The notes under the pieces were generated by a model. It was given only the letters and a program-made list of their open reading frames with translations. It was not told the DNA's origin and did no database searches. From positions 62,001 to 126,000 of the forward strand of contig SZOZ01000007.1 of NCBI GenBank assembly GCA_030263455.1: a stretch of DNA of 64,000 nucleotides, given 5' to 3'. The translations under genes were made by a program, and so were the position numbers. Below, in pieces: positions 1 through 64,000 of this stretch. Each line of letters opens with the position of its first letter. Positions within the stretch are counted from its first letter, which is position 1. This DNA comes from Synechococcales cyanobacterium CNB. GTDB taxonomy: Bacteria; Planctomycetota; Phycisphaerae; Phycisphaerales; UBA1924.

Positions 1-2
1 GC

Positions 3-1718
3 ACCGGCGACGCCCTCACCTACAACGGCGAACTCTACAACTACCTCGAACTCCGCGAGCAACTCGCCCGCGAGCGCGACATCACCTATCGCGGACACTC
101 CGACACCGAGTTCATCCTCCACGCCCTCGTCGAGTGGGGACCGGCAGCCATCGAACGCTTCGAAGGCATGTTCGCCCTCGCCTTCCTCCGACGCGCCGAC
201 TCCACGCTCCTCCTCGCCCGCGACCCCATGGGCATCAAGCCCCTCTACTACGCGGCCTCACCCGGCCGCCTCGCGCTCGCCAGCGAACTGCGGGCGCTCG
301 TCGCGGGGGGCGCGGTTTCAACCGAGGTCGATCGGCGCGCCGTCGCAGGCATGCTCGCCTACGGCGCGGTGCCCGAACCCCTCACCATCTTCAGCGGGGC
401 GCGCGCCTTTCCGCCAGGCTGCCTCGCCGAGGTTCCGCTCGACTTCTCCGACGGAGAAACACCGTCGGTCCGTCCACGCCCTCACTGGCGGTTCCCCCGC
501 GTCGGCGAGGGACTCCCCGACCGTGTCACGGAAGCCGACGCGACCGAGCGCATCGCCGCCACACTCGACCGCGCCGTCAAGAATCACCTGATCAGCGACG
601 TCCCCGTCGGCATCTTTCTCTCCTCGGGACTCGACTCGACCATCATGGCCGGGCTGGCCGCGCGACACGCACCCGACGTGCGCACGTTCACCGTCGGCTT
701 CGCCGATCAGCCCGACATGAGCGAGTCCGCCCTCGCCGCGGGAACGGCCCGAGCCTTCCGCCTCCCGCACGCCGACGTCCAGATCACCGGGCGCGACGCC
801 GAGGCCGCCGCGGTCGCCTGGATGTCCAGCATCGATCAGCCCTCGCTCGACGGCCTCAACTCCTACGTCATCTCCAAGGCCGTCCGCGCCGAGGGCATCA
901 TCGTCGCCCTCTCCGGCCTGGGCGGCGACGAACTGCTCGGCGGCTACCCCTCGTTCCGCGACGTCCCGCGTTTGCGCCGACTTCTCCAACGGCTCGCCTG
1001 GATGCCCCCGCACGCTCGCTCCGCGCTCCTGCGCGCCGTCGCCATGCGCCAACCCCGCTCCGCCCGCGACAAGGCCGCCGACCTCGCCGCCACCGACGGT
1101 TCCGTCATGCAACTTGCCCTCGGCCGACGGCGCGTCACGCCGAACGCACGCATGCGCGCCCTCGGCCTCGACCCCGGCGCCCTCCACCTCCATCCAACCT
1201 TCCAGCCCCACGAGGCGCTCGAAGGCATCGACCACGCCGCGGATGCACGCGACCCCATCGCCGCCGTCTCCCGCTACGAGGCACGCTTCTACATGGGCAA
1301 CATGCTCCTGCGTGATGGTGACATGACCGGCATGGCCCACAGCCTCGAAATCCGCGTGCCGCTCATTGACCGAACCATGCTCGACCTCTGCTTCGCCCTC
1401 CCCGGCGCGGTGCGGCTCCCACCGGGCGCGCCGGGCAAGCACCTCCTGCGTGTTGCCTTCCGCGACATGCTCCGCGACGAACTCCTCGCTCAGCGCAAGC
1501 GCGGCTTCCAACTGCCGATCCGCCGCTGGATGCTCGGCCCGCTCCGCGCCGTCTGCGAGTCCGGCCTCGAACGCGTCAAGCGCACCGCCCTGCTCCGGCC
1601 CGAAGGCGTCGATGGCCTGTGGGCCGACTTCCTCCGCGAGCCGGAAAGCCCCGTCTGGTCCAGCGCGTTCAGCGTCTGCGTCCTCGGCGCGTACCTCGAG
1701 CGCATGAACGCGGGCTGA
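3..1718 (+). CDS. asnB: Asparagine synthase (glutamine-hydrolysing), 5' end outside window
   Basis: The frame is open from the window edge, so the N terminus, including the nucleophile Cys of the glutaminase domain, lies upstream. 571 residues are visible, against roughly 600-640 for the family. What remains of the class II glutamine amidotransferase domain shows YNGELYNYLELR near residue 8 and DTEFILHAL further on. The synthetase domain has the ATP-pyrophosphatase loop SSGLDST near residue 207 and the family's C-terminal KRGFQLPIRRWM. The enzyme transfers glutamine ammonia to an aspartate or related carboxyl group, with AMP formation. It ends convergent with the next gene, 11 bp apart. In planctomycetes such synthases may also serve exopolysaccharide clusters; which role applies cannot be told here. 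Confidence 0.93.
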   Translation, partial: TGDALTYNGELYNYLELREQLARERDITYRGHSDTEFILHALVEWGPAAIERFEGMFALAFLRRADSTLLLARDPMGIKPLYYAASPGRLALASELRALVAGGAVSTEVDRRAVAGMLAYGAVPEPLTIFSGARAFPPGCLAEVPLDFSDGETPSVRPRPHWRFPRVGEGLPDRVTEADATERIAATLDRAVKNHLISDVPVGIFLSSGLDSTIMAGLAARHAPDVRTFTVGFADQPDMSESALAAGTARAFRLPHADVQITGRDAEAAAVAWMSSIDQPSLDGLNSYVISKAVRAEGIIVALSGLGGDELLGGYPSFRDVPRLRRLLQRLAWMPPHARSALLRAVAMRQPRSARDKAADLAATDGSVMQLALGRRRVTPNARMRALGLDPGALHLHPTFQPHEALEGIDHAADARDPIAAVSRYEARFYMGNMLLRDGDMTGMAHSLEIRVPLIDRTMLDLCFALPGAVRLPPGAPGKHLLRVAFRDMLRDELLAQRKRGFQLPIRRWMLGPLRAVCESGLERVKRTALLRPEGVDGLWADFLREPESPVWSSAFSVCVLGAYLERMNAG

Positions 1719-1729
1719 CGCGATCGCCT

Positions 1730-1891
1730 TCAGCACCCCACTGCGTATGCGTTCAGGAAGGCCAGCACGTCCAGCGTGTTCACTGTGCCGTCGCCGTTGA
1801 AGTCCGCGCTCGCGTCGCCGGCGGTGAAGACGTTGAGAAAGGCGAGCAGGTCGAGCGTATTGACGACGCCGTCGCCGTTGAAGTCGGCTGG
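1730..1891 (-). repeat. Dockerin-coding DNA repeat shared by four adjacent genes
   Basis: The DNA for the terminal dockerin is nearly identical between neighbours. The block at 1730-1812 matches 5115-5197 with one visible mismatch, while 1790-1890 matches 8440-8532 instead. Likewise 3044-3125 matches 5194-5275. The related copies sit at 2965-3127, 5115-5277 and 8372-8536. Identity at silent positions points to recent duplication or gene conversion rather than protein-level constraint alone. Confidence 0.8.
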
Positions 1892-2893
1892 GCAGGGGTT
1901 CATGGGCGTGAGCAGCACGGCGCAGATGGGGCCGGTGGCGCCGTCCCTGGCCGCGGCGACGATCTGGCGCGAGCCGTTGATGCCGTTCCCCCCCCCGTAC
2001 TGCACGTACCACTCGCCCTGCGAGGGGTCGATCAGGCTCCCGAGCGGGAAGTAGCCCTCTGGGTTGAAGTGAACGCCGGAGGTGGTCATGTAGTAGTAGA
2101 GCAGCGCGTCGCCCCGGTCGTTGATGGCCGTGGCGCTGGTGGTGGTGGCGCACCCGCCGAGGAACTCCCAGCCAACACCCTGCCGATACCGCATCGGGAA
2201 GGTGCTGCATCCCGAGTACCCGAGGATGTAGCCGCAGAAATCTCCGAGGTTGTTGAGAGCAGCACCGACGAAGCCCTGCCAGTTGCCCGGCGGCAGCGGC
2301 GTCTCCACGATCTGGCCGGTGTCGAGATGCAGCAGGCGATTGCCAGTCAGCACGACCCGCCCATCGTTCACGTCCACGCCGATCATCCCGTCCGGAAGGG
2401 CCTCGGGTCCGTCTTCCCCGAAGAGCGTCCCCGTGGTCAGGCTCCAACCGAAGTACCCCGATCCGCCCACGATGTCGCCCAGGTTGTTGATCGCGTAGGC
2501 CGCGCTGTAGGGCAGACCCGGAAGCGTGCCCAGCACCTCCACCGTGTACCCGCCCGCGCCGGGCCTCCACACGGCCGCGATCGGCTGCGAGATGACGTAC
2601 TGGTTCGGGCAGACCGCCCCGACGATCACGCCCGCGTCGTTGATGTCGTGCGCGCGCGACGTCTGCATCCCCTCCGGCAGGGGAAGGAGCTCGAAGGGCA
2701 GCCCGCCGCGCGACACCCCCGCCAGCACCGACGTGCCGTCCGGCGAGACGTTCCCGCAGACCTCGCCGGACTCGTTGATCCCGGTGCCCGTCCACCCCGC
2801 GCCCAGGCAGTCCACCCGGTACGTGCCGACATCGCCGCCGAACGCCACGGCGCTCACCGACGCCACCATCGCCATCGTCAGACGAGCAAGCAT
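1730..2893 (-). CDS. Secreted HAF-repeat protein with C-terminal GC-type dockerin
   Basis: 387 residues. The start was placed at the ATG with AAAGGA 7 nt upstream, followed at once by a signal peptide (MLARLTMAMVASVSAVAFGG); the reading frame stays open far upstream but that part is shadow of the neighbouring gene. The middle carries HAF-type repeats of the form (I/L)N(N/D)xGxxxG (for example INDAGVIVGA, INNLGDIVGG, LNNLGDFCGY). The last 55 residues are two dockerin-like calcium loops (ADFNGDGVVNTLDLLAFLN and a second copy) ending in AVGC, with a Cys just before the first loop. It is last in a run of four such genes. A run of nine C at 1988-1996 encodes consecutive glycines. Probably extracellular or cell-surface; function unknown. 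Confidence 0.85.
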   Translation of the reverse strand: MLARLTMAMVASVSAVAFGGDVGTYRVDCLGAGWTGTGINESGEVCGNVSPDGTSVLAGVSRGGLPFELLPLPEGMQTSRAHDINDAGVIVGAVCPNQYVISQPIAAVWRPGAGGYTVEVLGTLPGLPYSAAYAINNLGDIVGGSGYFGWSLTTGTLFGEDGPEALPDGMIGVDVNDGRVVLTGNRLLHLDTGQIVETPLPPGNWQGFVGAALNNLGDFCGYILGYSGCSTFPMRYRQGVGWEFLGGCATTTSATAINDRGDALLYYYMTTSGVHFNPEGYFPLGSLIDPSQGEWYVQYGGGNGINGSRQIVAAARDGATGPICAVLLTPMNPCPADFNGDGVVNTLDLLAFLNVFTAGDASADFNGDGTVNTLDVLAFLNAYAVGC

Positions 2894-2964
2894 GGTCTGG
2901 TCCTTTCTCTGAGCCTTCTGCTCAAAACGCCTCAATCCCGGTCGGCCCCGTGCGACGGGCATCC

Positions 2965-5088
2965 TCAGCATCCGGCCGTGTACTCGTTCAGGAACGCCAG
3001 CACGTCCAGCGTGTTCACCGTGCCGTCGCCGTTGAAGTCCGCGCTCGGATCGCCGGACGCGAACGCGTTCAGGAACGCCAGCACGTCCAGTGTGTTCACC
3101 GTGCCGTCGCCGTTGAAGTCCGCGGGGCATGAGGCCGCGCCCACGCGGATCACTGCCGCCGCTTCCGACACGCAACTCACCCACAGGTCGCCCCGCCCGT
3201 CGAAGGCGCACCCGTTGATCTGCGGGTGCGGGATCGGCGAGTCTCCGTGCAGGAACAGCCGCCACAACGCCGGGTCGGTGATCGGGCCGACGACGACCGC
3301 CGCTCCGCTGTTCGGCCGGTCGCCGAGGTCGGACATGGCAATCCCCATCGCGCCGTCGGCGCGGAAGTCGATCCCGGTGATGGCGTCGACCCGCATCGGC
3401 GTGTTCGTCCGGTCGTGCACGGTCCACGACGAGCCGTCGTAGTGCACCAGCCCCTGGTTGCACCCGATCCAGAGCGTGTCGTCCGGCCCGACCGCCAGGC
3501 AGTTCGCGCCGCCGAGGTCGTAGAGGAAGTCCCGGTACGGCAGCACGAGGTCCGTCCACGACGAGCCGTCCCACCGCGCGACGTCGAACCACCCGCCCCA
3601 GTACACGTTGCCCTGGCTGTCCGTCGCCGCGCCGGGGATGCCGAGCGCGGCGTACATGAACTTCGGATCCTTGACCCACTTCTGCGTCTGCGTGTTGAAC
3701 CACCACGCCGTGCCGTACTTCTCGAACGCCCACAGCCGACCGTGCTTGTCCTCCGCGAACGCGCGGAAGTTGGCGACGCCCATGCCGGGGTTGTTGCGCC
3801 AGTCCCAGAGCGTCATGGCGCCGGTCTCGCGGTCCCAGCGCAGGATGCCATTCGACCCCACCCACACCGCGCCGTCGGACGCCTCGTAGACCGAGTCCGC
3901 GCCGTCGGCGAGCACGGGCCAGTCGATGTTGTGGTTGTGGCTCCCCACGTTCTCCCACCTCGTGCCGTCGAACGCGGAGGCCCCGGTTTCGAGCGACGCG
4001 ATGTAGAAGTCGCCGCTCGCTCTCCCCAGGTGCAGTTGGTCGCAGAAGTAGTCGGGCATCCCGGTCGTGATGGAGTTGTAATCCCGGAGCAGATGCCCCG
4101 AGTTGTCGAACCGACCGACCGCGCCGATCGTGCCGATCCAGACCCCGTCGCCCACCGGATGGGGCGCGACGTTGAAGACGTAGTTCAGCCCGCTCACAAA
4201 GACTTGCCAGGTCTGGCCCTGATCGAAGGAGCGCCGGACATTGCCGGCCCAGTCCCCGAAGTAGACCGCACCGTCCGGGCCTGTTGCGACCGTCATGATG
4301 TCCAGTTGCGAATAGACGACGGACATCGTCGTCCCGTTCCACTTCGCCAGATTGACCTGTCCGAGGCCGGGCGCGAAGTAGACGTTGCCCGCGCCGTCCT
4401 CGGCCATCTCGTCGAACGAGCCGAGGCCCGTGCCGTGCAGTGTCCAGACGCCGTCGCGGAGCCGCGCCGCCCCGCCGAGCACCGCGTTCGTCACCCACAC
4501 GTCGCCGTTCGCCGCCGCATGCACGCCGTCGAGGTCCGACCAGACCGCGTCCCAGGGCAACTCCACGCCCGTGCGGTACTTCGTCCACGCGGTCCCGTCG
4601 AACTCGAGGATCGCGTCGCCCGCGCGGTTGAAGTCGGAGTTGTTCACCCACACATGGCCGTTCGGCGCGACGGAGACGTCCGCGCAGGTGTCGAAGGCCA
4701 TCGGCGTGTTCGCGCTGTTGAAGACCGTCCATGCCGTGCCGTCGTACCGCACCAAGCCCCCGCCCGTGGCGATCCACGCCGTCCCGTCGGGCGCGAACGC
4801 CAGCCCGTTGACGAACGCGCTCGGGATCGGCCCCGGCCCCGCGCCGGACTCGGCATTCGAGTGCGTCTCCCACAGGTCCGCGTCGATGTCGTAGATCCCG
4901 ACCCCCCCCTCCTTCCAGAACGGCCAGCGTGCGCCCACCCACAGCCGACCATCCGGCCCGAACCGCACCACGCGGACCTCCTCGCCGGGGATGCCCGTGT
5001 TCGAGGGACGGATCAGGGCGATGTCCTGCCCCTCCACGCCCGCGCACAACCACGCCGCCAACGCCGCCGACAGAACCCGCCCGATCAT
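2965..5088 (-). CDS. Secreted beta-propeller protein with GC-type dockerin
   Basis: 707 residues. Start chosen at the ATG preceded by AAGGAG and followed by a short signal peptide (MIGRVLSAALAAWLCAGVEG). The body is built of repeats resembling the two-component-regulator-propeller type: units such as LVRYDGTAWTVFNSANTPM, ILEFDGTAWTKYRTG and LVHYDGSSWTVHDRTNTPM, alternating with FAPDGTAW/FRADGAM-like strands, which fits one or two seven-bladed propellers. The C terminus has Cys-PADFNGDG plus a second loop and ends in YTAGC. Gaps of 26 and 71 bp to the flanking genes suggest co-transcription. No kinase or DNA-binding domain is attached, so a sensory role is not supported; it looks like a secreted binding or structural protein. 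Confidence 0.85.
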   Translation of the reverse strand: MIGRVLSAALAAWLCAGVEGQDIALIRPSNTGIPGEEVRVVRFGPDGRLWVGARWPFWKEGGVGIYDIDADLWETHSNAESGAGPGPIPSAFVNGLAFAPDGTAWIATGGGLVRYDGTAWTVFNSANTPMAFDTCADVSVAPNGHVWVNNSDFNRAGDAILEFDGTAWTKYRTGVELPWDAVWSDLDGVHAAANGDVWVTNAVLGGAARLRDGVWTLHGTGLGSFDEMAEDGAGNVYFAPGLGQVNLAKWNGTTMSVVYSQLDIMTVATGPDGAVYFGDWAGNVRRSFDQGQTWQVFVSGLNYVFNVAPHPVGDGVWIGTIGAVGRFDNSGHLLRDYNSITTGMPDYFCDQLHLGRASGDFYIASLETGASAFDGTRWENVGSHNHNIDWPVLADGADSVYEASDGAVWVGSNGILRWDRETGAMTLWDWRNNPGMGVANFRAFAEDKHGRLWAFEKYGTAWWFNTQTQKWVKDPKFMYAALGIPGAATDSQGNVYWGGWFDVARWDGSSWTDLVLPYRDFLYDLGGANCLAVGPDDTLWIGCNQGLVHYDGSSWTVHDRTNTPMRVDAITGIDFRADGAMGIAMSDLGDRPNSGAAVVVGPITDPALWRLFLHGDSPIPHPQINGCAFDGRGDLWVSCVSEAAAVIRVGAASCPADFNGDGTVNTLDVLAFLNAFASGDPSADFNGDGTVNTLDVLAFLNEYTAGC

Positions 5089-5114
5089 CTCCCGTCTCCT
5101 TCTCCCCCGGCCCG

Positions 5115-8100
5115 TCAGCACCCCACTGCGTATGCGTTCAGGAAGGCCAGCACGTCCAGCGTGTTCACCGTGCCGTCGCCGTTGAAGTCCGCGCTCGGAT
5201 CGCCGGACGCGAACGCGTTCAGGAACGCCAGCACGTCCAGCGTGTTCACCGTGCCGTCGCTGTTGAAGTCCGCCGCGCATCCCTCGCTCGGGAGAACCGC
5301 GAAGGCCGCCTCGTCCGCCGAGTTCTGGAACCGCAGGTCGTGGGCGACAACGCGCACGCGCACGTCGGCGATCCCCGCGCTCTGCGGCAGCCGCCAGTCA
5401 AAGGCTCGCGCCGCGCCGGGCAGGTCATACGCCACCGCGTGGAACGTCCGCCCGCCGTCGTACGACGCCCACACGTCGAACCCGACCAGCGCCTCGTCGT
5501 CCGAGGCGATCCACCGCACGGGCACTGCCGTTCCGCCCGCGAAGGCCGACCCGTCCGGGGGCGATTGCACCTCGACCGTCGGCGGTTCCAGCCCGAGCCT
5601 CGGGTCGTGCCGGATCGAGAAGTACCCCTCCGCGAAGAACCAGACCACGTCGTTCGAGTTGTTTTTCGCCCGGATCGCCAGCCGGGCGCGGTCGGTCGAA
5701 AGGTGCGGGAAACCGCCGAAGAACATCCCCACGCCGCCGACATTCAATCCCTGGATCACCGACCCGTCCGATTCGAGCACGATGAACGGCAGGATCGAGG
5801 GGAAGTCGTTGACCGAACCCGTCCAGTGCACGTCGGGGATCGCCTCGCCCGCGTGGAACGTCATGCCGCTCAGGTTCGTCACGATCTCCACGTCGCCCGA
5901 CAGCCGGTTCGAGGGCACGACCACCGGCATCTGGTCCCAGGCCTCCTGCCCGGAGTCGTCCACCGCGACCACCCGCAGGAACTGCGGCTGGTTCGTGACG
6001 GCGAAGCCGGGGTCCGGCACCGTCACCTCCCAGGAGCGCGCATCTGCGGGGATGCCGTCCGCGAGCACGAAGAACCGCGACTGGTAGTGCCCGTCGGGCG
6101 AGAACTCGATCCGCTGCGACACGATCGCTCCGTCGTCGCTCGCCTCCCAGCACACGATGAACGTCGAACCGGTCTCGAGCAGGTGGTCCGTCGATGGCTC
6201 CGTCGTGCGCCACGACGGCCCCGGATCCACGAGCCGAACGACCGGCGGCGTGTCGCCGAAGTCCGGCTCGGCCGAGAGGAACGGGATGACCATGACGCCG
6301 CTCGCGCCCGGGCCGACCACTGCGTCGCCCTGCCCGCCCGGGTTCGCCGGGTGCTGCGGCCCGCTGGGATGTCCCCACCAAGCGTGCCGCGCGTCGGCCT
6401 GCACGCCGAACTCAAAGGCGTTGACCGCCGCCCCGTTGCCCGAGAACGAGTTGGGCGCGGTCGGGCTGGCGAGGATGGGCGAGCCGAGGTCCGTCGTGCT
6501 GACGCCGACCGCGTTCGACAGGAACCGCGTCTTGCGGAAGGCGATCGAGCCGAATGTGTTCGTGTTCGCGCCGACCTGGTTGTTGCGGAAGATCGTGCTG
6601 TCAACGTAGAGGTGGTTGTCCGTGCTGATGACGCCGAGCGAGGCGTTCTCGACGATGCAGTGCTCGAGCCGCGGCCCCTCGGTGCTGTTCACGTGGAACG
6701 TGATGCCCTGCCACGGCTGCTGGGGCACGACGGCACGGAACGTGATCGGCGCGTCGGGAAGCCCCTCCGCCGTCAGACGCCGGGTGGACTGGAACACAAG
6801 CCCGCCCCCCCCCACGCTCTCAACGACGACGCCCGGGTCGATCGTGAGGTCGCCGCCAACCGACGCCGTCGGGTCCGTGATCCGGTAGGGGATGCCGAAG
6901 TCGGGCCACCTACCCGGCCCGCGGAACGACCCCCGGCCCACGTCGATGACGTTGATCGCATTGCCCGCCGTCGGTACCGCGCTGCCGGGAAGCAGCCCGC
7001 CCGAGAGCGTGAGCGGGTACAGGTTCCCACTCAGCGACACGCCCTGCCCGAGCAGGAAGTTTCCGCCGTCGAGCAGCAGCCCGCCCGCCGAGTTCACCCC
7101 GCTCGCCGCCACGCCGTCCACGTAGAACGGCTGCGTCGTCTCCTCGCGGATGATGGCGAGCGGACCGCCGACGAAGATGTTGCCCGCACCCAGCACCGCG
7201 TAGCCGCGCAGCACCTGGCAGAACGAGTCCGTGAAGGCGTTACCGCGGAGCTCGACCAGCGCGTCGCTCAGCACCGCCGATGCGCCCTCGAAGACACACG
7301 AGTCCAGCACGACGTGGGGCGCGACCGCCTGCAGCTCCTGCGCCCAAAGCACCGCGCCGGCAGGGAACACGCACGATTCCAGCGAAACGGACGCGCCGGA
7401 CTCCACGCGGAACTGGCCGCGAAACTCCCCGTGCGCCGCGTCCACCACGCCCTGCCGCGCGACGATCATCGGCGGGAACGTACCCGACTGGGTGAAGACC
7501 GCCCGGCTCTGCGCCGACGACTGCACCAGCAGCGTCCCGTTCACGACGAGCTGCGTCCCCTCGTCGAACGCAACCTCCACGCCCGACTCGACCACCACGG
7601 TCGATCCCGGAGGGATGCCGATGTTCTCGCAGACCTCGTACGGCCCGCCCGCCACGGTCCACGTCACGGTCTCGCCCACGGCAGGGACCGGCGGCATGTT
7701 GCAGGGCGGCGGCGGCTCCGGACCGACACTCAGCGAGTCGATGCCGGTGTATGACGCGAAACAGGCGAAGTTGCACGCGTCGGCGATGAAATACCGCAAC
7801 GCGATCCGCCCACTGCCGGGGAGCGTCGCCGTGTACTTGTTCCACCCGCCGACCGGGATCGGGTTCACGTCGAGCAGCAGCGTCGTGAAGTCGCCAACCC
7901 CGTTCACGCCCGATCCCGTGCCCGTCCCTCCCGACGGCGAGTACCGCACCTGGAGCGTGTTCACGTTGCTGCCGCCCATGTCGATCGCGTAGAAGGTCAG
8001 GACGTCGCCGGCGGCCTGGCCGGGCACTGCGGGCAGGATCGCCCACGTGCTCACGTCGCCACCAAAGTAGTCCGTGCTCAGGCTATCCACGGCGAGATAG

Positions 8101-8348
8101 CCAGAACCCGCCTGCGGCGAAGGCCAGCCGAAACCGATGTACCCGTCGAACCACCCCTGCGAGCCTTCCGGCTGGCTCTGGTTGCGGAATATCCACCCCT
8201 TGGCGATGAGGTTCGCCGGGCCGTCCTGCCCGTTGTTCGGGCCGTTGTTGTCGAATGCCTCGTGGAAGTTCGCCTGCCCGCGCGCCGCCGCGCCGAACAC
8301 CAGCAGAACCGCGAACACTGCCGCGACCGATGTCGCTTGACGATTCAT
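5115..8348 (-). CDS. Large secreted protein: choice-of-anchor-J-like, beta-helix and GC-type dockerin
   Basis: 1077 residues. ATG chosen because GGAGAGG lies 7 nt upstream and a signal peptide follows (residues 1-25, ending ARGQ). Residues about 28-205 resemble a cleaved-adhesin/choice-of-anchor J jelly-roll (FHEAFDNNGPNNGQ..., later GIDSLSVGPEPPP). The middle reads like right-handed beta-helix coils with many short hydrophobic strands and N/G turns (for example IVENASLGVIS, FRNNQVGANT). The region before the C terminus looks Ig-like. Two dockerin loops and AVGC end the protein. A nine-C run at 6805-6813 encodes consecutive glycines. Likely extracellular, perhaps carbohydrate-binding; no catalytic residues could be identified. 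Confidence 0.8.
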   Translation of the reverse strand: MNRQATSVAAVFAVLLVFGAAARGQANFHEAFDNNGPNNGQDGPANLIAKGWIFRNQSQPEGSQGWFDGYIGFGWPSPQAGSGYLAVDSLSTDYFGGDVSTWAILPAVPGQAAGDVLTFYAIDMGGSNVNTLQVRYSPSGGTGTGSGVNGVGDFTTLLLDVNPIPVGGWNKYTATLPGSGRIALRYFIADACNFACFASYTGIDSLSVGPEPPPPCNMPPVPAVGETVTWTVAGGPYEVCENIGIPPGSTVVVESGVEVAFDEGTQLVVNGTLLVQSSAQSRAVFTQSGTFPPMIVARQGVVDAAHGEFRGQFRVESGASVSLESCVFPAGAVLWAQELQAVAPHVVLDSCVFEGASAVLSDALVELRGNAFTDSFCQVLRGYAVLGAGNIFVGGPLAIIREETTQPFYVDGVAASGVNSAGGLLLDGGNFLLGQGVSLSGNLYPLTLSGGLLPGSAVPTAGNAINVIDVGRGSFRGPGRWPDFGIPYRITDPTASVGGDLTIDPGVVVESVGGGGLVFQSTRRLTAEGLPDAPITFRAVVPQQPWQGITFHVNSTEGPRLEHCIVENASLGVISTDNHLYVDSTIFRNNQVGANTNTFGSIAFRKTRFLSNAVGVSTTDLGSPILASPTAPNSFSGNGAAVNAFEFGVQADARHAWWGHPSGPQHPANPGGQGDAVVGPGASGVMVIPFLSAEPDFGDTPPVVRLVDPGPSWRTTEPSTDHLLETGSTFIVCWEASDDGAIVSQRIEFSPDGHYQSRFFVLADGIPADARSWEVTVPDPGFAVTNQPQFLRVVAVDDSGQEAWDQMPVVVPSNRLSGDVEIVTNLSGMTFHAGEAIPDVHWTGSVNDFPSILPFIVLESDGSVIQGLNVGGVGMFFGGFPHLSTDRARLAIRAKNNSNDVVWFFAEGYFSIRHDPRLGLEPPTVEVQSPPDGSAFAGGTAVPVRWIASDDEALVGFDVWASYDGGRTFHAVAYDLPGAARAFDWRLPQSAGIADVRVRVVAHDLRFQNSADEAAFAVLPSEGCAADFNSDGTVNTLDVLAFLNAFASGDPSADFNGDGTVNTLDVLAFLNAYAVGC

Positions 8349-8371
8349 CGAGGTCCTCTCCTTCCGCTCGT

Positions 8372-9592
8372 TCAGCAACCCGCCGTGAATGCGTTGAGGA
8401 ACGCCAGCACGTCCAGCGTGTTCACCGTGCCGTCGCCGTTGAAGTCCGCGCTCGCGTCGCCGGCGGTGAAGGCGTTGAGAAAGGCGAGCAGGTCGAGCGT
8501 ATTGACGACGCCGTCGCCGTTGAAGTCGGCGGGGCAGGGAGCGGCGATGGGGACGAGGGCGAAGGCGACGCCCGGCCCCCAGCCGGGGCCCCAGTGCCCG
8601 TCGCCCACGATCATGCCGTGCTCGTTGATGGCGATCGCGCGGTCGAGGATGAACCCGGCGGGGAGTTCGACGAGGTCGTTGAGGTCGCGCATGCCATTCG
8701 CGGCGTCCCAGATGAACGCGTGCCGGTTCGTCCAGCCGTCGATGGCGGCCGAGCCAACGACGGTTTCCGCGCTGTTCAGGTCATAGGGCGTCACTCGGTC
8801 GCGGTCGCCGTTCTTGAGGGCGGGGAGGAAGGTGAAGCCCTCGAACTCGTCCCAGAGCCAGGCGGAGCCGAAGGAGCCGTTCCACCCTTCGCCGACGACT
8901 TGACCCTCTCCGTTGACGGCGTAGGCCTCGGTGATGCCGGGGCCGCCGCCGGTGAGCATGGCGTGGAGGTCGATCCACTGGTTCTGGTCGGCGCGGTAGA
9001 GGAAGGCTTCGAAGTCGCCGCAGGAGCCGGAGTAGGTGGCGGCGCCGACGACGTGGTTGGCGTCGTTGATGTCGCGTCCGACTTCGGCGGCAGGGACGAA
9101 GGATTCGAGGTTGACGGTGCCGCCGGAGAGGGTCCACATGACGGCACGGCGTGCGTATCGGCAGCCGCCGTAGTAGCGGAAAGTGGAGGTACCCGCGACG
9201 GCGCCGGTGTTGTTGATGGCCGAGCCGTAGACGGAGAGGTCGCCCGGGACGGGTTCCATGGAACCGACGCCGCCGTCGGAAAAGTAGATCGTGCCTCCGG
9301 CGACGATGTCGCCACGGTCGTTGATGGCCGAGTAGCTGGAGGGGGTCGGGTGAACGACCGGTCCGGTGTCGGGTGTCCAGGCAAAGCCGTGGTAGGTGGT
9401 GTGGTAGTTGCCGTTGGCGTCCTGGGTGGTGTAGGTCATGAAGCCAACAGCAACGCCGTGGACGTTGACGCCGCTCAGGTACGACTCGGGGATGCCGTAC
9501 TGCGAGAGCGCGGGGATGATGTGGGCCTGGTACTGCTGCGCGAGGGCGGCGGAGCAGGCGGCCATGGCGAGCGCGGCGGCGAGACGGTGCAT
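8372..9592 (-). CDS. Secreted HAF-repeat protein with GC-type dockerin, first gene of the run
   Basis: 406 residues. ATG with GAGGAG upstream and signal peptide MHRLAAALAMAACSAALAQ. HAF-type repeats are visible as INDRGDIVAGG, INNTGAVAGT, INDANHVVGA, VNGEGQVVGEG and INEHGMIVGDG, spaced about 40-60 residues, as in the related protein at the other end of this run. The tail is Cys-PADFNGDG, second loop, TAGC. It stops 23 bp before the next gene, so it appears to lead a four-gene transcription unit whose promoter should lie within 9593-9788. I see no confident -35/-10 pair in that 196-bp gap. Confidence 0.85.
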   Translation of the reverse strand: MHRLAAALAMAACSAALAQQYQAHIIPALSQYGIPESYLSGVNVHGVAVGFMTYTTQDANGNYHTTYHGFAWTPDTGPVVHPTPSSYSAINDRGDIVAGGTIYFSDGGVGSMEPVPGDLSVYGSAINNTGAVAGTSTFRYYGGCRYARRAVMWTLSGGTVNLESFVPAAEVGRDINDANHVVGAATYSGSCGDFEAFLYRADQNQWIDLHAMLTGGGPGITEAYAVNGEGQVVGEGWNGSFGSAWLWDEFEGFTFLPALKNGDRDRVTPYDLNSAETVVGSAAIDGWTNRHAFIWDAANGMRDLNDLVELPAGFILDRAIAINEHGMIVGDGHWGPGWGPGVAFALVPIAAPCPADFNGDGVVNTLDLLAFLNAFTAGDASADFNGDGTVNTLDVLAFLNAFTAGC

Positions 9593-9788
9593 CGGGGTCT
9601 CCTCACAGTGCGGGCGCTGACGCCCCGGAGACCCGCTCAATGCAATGACCGTACCAGCCGCCAAGGGGCAAGTGAAGCGTTCAGGGGGTGCCCAGCACGA
9701 ATTCTGGCTAAGTTTGTCGCCAATCAGTGGCCAGCCGCGGCCGACCCCGGCCTCCGGGTGCTGGAGTCGTACACGGCGGCGGTGATGA

Positions 9789-10817
9789 TCAGGCGTCCCT
9801 GCCGATGCCCAAGGCTTCGATCGCGCCAAGGATGAGGCCGTGGACTCGGGGGGGGGCGCAGATGACGCCCTTGTTTTTTTCGAGGCCGCGGCCTTGGGAG
9901 AAGTCGAGGGCGCGGCCGCGGATGTCGGTGACGAAGCAGCCCGCCTCGGTGGCGACGAGCGCGCCGGCGGCGTGGTCCCAGATGCGCTCCACGTAGTCCT
10001 TCTTCGTGGGGAGGCGCAGATACGCGTCCGCCTGGCCGCGGGCGGTGACGGCGTACTTCGCCTGTGAGTCGAGGCGTGCCGGCTCGCGCGACGGCTGGCC
10101 GCCCTCGGCGAGACGGGCGAGGATGCGGGCGGTGTCGTCCTGCTTCGAGTGCGCGGACTCGACGGACTCGCAGATCGAGAGCGGCTCGCCCGCCTCGCGG
10201 TCGAGGCGCCGGATGGTGACGGGAGCCGCGGCCGGATCGTCCGCCGGTGTTTCGCTCACGCCCGCGCCCTTGATCGCGGTGTAGATGCAGCCGTGGGCGT
10301 CGGGTTCGTCGAGCGGCCTGCGGAAGTCGCGCGGGAGGTTCGGGCAGCCGAGCACGCCGACGACGGGCGTGCCACGCTCGACGAACGCGAGCGCGATGGC
10401 GTACTGCTGGTTGCGCAGGAAGCCCTTGGTGCCGTCGATGGGGTCGAGGGTCCAGAACGAGCCGTGGAGCGTGTCGCCCGCGCCGACGTCGATGGCGTCG
10501 AGCATGGATTTCTCGTCGGCATCGGGCCAGACGGCTCGCACGGCGGCGAGCGTGGCGGCACGGTGCGGCGCGTGGTCTTCCTCGCGGAGCCACTTGCTGT
10601 CCTCCTCGCCGACGAGGACCACGCCCCGGCCGAGCCGCTCGGTGAGGACGCGCCCGACGATCGCCTGGCTCGCGAAGTCCGCGACGGTGACGGGGGACTT
10701 GTCGTCCTTCGTGATCGCCTTCACGCGCTCGAGCGAGGCCTGCACCTCGCGGCAGGCCCGCGCGGCGAGCGCGACGGCGTCGCGGGCGGCGGAGGCGAGC
10801 GTGGGGTAGTCGTGCAT
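9789..10817 (-). CDS. cysQ: 3'(2'),5'-bisphosphate nucleotidase, CysQ/Hal2 type
   Basis: 342 residues of the inositol monophosphatase superfamily. Metal-binding motifs are GEEDS at 70-74, DPIDGTKGFLR at 125-135 and WDHAAG near 290; the GTKGFLR form is typical of Hal2-like PAP phosphatases rather than inositol monophosphatases. The expected reaction is PAP to AMP plus phosphate in the cytoplasm, clearing the by-product of PAPS use. The start has a GGAG upstream. It lies on the same strand as cysC, which makes PAPS, with one unrelated gene between them; this supports a shared role in sulfate activation. Confidence 0.87.
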   Translation of the reverse strand: MHDYPTLASAARDAVALAARACREVQASLERVKAITKDDKSPVTVADFASQAIVGRVLTERLGRGVVLVGEEDSKWLREEDHAPHRAATLAAVRAVWPDADEKSMLDAIDVGAGDTLHGSFWTLDPIDGTKGFLRNQQYAIALAFVERGTPVVGVLGCPNLPRDFRRPLDEPDAHGCIYTAIKGAGVSETPADDPAAAPVTIRRLDREAGEPLSICESVESAHSKQDDTARILARLAEGGQPSREPARLDSQAKYAVTARGQADAYLRLPTKKDYVERIWDHAAGALVATEAGCFVTDIRGRALDFSQGRGLEKNKGVICAPPRVHGLILGAIEALGIGRDA

Positions 10818-10830
10818 GGGAGGCTCCGGG

Positions 10831-10870
10831 GCCAAATTGCCAAAGGGCCAAACTTCCAAAGGGCCAAATT
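10831..10870. repeat. GCCAAA-rich repeat, left flank of four-helix-bundle gene
   Basis: A 40-bp AT-richer patch of repeated GCCAAA/GGGCCAAA units in GC-rich surroundings. GCCAAAGGGCCAAA at 10839-10852 reappears as its reverse complement at 11326-11339 on the other side of the four-helix-bundle gene. Confidence 0.75.
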
Positions 10871-10927
10871 CGGAGGAGGGACGACCGGGGATGCGGCAGC
10901 GGGCAAGCGTAGACGAGCGGGCGGGCG

Positions 10928-11290
10928 TCAGCGGTCGTTTGCGCGGGTGCGGGAGAGGACGGCTCCGAAGACGAGTTTGAGTTCGCGGGCTTCGTGCTCG
11001 AGCGATTCGAGGCGCGATGGCGGCACCCAGCCGCGGCGCGAGATCAGGCGGAGCCAGAATCGCGTTTCGTTCAGTTCCTTGAGGATGATCGCGAGGATTC
11101 GACAGAAGTCGGGGCGGCTCATGGCCTCGTCGGCTTCGAAGGTGTTCGCGCCGACCGAGGTGCCCGAACCGATCAACTGATCGACGATGCGGCGCGGCGC
11201 ACCGGCCTGCTCGACGGCGCGAGCCACATCGAGGACGCGGTCCGCGAATCGCTCGACCCGCTCGAGGAGTTCCTCCTGAAACCGTCCCAT
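10928..11290 (-). CDS. Four helix bundle protein (23S rRNA intervening-sequence protein family)
   Basis: 120 residues, almost wholly helical with heptad-like spacing. It starts FQEELLERVERFADRVLDVARAV and has the family's conserved QLIGSGTSVGANTFEA segment near residues 38-53, then LAIILKELNETRFWLRLI. The family is found inside 23S rRNA intervening sequences and as isolated genes, and is structurally related to Avd of diversity-generating retroelements; its function is unclear. A GTG one codon upstream is an alternative start. The gene separates cysQ from cysC and is bracketed by inverted GCCAAAGGGCCAAA repeats, which suggests a small inserted cassette. No rRNA or reverse transcriptase is nearby. 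Confidence 0.85.
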   Translation of the reverse strand: MGRFQEELLERVERFADRVLDVARAVEQAGAPRRIVDQLIGSGTSVGANTFEADEAMSRPDFCRILAIILKELNETRFWLRLISRRGWVPPSRLESLEHEARELKLVFGAVLSRTRANDR

Positions 11291-11306
11291 CACACCCCCC
11301 CCTCGT

Positions 11307-11348
11307 CCCTTTGGCCATTTGGCTATTTGGCCCTTTGGCTATTTGCCC
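11307..11348. repeat. TTTGGC-rich repeat, right flank of four-helix-bundle gene
   Basis: Repeated TTTGGC(C/T) units in a 42-bp patch, the inverted counterpart of the repeat at 10831-10870. It overlaps the last codons and the stop of cysC at 11339, so if it was inserted it probably replaced the original 3' end of that gene. Confidence 0.75.
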
Positions 11349-11965
11349 AGCACCCCCCTCGCCACGAGCAGGTCGATCACCTTGGCCACGCTCTGCTCGA
11401 CGGTGAGCTTCGTCGTGTCGAGCACCAGTTCGGGGCTGGCCGGGGCCTCGTAGGGGTCGTCGATGCCCGTGAAGCCCTTGATCTCGCCGGCGCGGGCCTT
11501 CTTGTAGAGGCCCTTGGGATCACGGCGTTCGCACTCCTCGATCGGCGTGTCCACGAAGATTTCGACGAAGTCCAGCGGGCCGGGCTTCGCCTCCGCGTGG
11601 ATCTTGCGGCACAGGTCGCGGTCGTTGCGGTACGGGCTGATGAAGCTGGTCAGCGCGACGACGCCCGCGTCGGCGAAGAGCTTGGCGACCTCGCCGATGC
11701 GGCGGATGTTCTCCGCCCGGTCCTCCGCCGAGAAGCCGAGGTTCTTGTTCAGGCCGAAGCGGACGTTGTCGCCGTCGAGCCGGTAGCAGAACACGCCCTG
11801 GTTCACGAGCGCCTGCTCGAGCGCGGACGCGATCGTGGACTTGCCCGAGCCGGAGAGGCCCGTGAACCAGACCGTCGCGCCCTTGGCGCGCAGGGCCTTC
11901 CAGCGTTCGTCGCGGGAGATGTCGCCCTCGTGCCAGTGGATGTTCGTGGACTTCACCTGCGTCAT
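11339..11965 (-). CDS. cysC: Adenylyl-sulfate kinase (APS kinase)
   Basis: 208 residues, normal length. The P-loop is GLSGSGKST at 36-44; further family signatures are [17 protein letters not shown] and [14 protein letters not shown], and near the C terminus a [13 protein letters not shown] segment that binds APS/PAPS. The enzyme phosphorylates adenylyl sulfate to PAPS with ATP in the cytoplasm. GGAGG lies 9 nt before the ATG. No sulfate adenylyltransferase is visible in the window. The stop codon falls in the repeat that flanks the next gene. Confidence 0.93.
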
Positions 11966-12141
11966 CGGGCCTGCCTCCGGAGGGGTGCGTGGGGGCGCAT
12001 GGGTTGTGCGCAAGGCCCCGCGGGTGCGGGGGATGCGATCGTAGGCAGGAGGCAGCAGGCATTCGGCGCCAGGCGCCAGCGAAGTGGGAACGGCCAGAGC
12101 AGGAAAAAAGAGGGGCGGGGGAGGTCCGATAGAGTGACGCC

Positions 12142-12597
12142 ATGGCGCAGGAGGCGGACAGGCTGCGGGAGTTCCTGGCGGAGCGCGACGAGCCGTGCCC
12201 GTCGTGCGGGTACAACCTGCGGGGACTGGCCGGTCGGGCGTGTCCGGAGTGCGGGTTGGGGCTGACGCTGCGCGTGGGGTTGGCGGAGCCGGCAACCGGA
12301 ACGCTCATCGCGACGATCGTCGGGCTGGCGCTCGGGGTCGGGTGGTCCTTCTCGTTCCTCGCGCTCATGGTCGGGATTTCTCTCTGGGAGGGCAGTTGGC
12401 CGCCGGGGATCGCGTTCGTGGTCCCGATCGCCACGCTCATTGTCCTCGGTGCGCAGCTGCTCTTTCTTGCCCGAGCGAAGGGCAGGGCCGTGTTTCGCCG
12501 TCGCACGCCGGCCGAACGCCTCTGGGCTTGCTTCTTCGCCTGGACGATCTTCCTGGGCAGCCTGCTGCTGTTTGCGATCTCCCTGATGCATTGGTAA
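12142..12597 (+). CDS. Small zinc-ribbon membrane protein
   Basis: 151 residues. An N-terminal [11 protein letters not shown]...CPECG zinc ribbon (residues 19-36) is followed by three probable membrane helices (about 53-73, 88-110, 128-148). This arrangement is common in planctomycete hypothetical proteins; no function is known. TAGAGT at 12130-12135 ends 6 nt before the ATG and there is no clear Shine-Dalgarno sequence, which suggests a leaderless transcript. Confidence 0.72.
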
Positions 12598-12715
12598 GCC
12601 CGTCCATCCCAGCCCGAACTCCGTCGATCCTCGAACAGGTTCCGACCGTATAGCCGTGTGGAGGCCCACGGAATCGGGGCGTGTTCGGCCCGGCGCGGGC
12701 CGATAGAGGTGCAGG

Positions 12716-14260
12716 ATGCCACCGCGGACGCACACGACCGACCTGTCGCCCGAGTTGCGCGACCACATGGCCGCGATCAAGGCCAAGGCGCGCGAGTACG
12801 GGCTGGACTTCTTCGAGGTCGTCTTCGAGGTGCTCGACTTCGAGACCATGAACCAGATCGCCGCCTACGGCGGGTTCCCGGTGCGCTACCCGCACTGGCG
12901 GTGGGGGATGGAATACGAGCGGCTGAGCAAGCGCGACGCCTACGGCCTGGGCCGCATCTACGAGATGGTGATCAACAACGACCCGTGCTACGCCTACCTC
13001 CAGGAGAGCAACAGCGTCACCGACCAGAAACTCGTGATGGCCCACGTCTACGGGCACGCGGACTTCTTCAAGAACAACCTCTGGTTCGGGCGCACCAACC
13101 GCAAGATGATGGACGAGATGGCGAACCACGCCACGCGCGTGCGCCGCCACGCGGAGCGGCACGGGCAGGCCACGGTCGAGCGCTTCATCGACGCTTGCCT
13201 CTCCATCGAGCACCTCATCGACCCGCACTCGGCCTTCGTGCGGCGCGAAGAGCCTGCCCGCCGCGGAACGGACGACGAAGCCGCCGCCTTCCGACCCGAC
13301 CGACTGCCCGCGAAGGACTACATGGACCCCTTCATCAACCCCGCGGGCGAGATCGCGCGCCAGCGGGCGGAGCACGAGCGCCGGCAGGCCGAGGAAAAGC
13401 GGCGCTTCCCCGCCGAGCCGACCCGGGACGTCCTGCTCTTCCTGCTGCGGCACGCCCCGCTCGAGGACTGGCAGGCGGACATCCTCGGGATCGTGCGTGA
13501 CGAGGCCTACTACTACGCGCCGCAAGCCATGACCAAGGTGATGAACGAGGGCTGGGCCACGTACTGGCACTCGAAACTGATGACCCGGCACTTCCTCGAA
13601 GCGTCCGAGATCGTGGACTACGCCGAGCAGCACTCCGGCGTCGTCCACATGCCGCCCGGCGGGTTCAATCCGTACAAGATCGGCGTGGAACTCTTCAAGG
13701 AAATCGAACGGCGATGGGACCGCGGCCAGCACGGGCCGGCGTGGGAGCGGCTCGAAACGATCGGGGCGCGGGAACGCTTCGACGACCGCTCCATGAAGGG
13801 CCGCGACAAGATCTTCGAGGTCCGAAGGGTCTACAACGACGTCTCCTTCATCGACGAGTTCCTCACGCCCGAGTTCGTCGAGCGGCACAAGATGTACCAG
13901 TACCGGCGCGATCCGCAGACAGGCGAACTGCGGGTCGTGAGCCGGGACTTCGAGCGCGTGAAGCAGGCGATGCTGCACCACCTGACCAACGCGGGCCAGC
14001 CCTTCATCTACGTGGTGGACGGGAACTACCTGAACCGCGGCGAGTTGTACCTGGCCCACAAGTTCACGGGGCTCGAACTGGACGCGGGCAAGGCCGCGGA
14101 CGCGCTGCGGTCGCTGCGCCTGCTCTGGGGCCGGCCTGTGCACCTGCAGGCGCGGATCAACGAGGAGATGTTCGTGACGTCGCTGCACGAGGTGGAGGGG
14201 GAGGCGAAGCGGGAGAAGGTCACGGACGAGACGCCGGCGCCGGGGCACGCGGTGGAGTGA
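12716..14260 (+). CDS. spoVR: SpoVR family protein
   Basis: 514 residues, usual family length. Characteristic stretches include FEVVFEVLDFETMNQIAAYGG near residue 40, GRIYEMVINNDPCYAYL, the HxxH-like VYGHADFFKNN, and YYYAPQAMTKVMNEGWATYWHS in the middle. SpoVR is needed for spore cortex formation in Bacillus, but most members, as in E. coli YcgB, occur in non-sporulating bacteria where they are linked to the PrkA kinase and YeaH; the biochemical role is not settled. Those partners are not in this window. TAGAGG stands 6 nt before the ATG. Confidence 0.92.
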   Translation: MPPRTHTTDLSPELRDHMAAIKAKAREYGLDFFEVVFEVLDFETMNQIAAYGGFPVRYPHWRWGMEYERLSKRDAYGLGRIYEMVINNDPCYAYLQESNSVTDQKLVMAHVYGHADFFKNNLWFGRTNRKMMDEMANHATRVRRHAERHGQATVERFIDACLSIEHLIDPHSAFVRREEPARRGTDDEAAAFRPDRLPAKDYMDPFINPAGEIARQRAEHERRQAEEKRRFPAEPTRDVLLFLLRHAPLEDWQADILGIVRDEAYYYAPQAMTKVMNEGWATYWHSKLMTRHFLEASEIVDYAEQHSGVVHMPPGGFNPYKIGVELFKEIERRWDRGQHGPAWERLETIGARERFDDRSMKGRDKIFEVRRVYNDVSFIDEFLTPEFVERHKMYQYRRDPQTGELRVVSRDFERVKQAMLHHLTNAGQPFIYVVDGNYLNRGELYLAHKFTGLELDAGKAADALRSLRLLWGRPVHLQARINEEMFVTSLHEVEGEAKREKVTDETPAPGHAVE

Positions 14261-14308
14261 GGACGGAGCGCGTGTGTATGCACGGGACCCGTGCGAAGCA
14301 GATGCGCA

Positions 14309-14962
14309 CTACCGGTCTCGGCCGAGCGTGCCTCGGTGTGTGTTGTCGATCGGCACGCCCTTGGACCAGACAGGCTTGGGTCCGATCAGCCCATGGTGCC
14401 AAAAGTTCGGCACGCCGGGCGTCAGCGACGCCTGAACTAGTTGCTCTCCGCTCAGATCGGACCACAGAACCGAACTCACGATCCCATCAACACAGCATGC
14501 GCCGAAGCCATCGGGACGATCAGGGAAGTCGTAGGCCGTGACCTGTCGCATGAATCCCTTGCTAGACGGAAAGATGACCGCTCCCAGTCGCTGCGCGCGC
14601 CACTGAGCAGGCCCCTGTTGGGTGTTGATGTCCCAGTATGCGAAGTCAGTATAGTGGGTGTCGGCAAACTTGTAGTCGGAAAGGTACCGCTGCGGAGTTC
14701 TGGCGAGCGCCTGCCGAAGGCGCGGGGCGGCCGGGTGGGTCAGGACACGCGGGTCCGGGACGGGATCGAATGCGAGATGGGCGTAGGTACTGTTGTTGAA
14801 CCACCCCCCGGGAATGCGGATTCCATCTTCGAGCGTGATCGTCTGGAGATTGCCCATCTCGATCGTTCCGTACTGCGGCTCGAAAATGACGGGCAGGCGA
14901 TCGTCGTTCGAAGCGGCATACACAGAGCCGAGAGAGCCCAGGACACAGATGTTTGAGAGTGA
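14309..14962 (-). pseudogene. Truncated pseudopilin-like gene, 3' part only
   Basis: About 217 C-terminal residues remain, opening with SLSNICVLGSLGSVYAASNDDRLPV, which is how these proteins continue after the N-terminal pilin helix; the helix, prepilin cleavage site and start codon are missing. It aligns by eye with the intact pseudopilin at 30895-31629: YWDINTQQGPAQW against YWEPETRTGPSQW, and a THRGTLGRDR end against TIRGWDGRDRR. At 14962-14965 the sequence switches frame into an IS3-type transposase start. Inference: the gene was cut by an insertion or insertion-mediated rearrangement. Confidence 0.7.
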
Positions 14963-14964
14963 GA

Positions 14965-15117
14965 CGACCGCGCCACCTCGGCGATCGGCACCCCCTTCGC
15001 CAACGCCTCGTCGGCCTGCCTGAGCTTGGCCACCACCTCCTCGGGACGGTGCCGCTTGCGGTTCGAACCCTTCATCGGAGACTCCTCTCGGCCCTTCGGG
15101 CCGCGAAAGTCTCTCAT
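14965..15117 (-). mobile_element. IS3-family transposase remnant (5' end of orfA)
   Basis: An ATG at 15075 with GAGGAG upstream begins MKGSNRKRHRPEEVVAKLRQ and continues ADEALAKGVPIAEVARS, the N-terminal helix-turn-helix start of IS3-type OrfA. Homology stops after 37 codons at 14965, where pseudopilin sequence begins in another frame. The helix-turn-helix, OrfB and the far end of the element are absent. The leftover upstream part may extend to about 15135, but I could not define a terminal repeat. Confidence 0.75.
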
Positions 15118-15118
15118 A

Positions 15119-15274
15119 AAGCGTGGACCTGTTCAGCGCACCCCGGTCAAGGATGGCAGGCTCGTTCCCGCCGCGACGGGGCGGAGCGTGGCTTCGAAGG
15201 GTCTGATTGCCGCCGGACTGACGTGCCTGGTCGCGGCGCTGGTTGTGCTGGGTCGCCGAGCACAAGGCTCGTGA
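15119..15274 (+). pseudogene. Possible C-terminal fragment of a membrane-anchored protein
   Basis: An open frame without a convincing start ends in a hydrophobic helix and basic tail (GLIAAGLTCLVAALVVLGRRAQGS). It resembles in layout only the C terminus of the secreted protein at 32565-33722 (proline-rich linker, one helix, basic end), and its position before the MauE-like gene is the same. The fragment starts where the transposase remnant ends. The link is an inference from layout; sequence identity is weak. Confidence 0.3.
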
Positions 15275-15375
15275 GCGATTGTCTCTCACGAGTACCCGAC
15301 GACTTGGTCGTGCGAACTTGCACGCCATCGTGACTCGAGGACCGCCGCTCAAGGGTAATGCGTGAGGCATCTGAG

Positions 15376-15941
15376 ATGACCCGTTCGGCCGCACGTGTGC
15401 GACCCTGGCTCGCAGGCAGACGCGGACTATCCCGCTTGTCGCAGCGACGGCCCTGTTCGTGGTCTGGACGTTCAGCGGCCTTTGGAAGATCGTGGATCCT
15501 GGCGCGTTCATGCGTACTGTTCGTGAGCACGGTGTCCTCCCTTCGTGGTTCGTCCCCGTTGCCTGGACGGTGGGCATTGCCGAGGTCCTGCTCGGAGCAC
15601 TCATCGGCCTGGCGTATCGATCGCTTCACCGCGCGCTGAGACTCGTCAGCGTGCTGTCATTGTGCTTCCTCTCGATGTTTGTGTTCTATTCTCTGCATGC
15701 ACCACAAGCGGCGTTGGATCGAGTCGGTTGTGGGTGCGGACCTACGCTACCGGGGAAGCGTCCGGGACATGACGCGTCGTTCAGCCGTGAACTTCACTTG
15801 TTCGCTATTTTCGGCATGGCTCTGATCCATGTGCCGTTGATCGTTCGTCGTGTGAAGCGGTGGAGCGCGGATCGGCAACACTCGGCGTCGATCGGCGCGC
15901 ATGCCGCCACTGGTACGCTCAGCGACCGTCATGCATCGTGA
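15376..15941 (+). CDS. MauE/DoxX-like redox membrane protein, probably frameshifted near its start
   Basis: The frame ending at 15941 encodes four hydrophobic helices and a C-x-C pair (VGCGCGPTLPG), matching MauE-like proteins and the intact copy at 31629-32117 (DCHCFG). The first helix (TIPLVAATALFVVWTFSGLWKIVDP) extends upstream of GTG 15459, so that GTG is too late; the frame is open only from 15375 and has no ATG or GTG before the helix, merely a CTG at 15405. An ATG at 15376 (MTRSAARVRPWLAG) lies in the neighbouring frame, so one indel around 15411-15420 would join them. The 3' end overlaps the convergent lipoprotein gene by 23 bp. MauE proteins are thought to supply disulfides to periplasmic partners. 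Confidence 0.55.
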
Positions 15942-16692
15942 GGACCACCTCGATGCCTTCGACGACGGCGGCGCTGGCGGCCTCGGGGTCGTGGCGGCGG
16001 GCGAACTCGACCGTGAGGATCGGCACGCCGAGGTCCATGCCGATGTACGAGCCCATCGAGCCGGGCGTGGGGTAGCCGATGTTGGGGACGACGCGCCAAC
16101 GCGGGTCGGCTTGTGCGGCGGCGGCGGCGAAGGCCTCGGCCTCGCGCTCCGCCGGGCCGTCGTAGTTCACGAACGGGCCGCCGGGCGTCGAGTGGAAGAC
16201 GACGACCAGGTCCGGCGCGAACGAGGCGATCAGCGTGTGCAGGGCGGCGGTCTCCGGCTCGGAGAGCGGTTGCGAGCCGCGCGTGCGGGCGGGGGCGAAG
16301 TTGCTCGCGGGCCAGTTCCGGTTGAGGTCGATGCGGCGAGCGTTGCCGCGCGAGCCGACCGCCGTCCCGTCGGGGTTCGCGTCGCGCACGATGCGGACGG
16401 TGGCGGCGCGACACAGGCTCGGCGAAGCGAGGAGGTGGTCGATGAGCGGGTCGATCGCGGGCAGGCCCTCCGGCTCGTCGCCGTGGATCGCGCCGATGAT
16501 GAGAACGCGCCGCCGACCCGCCCCGATCGTGACGGCTTCGATCGGCCGACCCTCGACGGACGCTCCGACCACCGACCACGACGCGGCGGCCGCGGGAACG
16601 GCGTGCGGTGCGGTGCCGACGGACGGCGCGGCGCACCCCGCGCCAAGCAGGACGAAAGCAGCGAGGAAGCAGGTCGAAACGGCGCGACGCAT
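15919..16692 (-). CDS. Lipoprotein zinc carboxypeptidase, M14 family, MpaA-like
   Basis: 257 residues with a lipoprotein signal (LLGAGC, Cys20). Zinc ligands H70 and E73 stand in HGDEPEG, the third is H167 in VVFHS, the substrate-binding DLNRNWP is at 122-128 and the catalytic Glu is E229 in TVEF. The compact domain and DLNRNWP resemble MpaA, which removes diaminopimelate-containing ends from murein peptides, but MpaA is cytoplasmic while this protein should be anchored outside the inner membrane. TATACC at 16699-16704 ends 6 nt before the ATG. Substrate specificity is inferred only. Confidence 0.82.
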   Translation of the reverse strand: MRRAVSTCFLAAFVLLGAGCAAPSVGTAPHAVPAAAASWSVVGASVEGRPIEAVTIGAGRRRVLIIGAIHGDEPEGLPAIDPLIDHLLASPSLCRAATVRIVRDANPDGTAVGSRGNARRIDLNRNWPASNFAPARTRGSQPLSEPETAALHTLIASFAPDLVVVFHSTPGGPFVNYDGPAEREAEAFAAAAAQADPRWRVVPNIGYPTPGSMGSYIGMDLGVPILTVEFARRHDPEAASAAVVEGIEVVLTMHDGR

Positions 16693-16698
16693 GCGCGT

Positions 16699-16743
16699 GG
16701 TATATCCGCTCCGCGCGGCGTCCGCGCGCGAAGCGAGTAGACT
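16699..16743. promoter_or_regulatory. Divergent promoter pair with -10-like hexamers next to both start codons
   Basis: The 58-bp gap between the divergent genes carries TATACC (16699-16704, minus strand) 6 nt before one ATG and TAGACT (16738-16743, plus strand) 7 nt before the other. Neither gene has a clear Shine-Dalgarno sequence. This fits two leaderless transcripts; no good -35 is visible. Confidence 0.45.
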
Positions 16744-16750
16744 CGGGGCA

Positions 16751-17002
16751 ATGTCCTACGACCCGCAGCCCGATCTCGACGAGGGGCTTGACCCCGAAGG
16801 ACCGTCGGCGGCCGACCTCGACCGCTTCGGCAGCGAGTTCGTCGTGTGCCCGGAGTGCGGGTTCGACGTCTACGACCAGGCCGAGGTGTGCCCGCGGTGC
16901 GGGCGCGCACTCACGACGCTGGGCGGGAAGGGCACACCGGCGTGGGTGATCGTGGTCGTGGCGCTCGTCCTCACAGGGCTGGCGGCGGTGTTCGTGCTCT
17001 GA
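16751..17002 (+). CDS. Small zinc-ribbon protein with one membrane helix
   Basis: 83 residues. An acidic N terminus (DPQPDLDEGLDPEG) is followed by a zinc ribbon CPECGFDVYDQAEVCPRCG at 33-51, a short linker and a C-terminal helix (WVIVVVALVLTGLAAVFVL). Probably an inner-membrane protein with a cytoplasmic ribbon. No function is known. TAGACT ends 7 nt before the ATG and no Shine-Dalgarno sequence is seen. Confidence 0.7.
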   Translation: MSYDPQPDLDEGLDPEGPSAADLDRFGSEFVVCPECGFDVYDQAEVCPRCGRALTTLGGKGTPAWVIVVVALVLTGLAAVFVL

Positions 17003-17047
17003 AGATGCGAGGGAGATTCGGCACGGTCGGGGCGCCTCCGCTCTCCC

Positions 17048-18280
17048 TCATTCGAGGACGAAGCGGAGGTCGTTCCACAGTTTGTCGAGGCGCTGGCGGA
17101 AGGACGCGGAGCCGAGGGTCGCGCCTTCAGGCCCGGCGAGGCGCCGACCGCAGGCAACGAGAAGATCGACCAGACCCTCGTAGTCCGCCAGCGCGATGTA
17201 CTCTCGGGCGACGCGGGGGGGGGCGGCGTTCGTACCCGCCTGCACCGCGGCAAGATCGGCCATGTTGTGGTAGTTGCCCAGCGGCAGGCAGACGCAGGTC
17301 GAGGCAAGACCGCTCGCGCAGAAGACGCTGGCCTCGCACGCCCCCCCCGCCATGAGCTTGCGCTGCCAGCGCCACGCGGGAAGGTCCGCCTGCTTCTGCG
17401 TGGCGAGCGGCTGAGCCGGGCCGCCGGCGAGTTCCTCGGCGACCTTCGCGACGGCGGCGGTGAGTTCGGGCGTGAAGACGCTCACACGGTCGCCGACGCG
17501 GACGATCGGGCCTCCGCCGATCGGAGAGTCGGGGAACGAGCGGCTGTTCTCGAGAGCGATGAGGCGAGCGCCCGCCCCGATCGTGCCGTGCCGGCACGCG
17601 GCGATCGCGCCGACAAAGCCGATCTCCTCCGCTCGCGTGAGCAGCAGGCGCACGTCGCCGACGGGTTCGCCGGCGGCACGCGCCGAGCGAAGCACGTCCA
17701 GGGCGGCAAGGGCGGCCCCGAGCGCGGCCAAGTCGTCGCAGGCATGAGTGAGGACGCAACGGACGCCGTCGCGTTCGGCGACCTCCGCGGGCGGGAGCGA
17801 CCAGACCGCCACGTCGCCGGGTCGGAGGGCGAGGGTGGCGGCGTCGCCGTCGTCGAACTCGGCGAGATAGGTCTTGAAGAAGGGCGATGCGCCGTCAACG
17901 CGCTCGGCAAGGCACGCCCCGAACGAACGGTCGTCCGCCGCGTGCGCATTGACGCGCGCGGAGTCGAAGTAATCGTCCATCACGCCGCCGCGGAAGGCGA
18001 GTTCGGCAACCCCCGGCGCGACGATGCGCTCGACGACAAACGCGGGATGGTCGAGGTGCGCCGTGAGGTAGAGTGGCGCATCGGTGCGCGGCGCGTCTCG
18101 GAGGGTAATGGTGATGTTGCCGGATGGGTCGAAGCTGCACGCGAGATCGGGACGCTCGGCCAGCCAGCGATCCACCCACGCGACGACACGCTGCTCTCGC
18201 CCCGCGGCGGTCGGAACCTGCGTGAGTTCGAGCAGCCAGCGGAGGTGCGCGGCGCGATCGGATTCGGCGAGCGGGTGCAT
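17048..18280 (-). CDS. M42/M28-like metallopeptidase (aminopeptidase)
   Basis: 410 residues. The N-terminal VPTAAGRE is the usual M42 opening; LTAHLDHP (H75, D77) would bind zinc, and RAEEIGFVGA near residue 222 holds the catalytic Glu pair. LPLGNYHNM near the C terminus is also typical. Two starts compete. ATG 18280 begins MHPLAESD and has TACCAT 5 nt upstream with no Shine-Dalgarno sequence. ATG 18364 overlaps the argF stop (TGATG) and adds 28 Arg-rich residues. I prefer 18280 because the extra segment looks non-conserved. It follows the arginine genes on the same strand, perhaps supplying amino acids from peptides. Confidence 0.78.
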   Translation of the reverse strand: MHPLAESDRAAHLRWLLELTQVPTAAGREQRVVAWVDRWLAERPDLACSFDPSGNITITLRDAPRTDAPLYLTAHLDHPAFVVERIVAPGVAELAFRGGVMDDYFDSARVNAHAADDRSFGACLAERVDGASPFFKTYLAEFDDGDAATLALRPGDVAVWSLPPAEVAERDGVRCVLTHACDDLAALGAALAALDVLRSARAAGEPVGDVRLLLTRAEEIGFVGAIAACRHGTIGAGARLIALENSRSFPDSPIGGGPIVRVGDRVSVFTPELTAAVAKVAEELAGGPAQPLATQKQADLPAWRWQRKLMAGGACEASVFCASGLASTCVCLPLGNYHNMADLAAVQAGTNAAPPRVAREYIALADYEGLVDLLVACGRRLAGPEGATLGSASFRQRLDKLWNDLRFVLE

Positions 18281-18363
18281 CCGGGATGGTAGTAGCGCGA
18301 TCCTTCGCTCGACCGGGTCGCGTGCACGCGACTCTTCCCGGCGCCGCGTCACCGCATCGCTCA

Positions 18364-19365
18364 TCACCGCCCTGCCGCGCCAAGCAGCCGCCAGAGCAGG
18401 GCGTTCTGCGTCCACATGCGGTTCTCGGCCTGGTCATAGACGATCGAGGCGGGCGAGTCGATGACCTCGTCGGTGACCTCCTCGCCGCGGTGGGCGGGGA
18501 GGCAGTGCATGAAGAGCGCGCCGCCGGGGATGCCGCGCGAGGCAAGGGCCATCATGTCGTCGTCGGCGCGGTAGGGCGTGAACGCGCCGTCGCGCAGGGC
18601 CGCCTGATGGTCTTGGCCCATGCTGACCCAGCAGTCGGTGTAGACGGCGTGATGGCCGGCGGCCGCCTCGGGGGTGTGGCTCAGCGTGATCGTCGCCCCG
18701 GTGCGCTTCGCGTCGGCGAGGGCGTCTCGCACCACGCCGAACTGCGGCTCGAACCCCCGGGGCGTGACGGCCGTGAAGCTCACGCCCAGCTTGGCGCACA
18801 GCAGCATGAGCGAGTGGCAGACGTTGTTGCCGTCGCCCAGGAAGACGACCCGCGCCCCGGCGAGCGTGCCGAGACGCTCGCGCAGCGTGAAGAGGTCCGC
18901 CAGCGCCTGGCACGGGTGCTCGCGGTCGCTCAGGGCGTTCACGACCGGAACCGAGGCGTGCTCGGCCATCTCGGTCAGCACGGCGTGATCGAACACGCGG
19001 GCAACGATGCAGTCCACCCAGCGGTCGAGGTTCTTCGCGTAGTCCTTCACGCTCTCACGCTCGCCGATGCGTTGCTTCGAGTGGTCGAAGTACATGACGT
19101 GCGCGCCGAGTTTCGTCGGGCCGACCTCGAAGGTGACGCGCGTGCGGAGCGAGGGCTTCTCGAAGAGCGTAATCACGCTCCGCCCCGCGAGCGAGCCGGC
19201 GAAGGGGGCCAGGTCCGCCTTCATCGCCGCCGCCGTCTCAAACAGATCGAGCACGTCATCCGCGGAAAAATCGGCGATCGACAGGAAGTCTCGCCCGGCG
19301 AGCGAGGCGGCAGGCTTCGAGGGCTTGACCTCGACAGGAACGACGGCGGAGGTGGTCTGCGGCAT
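18364..19365 (-). CDS. argF: Ornithine carbamoyltransferase
   Basis: 333 residues. The carbamoyl-phosphate site is FEKPSLRTRVTFE at 68-80, HPCQALADL lies in the middle and the ornithine loop MHCLPAHRGEEV near 293. The enzyme makes citrulline from ornithine and carbamoyl phosphate in the cytoplasm. AAGGA precedes the ATG by 7 nt. An N-terminal extension of about 25 residues (PQTTSAVVPVEVKPSKPAA) goes beyond the usual start. It lies 126 bp after argB; that gap contains a low-complexity AGCAA-rich stretch (about 19381-19415) and nothing else I recognise. Confidence 0.95.
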   Translation of the reverse strand: MPQTTSAVVPVEVKPSKPAASLAGRDFLSIADFSADDVLDLFETAAAMKADLAPFAGSLAGRSVITLFEKPSLRTRVTFEVGPTKLGAHVMYFDHSKQRIGERESVKDYAKNLDRWVDCIVARVFDHAVLTEMAEHASVPVVNALSDREHPCQALADLFTLRERLGTLAGARVVFLGDGNNVCHSLMLLCAKLGVSFTAVTPRGFEPQFGVVRDALADAKRTGATITLSHTPEAAAGHHAVYTDCWVSMGQDHQAALRDGAFTPYRADDDMMALASRGIPGGALFMHCLPAHRGEEVTDEVIDSPASIVYDQAENRMWTQNALLWRLLGAAGR

Positions 19366-19491
19366 GGTGGTTCCTTCGGCGACAAAGCAGCAAGGCAACA
19401 GGGCAGCAAAGCGGCACAGTCGTGAGGGCGGAAACCGTTGATTCCTCTTCGAGTTCTTCGTTTCGGCGCGTTCAGCACATGTTGATCGCGG

Positions 19492-20328
19492 CTATCCGTG
19501 CCCATCCGAAGCGAGCGAGACCCTCGGCGCGCTGCGCGCCCCCGCGGTGAATCGCGTGCCGACGGGCGCGTCGTGGGCGAGATTGCGCAGGTGTTCTGGG
19601 GCGTCCCACGAAGCGATGACGGTCGGCACGCCGGTGGCCTCGGCGGTGGCGACGGCGGCCCGCGCCTTCGGGATCATCCCGCCGGTGATCACCCCCGCGT
19701 CAATGAGCGATTCGGCACGCGCGGCGTCCAGCTCCACGATCGTGCCGCCGTCCTGCCCACGAACGCCGGGGACGTCCGTGAGCAGCACGAGGGCGTGGGC
19801 GCGCAGGATGCGTGCGACGGCGGCGGCCGCGTCGTCGGCGTTCACGTTCAGCGCACTGCCCCGCTCGTCGAAGCCGATCGAACTGAGAACGGGCGTGCAC
19901 CCGGCTCGCAGCAGCGCACGCCATGCGCCCCCCTCGCCGCCGATGACTTCCCCGACGCGGCCGAGGTCCGTGCCGGCACGCCGGTGGAGGTCGCAGCGCG
20001 CCGCACCCGCGTCGCCCAGCCGAAGGCCCACAGCGTTCACGCCCGCCGCCAGCAACAGCCCGACGAGAAGCGTGTTCACACGCCCCGCGAGAACGGCGGC
20101 GACCTCGTCCATCTGCTCGGGCGGCGTGATGCGAAGACCCTCGGCGCGGGCGGTGAACATGCCGAGTCGCACAAGGTGGGCGTCAACGGCCGCGCCGCCC
20201 CCGTGCACGATCACGACGCCGCCGGCGTGCTCGCGCGCGAGCGAGGCGAGTGCGTTCCAGAGCGGACCGCGCGAAGCGGCCTCGTCGAGGGCGCGGCCGC
20301 CGATCTTGACGACGATGGGCGCGGTCAC
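19492..20328 (-). CDS. argB: Acetylglutamate kinase
   Basis: 278 residues, amino acid kinase fold: VVKIGGRALDE at the N terminus, VIVHGGGAAVD near 40, LNVNADDAAAAVA around 165 and GGMIPKARAA near 220. It phosphorylates N-acetylglutamate, the second step of the acetylated arginine pathway. The start is a GTG that overlaps the argC stop (GTGA, 4 nt), which implies translational coupling; the upstream in-frame extension is argC sequence in another frame. Confidence 0.94.
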   Translation of the reverse strand: MTAPIVVKIGGRALDEAASRGPLWNALASLAREHAGGVVIVHGGGAAVDAHLVRLGMFTARAEGLRITPPEQMDEVAAVLAGRVNTLLVGLLLAAGVNAVGLRLGDAGAARCDLHRRAGTDLGRVGEVIGGEGGAWRALLRAGCTPVLSSIGFDERGSALNVNADDAAAAVARILRAHALVLLTDVPGVRGQDGGTIVELDAARAESLIDAGVITGGMIPKARAAVATAEATGVPTVIASWDAPEHLRNLAHDAPVGTRFTAGARSAPRVSLASDGHG

Positions 20329-21377
20329 AACGCTACCCCCGCGCCCAGACGCTCCGGCAGCAGGCCCGCCGTCTCCGGAAGGCCCAGGCGCACGTTCATG
20401 CACTGCACCGCCTGGCCCGACGCACCCTTCACGAGGTTGTCAATCGCGGAAACGAGGATGAGGTGCGCGCCCGCACCGTGCGAGGTGTCCACCGCGAAGG
20501 CAAGGTCGAGGTAGTTCGTGCCCCGCACCGCGTCCACGCTCGGCCACTGGCCCGGCGGCAGGAGGCGAACGAACGGCTCGTCGGCGTACGCGGCGTCGAG
20601 CGCAGCACCGACTCGGGCGCGGTCCCACTCCTCGGCGAGTTCGACGTGGATCGTGCTCAGGATGCCGCGGTCGTACGGGCCGAGGTGCGGCGTGAAGACG
20701 ACGGGCACGCCCGCGTGCGCGACGATCTCGGGCTGATGGCGGTGGCTGAGCACGCCGTAAGGCTGCTGCGAGACCTCGCACAGGTGCGTGCGCTCGGTGG
20801 GCGCGCGGCCCGCGCCGCTGACGCCGCTCGTCGAGTCGATGATCGGCCGCGTGCCGTGGCGGATCGCGCGGGCTTCAACCAGCGGGGCCAGCGGAAGGAT
20901 CACGCTGGTGGGATAGCACCCCGGCACGGCGATCAGTCGCGCGCCGGCGATCCCGGCGCGGTTCCGCTCGGGCAGGCCGTAGACGGCGTCGCGCAGGAGG
21001 TCGGGGCGCTCGTGCTCGAAGGCGTAGTGCTTCGGGTACAGCGCGGCGTCGGGAAGGCGGAACGCGGCCGAGAGGTCGAGCGTGAGCAGGGCGCGTTCGA
21101 GCAGCGCGGGGGCGAGCGACGCGCTCGCCTCGTGCGGCGTACACAGGAACACCGCGTCCGGCGCGAGCGCGGCGACAGCCTCAAGGTCCAACGGCAGAAC
21201 GGGCAGGTCGATCTCGCCCCGGAAGCGCGGAAAGAGTTCGTCGAAGCCGCGCACCGCGCCGCCGGCGCGCCCGGAGTTGAAGAGGCCGACAAGTTCGGCG
21301 CGGGGATGGCGCAGGAGGATGGCGGCGAGTTCCGCGCCGGTGTACCCGCTCGCGCCGATGATTACCGCCCGCTTCAC
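20325..21377 (-). CDS. argC: N-acetyl-gamma-glutamyl-phosphate reductase
   Basis: 350 residues. NAD(P)-binding GASGYTGAEL at 8-17, active-site Cys in AVPGCYPTS near 150, STSGVSGAGR and HRHQPEI follow as expected. It reduces N-acetylglutamyl phosphate to the semialdehyde. The start is GTG at 21377, overlapping the argR stop as GTGA; the same 4-nt overlap joins it to argB downstream. Confidence 0.95.
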   Translation of the reverse strand: MKRAVIIGASGYTGAELAAILLRHPRAELVGLFNSGRAGGAVRGFDELFPRFRGEIDLPVLPLDLEAVAALAPDAVFLCTPHEASASLAPALLERALLTLDLSAAFRLPDAALYPKHYAFEHERPDLLRDAVYGLPERNRAGIAGARLIAVPGCYPTSVILPLAPLVEARAIRHGTRPIIDSTSGVSGAGRAPTERTHLCEVSQQPYGVLSHRHQPEIVAHAGVPVVFTPHLGPYDRGILSTIHVELAEEWDRARVGAALDAAYADEPFVRLLPPGQWPSVDAVRGTNYLDLAFAVDTSHGAGAHLILVSAIDNLVKGASGQAVQCMNVRLGLPETAGLLPERLGAGVAL

Positions 21378-21850
21378 CGCGAACCTCCGCCGCCCGCGAG
21401 ATTGGCGGTGCGCTTGAGCTGCATCGCGAGCCGCGCGGCCTGCTGGATGGTGCGCGCCGCGACAAAGATCGTGTCGTCGCCCGCGATCGTCCCCACCACG
21501 CCGGGAGGGGGCGAACGGTCCAGTTCGAGCGCGACGAGCGCGGCGTGCCCCGGGCCGGTGCGCAGTACGACGAGGTTCCCCGCCTGCTCCGCCGAGGTGA
21601 CGAAGGCCCGCAGCGCGCCCTCCAGGGCACGCCCCGCCGCGGTGGGCGGCGGGGCGACCGCAACGCCCGCCGGCACGTAGCCACGCGGCGACTTGGCGAC
21701 GCCCATCTCGCGCAGGTCGCGCGAAAGCGTCGCCTGCGTGACCTCGATGCCACGCTGGGCCAGCAGGTCGCGCAGTTCCGACTGGCTGCGCACGGGCCGG
21801 CGGACGATGAGGTCGGCGATCACCTGCTGTCGACGGACTCGTCCGGTCAT
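21374..21850 (-). CDS. argR: Arginine repressor ArgR
   Basis: 158 residues. The N-terminal winged helix includes SQSELRDLLAQRGIEVTQATLSRDLREMG, the ArgR signature around residues 23-50, and the C-terminal arginine-binding and oligomerisation domain contains GTIAGDDTIFVAAR near 119-132. It should repress this operon when arginine is plentiful. First gene of argR-argC-argB-argF, with GTGA overlaps downstream. A strong promoter lies immediately before the ATG, leaving virtually no 5' leader. Confidence 0.93.
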   Translation of the reverse strand: MTGRVRRQQVIADLIVRRPVRSQSELRDLLAQRGIEVTQATLSRDLREMGVAKSPRGYVPAGVAVAPPPTAAGRALEGALRAFVTSAEQAGNLVVLRTGPGHAALVALELDRSPPPGVVGTIAGDDTIFVAARTIQQAARLAMQLKRTANLAGGGGSR

Positions 21851-21855
21851 GCACG

Positions 21856-21883
21856 ATTATACATTGTATGCATAAACAGTCAA
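21856..21883 (-). promoter_or_regulatory. argR operon promoter overlapping an ARG-box-like palindrome
   Basis: On the minus strand TTGACT (21878-21883), a 16-nt spacer and TATAAT (21856-21861) precede the argR ATG by 5 nt, so transcription should begin at or next to the start codon. The imperfect 19-bp palindrome TTATACATTGTATGCATAA (21857-21875) has 7 of 9 matching pairs and covers the spacer and -10, which is where an autoregulatory ArgR operator would sit. Confidence 0.75.
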
Positions 21884-21978
21884 GCCGGCCGCCCCCGCCC
21901 GGCGGGCACGCACGCGAAATCGGCGGCCCGGGGTTCCCAGCACCCCGGTATCCTCGACGCGACCGGAGGCACCGCACC

Positions 21979-22614
21979 ATGACCGAGCCGGAAGGAGACC
22001 ATCTGTCGATGCCCCCTGGCGCGCCTCCGACATCACCCGGGGCGTTGGTGGCCCGCCCCGTGCCTGGCCCTCCGGCCTGGGTGGCGGTGCTGGGCATCCT
22101 GTCGATCGTCTTCGGCGTGCTGGGTGCGCTGGGCAAGTGCTGGGGCATCGCCACCCCGCTCTTCTTCATGATGATGGACCGCTTCTTCGCCTCGATGCCC
22201 CAGGAGGAGATGCCCGAGGCGGTCGGCCGGTCGTTCTCCATGATGGGGGTGTACGCTTGGCCGATCGCGGGGATCTCGCTGCTCAAGACCATCGTGGCCG
22301 GCCTGCTTGTCGCGGTCGGCATCGGACTCCTGAAGCGCCGCGCGTGGGCCTCGGCGTGGGCGATCCGATACGCCGTGCTGGACATCGTGCTCTCGCTCGG
22401 CGAGGGCGTGCTCGGCGCGCTGGCGCAGGTGGCGCAGATGGAAGCCATGCAGGCCGCCGACCCGCCCGCCTTCGCCCCGATCGGAGGGTGGACGACGCTC
22501 ATCGCCTACGGCAGCGTCGGCCTCGGCGTCCTCCTCAGCATGGTCTGGCCCGTCTTCCTCGTCGTGTGGTTCACTCGGCGGCGCGTCCGAGAGCACGTCT
22601 CGACCTGGAACTGA
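21979..22614 (+). CDS. Hypothetical four-helix membrane protein
   Basis: 211 residues. A proline-rich cytoplasmic N terminus of about 30 residues is followed by membrane helices near 34-54, 93-112, 118-138 and 170-198, and a basic end. GGAGG stands 9 nt before the ATG. I recognise no domain. It is divergent from argR and 21 bp ahead of the YIP1-like gene on the same strand, so the two are probably co-transcribed. Confidence 0.65.
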   Translation: MTEPEGDHLSMPPGAPPTSPGALVARPVPGPPAWVAVLGILSIVFGVLGALGKCWGIATPLFFMMMDRFFASMPQEEMPEAVGRSFSMMGVYAWPIAGISLLKTIVAGLLVAVGIGLLKRRAWASAWAIRYAVLDIVLSLGEGVLGALAQVAQMEAMQAADPPAFAPIGGWTTLIAYGSVGLGVLLSMVWPVFLVVWFTRRRVREHVSTWN

Positions 22615-22635
22615 CCGCCCCGGAGCCGACTCGCG

Positions 22636-24135
22636 ATGCGCTGCAAGACCTGCGACTACTCGCTCTGGAACCTCCGCTCACGCCAGTGCCCCGAGTGCGG
22701 CTCGCCCTTCAAGCCCTCCGACTTCGCCTTCGTCGCGAACAGCGTGCGGTTCTGCTGCCCCCACTGCGGGCAGGACTACTACGGCACCGGGCCGAACGGA
22801 CACCTCGAACCGCGGACGTTCGACTGCGTGCGCTGCGGCACGCGCATCGACATGGACGAGATGGTGCTCCTGCCGACCGAGGGCGTGGAGGAGGATCGCA
22901 CCATCCCGGACGAGATGCCGTGGCTCTCGAAGCGCTCGGGCTTCCTCTCGCGATGGTGGAGGACCGCGCTGCGCGGCGCGGCCCAGCCCGCGCGGATCAT
23001 CGCCCTGACACCCCCCGAGAGTTCGACCGCGACCGCGACGTGGTTCCTCGTCGTCACGCACGCGGTCATTGGCGCGCTGACCGTGCTCACGATTGTCGCG
23101 CTCTTCGTCGTGATAGGCTTGTTCGCGGGGATGGGCGGCGGAGGTCCGGGCGTTGGGCCGGCGCTCGCCGGTGGGCTGTTCGGCGTCGCCATCGGCACCA
23201 TCGCCTCGGTGATCGGCGCGATCGTCGTAGCGTGGCTCTGGATCGCAGCCTCGCACGGGCTGCTCCTGGTCACGGGCGGCACGGCGCACGGCATCGGGCG
23301 GACCGCGCACGCCATCCTCTACACCTGCGGGCCGATGCTGATCTCCGCTGTCCCGTGCGTCGGGTGGTACTTCGGCTGGATGATCGGCGGGGTGTGGTGG
23401 TTCGTGGCGGCGACTATCATGGTGATTCGCGGCCAGTCCGTCCGGCCGGTCCGGGCAGCTATCTGCGTGATCGGACCGCCCGCCGCGGTGACCGTGCTCG
23501 GCGTCGCCGCGTACGTCGCGCTCATCTTCAGCGCCGTCAGCTCGGCTCAGACCGCCGTCACGACGGCGCGCGGCATGAGCGCGGTCGCCGAGACGCAGAA
23601 CGTCGCCGCCGCGATACAAGCCTTCAGCACTGCGCAGAACAGGCCGCCCACCCACGCGCTCGAACTCGTGACCGACGGCACGCTCTCGGCCGCGATGTTC
23701 TCCTCGGCAACAACCGCCACCACCACGACAGCCCCCGCCTTCGAGAACACCGACCTGCAGACCTTCTCGATCATGCCCGAGGCACAAGCGAAGGCCTTCG
23801 CGGCGAGGGCCGCCGCGTCGCTGCCGCAGGGTGTGGTCGCACACCGCGTCGGCGACTTCGTGTTCACCTATCACGGGTTCGACCCCACCGACCCCACCTG
23901 CTCCTCGCTCTGGGTCGTGATCCACTCGCCCGACCCGGCGTCGAACCCGGTCTCGACACCCGGAGCGGCGGCCTTGGCCAACGGCGCGGCGATCGCGATT
24001 CCGCCCCGCCAGTTCCAGACCTTCCTCCAGCAACAGAACGACCTGCGCGCGTCGTTCGGCCTGCCCCCGCTGCCGGACCCGAGGACGGTATCGCCGGACG
24101 CACCCGCGGTCCGTCTTCCGCAGGACGATCGCTAA
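22636..24135 (+). CDS. Zinc-ribbon, YIP1-like polytopic membrane protein
   Basis: 499 residues. Two N-terminal zinc ribbons (CKTCDYSLWNL...CPECG, and CCPHCG...CVRCG) occupy residues 1-75. A membrane domain of about six helices between 130 and 300 resembles the YIP1 family (repeated helices with TGGTAHG and PCVGWYFGWMIGGVWWFV). A long hydrophilic C-terminal part follows, ending in a proline-rich tail (LPPLPDPRTVSPDAPAVR). Function unknown; the ribbons may recruit a cytoplasmic partner. Confidence 0.65.
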   Translation: MRCKTCDYSLWNLRSRQCPECGSPFKPSDFAFVANSVRFCCPHCGQDYYGTGPNGHLEPRTFDCVRCGTRIDMDEMVLLPTEGVEEDRTIPDEMPWLSKRSGFLSRWWRTALRGAAQPARIIALTPPESSTATATWFLVVTHAVIGALTVLTIVALFVVIGLFAGMGGGGPGVGPALAGGLFGVAIGTIASVIGAIVVAWLWIAASHGLLLVTGGTAHGIGRTAHAILYTCGPMLISAVPCVGWYFGWMIGGVWWFVAATIMVIRGQSVRPVRAAICVIGPPAAVTVLGVAAYVALIFSAVSSAQTAVTTARGMSAVAETQNVAAAIQAFSTAQNRPPTHALELVTDGTLSAAMFSSATTATTTTAPAFENTDLQTFSIMPEAQAKAFAARAAASLPQGVVAHRVGDFVFTYHGFDPTDPTCSSLWVVIHSPDPASNPVSTPGAAALANGAAIAIPPRQFQTFLQQQNDLRASFGLPPLPDPRTVSPDAPAVRLPQDDR

Positions 24136-24231
24136 ACAGTGATCCCGAGCGTCCGTCCGGTCGTACAACCGATAGGGAAGGTCGGGGTCGCACCGCGGGG
24201 TGCTCTCTATGATTCGGCACCGGAGGAACCC

Positions 24232-26037
24232 ATGAACCGCAGATTCCCCCAGCGATTCCCTCTCCCGGTCTGCCTCATCGCCGCTGCGGCAGGGATGACG
24301 GCTACCGCGGACGCTTCCGCCCAGAACGCCCTGGGCGATGGCCGCGGCTTGCAGCAGCAATCCCCGGGACTCGGCACGAGGCTCGGCAACGTGCCGCTGC
24401 CAATGGACACTCGCTCGCGCGCCTTCGAGCGCGAACTCGCCTTCCGCGAGGCGATCGTGACCGGCTCCGCGCCCGCCGGGTTCTCCTTCCGAGGCGACGT
24501 AACGCCTTCCCGATTCGAGTTCCGCGGCGAACTCGGCTCGGACGACCTCTTCGCCTTCCGGCGCGACTCGCTGTATTCGGGACTCGCCGGGCAGGGCATC
24601 CGCGGCACGGACGCGCTGCAGTACCAGTTCTCGCTGACCACCGGGCAGCGCCCGCCCTCGAACCTCGCAGGACCGCTCGCGGTCCAGCGCGGCGGCGGTC
24701 GGAGCGACTGGGATCGGCTCGCCGTCGATTCGTTCCGCGACCCGGGCCGAGGCGAGCCTGGACTGACGCGCGCGCCCGCCGAGCCGACGCTCGAAGGCAC
24801 CCCGCGCCCCACGACCGACCTGCGCCTGCCGCCCGCGTGGGAGTCGAGCCTGTCGCAGTCGGTGCGTTCGACGGCGGACTTCGCCGCCAATCGCGGCCTG
24901 CAGCCGACCATGCTCTCCGTGGTGACGGACAACTTCACGCGCGAGTCCATCGGCCTGTCCGCCTCACCGCTGACCGGCGTGGTGCCGCATCGCCTCGGGC
25001 CGGCGCCCCACACCGTGCCGGGCGTGCCACCCGAGGTGTTCATGCCACCGCCGGAGGTCACCGAGCCTGGCCTGCTCGACATCGCCGCCCCGACGGGTGC
25101 GATCGAGCCTGGTCGTCCTGAATCCACGTTCGCGCGAACGGCCTATGAGCGTGCGATCGAACGCATGGCCCGGCGCGCCGCCGCGGACGGGCGTGCAACC
25201 GCGACCACGCCCGAGGGGACGCCCGCCCCACCGCCGTGGATCCTCGACCTTCAGCAACTTCGTCTCGAGCTGCACTTCCCCGAAGCGCTGAGGAATCCCG
25301 TGCTGCCCGAAGCGCCGGCCCTGCCCGCCCCGCTCCCGGGCACGGAGACCGCGCCCGCCGTCCCGGACCCGCTCGCTTCGATCCCCGGGCTTCCCGCCCC
25401 GAACGCGCCGGCCGTTCAACTCAGGTTCGATCCCGCAACGATGCGGATGATCCGCGAATCCGCCGGCGTGTCCGAGACCTTCATCCTCGCCGGCGTCGAC
25501 GATCGCAACCTCTTCTTCGAGCACATGCGCCGCGGCGAGGAGCTGCTGGCGCAGGGCCGCTACTTCGACGCCGAGGAGAGGTTCATCAGCGCGCTCGCCG
25601 CGAGGCCAGGCGACGTCACCGCGCTCTACGGGCGCGTGCACGCGGAGATCGGCGGCGGGATGTTTCTCTCCGCCGCAACCAACCTCCGCAAACTCCTCTT
25701 CGACTCTCCCGAGGCGTCGGCGATGCGCTGGGGTGCACGACTGCTCCCCACGGACGAGCGGATCGAATCCCTGCGCGCCGACCTGCGAGCGCAGGCGGAC
25801 CGCGAGGGTCAGCCCGCCGCCGACGCCGCCCTCCTGCTCGCCTACATCGGCTACCAGACCGGCGATACCGCGCTCGCGCGCGAAGCGGTCGAACGCCTCG
25901 AGCGCAGCCGCGACTTCGCCGACCAGCGCCTGGCCGCGTTCCTGCGCGGCATCTGGCTCGGCGAGATCCCCGCGTCCGCGCAGCCCGCCGATGCGCCGCC
26001 GAACGACGACGACCCGCAGGAGGACGACGCCGGCTGA
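24232..26037 (+). CDS. Secreted TPR-type protein
   Basis: 601 residues. GGAGGA precedes the ATG, and a signal peptide ends at DASAQ (about residue 31). Residues 32-400 are rich in Pro, Arg and Ala with no domain I recognise. From about residue 425 the sequence turns helical with TPR-like repeats (EHMRRGEELLAQGRYFDAEE, LYGRVHAEIGGGMFLSAATNL, LAYIGYQTGDTALAREAVE). Likely periplasmic and protein-binding. The phosphatase gene follows after 16 bp, so the two may share a transcript. Confidence 0.7.
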   Translation: MNRRFPQRFPLPVCLIAAAAGMTATADASAQNALGDGRGLQQQSPGLGTRLGNVPLPMDTRSRAFERELAFREAIVTGSAPAGFSFRGDVTPSRFEFRGELGSDDLFAFRRDSLYSGLAGQGIRGTDALQYQFSLTTGQRPPSNLAGPLAVQRGGGRSDWDRLAVDSFRDPGRGEPGLTRAPAEPTLEGTPRPTTDLRLPPAWESSLSQSVRSTADFAANRGLQPTMLSVVTDNFTRESIGLSASPLTGVVPHRLGPAPHTVPGVPPEVFMPPPEVTEPGLLDIAAPTGAIEPGRPESTFARTAYERAIERMARRAAADGRATATTPEGTPAPPPWILDLQQLRLELHFPEALRNPVLPEAPALPAPLPGTETAPAVPDPLASIPGLPAPNAPAVQLRFDPATMRMIRESAGVSETFILAGVDDRNLFFEHMRRGEELLAQGRYFDAEERFISALAARPGDVTALYGRVHAEIGGGMFLSAATNLRKLLFDSPEASAMRWGARLLPTDERIESLRADLRAQADREGQPAADAALLLAYIGYQTGDTALAREAVERLERSRDFADQRLAAFLRGIWLGEIPASAQPADAPPNDDDPQEDDAG

Positions 26038-26053
26038 GCGCGGCGATCCCCGC

Positions 26054-27721
26054 ATGACCGAGCCAACGCACACCGCCGGCGATCGTGCCGCCGCCGATCG
26101 CGGTGCGGCCTCCCTGCGCGACTTCCTCACCGACGGCTCCCTCGCAGGCATGTGCGCCGAACTCTCGACCCTTACCGGCATCCGCGTCGAAGTCCGCGAC
26201 GAAGGTGATCGCGTTATCGTCGCCGACGGCGGGGGCTGGCGCGCCCTCCCGCCCGGCTCTGGCCTCGCCGACGCAGCGATCGGCGCATCCTTCCCCCTTA
26301 CGGTCGGAGAGCAGACCATCGGGCGCATCGTCGTCGGGCGCGAGGGTCCGCCCGACGGCGGCCGCGAACGACTCGAACGAGCATTGTCTCTCATCGCACG
26401 CACCTCGAGTGAGCTGTGCGAGAACGCCGCCGAACTCCGCCACGCGCTCGACGAACTCGGCGTCCTCTTCGAACTCGCCGCGCTCCTCGTGGATTCCGCC
26501 GACGTGCGCTCCATGGTGGACACCGCGCTCGCCTCCGCCCTCCGAGTGCTGCGGCTCGACGCCGGATCGGTCGTGCTCCTCAAGGAGGACGCCGACGGCA
26601 TCGTCTCCGAGGACGAACGCGACCTCGTGCTCACCGCCTCGCGCGAACTCAGCCGATGGTGGCTCGACAGCCCGGAGACGCTCAGTGAGGGGCGCGTCTT
26701 CGACCGGCTCGCCCTCGCGGGAGAGGTAGTCGCGGTCGAAGACCTGCTCCTCGACCCGCGCGTCCGCATCCTCGACCGCGTGCGCACCGAGGGGTTGCGC
26801 GCGTTCATCTGTGCGGGCCTGGTCTTCCGCGGCAGGCCGATCGGCGTGATGCGCCTCTACGCACGCACGCCGCGGTCCTTCGACGAACTCGACAAGAGGC
26901 TGCTGCGCTCGATCGCCCAGCAGGCCGCCGCCGCCGTGCAGCAGTCGAGGCTCATCCGCCAGCGACAACGCCAACGCCAACTGGACCGACAACTCGCCCT
27001 CGCCGCGGACGTCCAGCGCAGGCTCCTCCCACGCCGCCTCCCGCGACCGACAGGCCTCGACCTCGCTGCCGGGTATCAGCCGACCTTTGAGGTCGCAGGC
27101 GACTTCTACGACGCGTTCGAGTCGCACGGCGGCCTCGGGCTGCTCATCGGGGACGTGGTCGGCAAGGGCATTCCCGCCGCGCTGCTCATGGCGTCCGTCC
27201 GCGCCTCTCTTCGGGCGCATTCGGAACGAACACACGACGTGCATCGCGTGCTCGACGCCGTGAATCGAGACCTCTGCCGCGACACGCTCCCGAGCGAGTT
27301 CACCACGCTCTGGCTCGGACGGCTGGACCCGGCGACGCTGCGACTCACCTACGCCAGCGCGGGGCACGAGCCTCCATTCATCGTGCGCGCGGGCCGCGGC
27401 GCCACGACGCAGGAACTCGACATCGGCGGCATCGTCGCGGGCGTGGACCCGGCGCACGAGTACCGAGCGGCCGAAGTAACGCTCAGGCCCGGCGACGCGC
27501 TCGTCGCATACACCGACGGCGCGTGCGACGTGATGGACTTCGAGAACCGCAAGTTCGGCAAGCGCCGGCTCCAGCAGGCCGTCCGCGCCGCCATCAGCGA
27601 AGACCCATCCGCCAAGGCGGGCACGATCCTCGAACGGGTGTTCTGGGAGTTGCGGCAGTTCGCCGGCCTCGCGGCACGCCCCGACGACGTCACCCTGCTC
27701 GTTGTTCGCGTCGAAGGCTGA
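26054..27721 (+). CDS. GAF domain / SpoIIE-type PP2C serine phosphatase (RsbU-like)
   Basis: 555 residues. Residues about 140-300 form a GAF-like sensor (ALDELGVLFELAALLV...GLVFRGRPIGVMRLYA). After a coiled-coil linker rich in Gln and Arg (RQRQRQRQLDRQ) comes a SpoIIE/PP2C domain with AADVQRRLLP, VAGDFYDAF (metal-binding Asp), LLIGDVVGKGIPAALLMA, YASAGHEPP, AYTDGACDVMD and RPDDVTLLVV. These enzymes dephosphorylate anti-anti-sigma (STAS) proteins in partner-switching pathways. No STAS or HPK anti-sigma gene is in the window, so the target is unknown. No Shine-Dalgarno sequence is obvious; the preceding gene ends 16 bp upstream. Confidence 0.88.
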   Translation: MTEPTHTAGDRAAADRGAASLRDFLTDGSLAGMCAELSTLTGIRVEVRDEGDRVIVADGGGWRALPPGSGLADAAIGASFPLTVGEQTIGRIVVGREGPPDGGRERLERALSLIARTSSELCENAAELRHALDELGVLFELAALLVDSADVRSMVDTALASALRVLRLDAGSVVLLKEDADGIVSEDERDLVLTASRELSRWWLDSPETLSEGRVFDRLALAGEVVAVEDLLLDPRVRILDRVRTEGLRAFICAGLVFRGRPIGVMRLYARTPRSFDELDKRLLRSIAQQAAAAVQQSRLIRQRQRQRQLDRQLALAADVQRRLLPRRLPRPTGLDLAAGYQPTFEVAGDFYDAFESHGGLGLLIGDVVGKGIPAALLMASVRASLRAHSERTHDVHRVLDAVNRDLCRDTLPSEFTTLWLGRLDPATLRLTYASAGHEPPFIVRAGRGATTQELDIGGIVAGVDPAHEYRAAEVTLRPGDALVAYTDGACDVMDFENRKFGKRRLQQAVRAAISEDPSAKAGTILERVFWELRQFAGLAARPDDVTLLVVRVEG

Positions 27722-27727
27722 GACGAT

Positions 27728-27946
27728 TCACGCCGCCGTCGGTCGGTCGTCATCGCACCGCCCGAGCAGTTCGGCCATCGCGTCCATGCTCCGCTGAACC
27801 CGCCCGAAGGCATCCTCGACCGCCTCGATGGACCGCTCGCCGTCCGTCAATCGCAGCCGCACCGGCCCGCTCGCCCTGGGGAACGGGATCGGCTCGTCGT
27901 CGCGGCCGCGGGCGTCGATCGCGTGGTGGAGGATGAGTCTCGGCAT
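27728..27946 (-). CDS. Small hypothetical protein
   Basis: 72 residues starting MPRLILHHAIDARGRDDEPIPF and ending in an amphipathic helix (IEAVEDAFGRVQRSMDAMAELL). AAGGAG lies 9 nt before the ATG. It ends 7 bp from the convergent phosphatase gene. No domain recognised. The in-frame extension upstream (30 residues) lacks a ribosome site. Confidence 0.5.
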   Translation of the reverse strand: MPRLILHHAIDARGRDDEPIPFPRASGPVRLRLTDGERSIEAVEDAFGRVQRSMDAMAELLGRCDDDRPTAA

Positions 27947-28114
27947 CAGGGGCGGCTCCTTCCCCCCGAACATCGGTTCCATCCGCCCGTCGCGCTGAGA
28001 CTCGGGGGGGGTGGTTGCAGGATCGCCCCCGAACAACCGCGCAACCTTCGCCCGCTTTCCGGCTTTTCCGTCCGATCAGCGCGTGCCGCCGAGGGTCCGC
28101 CGATAACGCCCCCC

Positions 28115-28840
28115 TCAATCCCGGGGAGCCTCCGGGGTGGGCCGGTCGGCTTCATCGCCTTCCGCCCGCGCATCCACACGCCTGCCCCGGCCTCCCCCGA
28201 CGCGGTTCTCCGTGCCCGCAAAGGTCCGGGCGATGTTCGATCGGTGCCGCCACACGACCAGGACAACGAGGCACGCCATTGCTGCGTAGAAGGGCGTCGC
28301 CCCCGCGTGCGTCGCGTCGCTCAACACCACCAGCACGGCGACGCCGATCGGCAGCGTCAACGCGGCGATGCACGACGAAATCCCAACATATTTCGTCGCC
28401 GCCACCAGCACGAGCCACACCAACAGCGCGGCGAGCGCCGGGATCGTGAGCATCGGGAAGACGCCCAGCGCAGCCCCGAATCCGGTGGCCACGCCCTTCC
28501 CACCCCTGAAGCGCAGCCAGACCGGGAAGACGTGCCCGAGCACCGCCGCCACCGCGACCGCGAGCCACACCCACGCCTCGGGCGCGGGCACGTCCGTCCG
28601 CCCGAGCACACCGATCCATGCGCCCGCGGCGAGTGTCGGCACGAAGCCCTTGAACACGTCGAGCGCAAAGCAGAGCATCCCCCACCGCCGCCCGAGGACG
28701 CGCCCGACATTGGTCGCGCCGACGTTCCCCGAGCCGTGAGCGCGGAGGTCCACGCCCCGCGAGCGCGCGATGAGCACGCCGAACGGGACCGACCCCGAGA
28801 GGTAGGCCGCGCCGATCAGGATGAACGCGTCGGGTGTCAT
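28115..28840 (-). CDS. plsY: Glycerol-3-phosphate acyltransferase PlsY
   Basis: 241 residues with about five membrane helices. Conserved blocks: GSVPFGVLIAR near 16, GSGNVGATNVGR at 37-48, GHVFPVWLRFRGGKGVAT near 105 and HRSNIARTFAGTENRVG near 200. It acylates glycerol 3-phosphate from acyl-phosphate at the inner membrane, first step of phospholipid synthesis. The final 25 residues are a charged tail beyond the usual end. It lies 22 bp after tmk on the same strand. PlsX is not in the window. Confidence 0.94.
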   Translation of the reverse strand: MTPDAFILIGAAYLSGSVPFGVLIARSRGVDLRAHGSGNVGATNVGRVLGRRWGMLCFALDVFKGFVPTLAAGAWIGVLGRTDVPAPEAWVWLAVAVAAVLGHVFPVWLRFRGGKGVATGFGAALGVFPMLTIPALAALLVWLVLVAATKYVGISSCIAALTLPIGVAVLVVLSDATHAGATPFYAAMACLVVLVVWRHRSNIARTFAGTENRVGGGRGRRVDARAEGDEADRPTPEAPRD

Positions 28841-28862
28841 CGTGATCCCCGCTCCGAGCCTG

Positions 28863-29597
28863 TCACGCGCCGGGAGCGAGCCGAGAGCGAACGGTCGCCA
28901 GCACCTGCGCCCACACCTCGTCCGGCGGCTTCGTGCCGTCCACGACGGCGTAGCGGTCGGACTGGGCGGACGCCTGGTCGAGGTAGCCCCGGCGCACCTT
29001 CGCCCTGAACTCCGCGTCCGCGGACTTGTCCTCCATGCGATCGGAGAACAGGTCCTTCATCCCCGCGACGGCGCGGCCGCCTCGAACGACCTTGCTGTCC
29101 ACGCCGCGGGTGCGCTCGATGACGGTCTGCGGGTCCACGTCGAAGACGACGGTGAGGTCCGGCATCGTACCTCCGGTGGCGATCCGGGCGACGGCGTGGA
29201 TGTCCTCCAGCGGCAGCCCGCCCGCCGTCCCCTGGTAGGCGAGCGTGCTGGAAACAAAGCGGTCGGCCAAGACCAGCCTGCCCGCGGAGAGCGCGGGGCG
29301 GATGCGCTCCTCGACGAGCTGCGCCCGGCTCGCCATGTAGAGCAGCATCTCGCACCGAAGGCTCATGCCCTCGTGACGGCGGTCGAGAAGGATCGCGCGG
29401 ACACGCTCGCCGATCGCTGTGCCGCCCGGTTCCCTCACCTCGCAGACCTCGACGCCGGCGGCGGCGCAGGCCGCGACGAAGCGGGCGAGTTGGGTGCTCT
29501 TCCCCGAGCCGTCCGGGCCGTCGAAGACGATGAACCGCCCCGCGAGCGAGCGGAGCCATTCGAGCGGCGCGTCCTGCGTTCGGTCGTCCCGGGGCAC
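28863..29597 (-). CDS. tmk: Thymidylate kinase
   Basis: 244 residues. P-loop DGPDGSGKST at 26-35, EPGGTAIGERVR near 56, DRFVSSTLAYQG for the DR(Y/F) motif, and a shortened lid region (GRAVAGMKDLFSDRMEDKS). It phosphorylates dTMP to dTDP. The only workable start is GTG 29597; TAGACT (29604-29609) stands 6 nt upstream and no Shine-Dalgarno sequence is present, so a leaderless message is likely. The N terminus carries about 20 extra residues before the P-loop strand. Confidence 0.92.
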   Translation of the reverse strand: MPRDDRTQDAPLEWLRSLAGRFIVFDGPDGSGKSTQLARFVAACAAAGVEVCEVREPGGTAIGERVRAILLDRRHEGMSLRCEMLLYMASRAQLVEERIRPALSAGRLVLADRFVSSTLAYQGTAGGLPLEDIHAVARIATGGTMPDLTVVFDVDPQTVIERTRGVDSKVVRGGRAVAGMKDLFSDRMEDKSADAEFRAKVRRGYLDQASAQSDRYAVVDGTKPPDEVWAQVLATVRSRLAPGA

Positions 29598-29646
29598 GCG
29601 GCGAGTCTACCCGCGCGCCCGCCGGGCATCACAACGGCGCGGCGGG

Positions 29647-30489
29647 TCAGTCCTCGTCGCCGTCCTCGTCGCGCGGCTTGCTCTTCTTCTTCTTGGGCGG
29701 CTCGCCCGGGCCGGAGGCGAAGAAGCGGTCGCAGGCGAGCGTGCCAGAGCCGGTGCAGAAGAGCGACATCGCTCCGGCGAAGAGGGTGAACTGGAAGAGC
29801 AGGTGCTGCCACGACTCGCCGTCGTGCCAGGCGTGGTCGGGGAGGAAGCCGAGGAAGGTGTCGCCGGACTGGATGGCGGGTCCGAACTGCGTGAGCCACA
29901 TCGCGCCGAGCATGACGCCAGCGATGCTCAGCGCGCCGAGGCGCGTGAGCAGACCGAGGAGCACGAGCACGCCGCCGATGAGTTCGGTGAAGGCGACCGC
30001 GCGGGCCGCATAGACCGGCCACGGATCGAAGTCGCGCGAGCGGTCGAAGTCGGGCCAGAGCGGGCGGAGCGGCGCGCTCGTCTCCGGGTGCAGCGGCGGG
30101 TGGACGGCCGAGTGCAGGAAGAGGACAAGGCCGTTCATGCTGCGGACCCGCACCGGGTCTGGAAAGTCCGCGGCCGTGTACCGCGGCGGCTGCCACGCGG
30201 AGGCGAGTGCGTAGTTTGGCTGGGAGGCGAGCGTCGCGCCCGCGCCGGGGGCGCGCACCGTGCCGTCCCCGTCCGGCGGAGGGAGTTCGGGGACCGTCGG
30301 CGGAGCGGGCTGCGGGGCCGCGCCGGCGGGCTTGATGATGCCGTAGTTCGCCAGCAGCGCGGCCGACTCGCCCGAGACCTCCATGTCGTGGAAGACCTTC
30401 ACCGCGCCGGCCATCAGAAAGACGATGCCCAGCGCGGCACGGAGGAAGAGGGGCGCGAAGTTCAGGGCGACGGAGTCTCGGAATCGCAT
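29647..30489 (-). CDS. DoxX-like membrane protein with a long insertion
   Basis: 280 residues, roughly twice a normal DoxX. Helix one spans about 10-32 (LFLRAALGIVFLMAGAVKVFHD); the next helix, with the DoxX-like AFTELIGGVLVLLGLLTRLGAL, starts only near 158, leaving about 125 inserted residues rich in Pro and aromatic residues that probably sit in the periplasm. Helices near 190-205 and 232-250 follow, then a strongly charged cytoplasmic tail (KKKKSKPRDEDGDED). GAGG is 7 nt before the ATG. DoxX proteins take part in respiratory or thiol redox chemistry; no partner is visible here. Confidence 0.75.
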   Translation of the reverse strand: MRFRDSVALNFAPLFLRAALGIVFLMAGAVKVFHDMEVSGESAALLANYGIIKPAGAAPQPAPPTVPELPPPDGDGTVRAPGAGATLASQPNYALASAWQPPRYTAADFPDPVRVRSMNGLVLFLHSAVHPPLHPETSAPLRPLWPDFDRSRDFDPWPVYAARAVAFTELIGGVLVLLGLLTRLGALSIAGVMLGAMWLTQFGPAIQSGDTFLGFLPDHAWHDGESWQHLLFQFTLFAGAMSLFCTGSGTLACDRFFASGPGEPPKKKKSKPRDEDGDED

Positions 30490-30760
30490 GGGCGCACCTC
30501 GCGCGTCGTTCGGGGCAGGTCCGGGCGGGACGGGCGCAGGATCGGCCCGTGTCTCTGTCGGGATCGGCCGATCGGGGTTTCGGGCATGATTGGAGGGGGT
30601 GGGGATGAGAGAGGAGAGGGGTGGGAAGAGAGAGGAGAGCCGGAAAGGGAGACGGGGCCTGCAAGACCCCGCCCCGGGATCGGGCAGACCTCCGCCCCAC
30701 AATCAAGCAGGTGCCGCGCTGGGGGGCCGGCGGGTGTCGGGTCGTAGGATTCGTAGAGAC

Positions 30761-30844
30761 GCGGGCGTGGCGGAACTGGCAGACGCGCGGGGTTTAGGTC
30801 CCCGTGGCCGCAAGGCCGTGCAGGTTCGACCCCTGTCGCCCGCA
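30761..30844 (+). tRNA. tRNA-Leu (anticodon UAG)
   Basis: Acceptor GCGGGCG (30761-30767) pairs with CGCCCGC (30837-30843), followed by discriminator A. The anticodon arm is CGGGG-TTTAGGT-CCCCG with TAG in the loop, reading CUA. A long variable arm (GGCCGCAAGGCC) marks a class II tRNA, and the T loop is GGTTCGACCCC. CCA is not encoded. No integrase or attachment site is seen beside it. Confidence 0.95.
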
Positions 30845-30894
30845 GTGCGACGCTGCTCCGCCTGTGAGGCGTGACGGCACGGGCTTGGTGCCCC

Positions 30895-31629
30895 TCATCG
30901 CCGATCCCGGCCGTCCCAGCCGCGGATGGTGTGCATGCCGTAGATGCCGATGGGGAGCCATGTGCCATCCCACGAGCCTTCCCCGTTTGGGTACGGCTCG
31001 ATGAGGTCGGCTTTGGCGAAACGCCCCGCGCTCCCGTCCACGAACGCGAGGCCGATCCCATCCTCGACGCCGGGGTGCGGGAACCAACGCACCGGATGGA
31101 TCTCGGTGATCAGCGCCTTCTGCGCAGGGAACGACGCGCTGCTGAGCCGGCTGTGACACCACTGGCTCGGCCCCGTGCGGGTCTCCGGCTCCCAGTAGGC
31201 GGGGGCCGCGAGGAACGCGCTCGATAGCAGGTAGTTGATGCCGATGTTCTTCGGATCATCGGGCGAAGGGTCGGGATCGGCGGCCGGGTGGAGGAAAGAG
31301 CGGTGCTTCAGGACGCCGCTGTAGTAGTCCTCACACAGCGCATATTGCCAAAGGTACACGGTGTGGAAGTAGGGGAAGACGATAACTTTGTTGCAACCGC
31401 GAATGACAGACCGTTTCGCCTTTGGATCGGCGAAAGCGGGGAAGTAGTCGTCCCAGTCCGCGGCGTATGCCGCGAGCACCTGCGCGTGCGATCGTGTGTT
31501 CGCGACGGACACCGTGTCGCGCGCCGAGGCTCGAACATGGCCGAGCGTCGGGAGCAGAAGACCCGTGACAAGGGCTGTCAGAAGAACGACGAGGATCATC
31601 TCGAGCAGGGTGAACGCGCGACGTGGCAT
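30895..31629 (-). CDS. Pseudopilin-like protein (prepilin-type N terminus)
   Basis: 244 residues. RRAFTLLEMILVVLLTALVTGLLLP is a class III prepilin signal and helix: cleavage before Phe6, Glu at +5. The head domain contains YWEPETRTGPSQW, a FVDGSAG strand and the C-terminal TIRGWDGRDRR seen in planctomycete type II secretion-like pseudopilins. Its ATG overlaps the stop of the MauE-like gene (TGATG), so translation is coupled. A truncated paralogue lies at 14309-14962. No secretion ATPase or secretin is in the window, so it either uses a general system elsewhere or has a separate role. Confidence 0.82.
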   Translation of the reverse strand: MPRRAFTLLEMILVVLLTALVTGLLLPTLGHVRASARDTVSVANTRSHAQVLAAYAADWDDYFPAFADPKAKRSVIRGCNKVIVFPYFHTVYLWQYALCEDYYSGVLKHRSFLHPAADPDPSPDDPKNIGINYLLSSAFLAAPAYWEPETRTGPSQWCHSRLSSASFPAQKALITEIHPVRWFPHPGVEDGIGLAFVDGSAGRFAKADLIEPYPNGEGSWDGTWLPIGIYGMHTIRGWDGRDRR

Positions 31630-32117
31630 CACGCACCTCCCTCCTCGTCCGGCCCGCGTGTCGTGCCGCCTCGCCACCGGAAGGCGAGCATGACGCAGAG
31701 CACGCCGTTGCGAATCAGCGTGTCCCGGAGCGCATCCTGCCGGGCCTGATGGCGCAGAAGACGGCCGAAGCAGTGACAGTCCGGCGCCTCCGCAACCGCA
31801 TACTCGACAAGCATGGCCGCCGAGAACACGACGATCAACGCCAACGCGCCCCGTGCGACGATGCGCCTTCGAATCCCGAGCAGCCACGCCCCGGCGAGCG
31901 CCACCTCGGCCGCGATCACGCCGAGCGAGATAGGCGTGGCTAAGGCGCTTGGCACGACCGTCCACCGTGCGAGGGCCTGCGCGAACTCCCCCGCATCCAT
32001 CGCCTTGGCCAGGCCGGCAAGCAGGACGACGATCATCGCCAGCGTCGGCAGGACGGTCATGGCCATCCTGCGGACGCGCAGGCGTGGTCGATCCGCGCTG
32101 TCGCCCAGAGCGGTCAT
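31629..32117 (-). CDS. MauE-like redox membrane protein
   Basis: 162 residues from ATG 32117; ATGs at 32126 and 32135 are alternatives. Four probable helices (21-40, 62-82, 90-110, 133-148) and a C-x-C pair, Cys114 and Cys116, in DCHCFG just after helix three, as in MauE/DoxX redox-associated proteins. In methylamine dehydrogenase maturation MauE acts with MauD in forming the many disulfides of the small subunit. Here the next gene upstream encodes a small secreted protein with eight cysteines, which could be its client. The partner MauD is absent from the window. Confidence 0.75.
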   Translation of the reverse strand: MTALGDSADRPRLRVRRMAMTVLPTLAMIVVLLAGLAKAMDAGEFAQALARWTVVPSALATPISLGVIAAEVALAGAWLLGIRRRIVARGALALIVVFSAAMLVEYAVAEAPDCHCFGRLLRHQARQDALRDTLIRNGVLCVMLAFRWRGGTTRGPDEEGGA

Positions 32118-32167
32118 CGTGCACATCGCTCCCATTTCTCAGTGACGGTTGCTCCGGCGGCAGTCGC

Positions 32168-32548
32168 TCACTGCCCGCCCCCACCCCCGCCGACACAGAG
32201 ATCGCCGTTGGCGACAGTCCCCTGGATGGAGAAGGAGCAGGAGCGAAAAACCACGCACGCCCCGGTATCATTCGGTTCCCACCATGTCATGTGGCAGAGG
32301 AAGCCGTACGGCGAGGAGAGTTTCCTGTTCCCGACGTTGACCGTGTTCGTCACCGTTTCATCCTCAACACGGAGGGGAGTCTTGCACGCGAGGCTCGTGG
32401 AGCAGACGCCGCCCCCAAGATCACACGCCTGACCAACCGTGACATTCGAGTAGCATTCGGGCGACGCCAGCACCGCGACTGCAACTCCCCCGGCGGCGAC
32501 CGCCAAGCAGAGTGCGAGAGCGTTCTTACGGAGTTCTCGAGTGTTCAT
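32168..32548 (-). CDS. Small secreted protein with eight cysteines
   Basis: 126 residues. A basic start and one hydrophobic helix (9-29) act as a signal peptide or anchor. The rest has eight cysteines (32, 42, 49, 55, 85, 98, 104, 118), enough for four disulfides, and ends in a GGGGGG run. I recognise no family. GAAGGGA-like sequence lies upstream of the ATG. It lies 16 bp after the preceding gene and about 50 bp before the MauE-like gene, so co-expression is likely. Confidence 0.7.
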   Translation of the reverse strand: MNTRELRKNALALCLAVAAGGVAVAVLASPECYSNVTVGQACDLGGGVCSTSLACKTPLRVEDETVTNTVNVGNRKLSSPYGFLCHMTWWEPNDTGACVVFRSCSFSIQGTVANGDLCVGGGGGGQ

Positions 32549-32564
32549 GGTCCCTTCCTTGTTC

Positions 32565-33722
32565 TCACTGGCCTCGCTTCAGCCTGAGCCACACCAGCGC
32601 GCCGACGATGACCGCAACGAGCGTCCATCCGGTGGGCTTGAGCCATGAGGGAGGGGGTTGCCGCGAAGCGTCCGGGGGGAGAGAGACCGTCACCCGCTCA
32701 CCGTCCTGCCATGTCTCCGCGGTCCCGGAGCCGTAATCCACGATGGACGTGAAGGTCACGGGGCCGCGGACGGGATCCGTGCTGTCGGCTGCCGGCCGCG
32801 TCATCAACGGGTCGAGTTCGCCGGGTTTCAGAGGTCGAATCTCGTGCAAAGCCGTCGTCATGTACGCGAGACCATCGGCATCGATCGAATCCACACGGGT
32901 AGCCGCCCATCGACCGATGGCGTCCACGAAGAGCCATTCAGACCACACCTTGCGATGGCCCAGCCACTTCGGGTCGTCGTTGGACGCAATCAGTGTCATA
33001 CTGTCGATGACAACTCGGCTCGCGTCAACGTGCCCGCTGTATTGCCAGACACGCTGCCCCGATGCGGACGCGGTCGTCGCCTCCCACACACCATCGCGCA
33101 CGACGGAACTTACCGGCGTGACCCCGAGCGGGCCGGACGAGAACCCCATCGCAAGCCAGTCGTTGATGTAATGCGGCAGGGCGGAAATCAACCCGGCCGG
33201 GTCGTGGCCCTCGGGCGGCCGGCGCGCGTCGAGCAGCCGCAGTTCCTTCGGCGTCATCCACCACGTGCGGGGGCCGTCGTACGCGATCTCGGCGTACTCG
33301 TACCCGGCGGGAAGGTGCAACGGGTGCGTCATGCTCAGTCGCCAGCGGTTCGGCCCGCCGTACCACAGGCGGTAGCGCGTCGTCTTCGGCCCGATCTCGA
33401 TCTGCGACTTCAGTTCATCGTGCGTCCGGCGCAGCGGGTGGTCCGGCTTGCCCTCGATGATCTCCGCCAATCGCGCCAGTTCCGCCTCGTCGCCGGGAAT
33501 CCTCGTCAGGATCGAGTAGTCGATGTAATGCCCCTCGGGAAGCCCCACCTTCTCCGCAGCCTTCCACTCCGCGCGGAACCACTCCAGCGAACCCAACTCC
33601 TGCCCGTGCGCCGCGGCCGCAACGAACACCGAAAGCAACACACATGCGAACGCGCATATGCGATTCGCTCCGAGCGACGGCCGGAAAGCCGTCATGCCGC
33701 TCCGCCGCCCGCATCCTCTCAT
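32565..33722 (-). CDS. Secreted or membrane-anchored protein of unknown function
   Basis: 385 residues from ATG 33722, which has GGGAG 7 nt upstream; ATG 33695 (MTAFRPSL) is a weaker alternative. The signal peptide ends near VAAAAHGQ. The middle resembles outer-membrane-lipoprotein-sorting proteins of the LolA type only in texture: short strands such as TTRYRLWYGGPNRWRLSM, EYAEIAYDGPRTWWMTP and GQRVWQYSGHVDA. The C terminus has a proline-rich linker, one helix (GWTLVAVIVGALVWL) and a basic end. It heads the block that continues with the eight-cysteine, MauE-like and pseudopilin genes. Confidence 0.62.
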   Translation of the reverse strand: MRGCGRRSGMTAFRPSLGANRICAFACVLLSVFVAAAAHGQELGSLEWFRAEWKAAEKVGLPEGHYIDYSILTRIPGDEAELARLAEIIEGKPDHPLRRTHDELKSQIEIGPKTTRYRLWYGGPNRWRLSMTHPLHLPAGYEYAEIAYDGPRTWWMTPKELRLLDARRPPEGHDPAGLISALPHYINDWLAMGFSSGPLGVTPVSSVVRDGVWEATTASASGQRVWQYSGHVDASRVVIDSMTLIASNDDPKWLGHRKVWSEWLFVDAIGRWAATRVDSIDADGLAYMTTALHEIRPLKPGELDPLMTRPAADSTDPVRGPVTFTSIVDYGSGTAETWQDGERVTVSLPPDASRQPPPSWLKPTGWTLVAVIVGALVWLRLKRGQ

Positions 33723-33837
33723 GCCCCGGCTCCCGCAGAAGTCTCCCGCCAGAATGCAGATGCACGCAAGGCCCGCTCGTGTGACATGGATTCCCGAGTT
33801 TTTTCCGTTGCTCCGCCCCAACGGGCGGGGGCAGGAC

Positions 33838-33942
33838 TTGACACGCCCCGCCGGAGTCGTTCTACTCATCCCCGTGGGCCGCGGTTGCGTTCCGGCACGG
33901 CCGGAGGGAGTCGCCGTGCCTCATCGCGTGCCACCGAAGGAC
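33838..33942 (+). repeat. Partial duplicate of the ECF sigma gene promoter and first codons
   Basis: This 105-bp segment matches 35477-35580: TTGACA (33838-33843), the same 17-nt spacing to TCTACT (33861-33866), a GGAGG at 33903 and a GTG at 33916 beginning VPHRVPPKD (the complete gene begins VVHRAPPKD). After nine codons similarity ends and the frame closes at 34002. It is therefore a promoter plus truncated sigma gene start, in direct orientation, on the far side of the TPR-dockerin gene. Confidence 0.75.
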
Positions 33943-33971
33943 TCGGAGGCACGCGAAGCCGTGCCTCACCC

Positions 33972-35273
33972 TCAACGCTTCGAGGTCCAGCGCTCGAGGT
34001 AGAGCAGCAGGTCAGCGGAATCGGTTACCCCGTCGTTGTTGTAATCTCCCTCGCCCGCGACCCACGCGTTCAGAAACCGAACGAGGTTCGTGGTAGGATC
34101 AGCCCCTACGGCCCCGAGCTTTTCGATCAAACGATCTTCGAGGCGCTCTCGCTGCTTTCGTATGTTCTCGCGTTCTCTCTCGTCGGGCAACAGCTCGCTG
34201 AGCCTTTCGAGCGAGTACAAGGCGAGGTCAGAACGACCGAACTGCGCAGCCCCTTTCAGTACGGAGAGCAGGGTTACCTCTGATGATCGCATCCGCCGGT
34301 CAAAGGACCCACTCTCGCGCTCGACCGCCGGAGCCGGGTGCTTCCGGATCGTGTCAAGCCGATCGAGCGCCTCACCGGTCACTCCGAGCCACTCATCGAC
34401 TCTGCCCCGTGCCTTGAGCGCCTGACCGAGCCTCTGCGCTACGACCTCGACTGTCCACGGGTCACTGACCAGGTCGGGATCATCCCACAGGCGCCTGAGC
34501 TCGGCGATGTAGGCGTCCGTAGATCTCGTTGCATCGATGAGTTCGGCGCGCACGAGGCGCAGCCGAGCGACCGCCGCATTTCCGCCGACCACATCCTGAG
34601 CGTATTCGCTGAGGAGTTCATCGACGAACTCGATCTGGGAAGTCTTGTCTCCCAGTCGGCCATGCATGTCCGCAGCTGCTCTGAGCGCTGATGCCACCGT
34701 CGCACGGTCAAAGAGGCCCCGATCCCTGACGATCCTGGCATTGACGCTCAGCGCACCATGCACGTCGCCGCGAGCCAAGAGCAACATCCGTAGTTGGGAA
34801 ATGCCGCTGAGGTAGCTGCTTGTGAACCGGCGTTGCATGGACGGATCCGCATCGTAGAGCGCCAACTGCTCCTCGAACGCCCGTTCCGCCTGACGCGACT
34901 GCCCGAGCACAAGCCAGTACTGACCCTGCATCCTGTGTGCCGCCGCGAGATCAAAGCCGCTCTCCGGATCCTCCACCACCAGATTCAATACGCGGATCGC
35001 CTCCGCGTGTGCCTCGACTCTCGCAAGCGCAGCAGCGGCGCGTCGGAACAGATTACAGTGACCCGGCAGACCCAGCTCTCGCAATCGCAGCGCGTCGTTC
35101 AGGTCTTCCGCGATCAGAGCGAGGTACGCTTCCGGGCCGACAACTGCCACCCATGCGCCTTTCCCGACAGGAAGAGCGGCTTCCTGAAACTTCTCTGCGG
35201 CGGGTCGCGGGGCGGGGTCGCCTTGCGCATAGGCGCTGAACGCGATCGTCATCGCAAGAATCAGCTTCGTCAT
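33972..35273 (-). CDS. Secreted TPR-like protein ending in a dockerin loop
   Basis: 433 residues from ATG 35273, which has GGAG 9 nt upstream; ATG 35279 is too close to it. Signal peptide MTKLILAMTIAFSAYAQG. The body is all-helical with TPR-like repeats (AAAHRMQGQYWLVLGQSRQAERAFEEQLALY, QLRMLLLARGDVHGALSVNARI, SALRAAADMHGRLGD). The last 30 residues contain one clear dockerin loop (DYNNDGVTDSADLLLYLERW) and end in TSKR, without the Gly-Cys of other dockerin proteins here. The gene lies between the two copies of the sigma promoter repeat. Likely periplasmic or surface scaffold protein. Confidence 0.7.
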   Translation of the reverse strand: MTKLILAMTIAFSAYAQGDPAPRPAAEKFQEAALPVGKGAWVAVVGPEAYLALIAEDLNDALRLRELGLPGHCNLFRRAAAALARVEAHAEAIRVLNLVVEDPESGFDLAAAHRMQGQYWLVLGQSRQAERAFEEQLALYDADPSMQRRFTSSYLSGISQLRMLLLARGDVHGALSVNARIVRDRGLFDRATVASALRAAADMHGRLGDKTSQIEFVDELLSEYAQDVVGGNAAVARLRLVRAELIDATRSTDAYIAELRRLWDDPDLVSDPWTVEVVAQRLGQALKARGRVDEWLGVTGEALDRLDTIRKHPAPAVERESGSFDRRMRSSEVTLLSVLKGAAQFGRSDLALYSLERLSELLPDERERENIRKQRERLEDRLIEKLGAVGADPTTNLVRFLNAWVAGEGDYNNDGVTDSADLLLYLERWTSKR

Positions 35274-35476
35274 GACCATCTTCTCCAGCACGCGAGGGGC
35301 TTCTTCCTGCTGATGCGGAATCAGGGGTCGGTATAGCACCCGCAACACGGGGGATCGGGCAGCGGATCACCGCAGAGCGGTTGACAGCACGCCTCTCTAC
35401 CAAACTGATACTCCGGACTCGGCCTCTCGTGACGCCATCTTTTCGGTTTTGTTGACCTCAATGCTCGTGAATAGAC

Positions 35477-35505
35477 TTGACAGATACCGTCCCCGTCGTT
35501 CTACT
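35477..35505 (+). promoter_or_regulatory. Promoter of the ECF-like sigma gene
   Basis: TTGACA (35477-35482), 17-nt spacer, TCTACT (35500-35505). The same elements with the same spacing recur in the duplicate at 33838-33866, where the intervening bases differ, which supports their being functional. The predicted leader to the GTG at 35554 is about 40 nt. Confidence 0.65.
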
Positions 35506-35553
35506 GGGGGCGTGGGCTGTGGGTGCGTCCCGGCACGATCGGAGGGATTCGCC

Positions 35554-36120
35554 GTGGTTCATCGTGCGCCCCCGAAGGACAACCCCGACCTGCTCGCCAA
35601 GGCCCTGGGCGGTGACCGCGACGCTGTCGCTTCCTTCCTCTGCCGCAACGCCGCTCGAATCAAGCGGCGGTATTGCGCCAGGCTCCGCGGTCCTGTCCGC
35701 CGCTTGATCGACGCCGACGACATCTTTTCGGCCATCGCTCAGCGGCTGGATGCATACGTTCTCTCGGGGCGGTTCGCCGTCGAGAGCGAGGCCCAACTCT
35801 GGGCTTTGATCTTCCGGATCGGCGACCGGGCCGTTTCGCGGCACGCCAAGCAGAGCGGCCACGGCCGCGGCCCCGGAAGCCTCAACGGCGCCCGCCTCGG
35901 GCGCCACAGTCCCTCCTCGGAGCGGCCTGACCTCACCCCCGTCGGGATGCTGCGCGAGGTCCACCGCGCCGAGGACCGCGAACTCCTGAGGCTGAGGCTC
36001 GCGGGCGCGCCCTACGCCGTCATCGCTCCGAGGCTCGGGGTCTCTCCCGCAGCGGCCCGCAAACGCTGGCAACGCCTGATCGCGGACCTTCAAAGACGCA
36101 CGAACAGGGGGAGAGCATGA
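35554..36120 (+). CDS. ECF-like RNA polymerase sigma factor, planctomycete type
   Basis: 188 residues. GTG 35554 is chosen because GGAGG lies 8 nt upstream and the duplicated copy preserves exactly this start; the open frame further upstream is leader. Region 2 is around residues 20-95 (LIDADDIFSAIAQRLDAY then WALIFRIGDRAVSRHAK), and region 4 near 140-180 is an HTH (LLRLRLAGAPYAVIAPRLGVSPAAARKRWQRL). No anti-sigma factor is adjacent. It is divergent from the TPR-dockerin/MauE/pseudopilin block and may control it. Confidence 0.78.
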   Translation: MVHRAPPKDNPDLLAKALGGDRDAVASFLCRNAARIKRRYCARLRGPVRRLIDADDIFSAIAQRLDAYVLSGRFAVESEAQLWALIFRIGDRAVSRHAKQSGHGRGPGSLNGARLGRHSPSSERPDLTPVGMLREVHRAEDRELLRLRLAGAPYAVIAPRLGVSPAAARKRWQRLIADLQRRTNRGRA

Positions 36121-36153
36121 CCCGAGAGCCTTGCGTTGCATCCGCGACCCGGC

Positions 36154-37464
36154 TCACCCCGGCTCGCGCTCGCGGTGGATGGTGGCCCCGAGCGAAGTGA
36201 GGCGGTCTTCAAGGCGTTCGTAGCCGCGGTCGAGGTGGTAGACGCGGCTGATGGTGGTCGTGCCCTCGGCGGCCAGGGCGGCGACGACGAGCGAGGCCGA
36301 GGCGCGCAGGTCGCTCGCCATCACCGGCGCGCCGCGCAGCCGGCGCACGCCCGAGACCACGACCGTCGCGCCCGAGCGGAAGAGGCTCGCCCCCATCCGC
36401 CCCAGTTCGGCGACGTGCAGGAACCGCTCCGGGAAGATGCGCTCGGTGATCACCGAGTTGCCCTCCGCGATGCTGAGCAGCGCCATGAGTTGGGCCTGAA
36501 GGTCCGTCGGGAAGCCGGGGTGCGGCTGCGTCGTGACCTCGACCGGGCGCGGGGCGCGGTCGCACGAGACGCGGCACACGCATCGCAACGGGTCGTCGCC
36601 GCCCACCGGCTCGACCCGCACGCCCGCGGCCTCAAGGCGATCGACCACAGCCAGCATGGCGTCGAGGGGGCAGTTGTCGAGGACGACGGAGCCGCGCGTG
36701 ATGGCGGCGGCGCACATCAGCGTGCCGGCCTCGATGCGGTCTGGGATGACGGCGTGGTCCGCGCCGCCGAGCGAGGGGACGCCGTCGATCGTGATTCGGG
36801 GTGAGCCGGCGCCGGTGATCCGCGCCCCCATCGCGTTGAGCAGTCGTGCGAGGTCCACGACTTCCGGCTCGCAGGCGGCGGACTCGATGACGGTGCGCCC
36901 CTTCGCGAGAGCCGCGGCGGACATGACGTTCGCGGTGCCGAGGACGGTCGATCCGAACGGGCCGCCGAGGAAGACGGTCTCACCGCGCAGGCCCTCGGCC
37001 GGAGCCGAGGCGACGATGTCGCCCTGTTCGAGCGTGATGCGGGCGCCGAGGGCGCGCAGGCCGCGCAGGTGCAGGTCCACCGGGCGATCGCCGATGGCGC
37101 ACCCGCCGGGCATGGAGACGCGGGCGCGTCCGCGCCTGGCGAGAAGCGGGCCGAGCACGCAGATGCTCGCTCGCATGGTCTTGACGACGTCGTAGCGCGC
37201 ATGCGAAGGGAACTCGTCCACGGACTGAAGCGTGACGGTGCCGGAGTCGGCGGCTGGCCCGCGCTCGTCGGTGCGGCAGCAGCCGAGTTCCGCGAGCAGA
37301 CCCAGCATGTTCCGGATGTCGGCGAGGTCCGGCACGTCGCGGAACCGGACAGGGCGATCGGTCAGCAGCGCGGCCGCCAGCAGCGGGAGCGCCGCGTTCT
37401 TGGACCCGTTGACACGGACCCGCCCCTCGAGCCTCCGACCGCCCTCGACAACGAATCGGTCCAT
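36154..37464 (-). CDS. murA: UDP-N-acetylglucosamine 1-carboxyvinyltransferase
   Basis: 436 residues. Lys22 in NGSKNAALP and the catalytic Cys122 in SMPGGCAIGDRPVD are present; Cys at this position predicts fosfomycin sensitivity. PHPGFPTDLQAQ and GASLFRSG appear in the C-terminal half as expected. It transfers enolpyruvate from PEP to UDP-GlcNAc, the first committed peptidoglycan step. GGAGG is 5 nt before the ATG. Its presence bears on the older view that planctomycetes lack peptidoglycan. Confidence 0.95.
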   Translation of the reverse strand: MDRFVVEGGRRLEGRVRVNGSKNAALPLLAAALLTDRPVRFRDVPDLADIRNMLGLLAELGCCRTDERGPAADSGTVTLQSVDEFPSHARYDVVKTMRASICVLGPLLARRGRARVSMPGGCAIGDRPVDLHLRGLRALGARITLEQGDIVASAPAEGLRGETVFLGGPFGSTVLGTANVMSAAALAKGRTVIESAACEPEVVDLARLLNAMGARITGAGSPRITIDGVPSLGGADHAVIPDRIEAGTLMCAAAITRGSVVLDNCPLDAMLAVVDRLEAAGVRVEPVGGDDPLRCVCRVSCDRAPRPVEVTTQPHPGFPTDLQAQLMALLSIAEGNSVITERIFPERFLHVAELGRMGASLFRSGATVVVSGVRRLRGAPVMASDLRASASLVVAALAAEGTTTISRVYHLDRGYERLEDRLTSLGATIHREREPG

Positions 37465-37720
37465 CCCGGCCTCCGTGCGTCTGCATCCCCGACGAACGGC
37501 ATGGTACATCGGCCGCGCGGCGTCCCGAGCGGGAGACACCGATTCCGCGCCGCCTGAGCGCGGTTTCGGCCCGGCGTGCTCCCGGGGCACGCCGCACAAC
37601 CCGCACGACCACGCCAATCGAACCCGACTCGCCGGATTACCACCTCCCCGCGCTGGCCGTCACGCCCGGGAGTTTGGAGAGTGAAGGGTGAGGCAAACGG
37701 AACCGACACGGAGGTGCTTC

Positions 37721-38635
37721 ATGCGGTACGGGAGAGGTCAACGGAGCGGCACGGCGTTGCTCGCCCTGGCGGGCGCGATCACGCTCGGTCAGGCGGCCGC
37801 GGCACAGCAGCAAGGCCCCGATTCGCTGGTGCTGACGGGCATCGTGCGCGATTTCAAAGCCCGCGAGCTGCCCGGGGGTCACACCGACTTCCAGTGGCAG
37901 CCGCGGAACAAGGACAACAAGGGCTCCTTCGGCCACTACATGAAGATCGTCGAGGACCGCCTCGACCCCGACGGCAAACCCGTCTTTCGCTCGCGCGGGC
38001 ACCGCGTCACGAGCCAGTGGAGGGACGGATCGGGCCGCAACATCATGTCCCCTCGCGATCACATCGACTCGCGGCCGGGAGACGTCGCCGGCACGATGGA
38101 ATCCGAAGGCAACGCCGTCAACTCCGCCCAGTCCTTCTCGCAGTGGTTCCGCGACCAGCCGGGCGTGAACATCTCCAAGACCATGCAAATCACCCTGCGG
38201 CGCGACCCCGACTCGGGCCACTACGTCTTCGACGACCGCACCGACCCGCAGTTCTCCAGCCTCGGCGGGTTCTTCCCGATCAACGGCGACCTCTACGGCA
38301 ACTACGGCAGCACCGGCAAGAACTACCACTTCACCTTCGAACTCGGAACCCAGTTCGTCTACCGCCGCAACACGGGACAGGTCTTCACCTTCCGCGGCGA
38401 CGACGACGTCTGGGTCTTCGTCGACGGCTGGCTCGTCATCGACCTCGGCGGCGTCCACGGCGCGATCGAGCAGACCATCGATCTCGACCGCCTCGGCTGG
38501 CTCGTGGACGGGAACACCTACCAGCTGCGATTCTTCTTCGCCGAACGGCACACCACCGAGGCGAACTTCCGCATCACCACCTCGCTCGAACTGCGCGACA
38601 TCGCCATCCCCGTCTCCGCCGCTCTCTACGACTGA
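37721..38635 (+). CDS. Secreted fibro-slime domain protein
   Basis: 304 residues. ATG 37721 has GGAGG 6 nt upstream; the signal peptide ends around AAAAQQ. The fibro-slime/PA14-like domain shows LVLTGIVRDFKARELPGGHTDF near the start, LGGFFPINGDLYGN in the middle and the hallmark FRGDDDVWVFVDGWLVIDLGG around 230, then FFFAERHTTEANFRITT. Such domains occur in Fibrobacter and slime-mould adhesins and probably bind carbohydrate. No anchor follows, so it may be freely secreted. Confidence 0.88.
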   Translation: MRYGRGQRSGTALLALAGAITLGQAAAAQQQGPDSLVLTGIVRDFKARELPGGHTDFQWQPRNKDNKGSFGHYMKIVEDRLDPDGKPVFRSRGHRVTSQWRDGSGRNIMSPRDHIDSRPGDVAGTMESEGNAVNSAQSFSQWFRDQPGVNISKTMQITLRRDPDSGHYVFDDRTDPQFSSLGGFFPINGDLYGNYGSTGKNYHFTFELGTQFVYRRNTGQVFTFRGDDDVWVFVDGWLVIDLGGVHGAIEQTIDLDRLGWLVDGNTYQLRFFFAERHTTEANFRITTSLELRDIAIPVSAALYD

Positions 38636-38713
38636 TCGCGGCCCGATACCGCCCCCACCCCCGCACGCCCGGCGCTCCCATGAAGCCGGGCGTGTCTTTG
38701 TGCGCCGCGGAAA

Positions 38714-39007
38714 TCAGCCCTGCACGTCGATGCTCGGACGCCGCGCGCCCTCGCCCGGCCGCAGAGAACCGTCCGGGGCGTAGGCGGGACGCTCCTGCCG
38801 GTCCTCGCGCGCCTCCTCCTGGGCGTTGTCCTTCAGGTTCCGGACCGCCTCCGCGATCTCGACGCGATCCAGCTCCTCCTGCTCGCGCGTCGAAGCGGGA
38901 TCGCGCGGGCGGCGGGCCTCCTTGCGGGCCACGTCGCGCGCCGCAACCTGCTCGGCCTGGTGCAGGCCGGCGACCGACTGGGCCGCGGATGTGCCGAATG
39001 CGCTCAC
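38714..39007 (-). CDS. Small charged hypothetical protein
   Basis: 97 residues from a GTG. A short start (MSAFGTSAAQSVAGLHQAEQ) is followed by a highly charged middle (ARDVARKEARRPRDPASTRE, ELDRVEIAEAVRNLKDNAQEE) and an end RPSIDVQG. No domain recognised and no Shine-Dalgarno sequence seen. The 120 bp between it and fabI's end holds nothing I can name. Confidence 0.5.
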   Translation of the reverse strand: MSAFGTSAAQSVAGLHQAEQVAARDVARKEARRPRDPASTREQEELDRVEIAEAVRNLKDNAQEEAREDRQERPAYAPDGSLRPGEGARRPSIDVQG

Positions 39008-39127
39008 GAACGGAATATCGACGAGAGGACCGTCCGCGCTTCACCCACCACGGGCGATGGGGTTATCGGCTGGAACCTCACCACTACATATAGATGGATG
39101 TAGGATGGTGCGCACGAACTGCGCCGG

Positions 39128-39913
39128 TCAGATGCCGAGCGTGTTCACCCCGCAGTCCACGTAGATGTTCTCGCCCGTGACGCCCGACGAGAGATCGCCG
39201 GCCAGGTAGACGGCGGTACGGCCCACGTCGGCCCCTTCCACGTTGCGCCGAAGCGGAGCACGCTCCAGGTTCATCCGCTCGATATCGTCCACGCCCCCCA
39301 CCGCCGATGAGGCGAGCGTCCGAAGGTAGCCCCCCGAAATGGTGTTCACGCGAATGCCCTTCTCGCCAAGTTCCGCGGCGAGGTATCGGGCCGTGCACTC
39401 CAGGGCGGCCTTTGCCACGCCCATCACGTTGTACCCGGGCACGACCTTCTCAGCCCCGTAATACGACATCGCCATCACCGAGCCGCCGCCCGATCGCTCC
39501 ATGAGCGGCGCGGCCGCGCGGGACATGGCGAGCAGCGTGTAGGCCGAGACGTCGATGGCGCTGAGGTACGCCGCGCGCGGGGTCTGCACGAACTTGCCGC
39601 GCGCGAGCCACTCGCGGTCCGCGAAGGCGATCGAGTGCACCAGCACATGCAGGCGGTCGAACGACTCGGCGTAGCGGGCGAAGGCGGCGTCGATCTGCTC
39701 GTCGCTCGACGCGTCCATCGGCGCAAGCCACGGATCGGCAACGCCGAGCGCCTCGACGGCGCGACGGGTACGGCGCTCGTTCTTCTCGCCGGGCAGGTGC
39801 GTGAACGCGCACCGGCAGCCGTGCTCGAGGAGGGCGGCAGCGATGTGCCAGGCGTAGGAGCGCTCGTTGGCGATGCCGACGATGAGAGCGTGACGACCTT
39901 CCAGCAGTTTCAT
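39128..39913 (-). CDS. fabI: Enoyl-[acyl-carrier-protein] reductase FabI
   Basis: 261 residues, divergent SDR. The N-terminal nucleotide site is IVGIANERSYAWHIA at 11-25. The catalytic pair is Tyr161 and Lys168 in YNVMGVAK, the Y-x6-K spacing of FabI, and RVNTISGGYLRTLAS follows. It reduces enoyl-ACP in the last step of each fatty-acid elongation cycle. The fold and spacing exclude an ordinary Y-x3-K dehydrogenase. Confidence 0.94.
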   Translation of the reverse strand: MKLLEGRHALIVGIANERSYAWHIAAALLEHGCRCAFTHLPGEKNERRTRRAVEALGVADPWLAPMDASSDEQIDAAFARYAESFDRLHVLVHSIAFADREWLARGKFVQTPRAAYLSAIDVSAYTLLAMSRAAAPLMERSGGGSVMAMSYYGAEKVVPGYNVMGVAKAALECTARYLAAELGEKGIRVNTISGGYLRTLASSAVGGVDDIERMNLERAPLRRNVEGADVGRTAVYLAGDLSSGVTGENIYVDCGVNTLGI

Positions 39914-40005
39914 GCGAGGCTCCGGTGTGGAGGGTGATGAGCGGAAGAATAGGAGACAGGGCTTCGAAAGGCCCCGCCGCAAGTCCGCTGCACGATGGTT
40001 GAAGG

Positions 40006-41220
40006 TCAATGCGGGTCGATCGAGCGAAGAAGCGGGCCGGGCAGGAGCAGGCTCAGCACACCCGCGACCGCGAGGGCCCCCGCCGTGACGAAGAACGCAG
40101 CCCCCAGCCCGAGGGCGTGGTGCAGCCGTTCGGCGGCCAGAGAGCCGACCCCAGCGAACGCCCATGCGCCGCCCATCATCAGGCTCGAGGCGAGGCTCGT
40201 GCGGTGCGGGAGAAGACGCTGCGCGAGCGCGATCGTGACGGGAACGAGACCGCCGAAGCCCGCACCAGCGACCACAGTGAGCGCGAAACCCGCCGGGATG
40301 GACGAGTTCGGGATGAGAGCGGCCGCGGCGGCCCCGAGCATCGGCACGGCGACCAGCGCAGCTTTCTCGTGGTGGGCGCGGAGAAACCAGCCCGCCGCCA
40401 GTCCCGCGCAGCCCATCCCCACCTGCATCGCCGCCTGCATCGCGCCGTTGATCGCGCTGGCGCGCTGGGCAAGGTCGAGCGCGAGCGGGTCGGCGGAGGC
40501 GTGCGAGCGCACACGCTCCTCGACCCACGCCAGCAGCAGGTACACCAGCGCCATGTTCACGCTGAAACGCACGAAGTTGCCCGCGTAGAGAAGCCAGACC
40601 GCCGCCCAGCGCCGGCGGCGGTCCACCCGGCTGAGGCCGCGGTGCTTCTCGTGCGCATCGTGGCGACGGTGCGCAACGGCGTGGATCGCCCACGCGAGCG
40701 CAGCAGCGACCGCGACGCCAGGGATCGCAAGCCACGCCAGCGACTCAACCCCGAACCTCGCCGCCTGCTGCGGCGGGAGCACGTTCCCGAGGATGCCCCC
40801 CCCCATGCCCGCAAGGAAAAAAACCGAAACTGCGAGCGAGCGGCGCCGGCCCGCGAGTTGGCCGACGGCGGCAACCGCGGGCGGGTGGAACGCGCCGACT
40901 CCCGCAGCGCCCGCGCTGTAGAGCGCGAGCAAGACGGCGAACGACGGTGCGAACGGCATGACGCAGATGGCGACCGCGGCGACGAGCAGGCCGAGCGTGC
41001 CGATCGATCGCGTGTTCAGACGATCGCTCACGAACGCCGCCGCCGGTTGAACAAGCCCGCTGGTGACCGAACCGACCGCCAGCAGCAGCGCGACCTGCGC
41101 GGGCGTGGCGTCGAGGCGCGCGCGGAAGAGCGGGAGCAGGCCGATGGGGAGAAACGAGTAGAAGTCCACGGCGGTGTGCGCGCCGATGGCGACGCCCGCG
41201 CGGAGGCGCGCCGCACTCAT
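40006..41220 (-). CDS. MFS transporter, fosmidomycin-resistance-like
   Basis: 404 residues, about 12 membrane helices with a central basic loop (HRRHDAHEKHRGLSRVDRRRR). The opening AIGAHTAVDFYSFLPIGLLPLFRARL resembles the Fsr (fosmidomycin resistance) family start, and GVGAFHPPAVAAVG has that family's A-F-H-P motif. Export of a drug or metabolite is inferred. The ATG has only a weak ribosome site. A perfect 17-bp palindrome lies 99 bp upstream, between this gene and the divergent PEP-CTERM-like gene. Confidence 0.8.
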   Translation of the reverse strand: MSAARLRAGVAIGAHTAVDFYSFLPIGLLPLFRARLDATPAQVALLLAVGSVTSGLVQPAAAFVSDRLNTRSIGTLGLLVAAVAICVMPFAPSFAVLLALYSAGAAGVGAFHPPAVAAVGQLAGRRRSLAVSVFFLAGMGGGILGNVLPPQQAARFGVESLAWLAIPGVAVAAALAWAIHAVAHRRHDAHEKHRGLSRVDRRRRWAAVWLLYAGNFVRFSVNMALVYLLLAWVEERVRSHASADPLALDLAQRASAINGAMQAAMQVGMGCAGLAAGWFLRAHHEKAALVAVPMLGAAAAALIPNSSIPAGFALTVVAGAGFGGLVPVTIALAQRLLPHRTSLASSLMMGGAWAFAGVGSLAAERLHHALGLGAAFFVTAGALAVAGVLSLLLPGPLLRSIDPH

Positions 41221-41676
41221 GACGCCGATCGAAACGCTTCCAGGCAGCGCAGTTTCGCGGAAGGGTCGGCCCACGAAGGGGAGTTGTAGGAGCGGCGAAA
41301 CCGCCAAGAAGCCGCACTGTTCGGGTAACCCGAACCGCAGCGGCGCGTGCGAGTGGCAAAAGTTCTGGCCAGCCGCATTTTTCATGACCCGGCAAGACGC
41401 GATTCGTCGCACTGGGAACGGGTGAGGCGGCCCGGACGCTCCCGCAAGGCCCGTCGCGCAGAGATTGCACGCCCCAGGCCGGCTCCGGCTCTTTCATCCC
41501 TGAAACCCTCATCCTGCGAAACGCGAACCTTGATCTGGAGAGTCTGGAAAATTCGGGGGGATCGCACTTCGCGTGATGACGGGTTTGAGATATCATGGGA
41601 CAACCACGGGGGCGCCAGAAGGACGGGGCCTCCGCACCCGGTTCGTGCATCTCACAGGCAAGAGGGAGACTCAACA
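41221..41676. other. 456-bp intergenic region between divergent genes
   Basis: No credible gene. It holds the 17-bp palindrome at 41319-41335 and, near the right end, TATCAT at about 41591-41596 with a poor -35 (TTCGCG) 17 nt earlier, a weak candidate for the promoter of the gene at 41677. Otherwise I see nothing. Confidence 0.5.
41319..41335. promoter_or_regulatory. Perfect 17-bp palindrome, operator-like
   Basis: GTTCGGGTAACCCGAAC: two 8-bp arms around a central A with no mismatch. It lies between two divergent genes and has no run of T after it, so an operator is more likely than a terminator. The regulator is unknown; no repressor gene is adjacent. Confidence 0.55.
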
Positions 41677-42738
41677 ATGAAGACGATTCGGATCGCGATG
41701 CTTGCTGCGCTCGCAGGCGGTGTGACGGGCGCGGCGTCGGGACAGAACATCCTGATCACCGAGCACAACACCCAGACCGTATACAAGATGAACGTCTACA
41801 CCAACGTGATCACCCCCCTGATCACCTACGGTGACCCGAACATCCGGCTCGCCGGCATCGAGCGCGGACCCGGCGGCGCGTTCTACGTCGCCAACGGCCC
41901 CCTGCCCGTGCAGGACCCGAGCACCGCCACGATCTTCAAGATCAAGGGCCTCCTCGGCGGCGCGCCCGTCAGCAGCGTCTTCGCCCAGAACGACCCGCTC
42001 CAGAACCCCATCGGACTCCGCTACCACGCCCCCACCAACAACCTGCTCGTCGTCAACAACCCGCCCGAGAACTCCATGCAGCAGCCCGCGTTCGACGGCA
42101 TCCTCGGGTACGACCTGAGCAACGGCAACATGACCCAGGTCTTCCAGCAGGCGCCCTCCGGCGACCCGCCCCCCGTCTACCGCCAGGGCGCACGCATGAT
42201 CGTCGATCCCTCCGGCGCGGGAGACTACATCGCCACCTCCCTCAACGGCGGCGTCTACGACGGCGGCTCCGGAGACCTCAACAAGGGCAGCACCCTCTGG
42301 CGAGTGAACGTCGACGGCAGCCTGAACGGCACCATGTCGCTGCTCGTGGACCTCAGCAACACCTCCATCGGCACCCCGCTCACCTTCGTCCGCGGCGTCG
42401 CCGCGGGCCCCGCCGGCGAACTCTACATCACCGACCTCAGCACAGACACCCTCTACCGCATCGACCTCGACGGCGGCGGCAACTTCTCCAGCATCGCCTC
42501 CGTCGTCAGCATCACCCAGGGCAGCGGCATGCTCGACGTCGTCTACCACCCCATCACCAACAAGCTCTACTTCTCCACCTCCAACAGCGACGAACTCTAC
42601 AGCGTCAACCTCGACGGCTCGGGCCTCTCCCTCATCGCCTCGAACTTCGAGGCACGCAACTTCTACCTCGTCCCGGCCCCCGGCTCACTCGCCCTCCTCG
42701 GGATCGGCTCGCTCGTCGCCATGCGACGCCGCCGCTGA
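41677..42738 (+). CDS. Secreted NHL/propeller-like protein with PEP-CTERM-like tail
   Basis: 353 residues. GAGGGAG precedes the ATG and a signal peptide ends at ASGQ (about residue 22). The body reads as propeller blades (LAGIERGPGGAFYVANG, YDLSNGNMTQVF, VRGVAAGPAGELYITDLSTDTLYRIDL, LDVVYHPITNKLYFST). The end is VPAPGSLALLGIGSLVAMRRRR, a PEP-CTERM-like sorting tail with Pro-Ala-Pro in place of Pro-Glu-Pro, a hydrophobic helix and an Arg cluster. An exosortase should process it but none is in the window. A rho-independent terminator follows. Confidence 0.85.
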   Translation: MKTIRIAMLAALAGGVTGAASGQNILITEHNTQTVYKMNVYTNVITPLITYGDPNIRLAGIERGPGGAFYVANGPLPVQDPSTATIFKIKGLLGGAPVSSVFAQNDPLQNPIGLRYHAPTNNLLVVNNPPENSMQQPAFDGILGYDLSNGNMTQVFQQAPSGDPPPVYRQGARMIVDPSGAGDYIATSLNGGVYDGGSGDLNKGSTLWRVNVDGSLNGTMSLLVDLSNTSIGTPLTFVRGVAAGPAGELYITDLSTDTLYRIDLDGGGNFSSIASVVSITQGSGMLDVVYHPITNKLYFSTSNSDELYSVNLDGSGLSLIASNFEARNFYLVPAPGSLALLGIGSLVAMRRRR

Positions 42739-42769
42739 GCGATTCACCCGACGTCCGACGTCCTCTGAC

Positions 42770-42798
42770 GCCCGGCGGCAACCCCGCCGGGCGTTTTT
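42770..42798 (+). terminator. Rho-independent terminator
   Basis: Perfect 9-bp stem GCCCGGCGG / CCGCCGGGC (42770-42778 and 42784-42792), loop CAACC, followed by GTTTTT. It stands 32 bp after the stop of the PEP-CTERM-like gene. Confidence 0.9.
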
Positions 42799-42974
42799 CA
42801 TCGACTTCCGCGGGCGGGAAAGCCCCCGGTTCGTCGGACCTTGCGACGCGAATGGAACCCGCGAAACACTTTGTCGAAGCGGTCAAAGGCGATATCTTGA
42901 TGCCGGGGGATGATTCGCCGCCGGGTTGCCGCTATCGGCCGAGCGCTCGCACGCCGGCCGCGAGGAGACGCGCC

Positions 42975-45269
42975 ATGTTGCTCCGTTCGCTGATCGTCTC
43001 GCTTCTGGTCGCATGCCTCGCGCCGTGCGCGGCGTGGGCGCAAGGTGAGGGCATGCCCGGAGAGCCGGTGCGCTACGACGGCCAGAAGGTCGTGCGGGTC
43101 GAACCACGCACCGCTCGCCAACTGACCGCGACGGTCAACCTGGCGACGTCGACTTGGTCCGAGCGGGTGGGACTCGGCCCGATCGAGGTGATGGTGACGC
43201 CGGACGCGATCGAAGCCCTGCGCGGGCTCGGCCTCGATCCGGTCGTGCTGGTCGAGGACGTGCAGGCGCTCATCGACGCGGAGCGCGCCGAGATCGAGCG
43301 ACGACGCACACTGCGCGACCTCACGTGGTTCGAGAACTATCGGACCAACGCCGAGTTCCTCGCCTACTGCAACGGGCTGGTGGCGGAGTTCCCCGCGATG
43401 GCCTCGGTGAGCACGATCGGCCAGTCGCTCCAGAACCGCCCCATCGTCGCGCTGCGCGTCACCGGCACCGGCGGGCAATCGCCCAAGCCGCAACTCATCT
43501 TCAACGGCTGCCAGCACGCACGCGAATGGGTCAGCCCGATGACCGTGACGTTCATCGCGGACCAGCTGCTGCGGCAGTACGGCGTGGACCCGCGCGTGAC
43601 CGACCTGATGGACCGCTTCGAGTTCCTGATCGTGCCGATCGTGAACCCGGACGGGTACGAGTACTCCTGGAACACGGACCGCATGTGGCGGAAGAACCGC
43701 CGCCAGAACAGCGGCGGCACCTGGGGCGTCGACCTGAACCGCAACTGGGACATCAACTGGGGCGGCGAAGGATCGAGCGGCAGCGGGTCGAGCGAGACCT
43801 ACCGCGGCACCGCCCCGTTCTCCGAGCCGGAGACGCAGGTCGTACGTGACTACATCCTCGCCCAGCCGCACGGACGCGCCCACATCGACTTCCACAGCTA
43901 CTCGCAGCTCATCCTCTACCCGTGGGGCTTCACGAACGCGACCCCCCCCGAGCCGGACAACTCGAACTTCGTCCAGATGGGCGCACAGATGGCCGCCGCG
44001 ATCAAGGCCGTCCACAACCAGACCTACGTCCCACAGCACGCCATCGAGCTCTACGCCGCCTCCGGCATCATGTCCGACTGGACCTACACCGCAGGCCTGT
44101 ACGGGTTCACGATCGAACTCCGCCCCACCTCCGGTTTCCCCGGCTTCCTGTTGCCCCCGGAAGAGATCATCCCAACCGGCGAGGAAAACTTCGCGGCCAT
44201 TCTCACGCTCGCCGAGGCGATCAGCGATCTGCCCGCCACGATCTCGCTCCCCAACGGCGCACCTTCCTACGTCGAGGCGGACGCGCCGACGACCCTGTCC
44301 GTGCGCGTCGATCCGGGCGGGGGCGTGGTGATCGCCGGCTCGGAATCGGTGTGGACACGCACCACCACGGGCGGATTCACGCAGGCCGCGCTGACGCCCA
44401 CGGGCGGCAAGGCCTACGACGCCATGCTCCCCGCCGTCGCCTGCGGACGCAGCGTCGAGTTCTACTTCACCGCGGAACTGGCCGACGGCTCGACGCTGAC
44501 CTACCCGTCCGGCGGCGCGAACGACCCGTTCTCGGTCGAGGCGCGGAAGGTCATCTTCGCCGACGACTTCGACGCCGACCGCGGCTGGACCGTCGGCGCG
44601 CCGGGCGACAACGCCCCGCGCGGCATCTGGGGTCGCATGGCGCCACAGCAGACCACGAGCAACGGGCAGATCGTGCAGCCGGGGTGGGTCGTTGTGGGGC
44701 AGAACTGCTTCGTCACCGACGGCCGGGCCGGCAGCAGCGCGGGATCGTGGGACGTCGACGAGGGCAAGACGACGCTCCTCAGCCCCGTGCTCGACCTCTC
44801 CGACGCCGCCGAACCCGTGGTCTCGTACTGGCGGTGGTACTCGAACCACGCCGGCAACGGGCCGTACTCGGACGTCTTCGTCGTGGACATCTCCAATGAC
44901 GGCGGCGCGACGTGGACGAACCTCGAAACCGTCGGGCCGACGGGGCCGGAAGTCGAGGGCGGGTGGTACTTCGTGCAGCACGCGCTGAGCAGTGTCGTGG
45001 AGCCGACGGCTCAGGTGCGCCTGCGGTTCGTGGCGTCGGACTACGACCCCCAGTCCCTCGTCGAAGCGTGCATCGACGACTTCCGCGTGCTCTCCAGCTG
45101 CCCCGGCCGACCGGGCGACTACAACGGCGACACCGTCGTCGACACGCTCGACTTCCTCGCATTCCTCAACGACTGGGTCGCCGGCAACCCGAAGGCCGAC
45201 TGGAACGGCGACACCAAGATCGACACGCTCGACTTCCTCGCATTCCTCAACGACTGGACGCTCGGCTGA
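42975..45269 (+). CDS. Secreted M14 zinc carboxypeptidase with choice-of-anchor-J domain and dockerin
   Basis: 764 residues. GAGGAG lies 7 nt before the ATG; the signal peptide ends at AWAQ. A propeptide-like part precedes the catalytic domain (about 115-430), with zinc ligands H181 and E184 (HAREW) and H307 (DFHSYS), substrate-binding NRNW at 255-258 and catalytic E381 (FTIELRP). Residues about 530-700 resemble choice-of-anchor J. Two dockerin loops (DYNGDTVVDTLDFLAFLNDW, DWNGDTKIDTLDFLAFLNDW) end in TLG without the terminal Cys. A weak promoter candidate is TTTGTC (42870) and TATCTT (42893) with 17-nt spacing. It should trim C-terminal residues from peptides outside the cell. Confidence 0.9.
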   Translation: MLLRSLIVSLLVACLAPCAAWAQGEGMPGEPVRYDGQKVVRVEPRTARQLTATVNLATSTWSERVGLGPIEVMVTPDAIEALRGLGLDPVVLVEDVQALIDAERAEIERRRTLRDLTWFENYRTNAEFLAYCNGLVAEFPAMASVSTIGQSLQNRPIVALRVTGTGGQSPKPQLIFNGCQHAREWVSPMTVTFIADQLLRQYGVDPRVTDLMDRFEFLIVPIVNPDGYEYSWNTDRMWRKNRRQNSGGTWGVDLNRNWDINWGGEGSSGSGSSETYRGTAPFSEPETQVVRDYILAQPHGRAHIDFHSYSQLILYPWGFTNATPPEPDNSNFVQMGAQMAAAIKAVHNQTYVPQHAIELYAASGIMSDWTYTAGLYGFTIELRPTSGFPGFLLPPEEIIPTGEENFAAILTLAEAISDLPATISLPNGAPSYVEADAPTTLSVRVDPGGGVVIAGSESVWTRTTTGGFTQAALTPTGGKAYDAMLPAVACGRSVEFYFTAELADGSTLTYPSGGANDPFSVEARKVIFADDFDADRGWTVGAPGDNAPRGIWGRMAPQQTTSNGQIVQPGWVVVGQNCFVTDGRAGSSAGSWDVDEGKTTLLSPVLDLSDAAEPVVSYWRWYSNHAGNGPYSDVFVVDISNDGGATWTNLETVGPTGPEVEGGWYFVQHALSSVVEPTAQVRLRFVASDYDPQSLVEACIDDFRVLSSCPGRPGDYNGDTVVDTLDFLAFLNDWVAGNPKADWNGDTKIDTLDFLAFLNDWTLG

Positions 45270-45334
45270 GCCGGGCGCGATCCGCGACGCCGCGCGTACA
45301 CTCCTACCGTGAACGAACGAACGGAGGACGCGCC

Positions 45335-45760
45335 ATGGACACAAGGACGCTGATCGGCCTGCTCAACGACGACCTCGCGCACGAGTATGCCGCCGTGATC
45401 CAGTATCTCACCTACGCCGCGCGCGTGAGCGGCCCGTACCGCCCCGAACTGAGCAAGTTCTTCATGGCAGAAGTGCCGGACGAGACGGGGCACGCGCAGA
45501 TTCTGGCGAACAAGATCGTCGCCCTCGGCGGCGTGCCCACGACTTCGGCACGCCCGGTCCCGGTCCCCGACGGCAACCGCGCGATGCTCGAAGCCATCCT
45601 TCAAGCCGAGAGCGACGCCGTGCGCCGGTACACCGAGCGCGCCCGCCAGGCCGAGCAGGCGGGGGACAAGGGACTCCAGGTCACGCTCGAGGACATGGTC
45701 CGCGACGAGACCGACCACCGCGACGAAACGGCGCGCATCCTGCGGGAATGGCCCCTCTGA
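45335..45760 (+). CDS. Ferritin-like domain protein
   Basis: 141 residues, four-helix ferritin-like fold. Probable iron ligands are in HEYAAVIQY near 16, EVPDETGHAQ near 46, QAESDAVRRYTERA near 90 and RDETDHRDE near 123. It is shorter than bacterioferritin and similar to the ferritin-like/DUF-type proteins that bind a di-iron centre or resemble Dps. ACGGAGG lies upstream of the ATG, and TACCGT at 45305-45310 may be its -10. Iron storage or oxidative protection is inferred. Confidence 0.78.
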   Translation: MDTRTLIGLLNDDLAHEYAAVIQYLTYAARVSGPYRPELSKFFMAEVPDETGHAQILANKIVALGGVPTTSARPVPVPDGNRAMLEAILQAESDAVRRYTERARQAEQAGDKGLQVTLEDMVRDETDHRDETARILREWPL

Positions 45761-45790
45761 GCGGACGCCGCCGACGCCTACCATCCGTCC

Positions 45791-46996
45791 ATGAGCGACG
45801 CCTCGCTGCGCGACATCGTGCGGGCGGAACTGCCCGAACTCGTGGCGATCCGCCACGACCTGCACCGGAACCCCGAACTGGGCTACGAAGAAGAACGCAC
45901 CAGCGGCGTCGTCCAGCGCGAACTCAAGGCCGCAGGCGTGGCGTTCAAGGCGGGCGTCGCCCGCACCGGCGTCCTGGCGCACCTGCCCGCCACCGAACGC
46001 ACCGGCCGGCCCGCCGTCGCGCTCCGGGCGGACATGGACGCGCTGCCGATCGTCGAGGCGACGGGTCGGCCCTACGCATCGTGCCGACCCGGCGTCATGC
46101 ACGCCTGCGGACACGATGGGCACACGACGATCCTCATCGGCGCGGCCCGTGCGCTGGCACGCCTGCCGCGCCGCCCGAACCCCGTCACGTTCTTCTTCCA
46201 GCCCGCCGAGGAGGGCGGTGCCGGTGGTGAACGAATGTGCGACGAGGGTGCGCTCCTCGGCGACGAAGGGGGAGGCATCGGCCCGCGCGTCGGCTCCATC
46301 TTCGGCCTCCACGGCTGGCCGCAACTCCCCCTCGGCGTCGTGGCGACCAGGCCAGGCCCGCTGCTGGCCGCGACCGATGACTTCGTCGTCAAGGTCCGGG
46401 GCGTCGGCGGGCACGCCGCCTTCCCGCACCTCGCCCGCGACCCCGTCGTCGCCGCGGCGCACGCCGTGACCGCCCTGCAGACGCTCGCCTCCCGCAACAC
46501 CAGCCCACTCGACTCGGTCGTCTGCACCGTCGGACGCATCGCGGGCGGGAGCGCGAACAACGTCATCCCGCCCGAGGTCGAACTCGTCGGCACCGTGCGC
46601 ACGCTCCGCGCCGAAACCAGGCGCATGGCACGCGGACGGTTCTTCAGCATCGTCGAGGCGACGGCCGCCGCCTTCGGATGCCGTGCCGAGATCGACTGGC
46701 AGGACGGATACCCCGCCACCGTGAACGACGCCGCGCTCACCGAGCGGTTCTTCGCCGTGGCGCGCGACGGGCTGGGTTCGGAGCGCGTGACCCTCGCCCC
46801 CGAGCCGGTCATGGGAGGCGAGGACTTCAGTTACTACGGCCGGCACGTGCCGTCGTGCTTCTACATGCTGGGGCTGCTCGCGCCCGGCGCGGACCCGGCC
46901 GCCGTGCCGCTCCTGCACCAGCCGGAGTTCGACTTCAACGACGGGGCGATCGCCACCGGCGTCGAGATGATGTGCCGCCTGGCGCTCGCGGAGTGA
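45791..46996 (+). CDS. M20-family amidohydrolase (N-acyl-amino-acid or hippurate hydrolase type)
   Basis: 401 residues. Metal sites: RADMDALPI near 79-87, HACGHDGHT at 104-112 (Cys106 and His108 as in the M20D subfamily), PAEEGG with E140-E141, and MGGEDFSYY near 338. The dimerisation domain lies between (VRGVGGHAAFPH). These enzymes remove acyl groups from amino acids or peptides; substrate not predictable. TACCAT (45779-45784) ends 6 nt before the ATG with no Shine-Dalgarno sequence, so the message is probably leaderless. Confidence 0.9.
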   Translation: MSDASLRDIVRAELPELVAIRHDLHRNPELGYEEERTSGVVQRELKAAGVAFKAGVARTGVLAHLPATERTGRPAVALRADMDALPIVEATGRPYASCRPGVMHACGHDGHTTILIGAARALARLPRRPNPVTFFFQPAEEGGAGGERMCDEGALLGDEGGGIGPRVGSIFGLHGWPQLPLGVVATRPGPLLAATDDFVVKVRGVGGHAAFPHLARDPVVAAAHAVTALQTLASRNTSPLDSVVCTVGRIAGGSANNVIPPEVELVGTVRTLRAETRRMARGRFFSIVEATAAAFGCRAEIDWQDGYPATVNDAALTERFFAVARDGLGSERVTLAPEPVMGGEDFSYYGRHVPSCFYMLGLLAPGADPAAVPLLHQPEFDFNDGAIATGVEMMCRLALAE

Positions 46997-47005
46997 GACG
47001 GAGCA

Positions 47006-47377
47006 TCACTCTCCCTGTGCAGCGCCCGCTCCGGCATTGATCTCGTCGAGCAGCGACACGGCCCGACGAAGGTGCGGGATCACGATCGAGCCGCCGACGA
47101 GCAGCCCGATGCCAAGCACGTCCCAGATCTCCCGGTCCGAGACGCCCTCCTCCTTGCAGCGGATGACGTGGTACGCGATGCAGTCGTCGCAGCGCAGCAC
47201 CAGCGACGCGGCGAGTCCCGCGATCTCCTTCGTGCGCGCGTCGAGCGCCCCGGGCTTGTAAGCCTGCGCATCCAGCCCGAAGAAACGATTGATGACCGTG
47301 TCCTTCTGCTCGAAGATACGCGCGTTCATCTTCTCACGAAAGGCGCGGAACTCCGCGAGGCGGCTCGGTTCGCTCAT
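47006..47377 (-). CDS. Carboxymuconolactone decarboxylase / AhpD-like protein
   Basis: 123 residues, all helical. The thiol motif CDDC (63-66) with His70 is the AhpD-type redox centre, which argues for a peroxide or thiol redox role rather than decarboxylation. The start has AGGAAG upstream. It ends 10 bp from the convergent amidohydrolase gene and is followed on its own strand by nothing related. Confidence 0.86.
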   Translation of the reverse strand: MSEPSRLAEFRAFREKMNARIFEQKDTVINRFFGLDAQAYKPGALDARTKEIAGLAASLVLRCDDCIAYHVIRCKEEGVSDREIWDVLGIGLLVGGSIVIPHLRRAVSLLDEINAGAGAAQGE

Positions 47378-47417
47378 GGCGCTTCCTGTCGGCTGGGCGT
47401 GCGAGAACGACCGAAGC

Positions 47418-48512
47418 CTACCGGCCGGCGGCCGGCAGGGCGACGCGCAGCCCATGGTCCGCGCCGTACACCGACCCCGGCACCGCGGGCTGCCCGAGCA
47501 GGCTCAGGGCCAGGTTCGCCGCGTCGCCGTTCCGGATCGGCTGCGGGTCGACGCCCGCGTCGGGTCGGGCAAGACCCGGGTCGCGGCGCGTGTCAGCGTT
47601 GAGCTCGTAGAGATCCGCTCGCGGAGCGTCGTCGCCGGTCCAGACGAAGAACGGAATGACGTAGTTGATCCACATGTGCGCGCGCAGGTGGCTCTTGAAG
47701 GGCGCGCCCCCGCCGTGGTCGGCCGTCAGGATGATCGCCGTGCGGCCCGCCAGCCCGTCGAGCGTGCGTGCCGCGTCGAGCAACCGCGCGACCTGGCCGT
47801 CCGTCTCCCGGACGCTGCGCAGGTACGGGCTGCCCTCGGTCATGTCCCAACCATGGTCGTGCCCAACGGAATCTGTGTGCGAGAAATGAACGAAGAGGAG
47901 CGATCGCTCCCCCGCGTGCCGAGCGAGGAACGCGAGGGCGTCGTCGCACACCCCCTCAATGGTCTTTGAGCGGCTGTAGTGCTCGAGGGTGTTGCGGCTT
48001 TCGCTCGCACGGGAAGGTGGCTCGCTCTCATCGCCATCGGTCTCGCCCCAACTGCGAGCGTAGAGGATGAACTTTGACTTGTTGGCGACGAGGCCGGTGC
48101 GTACGCCGGCCGCCGCGGCCACGTCGAAGACGCTGGCGACGTACTCGCCCTTGCGGGTGTGCAGGTTCTCGCCGGTGGGCGGGTCGTCATTGTCGGTCCA
48201 GCCGTGGCCGCGCTCGCCGAGCGTCGGGCGGCCGGTGAGCATGGCGGTGTGGTTGGGGAGGGTGATGGTGTAGTCGGGGTCGGTGCGCGCGTTGAGCGTG
48301 CTGGAGGCTGCCATGAGCGTGTGCAGGGCCGGCGCCTGTCGCGGCGTGAGCATGAGCAGCGCATCGCTCCGCAGGCCATCGACGGAGATGACGATGACGT
48401 GGTCGAACGCCCCTGCGCCTCTCGCACCCTGCGCGGGAGCTTGCGACGCCATCACGAGGCATGACGCGATCGCAATCCACACGCGAGCAACCATCCCGAC
48501 GGTTCGAATCAT
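47418..48512 (-). CDS. Secreted alkaline-phosphatase-superfamily enzyme (type I phosphodiesterase/nucleotide pyrophosphatase-like)
   Basis: 364 residues with signal peptide ending SQAPAQG. Metal-site motifs are VISVDGLRSDAL near 40, the nucleophile region ITLPNHTAMLTGRPT near 85, HTDSVGHDHGW near 225 and ILTADHGGG near 275. This set matches phosphodiesterases/pyrophosphatases that act on nucleotides, lipids or phosphonates outside the cytoplasm. A GAGGG precedes the ATG, and a TACCAT 23 nt upstream may be the -10. Confidence 0.85.
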   Translation of the reverse strand: MIRTVGMVARVWIAIASCLVMASQAPAQGARGAGAFDHVIVISVDGLRSDALLMLTPRQAPALHTLMAASSTLNARTDPDYTITLPNHTAMLTGRPTLGERGHGWTDNDDPPTGENLHTRKGEYVASVFDVAAAAGVRTGLVANKSKFILYARSWGETDGDESEPPSRASESRNTLEHYSRSKTIEGVCDDALAFLARHAGERSLLFVHFSHTDSVGHDHGWDMTEGSPYLRSVRETDGQVARLLDAARTLDGLAGRTAIILTADHGGGAPFKSHLRAHMWINYVIPFFVWTGDDAPRADLYELNADTRRDPGLARPDAGVDPQPIRNGDAANLALSLLGQPAVPGSVYGADHGLRVALPAAGR

Positions 48513-48642
48513 GAGCAGCCCTCGCCCGTTGCAGGATGGTACATCCTTCGATCGCCCACGACCCCCGCCCCGCGTGTTTGTTCTTCGTGAAGATGCGCCG
48601 CCGAACGGGAGCGGCGGCATCGCTCTTGAGGGCGGCATCGGC

Positions 48643-49296
48643 TCATGCCGGCGGGCGCGAGCCGGACTCGGCCAGCAGGCGCACGACCTCGTCGTCGGTC
48701 GTCTGGGAGAAATCGTCGTAATACTGGCCGACGGCGTAGAAGCCGATCGGGACAGCCAACGCGACGACCTCGTCCGCGTCGCGGCCGAGCGCGCGAACGG
48801 ACTCGGGCGAGGCGACGGGAACCGCGAGCACGACGCGCGCCGCACCGGCGCGGCGCGCCGCCCGAAGCGCGACCAGCGCGGTCGATCCAGTGGCGACGCC
48901 GTCGTCCACGACGATGACCGTACGCCCCGCGATCGGGACGGCGGCCCGTCCGGCCCGGTAGATCGCCTCGCGCCGACGGACCTCGTCGAGCTGCCGCCGG
49001 GCCTCGGCGCGGACGTACTCCTCGGCCGCGCCGGTCTCGCGCAGCGTGCGCGGGTCGAGGTGGACCTGCTCCCCGCCCATCTCGCACACCGCACCGAGCG
49101 CCAGCTCGGGCGAGAGCGGCGCGGGAATCTTGCGCACGACGAGCACGTCCAACGGCGCACGAAGCGCGGACGCGACCTCCGCGCCAACGACCACCCCCCC
49201 CCTCGGCAGCGCGAGCACGACCGGCGCCTCGCCCGCGAACCGGACGAGTTCGCGGGCCAGCGCCCGCCCCGCGTCGCGCCGGTCGCGGAAGCGCAT
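48643..49296 (-). CDS. Phosphoribosyltransferase family protein
   Basis: 217 residues. The PRPP loop is VVDDGVATGSTA at 129-140; PRGGVVVGAEVA near 31 binds pyrophosphate. Members of this group often occur beside or fused to a dienelactone hydrolase, and here the ATG overlaps that gene's stop (TGATG). The base substrate is unknown. A run of nine C at 49194-49202 (Gly-Gly codons) is a possible slippage site. Confidence 0.88.
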   Translation of the reverse strand: MRFRDRRDAGRALARELVRFAGEAPVVLALPRGGVVVGAEVASALRAPLDVLVVRKIPAPLSPELALGAVCEMGGEQVHLDPRTLRETGAAEEYVRAEARRQLDEVRRREAIYRAGRAAVPIAGRTVIVVDDGVATGSTALVALRAARRAGAARVVLAVPVASPESVRALGRDADEVVALAVPIGFYAVGQYYDDFSQTTDDEVVRLLAESGSRPPA

Positions 49297-49889
49297 CAAC
49301 CCGCCTCCCCGGCGCGCACGAGATGGCCGGTGAACCAGTCGCACGCCAGCGCGGCGACCAGCCGCTTCTCGCAATGGAGCGAGGCGTACGCGATCTCGTT
49401 GAGTGGGATGCACGCGTCGTCGAGCGAACCGACGATCAGCAGCGTCGGAGCACGCACGCGCGCCAACGCGTGCCCCGCCAGGTCCGGGCGGCCCCCGCGC
49501 GACACGACCGCGCCGACGCGGCGCTCCTCGGCGGCGGCGATCAGCGCGGCCGCAGCGCCGGTGCTCGCGCCGAACAGACCCACGGGCAGCGTCGCGGTGA
49601 GACGAAGCCATCGCGCCCAGTCGATCGCGCCGCGCAGACGCAGCGCGAGCAGGCCAACGTCGAAGACCAGCCGCCGGTGCTCGGCCTCGGCGGGCGTGAG
49701 CAGGTCGAAGAGCAGCGTTGCGAGGCCCGCTCCGTTCAGCGTGCGGGCCACGGCGGCGTTGCGCGGGCTGAGACGCGAACTCCCGCTTCCGTGCGCGAAG
49801 ATCACCAGCGCGCCCGCGCCGTCGGGAACCGTGAGCAGCCCCGGCAGCTCGGCATCCGGCGTCCGGACGTACACGTCCTCGACGGCCAT
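49296..49889 (-). CDS. Dienelactone hydrolase family alpha/beta hydrolase
   Basis: 197 residues; ATG 49889 with GGAGG 7 nt upstream. IFAHGSGSSRLSPRN forms the oxyanion region near 38, GASTGAAAAL (Ser near 115) is the nucleophile elbow, and SLDD near 160 and a late His (TGHLVR) would complete the triad. It is coupled to the phosphoribosyltransferase by a TGATG overlap, a pairing seen in many bacteria but without a known joint function. Confidence 0.85.
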   Translation of the reverse strand: MAVEDVYVRTPDAELPGLLTVPDGAGALVIFAHGSGSSRLSPRNAAVARTLNGAGLATLLFDLLTPAEAEHRRLVFDVGLLALRLRGAIDWARWLRLTATLPVGLFGASTGAAAALIAAAEERRVGAVVSRGGRPDLAGHALARVRAPTLLIVGSLDDACIPLNEIAYASLHCEKRLVAALACDWFTGHLVRAGEAG

Positions 49890-49922
49890 CGCGCGACCTC
49901 CGTTGTCATGGTACACCCAGGC

Positions 49923-51110
49923 TCAGGCCGCCGCGCTCACCGCACCGATCCCGGGCACGACCGCCGACGCGGGCACGTCCGGAACGAGCCACGGTCGCAA
50001 CACGCGCCGACCGCCCGCGCCCAGCCGCTCCGCCGCGTCGAGCATCGGGCCGGGCGAGAGCGTGCCGATCACGACCGCCTCGGCATCGTCGTGCCGCTCG
50101 ACCGTCCGCACGCCGAGCTCGTCGATCGCGCGACGCACGACCCACTCGTTGCGGCCGGACTCCGCGACGCACACGCTGCGGAACGGGCGCGAAGCGAAGG
50201 CGGCGTGCAGCGCCTCGCGAGCGTGCGCAAGCCCGATGAACCGCTCCCAGATCGGCCCCCGCATCGGCGTGCGCCGCTGATACGCGATCGTGCGGCGAAG
50301 GTCGCGCAGCCCTTCCCCGATCCCCGCCTCGGCTCGCTCCGTGCGGGCGATCGCGCGGTAGCGAGCCCGGACACGACGCAGGTCGGCGCGGCGCTCGTGC
50401 TCCGGCGCGTAGCGCTGCGTCACCCACGCCGTGTTGCGCACCAGACGGGCGAGAATGACGTTCATGTCCCGCCCCTCGCCGGACTTGTGGTGCTGCACGC
50501 GGAAGGCAGGATCGAACTCCACGCGCGCGCCGGCGAGCAGGAACCGCGCCGCGAGGTCGTACTCCTCGGCGTAGTAGTGGAAGCGATGGTCGTAGCCGCC
50601 GGCACGAAGGAACGCATCGCGCCGGATCGCCACGCCGCAGCCGATGAACACCTCCGGCAGCCCGCCGGACTCGCGCCGCCCGAGCGCGGGCAGGTGGATG
50701 TCCGCCATCACGGCCGCCGTGTCGGCGCCGCGCGCGGCGAGCGACCGGGCAATCGCGTCCAGGTCCGCACCGGGTTCGGGGTGCGAGTCGTCGTCGAGCA
50801 TGACGATCCAGGGCGAGGAGGCGGCGCGCACGCCGGCGTTGCGAGCCGCCGCGCCCTCGTTGCGCGGACGAACGAGCGCCACGACGCTCAGGCCGTTGGC
50901 GAGCGTGCGCGGCACGCGGACCGGTTGTTCGGAGTCGTTATCGACGATCACGACCTCGCCCCCTGCGCAGGGCGGCAGACACGCCCCGAGCGCGTCGAGC
51001 GTGGCCAACAGGCGGGCATGGCGGTCTCGCGTGGGCAGAACGAAGGAGAGAGCGTGCGATGAAGCGACGAAGCGACGAAATGGCGAGGCGGTCTGAGGCA
51101 CGCTTTGCAT
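49923..51110 (-). CDS. Family 2 glycosyltransferase
   Basis: 395 residues from ATG 51110, GGAG 6 nt upstream. GT-A fold: LSFVLPTRDRHARLLATLDAL at the start, VVIVDNDSEQP, RPRNEGAAARNAGVRAASSPWIVMLDDDSHPEP with the metal-binding D-D-D, and FIGCGVAIRRDAFLRAGGYD. The C-terminal 130 residues are an extra domain ending in VIGTLSPGPMLDAAERL, possibly nucleotide-binding. It lies 49 bp after the HldE-like gene on the same strand; donor and acceptor unknown. Confidence 0.88.
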   Translation of the reverse strand: MQSVPQTASPFRRFVASSHALSFVLPTRDRHARLLATLDALGACLPPCAGGEVVIVDNDSEQPVRVPRTLANGLSVVALVRPRNEGAAARNAGVRAASSPWIVMLDDDSHPEPGADLDAIARSLAARGADTAAVMADIHLPALGRRESGGLPEVFIGCGVAIRRDAFLRAGGYDHRFHYYAEEYDLAARFLLAGARVEFDPAFRVQHHKSGEGRDMNVILARLVRNTAWVTQRYAPEHERRADLRRVRARYRAIARTERAEAGIGEGLRDLRRTIAYQRRTPMRGPIWERFIGLAHAREALHAAFASRPFRSVCVAESGRNEWVVRRAIDELGVRTVERHDDAEAVVIGTLSPGPMLDAAERLGAGGRRVLRPWLVPDVPASAVVPGIGAVSAAA

Positions 51111-51159
51111 GATCGGCTCCGCTCCCTTCACGCGCTCCGCGTGCGATCCCCCCTCCGGC

Positions 51160-52815
51160 TCACGACGCCGCGCGCACTCGACCCGTCACCACGCGAACGG
51201 CGTCCGTCCCCGCCCAGGCGAGCCGTGCGGCGAGCAGGCGCGTCACGGACTGCCGAAGGTCGCTCAGGCCGAGGGGGGGGTTCCCGAGCCGCTGGGCGTG
51301 GACGGCCGCCGACGCCGAGCCGAGGAACGCCGCGCCGATGAGCGGCGCGCCGGCGCACAGCGCGAGCGTCGCCGTGGTGAGCAGCGCGTCGCCGCATCCC
51401 AAGGCGTCGATGGCGTGCGGCGTCATCGCGGGGACGTGCTCGCCGCGCACGCGCGGGCGGTACGGGTCACCGCCGGGCGTCTCCGCGTCCGGAAGCCGGT
51501 CGAACGCGATCAGCCCCTCAGGCCCCATCGTGACGATCGCCGCCCGAGCACGGGTCTCCTGCATCAGCCTCCACGCCGCGACGGGCAGGCCCTCGTCGTG
51601 CATGGCGTAGGCGTCGCGCAGTTCCGCCTCGCTCGGGCACGCGAGGTCGATGCGGCGCATCGAGCGCAGCGCGTGCCGACGGCCGCTCACGTCGCCCGCA
51701 AGCACGCCCGCCAGCGGTCGCAACGCGCGGCACAGCCCGCGAACCATCGGCGGCGTGAGCAGCCCGAGGCCGAAGTCCGCGATGATCGCACCATCACACC
51801 CACCGCACTCGGCCGCGGCCTCGCGGGCCAGTTCGATCAGAGCATCGTGCTGCCGGGCGTCGAGCGTCGGTTGAGGCACCAGGTCAAGCTTCATCACTTT
51901 CTGCACGCCCACGAGGAATCGCTGCTTCTCCGCGATCGGAGCATCCGTGTCGATCGCCCGGACCTCAACACCCTCGGCTTCAAGACGAATGCGCAGTTCT
52001 TGCGCGATCGAGTCCTCCCGCGGCAAGGCCGTGATGAGGATGGGCCGAGCACCGAGGGCGGCCGCGTGACGCGCGATGACAGCCGCGCCGCCGTCGTACG
52101 CGCGACGCTCCACCGGCCGCAGGGTCATCACAGGGCTTTCACCCGCGACCTCGGGACGGTCGCAGAAGACATAGGTGTCGAGGATGGTCTCCCCCACCAC
52201 CACGAGCCGCTTGTCCCGCCAGCCGGACATCACGCCGGTGAGCGCGGCGACATCGAGTTCGGGGCGTGCCGCGAGTTGGGCAAGGCGTCCCTGAAACGGG
52301 TCGGCAGAAGCCGCCAGCGCCTCGATCAGGGCCGTGGAACTGAACACCACGTCGCCGGAAGTGAAGACGACTCGACCCCCCGCTCGCTCCACCGTCTCGC
52401 GCTCCGCCCTGAAGCGGGGATCGTCGTTGAACTCGTACTCCCGGCCCTTGACGTAGACGTCCGGCTGCACCGCCGCGAGCAGCGGCTCGGCTGTCGCGTG
52501 CGTGTCCACGTACACCCAGTCCACGCAGTCGAGTTCGGCGAGGTTCTCCGCCCTGAGTTCCTGCGGGATCAGCGGCCGTGCCGCGCCCTTCGAGACCCCA
52601 GAGTCGCCCGTGATCGAAACCAGCAGCACGTCCCCCAGCGACTTGGCCGAACGCAGGTGACGAACGTGCCCAGGATGCACAATGTCGAAGCACCCGTGGC
52701 AGTGGACGAGCCGACGCGCAGCGTCACGGAGGGCCTGACGGCGCACGAGCAGGTCCGCGAGCGTGAGGACCTTATCGGCCGGGCGGGAGGCAAGACGGGG
52801 CAGGGTGTCGCGCAT
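51160..52815 (-). CDS. HldE-like bifunctional sugar nucleotidyltransferase-kinase, domains in reversed order
   Basis: 551 residues. The cytidylyltransferase domain is N-terminal (HCHGCFDIVHPGHVRHL near 38-54, VYVKGREYEFNDDPRFRAE), and a PfkB/ribokinase-type kinase follows from about 205 (LVVVGETILDTYVFCD, DGGAAVIARHAAALGA, CPSEAELRDAY, and DALGCGDALLTT near 475 for the GAGD motif). E. coli HldE has the kinase first. HldE makes ADP-heptose for LPS; here the activated sugar is unknown but should feed the neighbouring glycosyltransferases. TAGACG stands 5 nt before the ATG and there is no Shine-Dalgarno sequence. Confidence 0.87.
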   Translation of the reverse strand: MRDTLPRLASRPADKVLTLADLLVRRQALRDAARRLVHCHGCFDIVHPGHVRHLRSAKSLGDVLLVSITGDSGVSKGAARPLIPQELRAENLAELDCVDWVYVDTHATAEPLLAAVQPDVYVKGREYEFNDDPRFRAERETVERAGGRVVFTSGDVVFSSTALIEALAASADPFQGRLAQLAARPELDVAALTGVMSGWRDKRLVVVGETILDTYVFCDRPEVAGESPVMTLRPVERRAYDGGAAVIARHAAALGARPILITALPREDSIAQELRIRLEAEGVEVRAIDTDAPIAEKQRFLVGVQKVMKLDLVPQPTLDARQHDALIELAREAAAECGGCDGAIIADFGLGLLTPPMVRGLCRALRPLAGVLAGDVSGRRHALRSMRRIDLACPSEAELRDAYAMHDEGLPVAAWRLMQETRARAAIVTMGPEGLIAFDRLPDAETPGGDPYRPRVRGEHVPAMTPHAIDALGCGDALLTTATLALCAGAPLIGAAFLGSASAAVHAQRLGNPPLGLSDLRQSVTRLLAARLAWAGTDAVRVVTGRVRAAS

Positions 52816-52911
52816 CGCGACGTCTATCGGCCGAGCGTGGGCGATCGGCCCAGCGAGGCACGCCGGCGCGGAAACTGCGTTCGGCCGCCGGGGCGGGTCG
52901 ATACACGCCCG

Positions 52912-55368
52912 ATGCCGCCCGACCCGACCCAGGGACGACTCACACGCAACGATGTCATCACGCTGGGCAGGAGCGGCCGCCCGTGGGAGTTCCTCCCCAT
53001 CGCTCTCCAGGCCCTCGAAGTGGTGCCGTCCGACGCGGGCATCCGGTTCCTCGCGGCGGCGAACTTCGCCCGGCTCGGGCTGATCACGCCAGCCCGGGAG
53101 ATGCTCGACGCGCTCCCCCAGCACGCGCAAGGCGACTCGGACGTCGCCGACCTGCGACGGGCGATGAACTCCCTGCCCGACGATCGTGTGCCCCACGCCG
53201 AACGGCTGGAGACCTGCCGCGACAACGCCGCCGCCATTCGCGGGACCGACCTGGCGGCCGCGATGGACGAGTGGGCACGCTCCCTGCCCCGCTGGGATTG
53301 CTTCCGAGCCATCGACGGCAACATCGTGCGGCGGCGACGCGACGCGCGCGGAGCGTCGGCCTGGGTCGGGCTGAGCGACCAGCGGACCGTCGCGGCACGC
53401 TTCGCCCAAGCCCAGTTGTCGAAACTCGGATTGTTCCCTCGCCCTCTCGCGATCGAAGGCATGGACCCGCCGTGGGTCTTCATCGCGGTGTATGACGGAA
53501 CGCCGCCGAACGTGGTCGGGTATCGGCCCCGCGTGTGCGTGCTCCAGGCGGACCCGGCCGAACTGCTCGACGGGCTGTCCGTCTGCGACCTGCGCGATCG
53601 CCTGGCAGACCCGCGCGTCGCGGTGTACGCGGGCGCGGATGGCGTAGCGCGCTTCGAGCGCGACGCCGGCGCGCGGCTGGACGTGCAGGTCGTGCCGGCG
53701 TTCGTCCCGCTGCACGTGGTCCGTACCCGCTTCGCCCAGCCCCCGACGGAGGCGTTCGCACGCCTGACGCGGGCGCAGGCCGCGGAGTTCGAGCGCGTGC
53801 GCGACGAGATCGGGAGCGTGTACGCCGGTCGCGACGCGGTGTGGTGGGCGCGCCGCTGGGGCGAGGCCCGAAGGGGGGGGCGGCCGCTGCGCGTGCTCAT
53901 CCCCACGAGCCGGTACTCGACGTTCGTGCGCCACGCCGCCGAGGGGTTGGCTCGCTGCCTCCGCAACGAAGGCTGCCGCGTCCAGGTGCTGGCCGAGCCG
54001 GACCCTTGCGCGATACTCACCACGGTGAGCGTGCTGCGCGCGGTGCGCGACCTGGAACCGGACCTGATCGTCATCATCAACTACACGCGATCCTCGTCCT
54101 ACGACGGGCTGCTGCCGGCGAACGTGCCCCTCGTCTGCTGGGTGCAGGACGCGCTGCCGCACCTCTTCGACCGCCGCGTCGGCGAGGCGATGGGGCCGCT
54201 GGACTTCGTGGCCGGGCACGTGCACGCGAGTTTCATCGAAAAGTTCGGGTACCCGCGCGAGCGGACCCTGCCCTCGCCGGTCGCGGCGGATGAGTCGAAG
54301 TTCCACGCCGGCCCCGTCGAGCCGTCGCTGCTGCGCGAGCACGAGTGCGAGATCGCCTACGCGACCCACCAGAGCGAGCCGCCGGACGCGCTGCACGCGC
54401 GGCTCGTCGCGGACGCGGCCCGTGAAGGCGCGACGACGACGCGCCTGTTCGAGGCCGCGTGGCCGATGGTCCGAGCCGCCGCGGCGCACCCCCTCGCGGG
54501 TAGCCTCGTGCGGTCGCTCCGCCTCATCGCCGAACGCGCCGTGCGCGAGACCTTCGGCCGCGACGACGACACCCTGTCCGCGCTGCTGCGACACCAGTAC
54601 GTCATGCCGATCGCAGAGCGCATCGTCCGACACCAGGCCGCGCACTGGGCGGCCGAGGTGTGCGCGCGGCGCGGCTGGCGGTTCCGCCTCTACGGCAAGG
54701 GTTGGGACAAGCACCCCACGCTCACCGAGTTCGCTCGGGGCGAACTCGAGCACGGCGACGCACTGCGGGCGTCGTACCGGGCCGCCGTCGCCCACCTGCA
54801 CGTCTCGCCTGGCGCCATCGTGCATCAACGCGTCATGGAGTGCGCGCTCTCGGGCGGCGTCGCGCTCTGCCGCATGACCGCAGACGCCGTCGCCCCCCTG
54901 CGGGCGCGGGCAAGGGCGGAACTGGTCGAGCGCGGCGTGAAGCCGGTCGCCCAACGCGACGACGCGGTGGGCTTCGCTTGGACGGACAGCCCCGCCGCGC
55001 TGGCGGCGTGTGCGCTCATGCAGCGCATCGGGATGGAGCCGGGGCCGTGCTTCTGGATCGGACGGGGCGCCCTCGAACGCACCCGGCGCGGCCAAGCCCG
55101 CGAGGTCGAACGCGAGTCGGACCCGGCCTGGCTCCTGGGCGACCCCGCTGCCCTCGGCTTCGCGTCGCCGGACGAACTCGAACGGCGCATCGAGGCGTTC
55201 ATCGAGCGGCCCGACCTGCGCGCGGCGTGGTCCGCGCTCGTGGCGGGGCGCGTGCGGGCACGCTGCACGCAGACCACCTTCGCCCGCCGGATGCTGCGAA
55301 TGGTCGCGGACTCGCTCGGCGCGGAGAACGAGCGCGATCTCCTCCGAGTCGGGGAGCGCGCGGCATGA
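52912..55368 (+). CDS. Large glycosyltransferase-like protein with TPR-like N terminus
   Basis: 818 residues. Residues 15-90 look TPR-like (WEFLPIALQALEVVPSDAGIRFLAAANFARLG). From about 325 a GT-B-like part begins (RVLIPTSRYSTFVRHAAEGLARCLRNEGCRVQVL, then LIVIINYTRSSSYDG and PLVCWVQDALPHLFD), and the C-terminal half has RLYGKGWDKHPTLTEFARG and VSPGAIVHQRVMECALSGG, like spore-maturation CgeB-type transferases. No Shine-Dalgarno sequence is obvious. Its stop overlaps the next start as ATGA. Residues 100-320 match nothing I know. A run of eight G is at 53873-53880. Confidence 0.7.
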   Translation: MPPDPTQGRLTRNDVITLGRSGRPWEFLPIALQALEVVPSDAGIRFLAAANFARLGLITPAREMLDALPQHAQGDSDVADLRRAMNSLPDDRVPHAERLETCRDNAAAIRGTDLAAAMDEWARSLPRWDCFRAIDGNIVRRRRDARGASAWVGLSDQRTVAARFAQAQLSKLGLFPRPLAIEGMDPPWVFIAVYDGTPPNVVGYRPRVCVLQADPAELLDGLSVCDLRDRLADPRVAVYAGADGVARFERDAGARLDVQVVPAFVPLHVVRTRFAQPPTEAFARLTRAQAAEFERVRDEIGSVYAGRDAVWWARRWGEARRGGRPLRVLIPTSRYSTFVRHAAEGLARCLRNEGCRVQVLAEPDPCAILTTVSVLRAVRDLEPDLIVIINYTRSSSYDGLLPANVPLVCWVQDALPHLFDRRVGEAMGPLDFVAGHVHASFIEKFGYPRERTLPSPVAADESKFHAGPVEPSLLREHECEIAYATHQSEPPDALHARLVADAAREGATTTRLFEAAWPMVRAAAAHPLAGSLVRSLRLIAERAVRETFGRDDDTLSALLRHQYVMPIAERIVRHQAAHWAAEVCARRGWRFRLYGKGWDKHPTLTEFARGELEHGDALRASYRAAVAHLHVSPGAIVHQRVMECALSGGVALCRMTADAVAPLRARARAELVERGVKPVAQRDDAVGFAWTDSPAALAACALMQRIGMEPGPCFWIGRGALERTRRGQAREVERESDPAWLLGDPAALGFASPDELERRIEAFIERPDLRAAWSALVAGRVRARCTQTTFARRMLRMVADSLGAENERDLLRVGERAA

Positions 55369-56990
55369 GCCGGCCGCACGTCGCCGTCGGGCTGCATCGG
55401 GCCCACCGCGTGAGCGGAGTCACGGTGTCGGGCTCACGGCTGGCGCGCCTGCCGTCCTGCCCCGTCACCCCGATGATCGTCGGCGCGGGCGTGACGATCG
55501 ACGACGCGAACGCGACGCCGCTGGCGGGCGCGCCGGGCCTCTCGCTCTGCGCGTGGTCCGAAGGCGCGGACCCCGCGGCGCAGGTGAGCGCACTGCGGAG
55601 CGCGCTCCTCCACGCGGGCGCTCGCGTCGTCCTGCCGAACGACCTTGTGCAGGGATTTGTGGCGTGCTCGCTCCTGAGGCATCGAGGCGTGCGCTGCGCG
55701 GCGTGGTGCCACGGCAACGACCTGCTCGCACGCGACCTCTACGAGCGATGCCTGCCCTTGGCCGACGCTTGGCGAGCCGTCAGCGGATCGGTCGCACGCA
55801 CGATCACGGCCAAGGAGGGGGGCACCCTCCCGTGCCCGATCGACGTGCCTCCCGCACCCACGCCCCCGAACGCCCCCGGGCCGCTGCGGCTGCTCTTCGC
55901 GGGGTGGCTCGACGGGATGAACAAGCGCGTGCTCGACCTCGGCACGCTCGCGGAGCGCCTGCACGACCGGGGGGTGGCGTTCGTGCTGACGGTCGTGGGC
56001 GACGGGCCTTCACGCGCCGGGCTTGAGCACGCCCTGCGGATGCACATCGCGGCGGGGCGGGCGCGGCTCCTCGGCCCGCTGCACCTCGACCGCATGGCGG
56101 ACCTGCACCGGGCGCACGATGCGCTCGTCCTGGTCAGCCGCGCTGAGGGGTGGCCGCTCGTGGTCATGGAGGCGATGGCCGCCGCCCGTGCCGTGGCCAT
56201 CACCACGGGGTGCGGCGGCGCCGCGGAACTGCTGCGCGACGGCGTCGAGGGTGTCATCGTCCCGATCGGCGCAATGGACGAGATGGCCGGAAAACTGGCC
56301 GCCCTCGCGCAAGATCGCAACATGCTGGTCCGCATGGGCGAGGCCGCGCACGCCGCCGCCCGCCGTTCGCTCGATACCCGCGTGCTCGAACCGCGGCTCG
56401 CGGCGTTCTTCGACGAGGCTGCGCGAACGCCAGAGCGCTCCGACGATCGCTCGCCCGATGCGATCGCCGCACGGTGGGGTCGCATGCTCGGCGCGCTCGA
56501 ACTGCTCGGAGAGTGTTCACCCCGCTCCCTCCGCGCGCTCGCAAGGTCGTGGCTCGATGATGTGGGACTCCCGCCGCGGCGCGAAACCAGGGACGGCATC
56601 GAACTCGAACCCGGCGTGACGCTCTCGCTCCGCCTGCCGGACCAGCCGACGACCGCCGACCGCCTGCTGCTGGACGCCGTCGAGCGCCTCACTCACCGCG
56701 GTGCGGCACGGATCGCGCTCTACGGCGCGGGCCGCCACACGCGTCGCGTGCGACGGGCCGTGGAACGCTCGCCCTCCATCGTGGCGATCATCGACGACCG
56801 CGCAGGGGAGGCGAGCGGCCCGCCTCCGACGCTCTTCGGCAGGCCGGTGGTCACACCGTGCGAAGCCTCACGCCTCGGCGTCCAAGCGGTGGTGATTTCA
56901 AGCGACGAGCACGAACCGCTGCTGCTCCGCCGCGCGGGCGAGTGGGCGGGCGAGCGACCGGTCGTCCCGCTCTACGCCTTGGCCGGGTAA
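55365..56990 (+). CDS. Family 4 glycosyltransferase with C-terminal Rossmann-like domain
   Basis: 541 residues. The GT-B domain covers about 1-365: LLFAGWLDGMNKRVLDL, VVGDGPSRAGLEHAL and LVSRAEGWPLVVMEAMAAARAV with the E-x7-E motif for the nucleotide sugar. Residues 445-541 form a separate alpha/beta unit (IALYGAGRHTRRVRRAVE, VAIIDDRAGE, LGVQAVVISSDEHEPLL), like the C-terminal domain of the convergent family 2 enzyme. The first gene's stop and this ATG overlap (ATGA), so translation is coupled. It ends 15 bp from that convergent gene. Confidence 0.85.
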   Translation: MSRPHVAVGLHRAHRVSGVTVSGSRLARLPSCPVTPMIVGAGVTIDDANATPLAGAPGLSLCAWSEGADPAAQVSALRSALLHAGARVVLPNDLVQGFVACSLLRHRGVRCAAWCHGNDLLARDLYERCLPLADAWRAVSGSVARTITAKEGGTLPCPIDVPPAPTPPNAPGPLRLLFAGWLDGMNKRVLDLGTLAERLHDRGVAFVLTVVGDGPSRAGLEHALRMHIAAGRARLLGPLHLDRMADLHRAHDALVLVSRAEGWPLVVMEAMAAARAVAITTGCGGAAELLRDGVEGVIVPIGAMDEMAGKLAALAQDRNMLVRMGEAAHAAARRSLDTRVLEPRLAAFFDEAARTPERSDDRSPDAIAARWGRMLGALELLGECSPRSLRALARSWLDDVGLPPRRETRDGIELEPGVTLSLRLPDQPTTADRLLLDAVERLTHRGAARIALYGAGRHTRRVRRAVERSPSIVAIIDDRAGEASGPPPTLFGRPVVTPCEASRLGVQAVVISSDEHEPLLLRRAGEWAGERPVVPLYALAG

Positions 56991-57005
56991 AGCACGCTGA
57001 TCGAG

Positions 57006-58259
57006 TCAGGCAGCGTGCGGCACCGGCGTGTGCGATGCACGGTGCGGCTCCCCCTCGTTCTCGCCGTACAGCCTCCAGACGACGACGCCGCGTTGCCGGT
57101 GCGGCAGCGAGACGCGCCACACCACCTCCTCCGCGCTGTCGGTGGAGATCAGGACGTGCTCACCCGGTCGGAGCGCGGCGGGGGGGGCGACGGTGAGGCC
57201 GTGGCGGGCATGCCCCGCGAGACGGTCGTCCACCAGGCCCGCGATCTCGACGCCCAAGTCGTGGGCGTGCGCCAGCAGCCACGCCGTGTGCGCACCCGCC
57301 CCCCAGAGTCGGACCCGGCGAACGCTCGCGGCACGCAGCATCGCGCCGACCTCGCGCACCCGGCTCCGCCGGCACGCATCCATGGCGGCACGCTCGACGG
57401 GCGGGAATCGCCACCCCAGCCAGAGCCAGGCGAGCAGGGCCTCGCGCGTCGGGACGCGGGCGCGCAGATGGGCGGCGAGAGCCTCGGCCGAACGCGCCGG
57501 GCCGTCGTTGCACGCCATCGCCTCGGCGAGCGCGCCGGCGACGAACCCCGGATCCCCCGCCGGCAGCACGCTCCACCACGCGGCCAGCAGCTCCGCCGCA
57601 GCGCGGGCCTGTTCCACGGACGACGCGAACGCCGACGTGCCTGCTCGCTGGCGGTGGGTGTAGAGCGTCTCGGGTACCGCCGCTATCGGCGCTATCGCGA
57701 CGAGGCGAAGCCAAAGGTCGTAGTCCTGGGCACGCGAGCGACGCGGGTCATACCCGCCCGCTGCCATCACCGCCGAGCGACGCATCACCATCGACCCGTG
57801 CGCCAGCGGGTTCTCCAGCAGCAGCCGCCATCGCATCTCCTGAGCATCGGTCGGGGGATGGACGGTCGCTGTGATGCGCCCCTCGGCGTCGATGATATCC
57901 CACGCGCACCCGACCGCAGCCAGCCCCGGCTCCGCCTCCAGACGCGCGACCTGCACCGCCAGGCGGTTTGGCGGGCAGGCGTCATCACCGTCCATGCGCG
58001 CGATCAGGTCGTGGCGGGCGTGCAGCAGGCCGGCATTCAGCGCGGCCGAGAGGTTTGCGATCGGCCCGACGCGAATCACTCTTGCGCGAGGCTCCGATGC
58101 CGCAAGCCCGAACGCAAGCCGTTCTGTCGCCGCGTCGGAGCCGTTGAGCAGGACGAGGATGTCCAGGTCCGCGACGGTCTGGCGGGCGATGCTGGCGAAC
58201 GCCTCGGAGAGCCGGGCGGAGTCGGTGGCGACCGGAAGCAGCACGCTGACGGGCGGCAT
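57006..58259 (-). CDS. Family 2 glycosyltransferase with C-terminal Rossmann-like domain
   Basis: 417 residues. GT-A domain at 1-230: VSVLLPVATDSARLSEAFASI, LVLLNGSDAA, NLSAALNAGLLHARHDLIARMDGDDACPP with the D-x-D-D metal site, and HGSMVMRRSAVMAAGGYDPRRSRAQDYDLWLRL. Residues about 315-400 hold RRVRLWGAGAHTAWLLAHA, GLVDDRLAG and HVLISTDSAEEVV, a nucleotide-binding-like unit shared in layout with the enzyme at 55365-56990. No strong Shine-Dalgarno sequence is seen. Confidence 0.88.
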   Translation of the reverse strand: MPPVSVLLPVATDSARLSEAFASIARQTVADLDILVLLNGSDAATERLAFGLAASEPRARVIRVGPIANLSAALNAGLLHARHDLIARMDGDDACPPNRLAVQVARLEAEPGLAAVGCAWDIIDAEGRITATVHPPTDAQEMRWRLLLENPLAHGSMVMRRSAVMAAGGYDPRRSRAQDYDLWLRLVAIAPIAAVPETLYTHRQRAGTSAFASSVEQARAAAELLAAWWSVLPAGDPGFVAGALAEAMACNDGPARSAEALAAHLRARVPTREALLAWLWLGWRFPPVERAAMDACRRSRVREVGAMLRAASVRRVRLWGAGAHTAWLLAHAHDLGVEIAGLVDDRLAGHARHGLTVAPPAALRPGEHVLISTDSAEEVVWRVSLPHRQRGVVVWRLYGENEGEPHRASHTPVPHAA

Positions 58260-58385
58260 GGGGGTGTCATCGGATGTCGCCCCGCCACGGGGCGAGAAAG
58301 GCAATCCCGCGAGAGGCGGGGGGCCGATCGGCCGATAAAGCGTGTCGGACGGGCATGGCTGCGCGCCGACCCGCCGGAGGACGCC

Positions 58386-59765
58386 GTGCAGAGCAGAGTC
58401 GCCGACGCCATGGTCTTTGTGCTCAGCGAGGGAACGCCTCTCTCCGCCTGGCGCGACCTCGGGTTGCTCGAACGCGAGTGGTCCCTCGTCGAGCGGCTGG
58501 CCGCGGCGTTCGAACGGCTCATCGTCGTGAGCGACGGCGGGCCGCAGGACGCCGAGATCGCCCGCTCGCTCCCTTCCACATGCCCCCTCGAATGCGTCTG
58601 CAACCGCGACGGGACCGAGCGAGCGGCGTGGCGGGCCGAGGCGGCACGGCTGACGACCGCCGCGGCCTCCGGGTGCGCGTCCGCCTATGTGCGCACCAAC
58701 CAGTTCGCCTCGGGCGAGCAAGCCCTGGCGATCGCGGCACGACTGCGGGAATCAGGGCTGAGGATCGGACTCGCGGCGCGGGGGGGGTACCTCTGGTCTC
58801 GCTTCGAGGCCGCCGAGCACGGGCCGGAGTCGCGCATCGCGGCGGAGGTCGCGTCGCGCGAGGGCGAGATCGTGCGCGGCGCGGACGTCGTGATCGGAAC
58901 CTCGCCGCTGATGCTGGACGAAGTGTGCTGGCGGTACGGCGTCGCCCGCGAACGGGCCGTGCTCATCCCGAACTTCGTCATCGACGACGAGCCGCCCGCG
59001 CACGCGAGCGAACGGGAGCACGGCACGGTGCTCTATGCCGGGCAACTGGTGGCGCGCAAGCGGGTCGACGTGCTGATCGAGGCCGCGGCGAGGATGGCCG
59101 CGCCGCGCGGGCCGCTCGTCCGGCTGGACGTGGTGGGTGAGGGACCGGAGGAGGGCACGCTGCGGTCGCTGGCGAAGCGCCTCGGCGCGCCCGTGCGCTT
59201 CGAGCCGCGCATCCCGCACCGCCAGCTGCTCGCACGCATGCGCCGCTGCGCCGTGTACGCGCAGGCCTCGGCCTACGAGGGGCACCCCAAGACGGTGATC
59301 GAAGCGATGTGCGCCGGCGCGCCCGTCGTAGTCGCAGCCGCCCCGGGGCTGGATGCGCCCGTGGAGACGGGCGTGACGGGACTCTGCGTGCCGGGCGACG
59401 CCGAGAGTTTCGCCTACGCGATCGGCGAACTGCTGCGCGACGCGGACTGGAGCGAATCGCTCGGGTCCGCCGCGGCGGCGAGCGTGCGCCAGCGGCTCGG
59501 GCTGCGGGCGACCTTCGAACGCGAGATCAAAGCGGCGCGGATGGCCATGGCGGGCACACGCTCGGCGACGACCGCTCCGACGCCCGTGCGCTGGGACAGC
59601 GCGCTGCTCGGTGAACCCGCGTGCGCCGATGCCTGGACGCGGAGCCTGCGCGGGTTCGCGGACCGGCTGCCGCCCGATCGCCGCGCCGCGTTCCTCGACG
59701 CCATCGGGCGCGAGGTCCGATCGCTGCGCACCGCACGCGACCGCTCGACGGAGGAAGCGGCATGA
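58386..59765 (+). CDS. Family 4 glycosyltransferase
   Basis: 459 residues. GTG 58386 is chosen because GGAGG lies 5 nt upstream; ATG 58410 (MVFVLSEG) is the alternative. GT-B signatures: LYAGQLVARKRVDVLIEAAARM, LDVVGEGPEEGTLRSLA, YAQASAYEGHPKTVIEAMCAGAPVVV with E-x7-E, and GVTGLCVPGD. A helical tail of about 60 residues follows. The next gene overlaps by ATGA, so a methyltransferase is translated with it. Confidence 0.88.
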   Translation: MQSRVADAMVFVLSEGTPLSAWRDLGLLEREWSLVERLAAAFERLIVVSDGGPQDAEIARSLPSTCPLECVCNRDGTERAAWRAEAARLTTAAASGCASAYVRTNQFASGEQALAIAARLRESGLRIGLAARGGYLWSRFEAAEHGPESRIAAEVASREGEIVRGADVVIGTSPLMLDEVCWRYGVARERAVLIPNFVIDDEPPAHASEREHGTVLYAGQLVARKRVDVLIEAAARMAAPRGPLVRLDVVGEGPEEGTLRSLAKRLGAPVRFEPRIPHRQLLARMRRCAVYAQASAYEGHPKTVIEAMCAGAPVVVAAAPGLDAPVETGVTGLCVPGDAESFAYAIGELLRDADWSESLGSAAAASVRQRLGLRATFEREIKAARMAMAGTRSATTAPTPVRWDSALLGEPACADAWTRSLRGFADRLPPDRRAAFLDAIGREVRSLRTARDRSTEEAA

Positions 59766-60592
59766 CGACAGCGACAAGAACCAGGCCCGTGGTTGTCGAT
59801 GCGGGCACGCCGGCACGCGACCCCACCGACTTCGGCCTGCCACACGGCTACCGACAGGGCGTGCGCAACGAGAGCCTCGACCACACCGGCGAATACCCGG
59901 ACTACTGGCACCCGGCGCGGCTGGCCATGAGCGGACGCTACCAGCGCCACGTCTACCGCTGGGCCGCGTGCCTCGTGCTGCGGCGCGGACTGCGGAGCGT
60001 GCTGGACGTCGGCTGCGGCCCGGGCACCAAACTCGCCGAGTGGATCGAGCCGGTCTGCGCGGACGCCGAGGGGATGGACCAGCCGAGCGCGATCGAGATC
60101 GCTCGCACGCGATGCCGGCACGCCCGCCTGCACCCCGTTGACCTCGAACGCCCCGCGATCGAGGCACGGCGCACCTTCGATCTCATCCTCTTCGTGGACG
60201 TCATCGAGCACCTGCTCGACCCGGACCCGGCGCTGGCGATGATCCTCGCCTTCGCGCACCCGAGCTCGCTCGTGCTGGTCTCGACGCCAGACCGCGACCG
60301 GGTGCGCGGCCGCGCCTGCCGCGAGGCGGTGAAGCGCGAGCACGTCCGCGAATGGTCGCGGCGCGAGTTCCTGTCGTTCCTGCGGTCGCGCGGGCTTCGG
60401 CCCGTGCGCAGCCGCCTGGTGCCGCAGGACGATCGGCCCGTGCGCTCGTGCCTGCGCGGCGAGGCCGCCTTCCGGCTGCACCTCGCGGATCGGTCCGAGT
60501 TGCGATGCCACGCCGTGCTCTGCCGGGTCGATGCCGCGCGACGCGCAACCGCGATGAACGGAGGCGACCATGCGGATCGCCGCGATCTCTGA
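59762..60592 (+). CDS. Class I SAM-dependent methyltransferase
   Basis: 276 residues. SAM motif I is VLDVGCGPGTKLAEW near 79-93; GMDQPSAIEIAR and FDLILFVDVIEHLLDPDPAL follow in order, then LVLVSTPDRDRVRG. It probably methylates a sugar or a glycan end, given its overlap with glycosyltransferase genes on both sides (4 nt upstream, 23 nt downstream). Confidence 0.88.
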   Translation: MTTATRTRPVVVDAGTPARDPTDFGLPHGYRQGVRNESLDHTGEYPDYWHPARLAMSGRYQRHVYRWAACLVLRRGLRSVLDVGCGPGTKLAEWIEPVCADAEGMDQPSAIEIARTRCRHARLHPVDLERPAIEARRTFDLILFVDVIEHLLDPDPALAMILAFAHPSSLVLVSTPDRDRVRGRACREAVKREHVREWSRREFLSFLRSRGLRPVRSRLVPQDDRPVRSCLRGEAAFRLHLADRSELRCHAVLCRVDAARRATAMNGGDHADRRDL

Positions 60593-61721
60593 CCTCGCGC
60601 CCGGGAGCCACCGGGCCTACGCCATCAACGTCGTGAAGACCTGCGGCGGGTTCGTGCGCCTCGGGCACGAGGTTGCGGTCTTCTGCCGCCGGCCGGAGCG
60701 GGGCTGGAGCCTCGCCTCGGCCGCGAACGCCTACGCCGAGCCGCGCGTCCGCTTCGAGTGCGCCGACCTGCCCGACCAGCGCGACGAACTGCTCGTGAAC
60801 GGCGCGTACCTGCGCGAGTTCGCGGCGTGGGCCGCCGAACGCATCGCACGCGAAGGGTACGACCTCGTCTACGCACGCCACTGCCGCGGCGCGCTGGCGT
60901 GCGCCGAGCGCGGCGTCCCGACCGTGCTCGAAACGCACCTCGACGCCGACGGCGATGCCCTCGGCGCCATCTCCGCCCTGCGCGCTGTCGGACGACACGA
61001 GCGGCCCATTCTCGCCTGCGCCACGATCTCGACCGTGCTCGCCGAGAAGTACACCGCGCTCGGCGCGGCGGCCGATCGCGTGTTCGTCGTGCCGGACGCG
61101 GTGGACTCCGACCTGTTCACGCCCCCGCACGACACCGGCGCCTCGCCCTACAACGCTTGGCCGGGGCCGCACGTCGTCTACGCCGGGCACCTCTACGCCT
61201 ACAAGGGCGTCGGGACGCTGCTGCGGGCCGCGTCGCTGCTCGACGGCATGACCGTCCACTTCGTCGGCGGCGCAGACCCGGACATCCTCGCGGCGCGACG
61301 GTCCGCGGTCTCGCTGGGGCTGCGCAACGTGGACGTGCGCGGGCGCGTCGCGTTCTGCCGCGTCCCGCCGCACCTCTGGCACGCGGACGTGCTCGTCCTG
61401 CCCCCGAGCGCGAAGCACCCCTCCGCGGCGTGGACCAGCCCGGTCAAGCTCGGCGAGTACCTCGCGTCGGGCCGGCCGATCGTCGCCTCGGACGTCCCCG
61501 CGCTGCGCGCGCTCGTGCGCGAGCCTGCGGTGCGCTGGTTCACCCCCGACGATCCGGGCGACCTGGCGCGGGCGGTGCATGGCGCGCTCGCCGAGTCCGA
61601 CCGCGAGGCCGCGGCCCGCGTCGAGTCCGCACGCGCCCTCGCCGAACGGTACTCCTATGCCAACCGTGCCCGCGCGATCCTGCGCGCCGCCAGCGCGGGC
61701 GAAGGGGCCATGGCCGCGTAG
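60570..61721 (+). CDS. Family 4 glycosyltransferase
   Basis: 383 residues, GT-B fold. N-terminal IAAISDLAPGSHRAYAINVVKTCGGFVRLGHEV, linker VFVVPDAVDSDLFTPP, C-terminal HVVYAGHLYAYKGVGTLLRAASLL, HFVGGADPDIL and SPVKLGEYLASGRPIVASDVPAL. The start has CGGAGG within the preceding gene and the two overlap by 23 bp. Last gene of the glycan cluster; 218 bp without a recognisable feature follow. Confidence 0.9.
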   Translation: MRIAAISDLAPGSHRAYAINVVKTCGGFVRLGHEVAVFCRRPERGWSLASAANAYAEPRVRFECADLPDQRDELLVNGAYLREFAAWAAERIAREGYDLVYARHCRGALACAERGVPTVLETHLDADGDALGAISALRAVGRHERPILACATISTVLAEKYTALGAAADRVFVVPDAVDSDLFTPPHDTGASPYNAWPGPHVVYAGHLYAYKGVGTLLRAASLLDGMTVHFVGGADPDILAARRSAVSLGLRNVDVRGRVAFCRVPPHLWHADVLVLPPSAKHPSAAWTSPVKLGEYLASGRPIVASDVPALRALVREPAVRWFTPDDPGDLARAVHGALAESDREAAARVESARALAERYSYANRARAILRAASAGEGAMAA

Positions 61722-61939
61722 CGGGGACCGGGTCGCTCGCTCCGGCGTGCACCTCGACTCCACTCATCCACAGACCATCGGCGCCCGACAGCAGCGTCGA
61801 GGTCTCACCCCATCCGCTGTCGGCCCCGCACGACGCCCAGCGTGAACCCGCCGACAAACTTCGCGGTTCCGCCAGCCAGACCGGAACTCGGCGTCGCACT
61901 GCCCTCCGGACCCCCGCAACAGAGACCAAGGAGCAACCC

Positions 61940-63148
61940 ATGCGCACGCATCGTTTCATCGCCACCCTCCTCGCCGGCCTCGCCTGCGCCGCCGCCCTCG
62001 CCGGGCCGATCGACCCGCCCGCAGGCCCGGTCACCAGCACGATGAAGCCCCTCGACGTGGTCGAGCCTCGCATCCCGATCGGCCCCGCCACCACCCCAGG
62101 CGACAACGACGCTTCGCCCAGCCTCTACAAGATCACCCAGCCAGGCTCGTACTACCTCCTCGGAAACGTCCAGGGTGTCAGCGGCAAGATCGGCGTCGAG
62201 ATCGCCGCCTCCAACGTCACCATCGACCTCGCCGGCTTCACACTCCAGGGCGTCAACGGCTCAAACTCGGGCATCCTCGTAACCTCGCTCCAGTCGGGAA
62301 TCACCATCCGGAACGGCACCGTCAACGGCTGGGGCGAGTCGGGCATCGACGCCACCAAATCCTCCGCCGCTCGCATCGAGTCCGTCACCGCGACGAACAA
62401 CGGCGGGACCGGGATCACCACCAGCAATCTCGCTGTCATCACCGGGTGCATGGCGCGCCAGAACGCCTTCACCGGCATCTCCGCGGGCAGCGCCGTCACG
62501 ATCAGGGACTGCGCCGCGGACGACAACGGTACTTCGGGCTTCTGGCTCGGCAGCGCCGCCACGCTCAACGGTTGCACGGCGCGGAACAACAACGCCTACG
62601 GCTTCGAGCTGAACGACATCGCTTCCGCCAACAACTGCATCGCCACGCACAACAAGGCGACGGGATTCATCGCGGGCTACGGCTCCAACTATTCCTCCTG
62701 CACGTCCGCGTACAACACCATCGACGGCTTCTGGTGCAACTTCGGCTCGATGGCCACCAACTGCTCCGCCTACCAGAACGGCCGCGACGGCTTCTACGTC
62801 TCGTGCGGATCCGTCACCAACTCCCAGGCCACCATGAACCAGCGCGACGGCATCCGACTCGACATCGGCAACTCCACCGCCACGGGCAACACCTGCTTCC
62901 AGAACGGCCTCGGGAACTCCGGCGCGGGCATCCGCGCCGTCGGTGCCTCATGCCGCATCGACTCCAACCAGGTCGTCTCCAACGCCTTCGGCATCCACGC
63001 CGCCCCGGACTGCATGGTCGTCCGAAACACCGCCCGCGGCAACACCACCAACTACTCCTTCCCCGTGGGGAGCGAGTACGGCCAGATCATCACCAACCCC
63101 GGCAGCGGCTTCAGTTCCACCAACCCCTGGGCGAACTTCGCGTACTGA
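61940..63148 (+). CDS. Secreted right-handed parallel beta-helix protein
   Basis: 402 residues. AAGGAG is 8 nt before the ATG; the signal peptide ends at AALA (about residue 21). From about residue 70 the sequence shows beta-helix coils of 20-24 residues: VEIAASNVTIDLAGFTLQG, SGITIRNGTVNGWGESGI, ARIESVTATNNGGTGI, VTIRDCAADDNGTSGF and on to NSQATMNQRDGIRLD, each with G-(I/F) near its end. NosD/pectate-lyase-like folds have this pattern. No catalytic residues identified; no anchor. Likely a surface or extracellular polysaccharide-binding protein. Confidence 0.85.
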   Translation: MRTHRFIATLLAGLACAAALAGPIDPPAGPVTSTMKPLDVVEPRIPIGPATTPGDNDASPSLYKITQPGSYYLLGNVQGVSGKIGVEIAASNVTIDLAGFTLQGVNGSNSGILVTSLQSGITIRNGTVNGWGESGIDATKSSAARIESVTATNNGGTGITTSNLAVITGCMARQNAFTGISAGSAVTIRDCAADDNGTSGFWLGSAATLNGCTARNNNAYGFELNDIASANNCIATHNKATGFIAGYGSNYSSCTSAYNTIDGFWCNFGSMATNCSAYQNGRDGFYVSCGSVTNSQATMNQRDGIRLDIGNSTATGNTCFQNGLGNSGAGIRAVGASCRIDSNQVVSNAFGIHAAPDCMVVRNTARGNTTNYSFPVGSEYGQIITNPGSGFSSTNPWANFAY

Positions 63149-63180
63149 ACCGCGACCGCACCCGAACGCAGGAGCTCCCC

Positions 63181-63852
63181 ATGAGCACTCGCACGAAGCG
63201 CTCTCTCCCGGCAGCCGCACTCGCCGCCGCAGCGCTCGCCTCACCCGCTCTCGCCCAGACCAGCAACGTCTCACCCATCCACAAGTGGTCCTGGTGCGAG
63301 AACGCCGGCTGGATGAACTGGCGCGACGCCGGCTCCCCCACCGCCTCGCAGGGCGCAAAGGTCCACGCCACCTTCCTCTCCGGATTCGTCTGGAGCGAGA
63401 ACCTCGGCTGGATCAACCTCGGCGACGGCACCCCAGGGCTCGGCGACCGCTACGCCAACACCCACGGCACGGACTTCGGCGTCAACATCACGCCCGACGG
63501 CTCACTCGACGGACTTGCCTGGGCCGAGAACGCAGGCTGGATCAACTTCAACACCAAGCCCACCCTCCTCGTCCACAACCAGCACGCCCGACTCGACTCC
63601 GCCGCAGGGCGCTTCCGCGGCTACGCCTGGGCGGAGAATGTCGGCTGGATCAACCTTGACGACGACGAGCACTACGTCGCCGTCATCTGCGCCGCCGACT
63701 GGAACGCCGACGGCCCCGTCAACACCCTCGACTTCATCGCCTTCCTCAACGACTGGGCAGCCAAGGAACCACGCGCCGACGTCAACGGCGACGGCACGAT
63801 CAACACCCTCGACTTCATCGCCTTCCTCAACCTCTGGGCCGCCGGCTGCTGA
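63181..63852 (+). CDS. Secreted W-E-N-x-G-W repeat protein with GC-type dockerin
   Basis: 223 residues. AGGAG precedes the ATG and the signal peptide ends at SPALAQ. Four copies of a W(S/A/C)EN(A/L/V)GW(I/M)N motif are spaced over residues 38-165: WCENAGWMNW, WSENLGWINL, WAENAGWINF and WAENVGWINL. Such repeats occur in secreted bacterial proteins of unknown function. Cys-AADWNADG, a second loop and AAGC close the protein. The beta-helix gene ends 32 bp upstream, so both are probably co-transcribed. Confidence 0.85.
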   Translation: MSTRTKRSLPAAALAAAALASPALAQTSNVSPIHKWSWCENAGWMNWRDAGSPTASQGAKVHATFLSGFVWSENLGWINLGDGTPGLGDRYANTHGTDFGVNITPDGSLDGLAWAENAGWINFNTKPTLLVHNQHARLDSAAGRFRGYAWAENVGWINLDDDEHYVAVICAADWNADGPVNTLDFIAFLNDWAAKEPRADVNGDGTINTLDFIAFLNLWAAGC

Positions 63853-63902
63853 CGACACTCGCCGTGAACCCCGCGCCCCGACGAGTCTGGAGAGGGGTAA
63901 GC

Positions 63903-63929
63903 GAGGCCCGGAGGCCCACTCCGGGCCTC
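63903..63929. terminator. Strong hairpin, possible bidirectional terminator
   Basis: Perfect 11-bp stem GAGGCCCGGAG / CTCCGGGCCTC (63903-63913 and 63919-63929) with loop GCCCA, 51 bp after the preceding stop. There is no T run on either side, so intrinsic termination is uncertain. Confidence 0.5.
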
Positions 63930-63966
63930 CGCTGTTGCCGGGACACGGCGACGACGCCGGAGCCGT

Positions 63967-64000
63967 CAGTAGCGGCGGACGACGCCGCGCACGATCCCCT
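63967..64000 (-). CDS. Possible C-terminal end of a gene beginning beyond the window
   Basis: Reading the minus strand from the window edge gives GIVRGVVRRY then a stop at 63967. Ten codons are too few to identify a protein. The hairpin at 63903-63929 between this frame and the plus-strand gene fits convergent genes. Confidence 0.25.

Follow-up and report, generated by a model that had tools for sequence, protein, structure and literature searches.

The 64-kb stretch of DNA analysed here (the window) carries, on its minus strand, four adjoining genes that encode a membrane-anchored LolA-fold protein, a cysteine-rich secreted protein, a MauE-like membrane protein, and a prepilin. The genome from which the window comes carries about fifteen (14-15) versions of this cassette, and the same core recurs in related genomes, where MauE and the prepilin are often fused. 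The four genes are interpreted as one instance of a repeated unit by which a single disulfide-rich protein is produced, oxidised, and sent out through a shared pseudopilus/secretin machine, an interpretation whose chances of being right are judged to be about even. In the open-access literature searched, which covered no preprints and few subscription papers, no description of the cassette was found, nor any report linking MauE with a pilin or with pseudopilins in Planctomycetes.

Organization of the Locus

The original prediction placed five minus-strand genes and one plus-strand gene in a single module, and all six are present as reading frames (Table 1). The module itself proved to be real, though with a four-gene core, and it recurs elsewhere; neither the sigma-like gene nor the dockerin-like gene belongs to that core, so that the boundaries first drawn were wrong. 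Core intergenic gaps are 16 and 32 bp, and the TGATG overlap noted earlier joins the stop of the MauE-like gene to the start of the pilin gene. The secreted protein described as having a C-terminal helix has both this helix and a signal peptide and, from its most likely start at 33695, is 376 aa long. The predicted 126-residue, eight-cysteine protein is indeed 126 aa long; of its nine cysteines, eight lie in the mature protein and the other in the signal peptide. It is the sole ORF in the 64-kb window with the characteristics of a cysteine-rich secreted protein, and because of this uniqueness, together with the recurrence of the core at dozens of loci, the neighbourhood is more than chance. 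Pfam and NCBIfam revealed no dehydrogenase among the six genes, as had been claimed, and likewise no known RiPP modifying enzyme and no MauD thioredoxin-like partner. PHROGs and PADLOC gave no match for the window's core proteins, and a promoter scan found none (0.4 expected), with terminators at chance level. The second MauE gene in the window had no detectable cysteine-rich neighbour.

Table 1. Features of the cassette locus and of the second MauE gene in the window.
Feature	Position	Strand	Remarks
Prepilin (pseudopilin)	30895..31629	-	Core gene 4; RRA|FTLLE site, C-terminal GWDGRD motif; cassette pilin family
MauE-like four-helix membrane protein, C-x-C	31629..32135	-	Core gene 3; PF07291; presumed disulfide catalyst
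Secreted cysteine-rich protein	32168..32548	-	Core gene 2; eight mature cysteines; presumed client
LolA-fold protein, signal peptide and C-terminal membrane helix	32565..33695	-	Core gene 1; translation, AlphaFold, Foldseek
Direct repeat copy 1 (70 + 32 nt)	33835..33942	.	83% and 75% identity to copy 2
Dockerin-like gene	33972..35291	-	Outside core; no match between same neighbours in L076
Sigma-like gene	35449..36120	+	Outside core; possible local regulator; below curated sigma cut-offs
Direct repeat copy 2	35474..35580	.	Pair of copy 1
Second MauE gene	15426..15821	+	Decayed pilin at 14309-14923 (-)

The names given earlier to the two flanking genes were not confirmed. The protein called a TPR-dockerin protein had no Pfam match at E 0.1 and reached 16.8 bits against an NCBIfam dockerin cut-off of 29, and the ECF-like sigma assignment is weak (sigma70-ECF, 23.7 bits against 42.9; Sigma70_r4_2, 16.7 against 25.7). 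Membership of either gene in the module was rejected. The syntenic orthologous locus L076 keeps the murA, LolA-fold, MauE, pilin, and DoxX-like genes at 76-96% identity and has no match to the dockerin-like gene, of which the C-terminal 40-70 residues alone match elsewhere among 97 loci (L009, L056, L058, and L071). This gene starts 276 bp upstream of the LolA-like start and is flanked by two direct repeats; one weak repressor-like PHROGs match was seen in its product. The sigma-like gene is found in L076 at 54.6% identity and otherwise, among the 97 loci, as just a 47-residue match in L012/L016, which are one genome stretch; it is possibly a local regulator.

Recurrence of the Cassette

The window's genome contains 17 MauE genes above the Pfam cut-off, 14 of them in cassettes with a pilin and a cysteine-rich gene. 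When this genome and its relatives are taken together, a cassette-type pilin lies within 2.6 kb at 60 of 98 MauE loci (on the opposite strand at six loci). At 51 of these 60, a secreted ORF rich in cysteines also lies no more than 1.8 kb from MauE and on its strand; the control gave 6 such ORFs in 470,268 bp of distant flank on both strands, or 0.02 expected per locus. The original prediction had staked itself on the eight-cysteine and MauE-like genes being neighbours in other genomes, and they adjoin there too.

A cysteine-rich ORF is present at 9 of the 38 loci scored as having no pilin, including L014, L079, and L093, which were so scored owing to contig ends or to a pilin that failed the filter. 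At L015, L086, and L119, a MauE gene and a cysteine-rich gene were found and no pilin, while L145 and L151 have pilins with the same C-terminal DNA pattern and no adjoining MauE. Cysteine-rich proteins with even counts could be added by hand in L011, L017, L022, L071, L080, and L122 and are outside the scored set of 51; none was found in L023 and L081. Two of the 51 scored ORFs (L088 and L124) are unusually placed and may not be the client.

Pilins and Their Fusion to MauE

The window prepilin has a prepilin peptidase site, a hydrophobic helix, and Glu+5, and solved mature pilin chains align from the predicted cleavage site onward. Named pseudopilin models score below their cut-offs (GspG, 18.7 bits against 88.85; GspH, 18.6 against 80), and the cassette pilins have in common a G-x-x-G-R-D-like C-terminal end. 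At 24 of the 60 loci, MauE and the prepilin are encoded in a single stop-free frame, and the TGATG overlap of the window stands where relatives have the two fused. Among the matches listed, there are at least 67 full-length stop-free fusions in at least 31 genomes, and 11 of 14 held-out loci have the fusion. Per-genome counts from the order-, class-, and phylum-level scans with A2 are lower bounds because 7-9 candidates were scored per genome at strict cut-offs (1e-25 or 1e-30). Both C-x-C cysteines and the pilin Glu+5 are invariant in 24 of 24 aligned fusions. One pilin position is a cysteine in 10 of the 24 fused pilins, all of type 1, and is not a cysteine in the window's pilin, which was read by eye; since the pilins are without a general common cysteine, the cysteine-rich protein is a likelier client than the pilin. 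Searches of the genome gave a single match for prepilin peptidase and five for secretin.

Pilus decoration is an alternative to export, though an unlikely one, in which the cassette pilin would be a minor pilin bearing the disulfide-rich protein at its tip or side as an adhesin or binding-head subunit, with MauE folding the subunit and nothing being released. The tight linkage of one pilin to each cysteine-rich protein would suit such a subunit, for which the conserved pilin C-terminus could be a docking point, and the TCP pilin can be superposed on the pilin part of a fused MauE-pilin model (Z 4.8 over 137 residues). Linkage alone, however, cannot tell display from release, the TCP pilin match is weak, and scans of the window proteins and of five cysteine-rich proteins recognised neither an adhesin nor a lectin domain.

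The MauE-Like Protein as a Candidate Disulfide Source

The MauE-like identity proposed earlier was borne out by a match to PF07291 at 75.6 bits (cut-off 27), with no match to PF02600 or PF07884. The C-x-C pair is kept in 96 of 96 aligned MauE rows, including that of the window; 95 of these rows are different, L115 having been entered twice with one sequence and L015 left out, and the row label DUFgrp groups together any MauE loci with neither pilin nor cysteine-rich gene. Some MauE copies carry internal stops (L015 and L019). In a model of the fused relative L102, four membrane helices are present with the C-x-C between helices 3 and 4, and since the prepilin cleavage site must be cytoplasmic, the pair is predicted to face the periplasm.

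A profile search of the genome covering DsbB (PF02600) and VKOR (PF07884) gave no match to either at E 0.001, so that MauE is the best candidate disulfide source. VKOR is present in 0 of 10 genomes with five or more MauE matches and in 9 of the 21 others (31 genomes, Fisher p 0.03); with the comparison confined to the family, the figures are 0 of 10 and 3 of 9 (p 0.09; rank test p 0.06). The trend is no more than suggestive, since the genomes are related. VKOR is also absent from several relatives in which MauE matches number just one or two, and its absence is therefore not proof. The conserved pairing, the invariant C-x-C, the mostly even cysteine counts described below, and the lack of a DsbB or VKOR match together make the central idea of the original prediction, a dedicated MauE-like disulfide former for the eight-cysteine protein, well supported; that prediction had left the pseudopilin as an alternative client.

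It is doubtful that MauE acts instead as an assembly factor or membrane chaperone for the pilin or the client, with disulfides supplied by small-molecule oxidants or an unrecognised DsbA system. Foldseek gave no match to the fused model at E 0.001 or better, and the best structural neighbour of its MauE part is NACHO/TMEM35A (Z 10.9, rmsd 2.1 A over 104 residues), which its entry calls an assembly factor; fusion to a prepilin likewise suggests an assembly partnership. Yet VKOR is also among the structural neighbours (Z 5.5), and Z values under about 13 for helical bundles may, according to the tool's own note, reflect a common arrangement only. The invariance of C-x-C and the cysteine-rich client adjoining MauE also argue against this alternative.

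The Cysteine-Rich Secreted Proteins

The window's cysteine-rich protein has no Pfam, NCBIfam, PHROGs, or PADLOC match, and none of five cysteine-rich proteins scanned exceeded a Pfam cut-off. The mature cysteine count is even in 49 of the 51 scored proteins (binomial p 1e-12), while control genes from the same loci with 7-14 cysteines comprise 28 even and 49 odd, the subset that look secreted comprising 11 even and 7 odd. All members are even in 14 of 15 sequence clusters, with both odd proteins in one cluster of 27. Parity is weaker in the held-out set, where 6 of 10 are even as scored and 7 of 10 after correction of one signal peptide; of two further held-out proteins read by hand, L154 is odd and L166 even. 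Even counts are as expected if all cysteines are paired, and the identification of these proteins as disulfide-bonded clients is well supported. Cysteine conservation in homologues, a further point of the original prediction, holds in the syntenic orthologue L076, where each of the eight mature cysteines has an aligned counterpart. Only 15 of 50 cysteine-rich proteins end in a Gly-rich C-terminal tail. The idea that the cysteine-rich protein is everywhere the fastest-evolving gene was not supported: it holds in the window pair (48.5% against 79-83% for its partners), whereas in L011/L080, L018/L096, and L024/L125 the protein is conserved about as well as the other genes.

It is very improbable that the cysteines bind metal or an iron-sulfur cluster, with the cassette handling electrons or metal and MauE keeping thiols reduced. 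The many cysteines, with CC and C-x-C spacing in several clients, would suit such a role, but counts of 8, 10, and 12 were seen, those of 8 and 10 equally often (17 each), which fits pairs over sets of four, and the scored clients (85-178 aa) have signal-peptide-like starts and variable cysteine spacing. Accidental pairing of common pilin-like and MauE-like genes, to which the dozens of prepilin-like matches in the genome might point (55 to the fusion profile, many covering the pilin start alone), has a negligible chance of explaining the cassette given the in-frame fusions, stereotyped distances, common pilin C-terminus, and cysteine-rich control.

The Anchored LolA-Fold Protein

The AlphaFold model of the window's anchored protein (pLDDT 88.7, pTM 0.81) has LolA3 of P. 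gingivalis as its top Foldseek match (E 1.3e-7), and VIA Z values are about 10 to LolA/LolB-type proteins and a DUF1329 protein and about 8 to RseB. The half-barrel fold is recovered with an rmsd of 5.6-6.8 A over 190-220 residues for the top rows. None of five anchored proteins scanned exceeded a Pfam cut-off. A single family for the anchored gene was rejected, as profile comparison joins only types 2 and 5/6 (probability 89); types 1, 3, and 4 are unlinked with each other or with type 2 (type 1 against 3, probability 19 over 14 columns; against 4, nothing), and the LolA fold is shown for type 1 alone.

Proposed Mechanism of Oxidation and Export

According to the export interpretation, the cysteine-rich protein would cross the inner membrane through its signal peptide, whereupon the adjoining MauE-like protein would form, or shuffle, its disulfides with the periplasmic C-x-C pair, presumably passing electrons to the quinone pool. 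The membrane-anchored LolA-fold protein may then hold or guide the client in the periplasm. The pseudopilin from the same operon, in many relatives the C-terminal half of the MauE protein, would be released by prepilin peptidase and join a shared pseudopilus/secretin machine, by which the folded client may be carried out or displayed for a role outside the cell.

A more tentative proposal, regarded as possible rather than probable, is that the MauE-prepilin polyprotein, split by prepilin peptidase, ties client disulfide formation to assembly of a client-specific pseudopilin, allowing a bacterium to pass a large and diversifying range of disulfide-locked clients through one common secretin machine, each by its own adaptor for folding and export. 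If true, oxidative folding and secretion would be linked in a way not known elsewhere, and in bacteria without recognisable DsbB and VKOR.

Comparison With Known Systems

MauE has been speculated to help form the disulfides of the disulfide-rich beta subunit of methylamine dehydrogenase (PMC7794033, citing van der Palen 1997). As in the cassette, that maturation system pairs a membrane protein of the MauE family with a small secreted protein rich in disulfides. The cassette differs in having no dehydrogenase, an unrelated client, an attached prepilin, and 14-15 repetitions in the genome; neither MauA nor MauB was found next to MauE, the neighbours being pilin, cysteine-rich, and LolA-fold genes. 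An independent precedent for pairing MauE with a cysteine-rich protein is provided by candidate RiPP families identified by decRiPPter in Streptomyces, in which a mauE homologue adjoins the gene of a predicted precursor that has eight cysteines or more (PMC7794033). They are presented there as candidate RiPPs, and the available passages of that source mention no pilin or LolA-fold protein (PMC7794033).

The cassette pilins resemble type II secretion pseudopilins in their prepilin cleavage site, Glu+5, and N-terminal helix, and differ in forming a separate multiplied family with the G-x-x-G-R-D-like end and often a MauE domain ahead in the same protein. Similarly, the anchored protein has the fold of the LolA/LolB/RseB superfamily but possesses a C-terminal membrane helix, has no Pfam sequence match, and is encoded with a cysteine-rich protein. 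In DsbL/DsbI-client pairs, such as that of the arylsulfate sulfotransferase operon, a membrane disulfide oxidase is encoded beside its own client; the cassette shares this arrangement, although its oxidase would be of the MauE rather than the DsbB type and a pilin is added. A possible parallel is offered by the NVEALA proteins of Bacteroidetes, which adjoin MauE-like genes; no mention of NVEALA was found in the open-access literature searched.

Significance of the Cassette

Disulfide folding and type II-like export normally rely on machinery of general use. In the cassette, by contrast, a presumed disulfide catalyst is encoded together with its presumed client and a pilin, in a set that is repeated about fifteen times in one genome and that in many relatives includes a fusion. 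The cassette makes the function of MauE, whose disulfide role has so far been speculation, directly testable, as it does the question of how a pseudopilin could be specific to one exported protein, and it reveals that Phycisphaerales have a large and so far hidden repertoire of secreted proteins, probably rich in disulfides.

The MauE cassette and its copies in the genome

All six genes originally predicted at 30895-36120, five on the minus strand and a sigma gene diverging from them, are present (see the table), and the MauE-like protein is a clear member of PF07291; the matches behind the sigma and dockerin labels fall under curated cut-offs. The pilin, cysteine-rich and LolA-like proteins of the window have no Pfam match, and the NCBIfam matches of the pilin are weak only.

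Coordinates of the features in the window
Feature	Position	Strand	Remark
Pilin of second MauE locus	14309-14923	-	sole pilin there, without prepilin start
Second MauE	15426-15821	+	SpoVR gene nearby
tRNA-Leu (TAG)	30761-30844	+	directly past pilin gene 3' end; sole tRNA found in the window
Pilin	30895-31629	-	
MauE-like protein (C-x-C)	31629-32135	-	
Cysteine-rich secreted protein	32168-32548	-	
LolA-fold anchored protein	32565-33695	-	
Direct repeat	33835-33942		83% and 75% identity to the second copy
Dockerin-like gene	33972-35291	-	flanked by the direct repeats
Direct repeat	35474-35580		
Sigma-like gene	35449-36120	+	

The surrounding genome (3.2 Mb, 98.7% complete) contains 18 MauE matches, and the neighbourhoods of the 17 over the cut-off were fetched. 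Fourteen combine MauE with a pilin, a small secreted cysteine-rich protein and a membrane-anchored protein, including one (L014) whose contig ends within the pilin. Of the other three, L009 is of a different kind, with neither pilin nor cysteine-rich gene; L015 lacks a pilin but has a cysteine-rich gene, an anchored protein and a MauE gene interrupted by a stop; and the window's second MauE locus, in which no cysteine-rich neighbour turned up, has the look of a decayed cassette. A locus of another assembly (L159) has MauE, a pilin match and the same SpoVR-like neighbour, likewise without a cysteine-rich gene. Internal stops occur in the MauE genes of two otherwise present cassettes (L015, L019), reflecting either decay of cassette copies or assembly errors. 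L009 (G000:C6:100564), whose MauE gene comes after two DUF1573 genes and a rhodanese gene, and the related L055-L068 form a separate MauE lineage without the cassette pilin, found once each in many genomes.

Six gene orders are distinguished: anchored-Cys-MauE-pilin (type 1, the window's), Cys-anchored-MauE-pilin (type 2), pilin-Cys-anchored-MauE (type 3), pilin on the opposite strand (type 4), MauE-Cys-anchored-pilin (type 5) and MauE-Cys-anchored without a pilin (type 6).

Conservation of the neighbourhood

PF07291 was searched in this genome and 30 relatives, and 80 further stretches around matches were fetched, a few weak or distant matches being omitted. A cassette-type pilin, defined by G-x-x-G-x-D near its C-terminal end, lies within 2.6 kb of MauE in 60 of 98 scored loci. 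Cysteine-rich ORFs, taken as those that begin like a signal peptide and have seven or more mature cysteines, were scored on the MauE strand within 1.8 kb; they are present in 51 of these 60 loci and in 9 of the 38 scored without a cassette pilin, so the predicted neighbourhood is kept in other genomes. Distant flank (470,268 bp more than 2.6 kb away, both strands) held six such ORFs, and thus 0.02 are expected per locus. Across the whole 64-kb window just one ORF is scored, the eight-cysteine ORF of the original prediction. At L116 (G018:C13), four similar open frames surround the MauE-like gene, and one scanned frame encodes PAS and LuxR-type domains.

In a held-out test, a DNA pattern of the pilin C-terminus was scanned across genome contigs and matched 64 stretches, many of which lack every cassette gene and come from unrelated phyla. 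Contigs not used before yielded 14 loci with MauE and pilin, 11 of them fused and 12 with a LolA-fold gene; a cysteine-rich ORF was scored in 10, was read by hand in two more (L154, L166) and is likely in a third (L193). Twelve of the 14 record titles are Phycisphaerales or Phycisphaeraceae. The two titled cyanobacteria, 'Leptolyngbya sp. PLA1' and 'Cyanobacteria bacterium CYA' (L193, L198), carry MauE-prepilin fusions and a LolA-fold gene and are probably mislabelled planctomycete contigs. Three further loci in Phycisphaerae or Phycisphaerales assemblies (L145, L151, L152) have pilins with the same C-terminal pattern but no MauE; the pilin has a RuvB gene on one side and a PLP-enzyme gene on the other (checked with Pfam for L145 only).

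In the same-genus syntenic locus L076 the flanking genes are kept (murA 95.6%, DoxX-like 88.5% identity), and identity to the window is 80.5% for the LolA-fold protein, 82.6% for the pilin, 76.5% for MauE and 54.6% for the sigma-like gene. The cysteine-rich protein shares 48.5% over 101 residues, and despite this all eight mature cysteines align, bearing out their predicted conservation. The dockerin-like gene has no match at this locus and, lying between direct repeats, is a possible insertion.

Fusion of MauE to the prepilin

A single stop-free frame joins MauE and prepilin in 24 of the 60 pilin-bearing loci, two of them in the window's own genome (L013, L024). All 24 aligned fusions retain the two cysteines of C-x-C and the Glu+5 of the pilin. 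A profile of this alignment matched 75 of 251 genomes of the order at E ≤1e-25, 67 of them in the window's family, and among the matches listed at least 67 full-length stop-free fusions occur in at least 31 genomes, all in that family, with at least five more frames covering both halves, each with a stop. At E 1e-30, with the window's genome included in each count, matches came from 9 of the 198 class genomes, every one in the same order, and from 2 of the 199 phylum genomes, both members of the same family. In the MauE tree, type 1 forms one supported group (99/95) with fused and split genes intermixed; the window's TGATG overlap therefore lies where close paralogues continue in frame.

Predicted structures

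The model of the LolA-fold protein (27 sequences; pLDDT 88.7) matches P. gingivalis LolA3 (E 1.3e-7) and LolA, LolB and DUF1329 structures at Z ~10 and rmsd 5.6-6.8 Å, and its C-terminal helix would anchor it in the membrane. For the fused relative L102 (pLDDT 84.5, pTM 0.63), the model gives the MauE part four helices (2-23, which is broken, 33-52, 57-81, 103-123), with C-x-C residues 87 and 89 on the stretch linking the last two, followed by a low-confidence linker and the pilin helix from 148. Solved pilins align starting at the predicted cleavage site. By established prepilin biology, a prepilin site has to lie on the cytoplasmic side, and it follows that the C-x-C loop must be periplasmic. 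The closest structure to the MauE part is NACHO (Z 10.9); VKOR is weakly similar (Z 5.5).

Cysteines of the secreted, presumed client

Where a cassette has one scored protein (51 cases), mature cysteines number 8 (17 proteins), 10 (17), 12 (14), 14 (1) or 9 (2); the count is thus even in 49 and odd in two. Ordinary called genes with 7-14 cysteines at the same loci gave 28 even and 49 odd, and those that look secreted 11 and 7. Fourteen of 15 sequence clusters are wholly even, one cluster holding 27 proteins, so that many of the 51 rows are related. Held-out proteins were even in 6 of 10 as scored and in 7 by hand reading, one cysteine of L198 lying within the signal peptide. Pooled, 56 of 61 are even (p ~6e-12 assuming independent rows), still a strong departure from half. 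Odd-count proteins exist, and the rule is therefore not absolute; in L137, by hand reading, tyrosine replaces one cysteine of its relative L157. The client is very probably disulfide-bonded. The pilins share no generally common cysteine; a cysteine occupies one position in 10 of the 24 fused pilins, and these ten are all of type 1.

Proposed function

A helping role for MauE in forming the disulfides of the methylamine dehydrogenase beta-subunit has been put forward as speculation, and the same source describes three candidate RiPP families of Streptomyces in which a mauE homologue accompanies a predicted precursor with eight or more cysteines (PMC7794033); the pairing of MauE with a cysteine-rich protein is therefore not wholly new. 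In a verrucomicrobial isolate a PulG-like pseudopilin is reported to have 67 homologues, and the genes induced by alginate include one for a pseudopilin (PMC13274419), another sign of pseudopilin multiplication, perhaps for specific tasks. No work joining MauE and pilins was found in the open-access papers searched.

The window's genome has no DsbB or VKOR match despite its many genes for cysteine-rich secreted proteins; of 31 genomes, 9 have VKOR, none of them with five or more MauE matches, a comparison of weak statistics. One prepilin peptidase match and five secretin matches indicate that a machine for cassette pilins exists. Read against the observed cassette, its copy number, the fusion, the invariant C-x-C pair and the mostly even cysteine counts, MauE would oxidise the client, the anchored protein may escort it and the pilin may specify its export or display, a complete chain to which we give an even chance.
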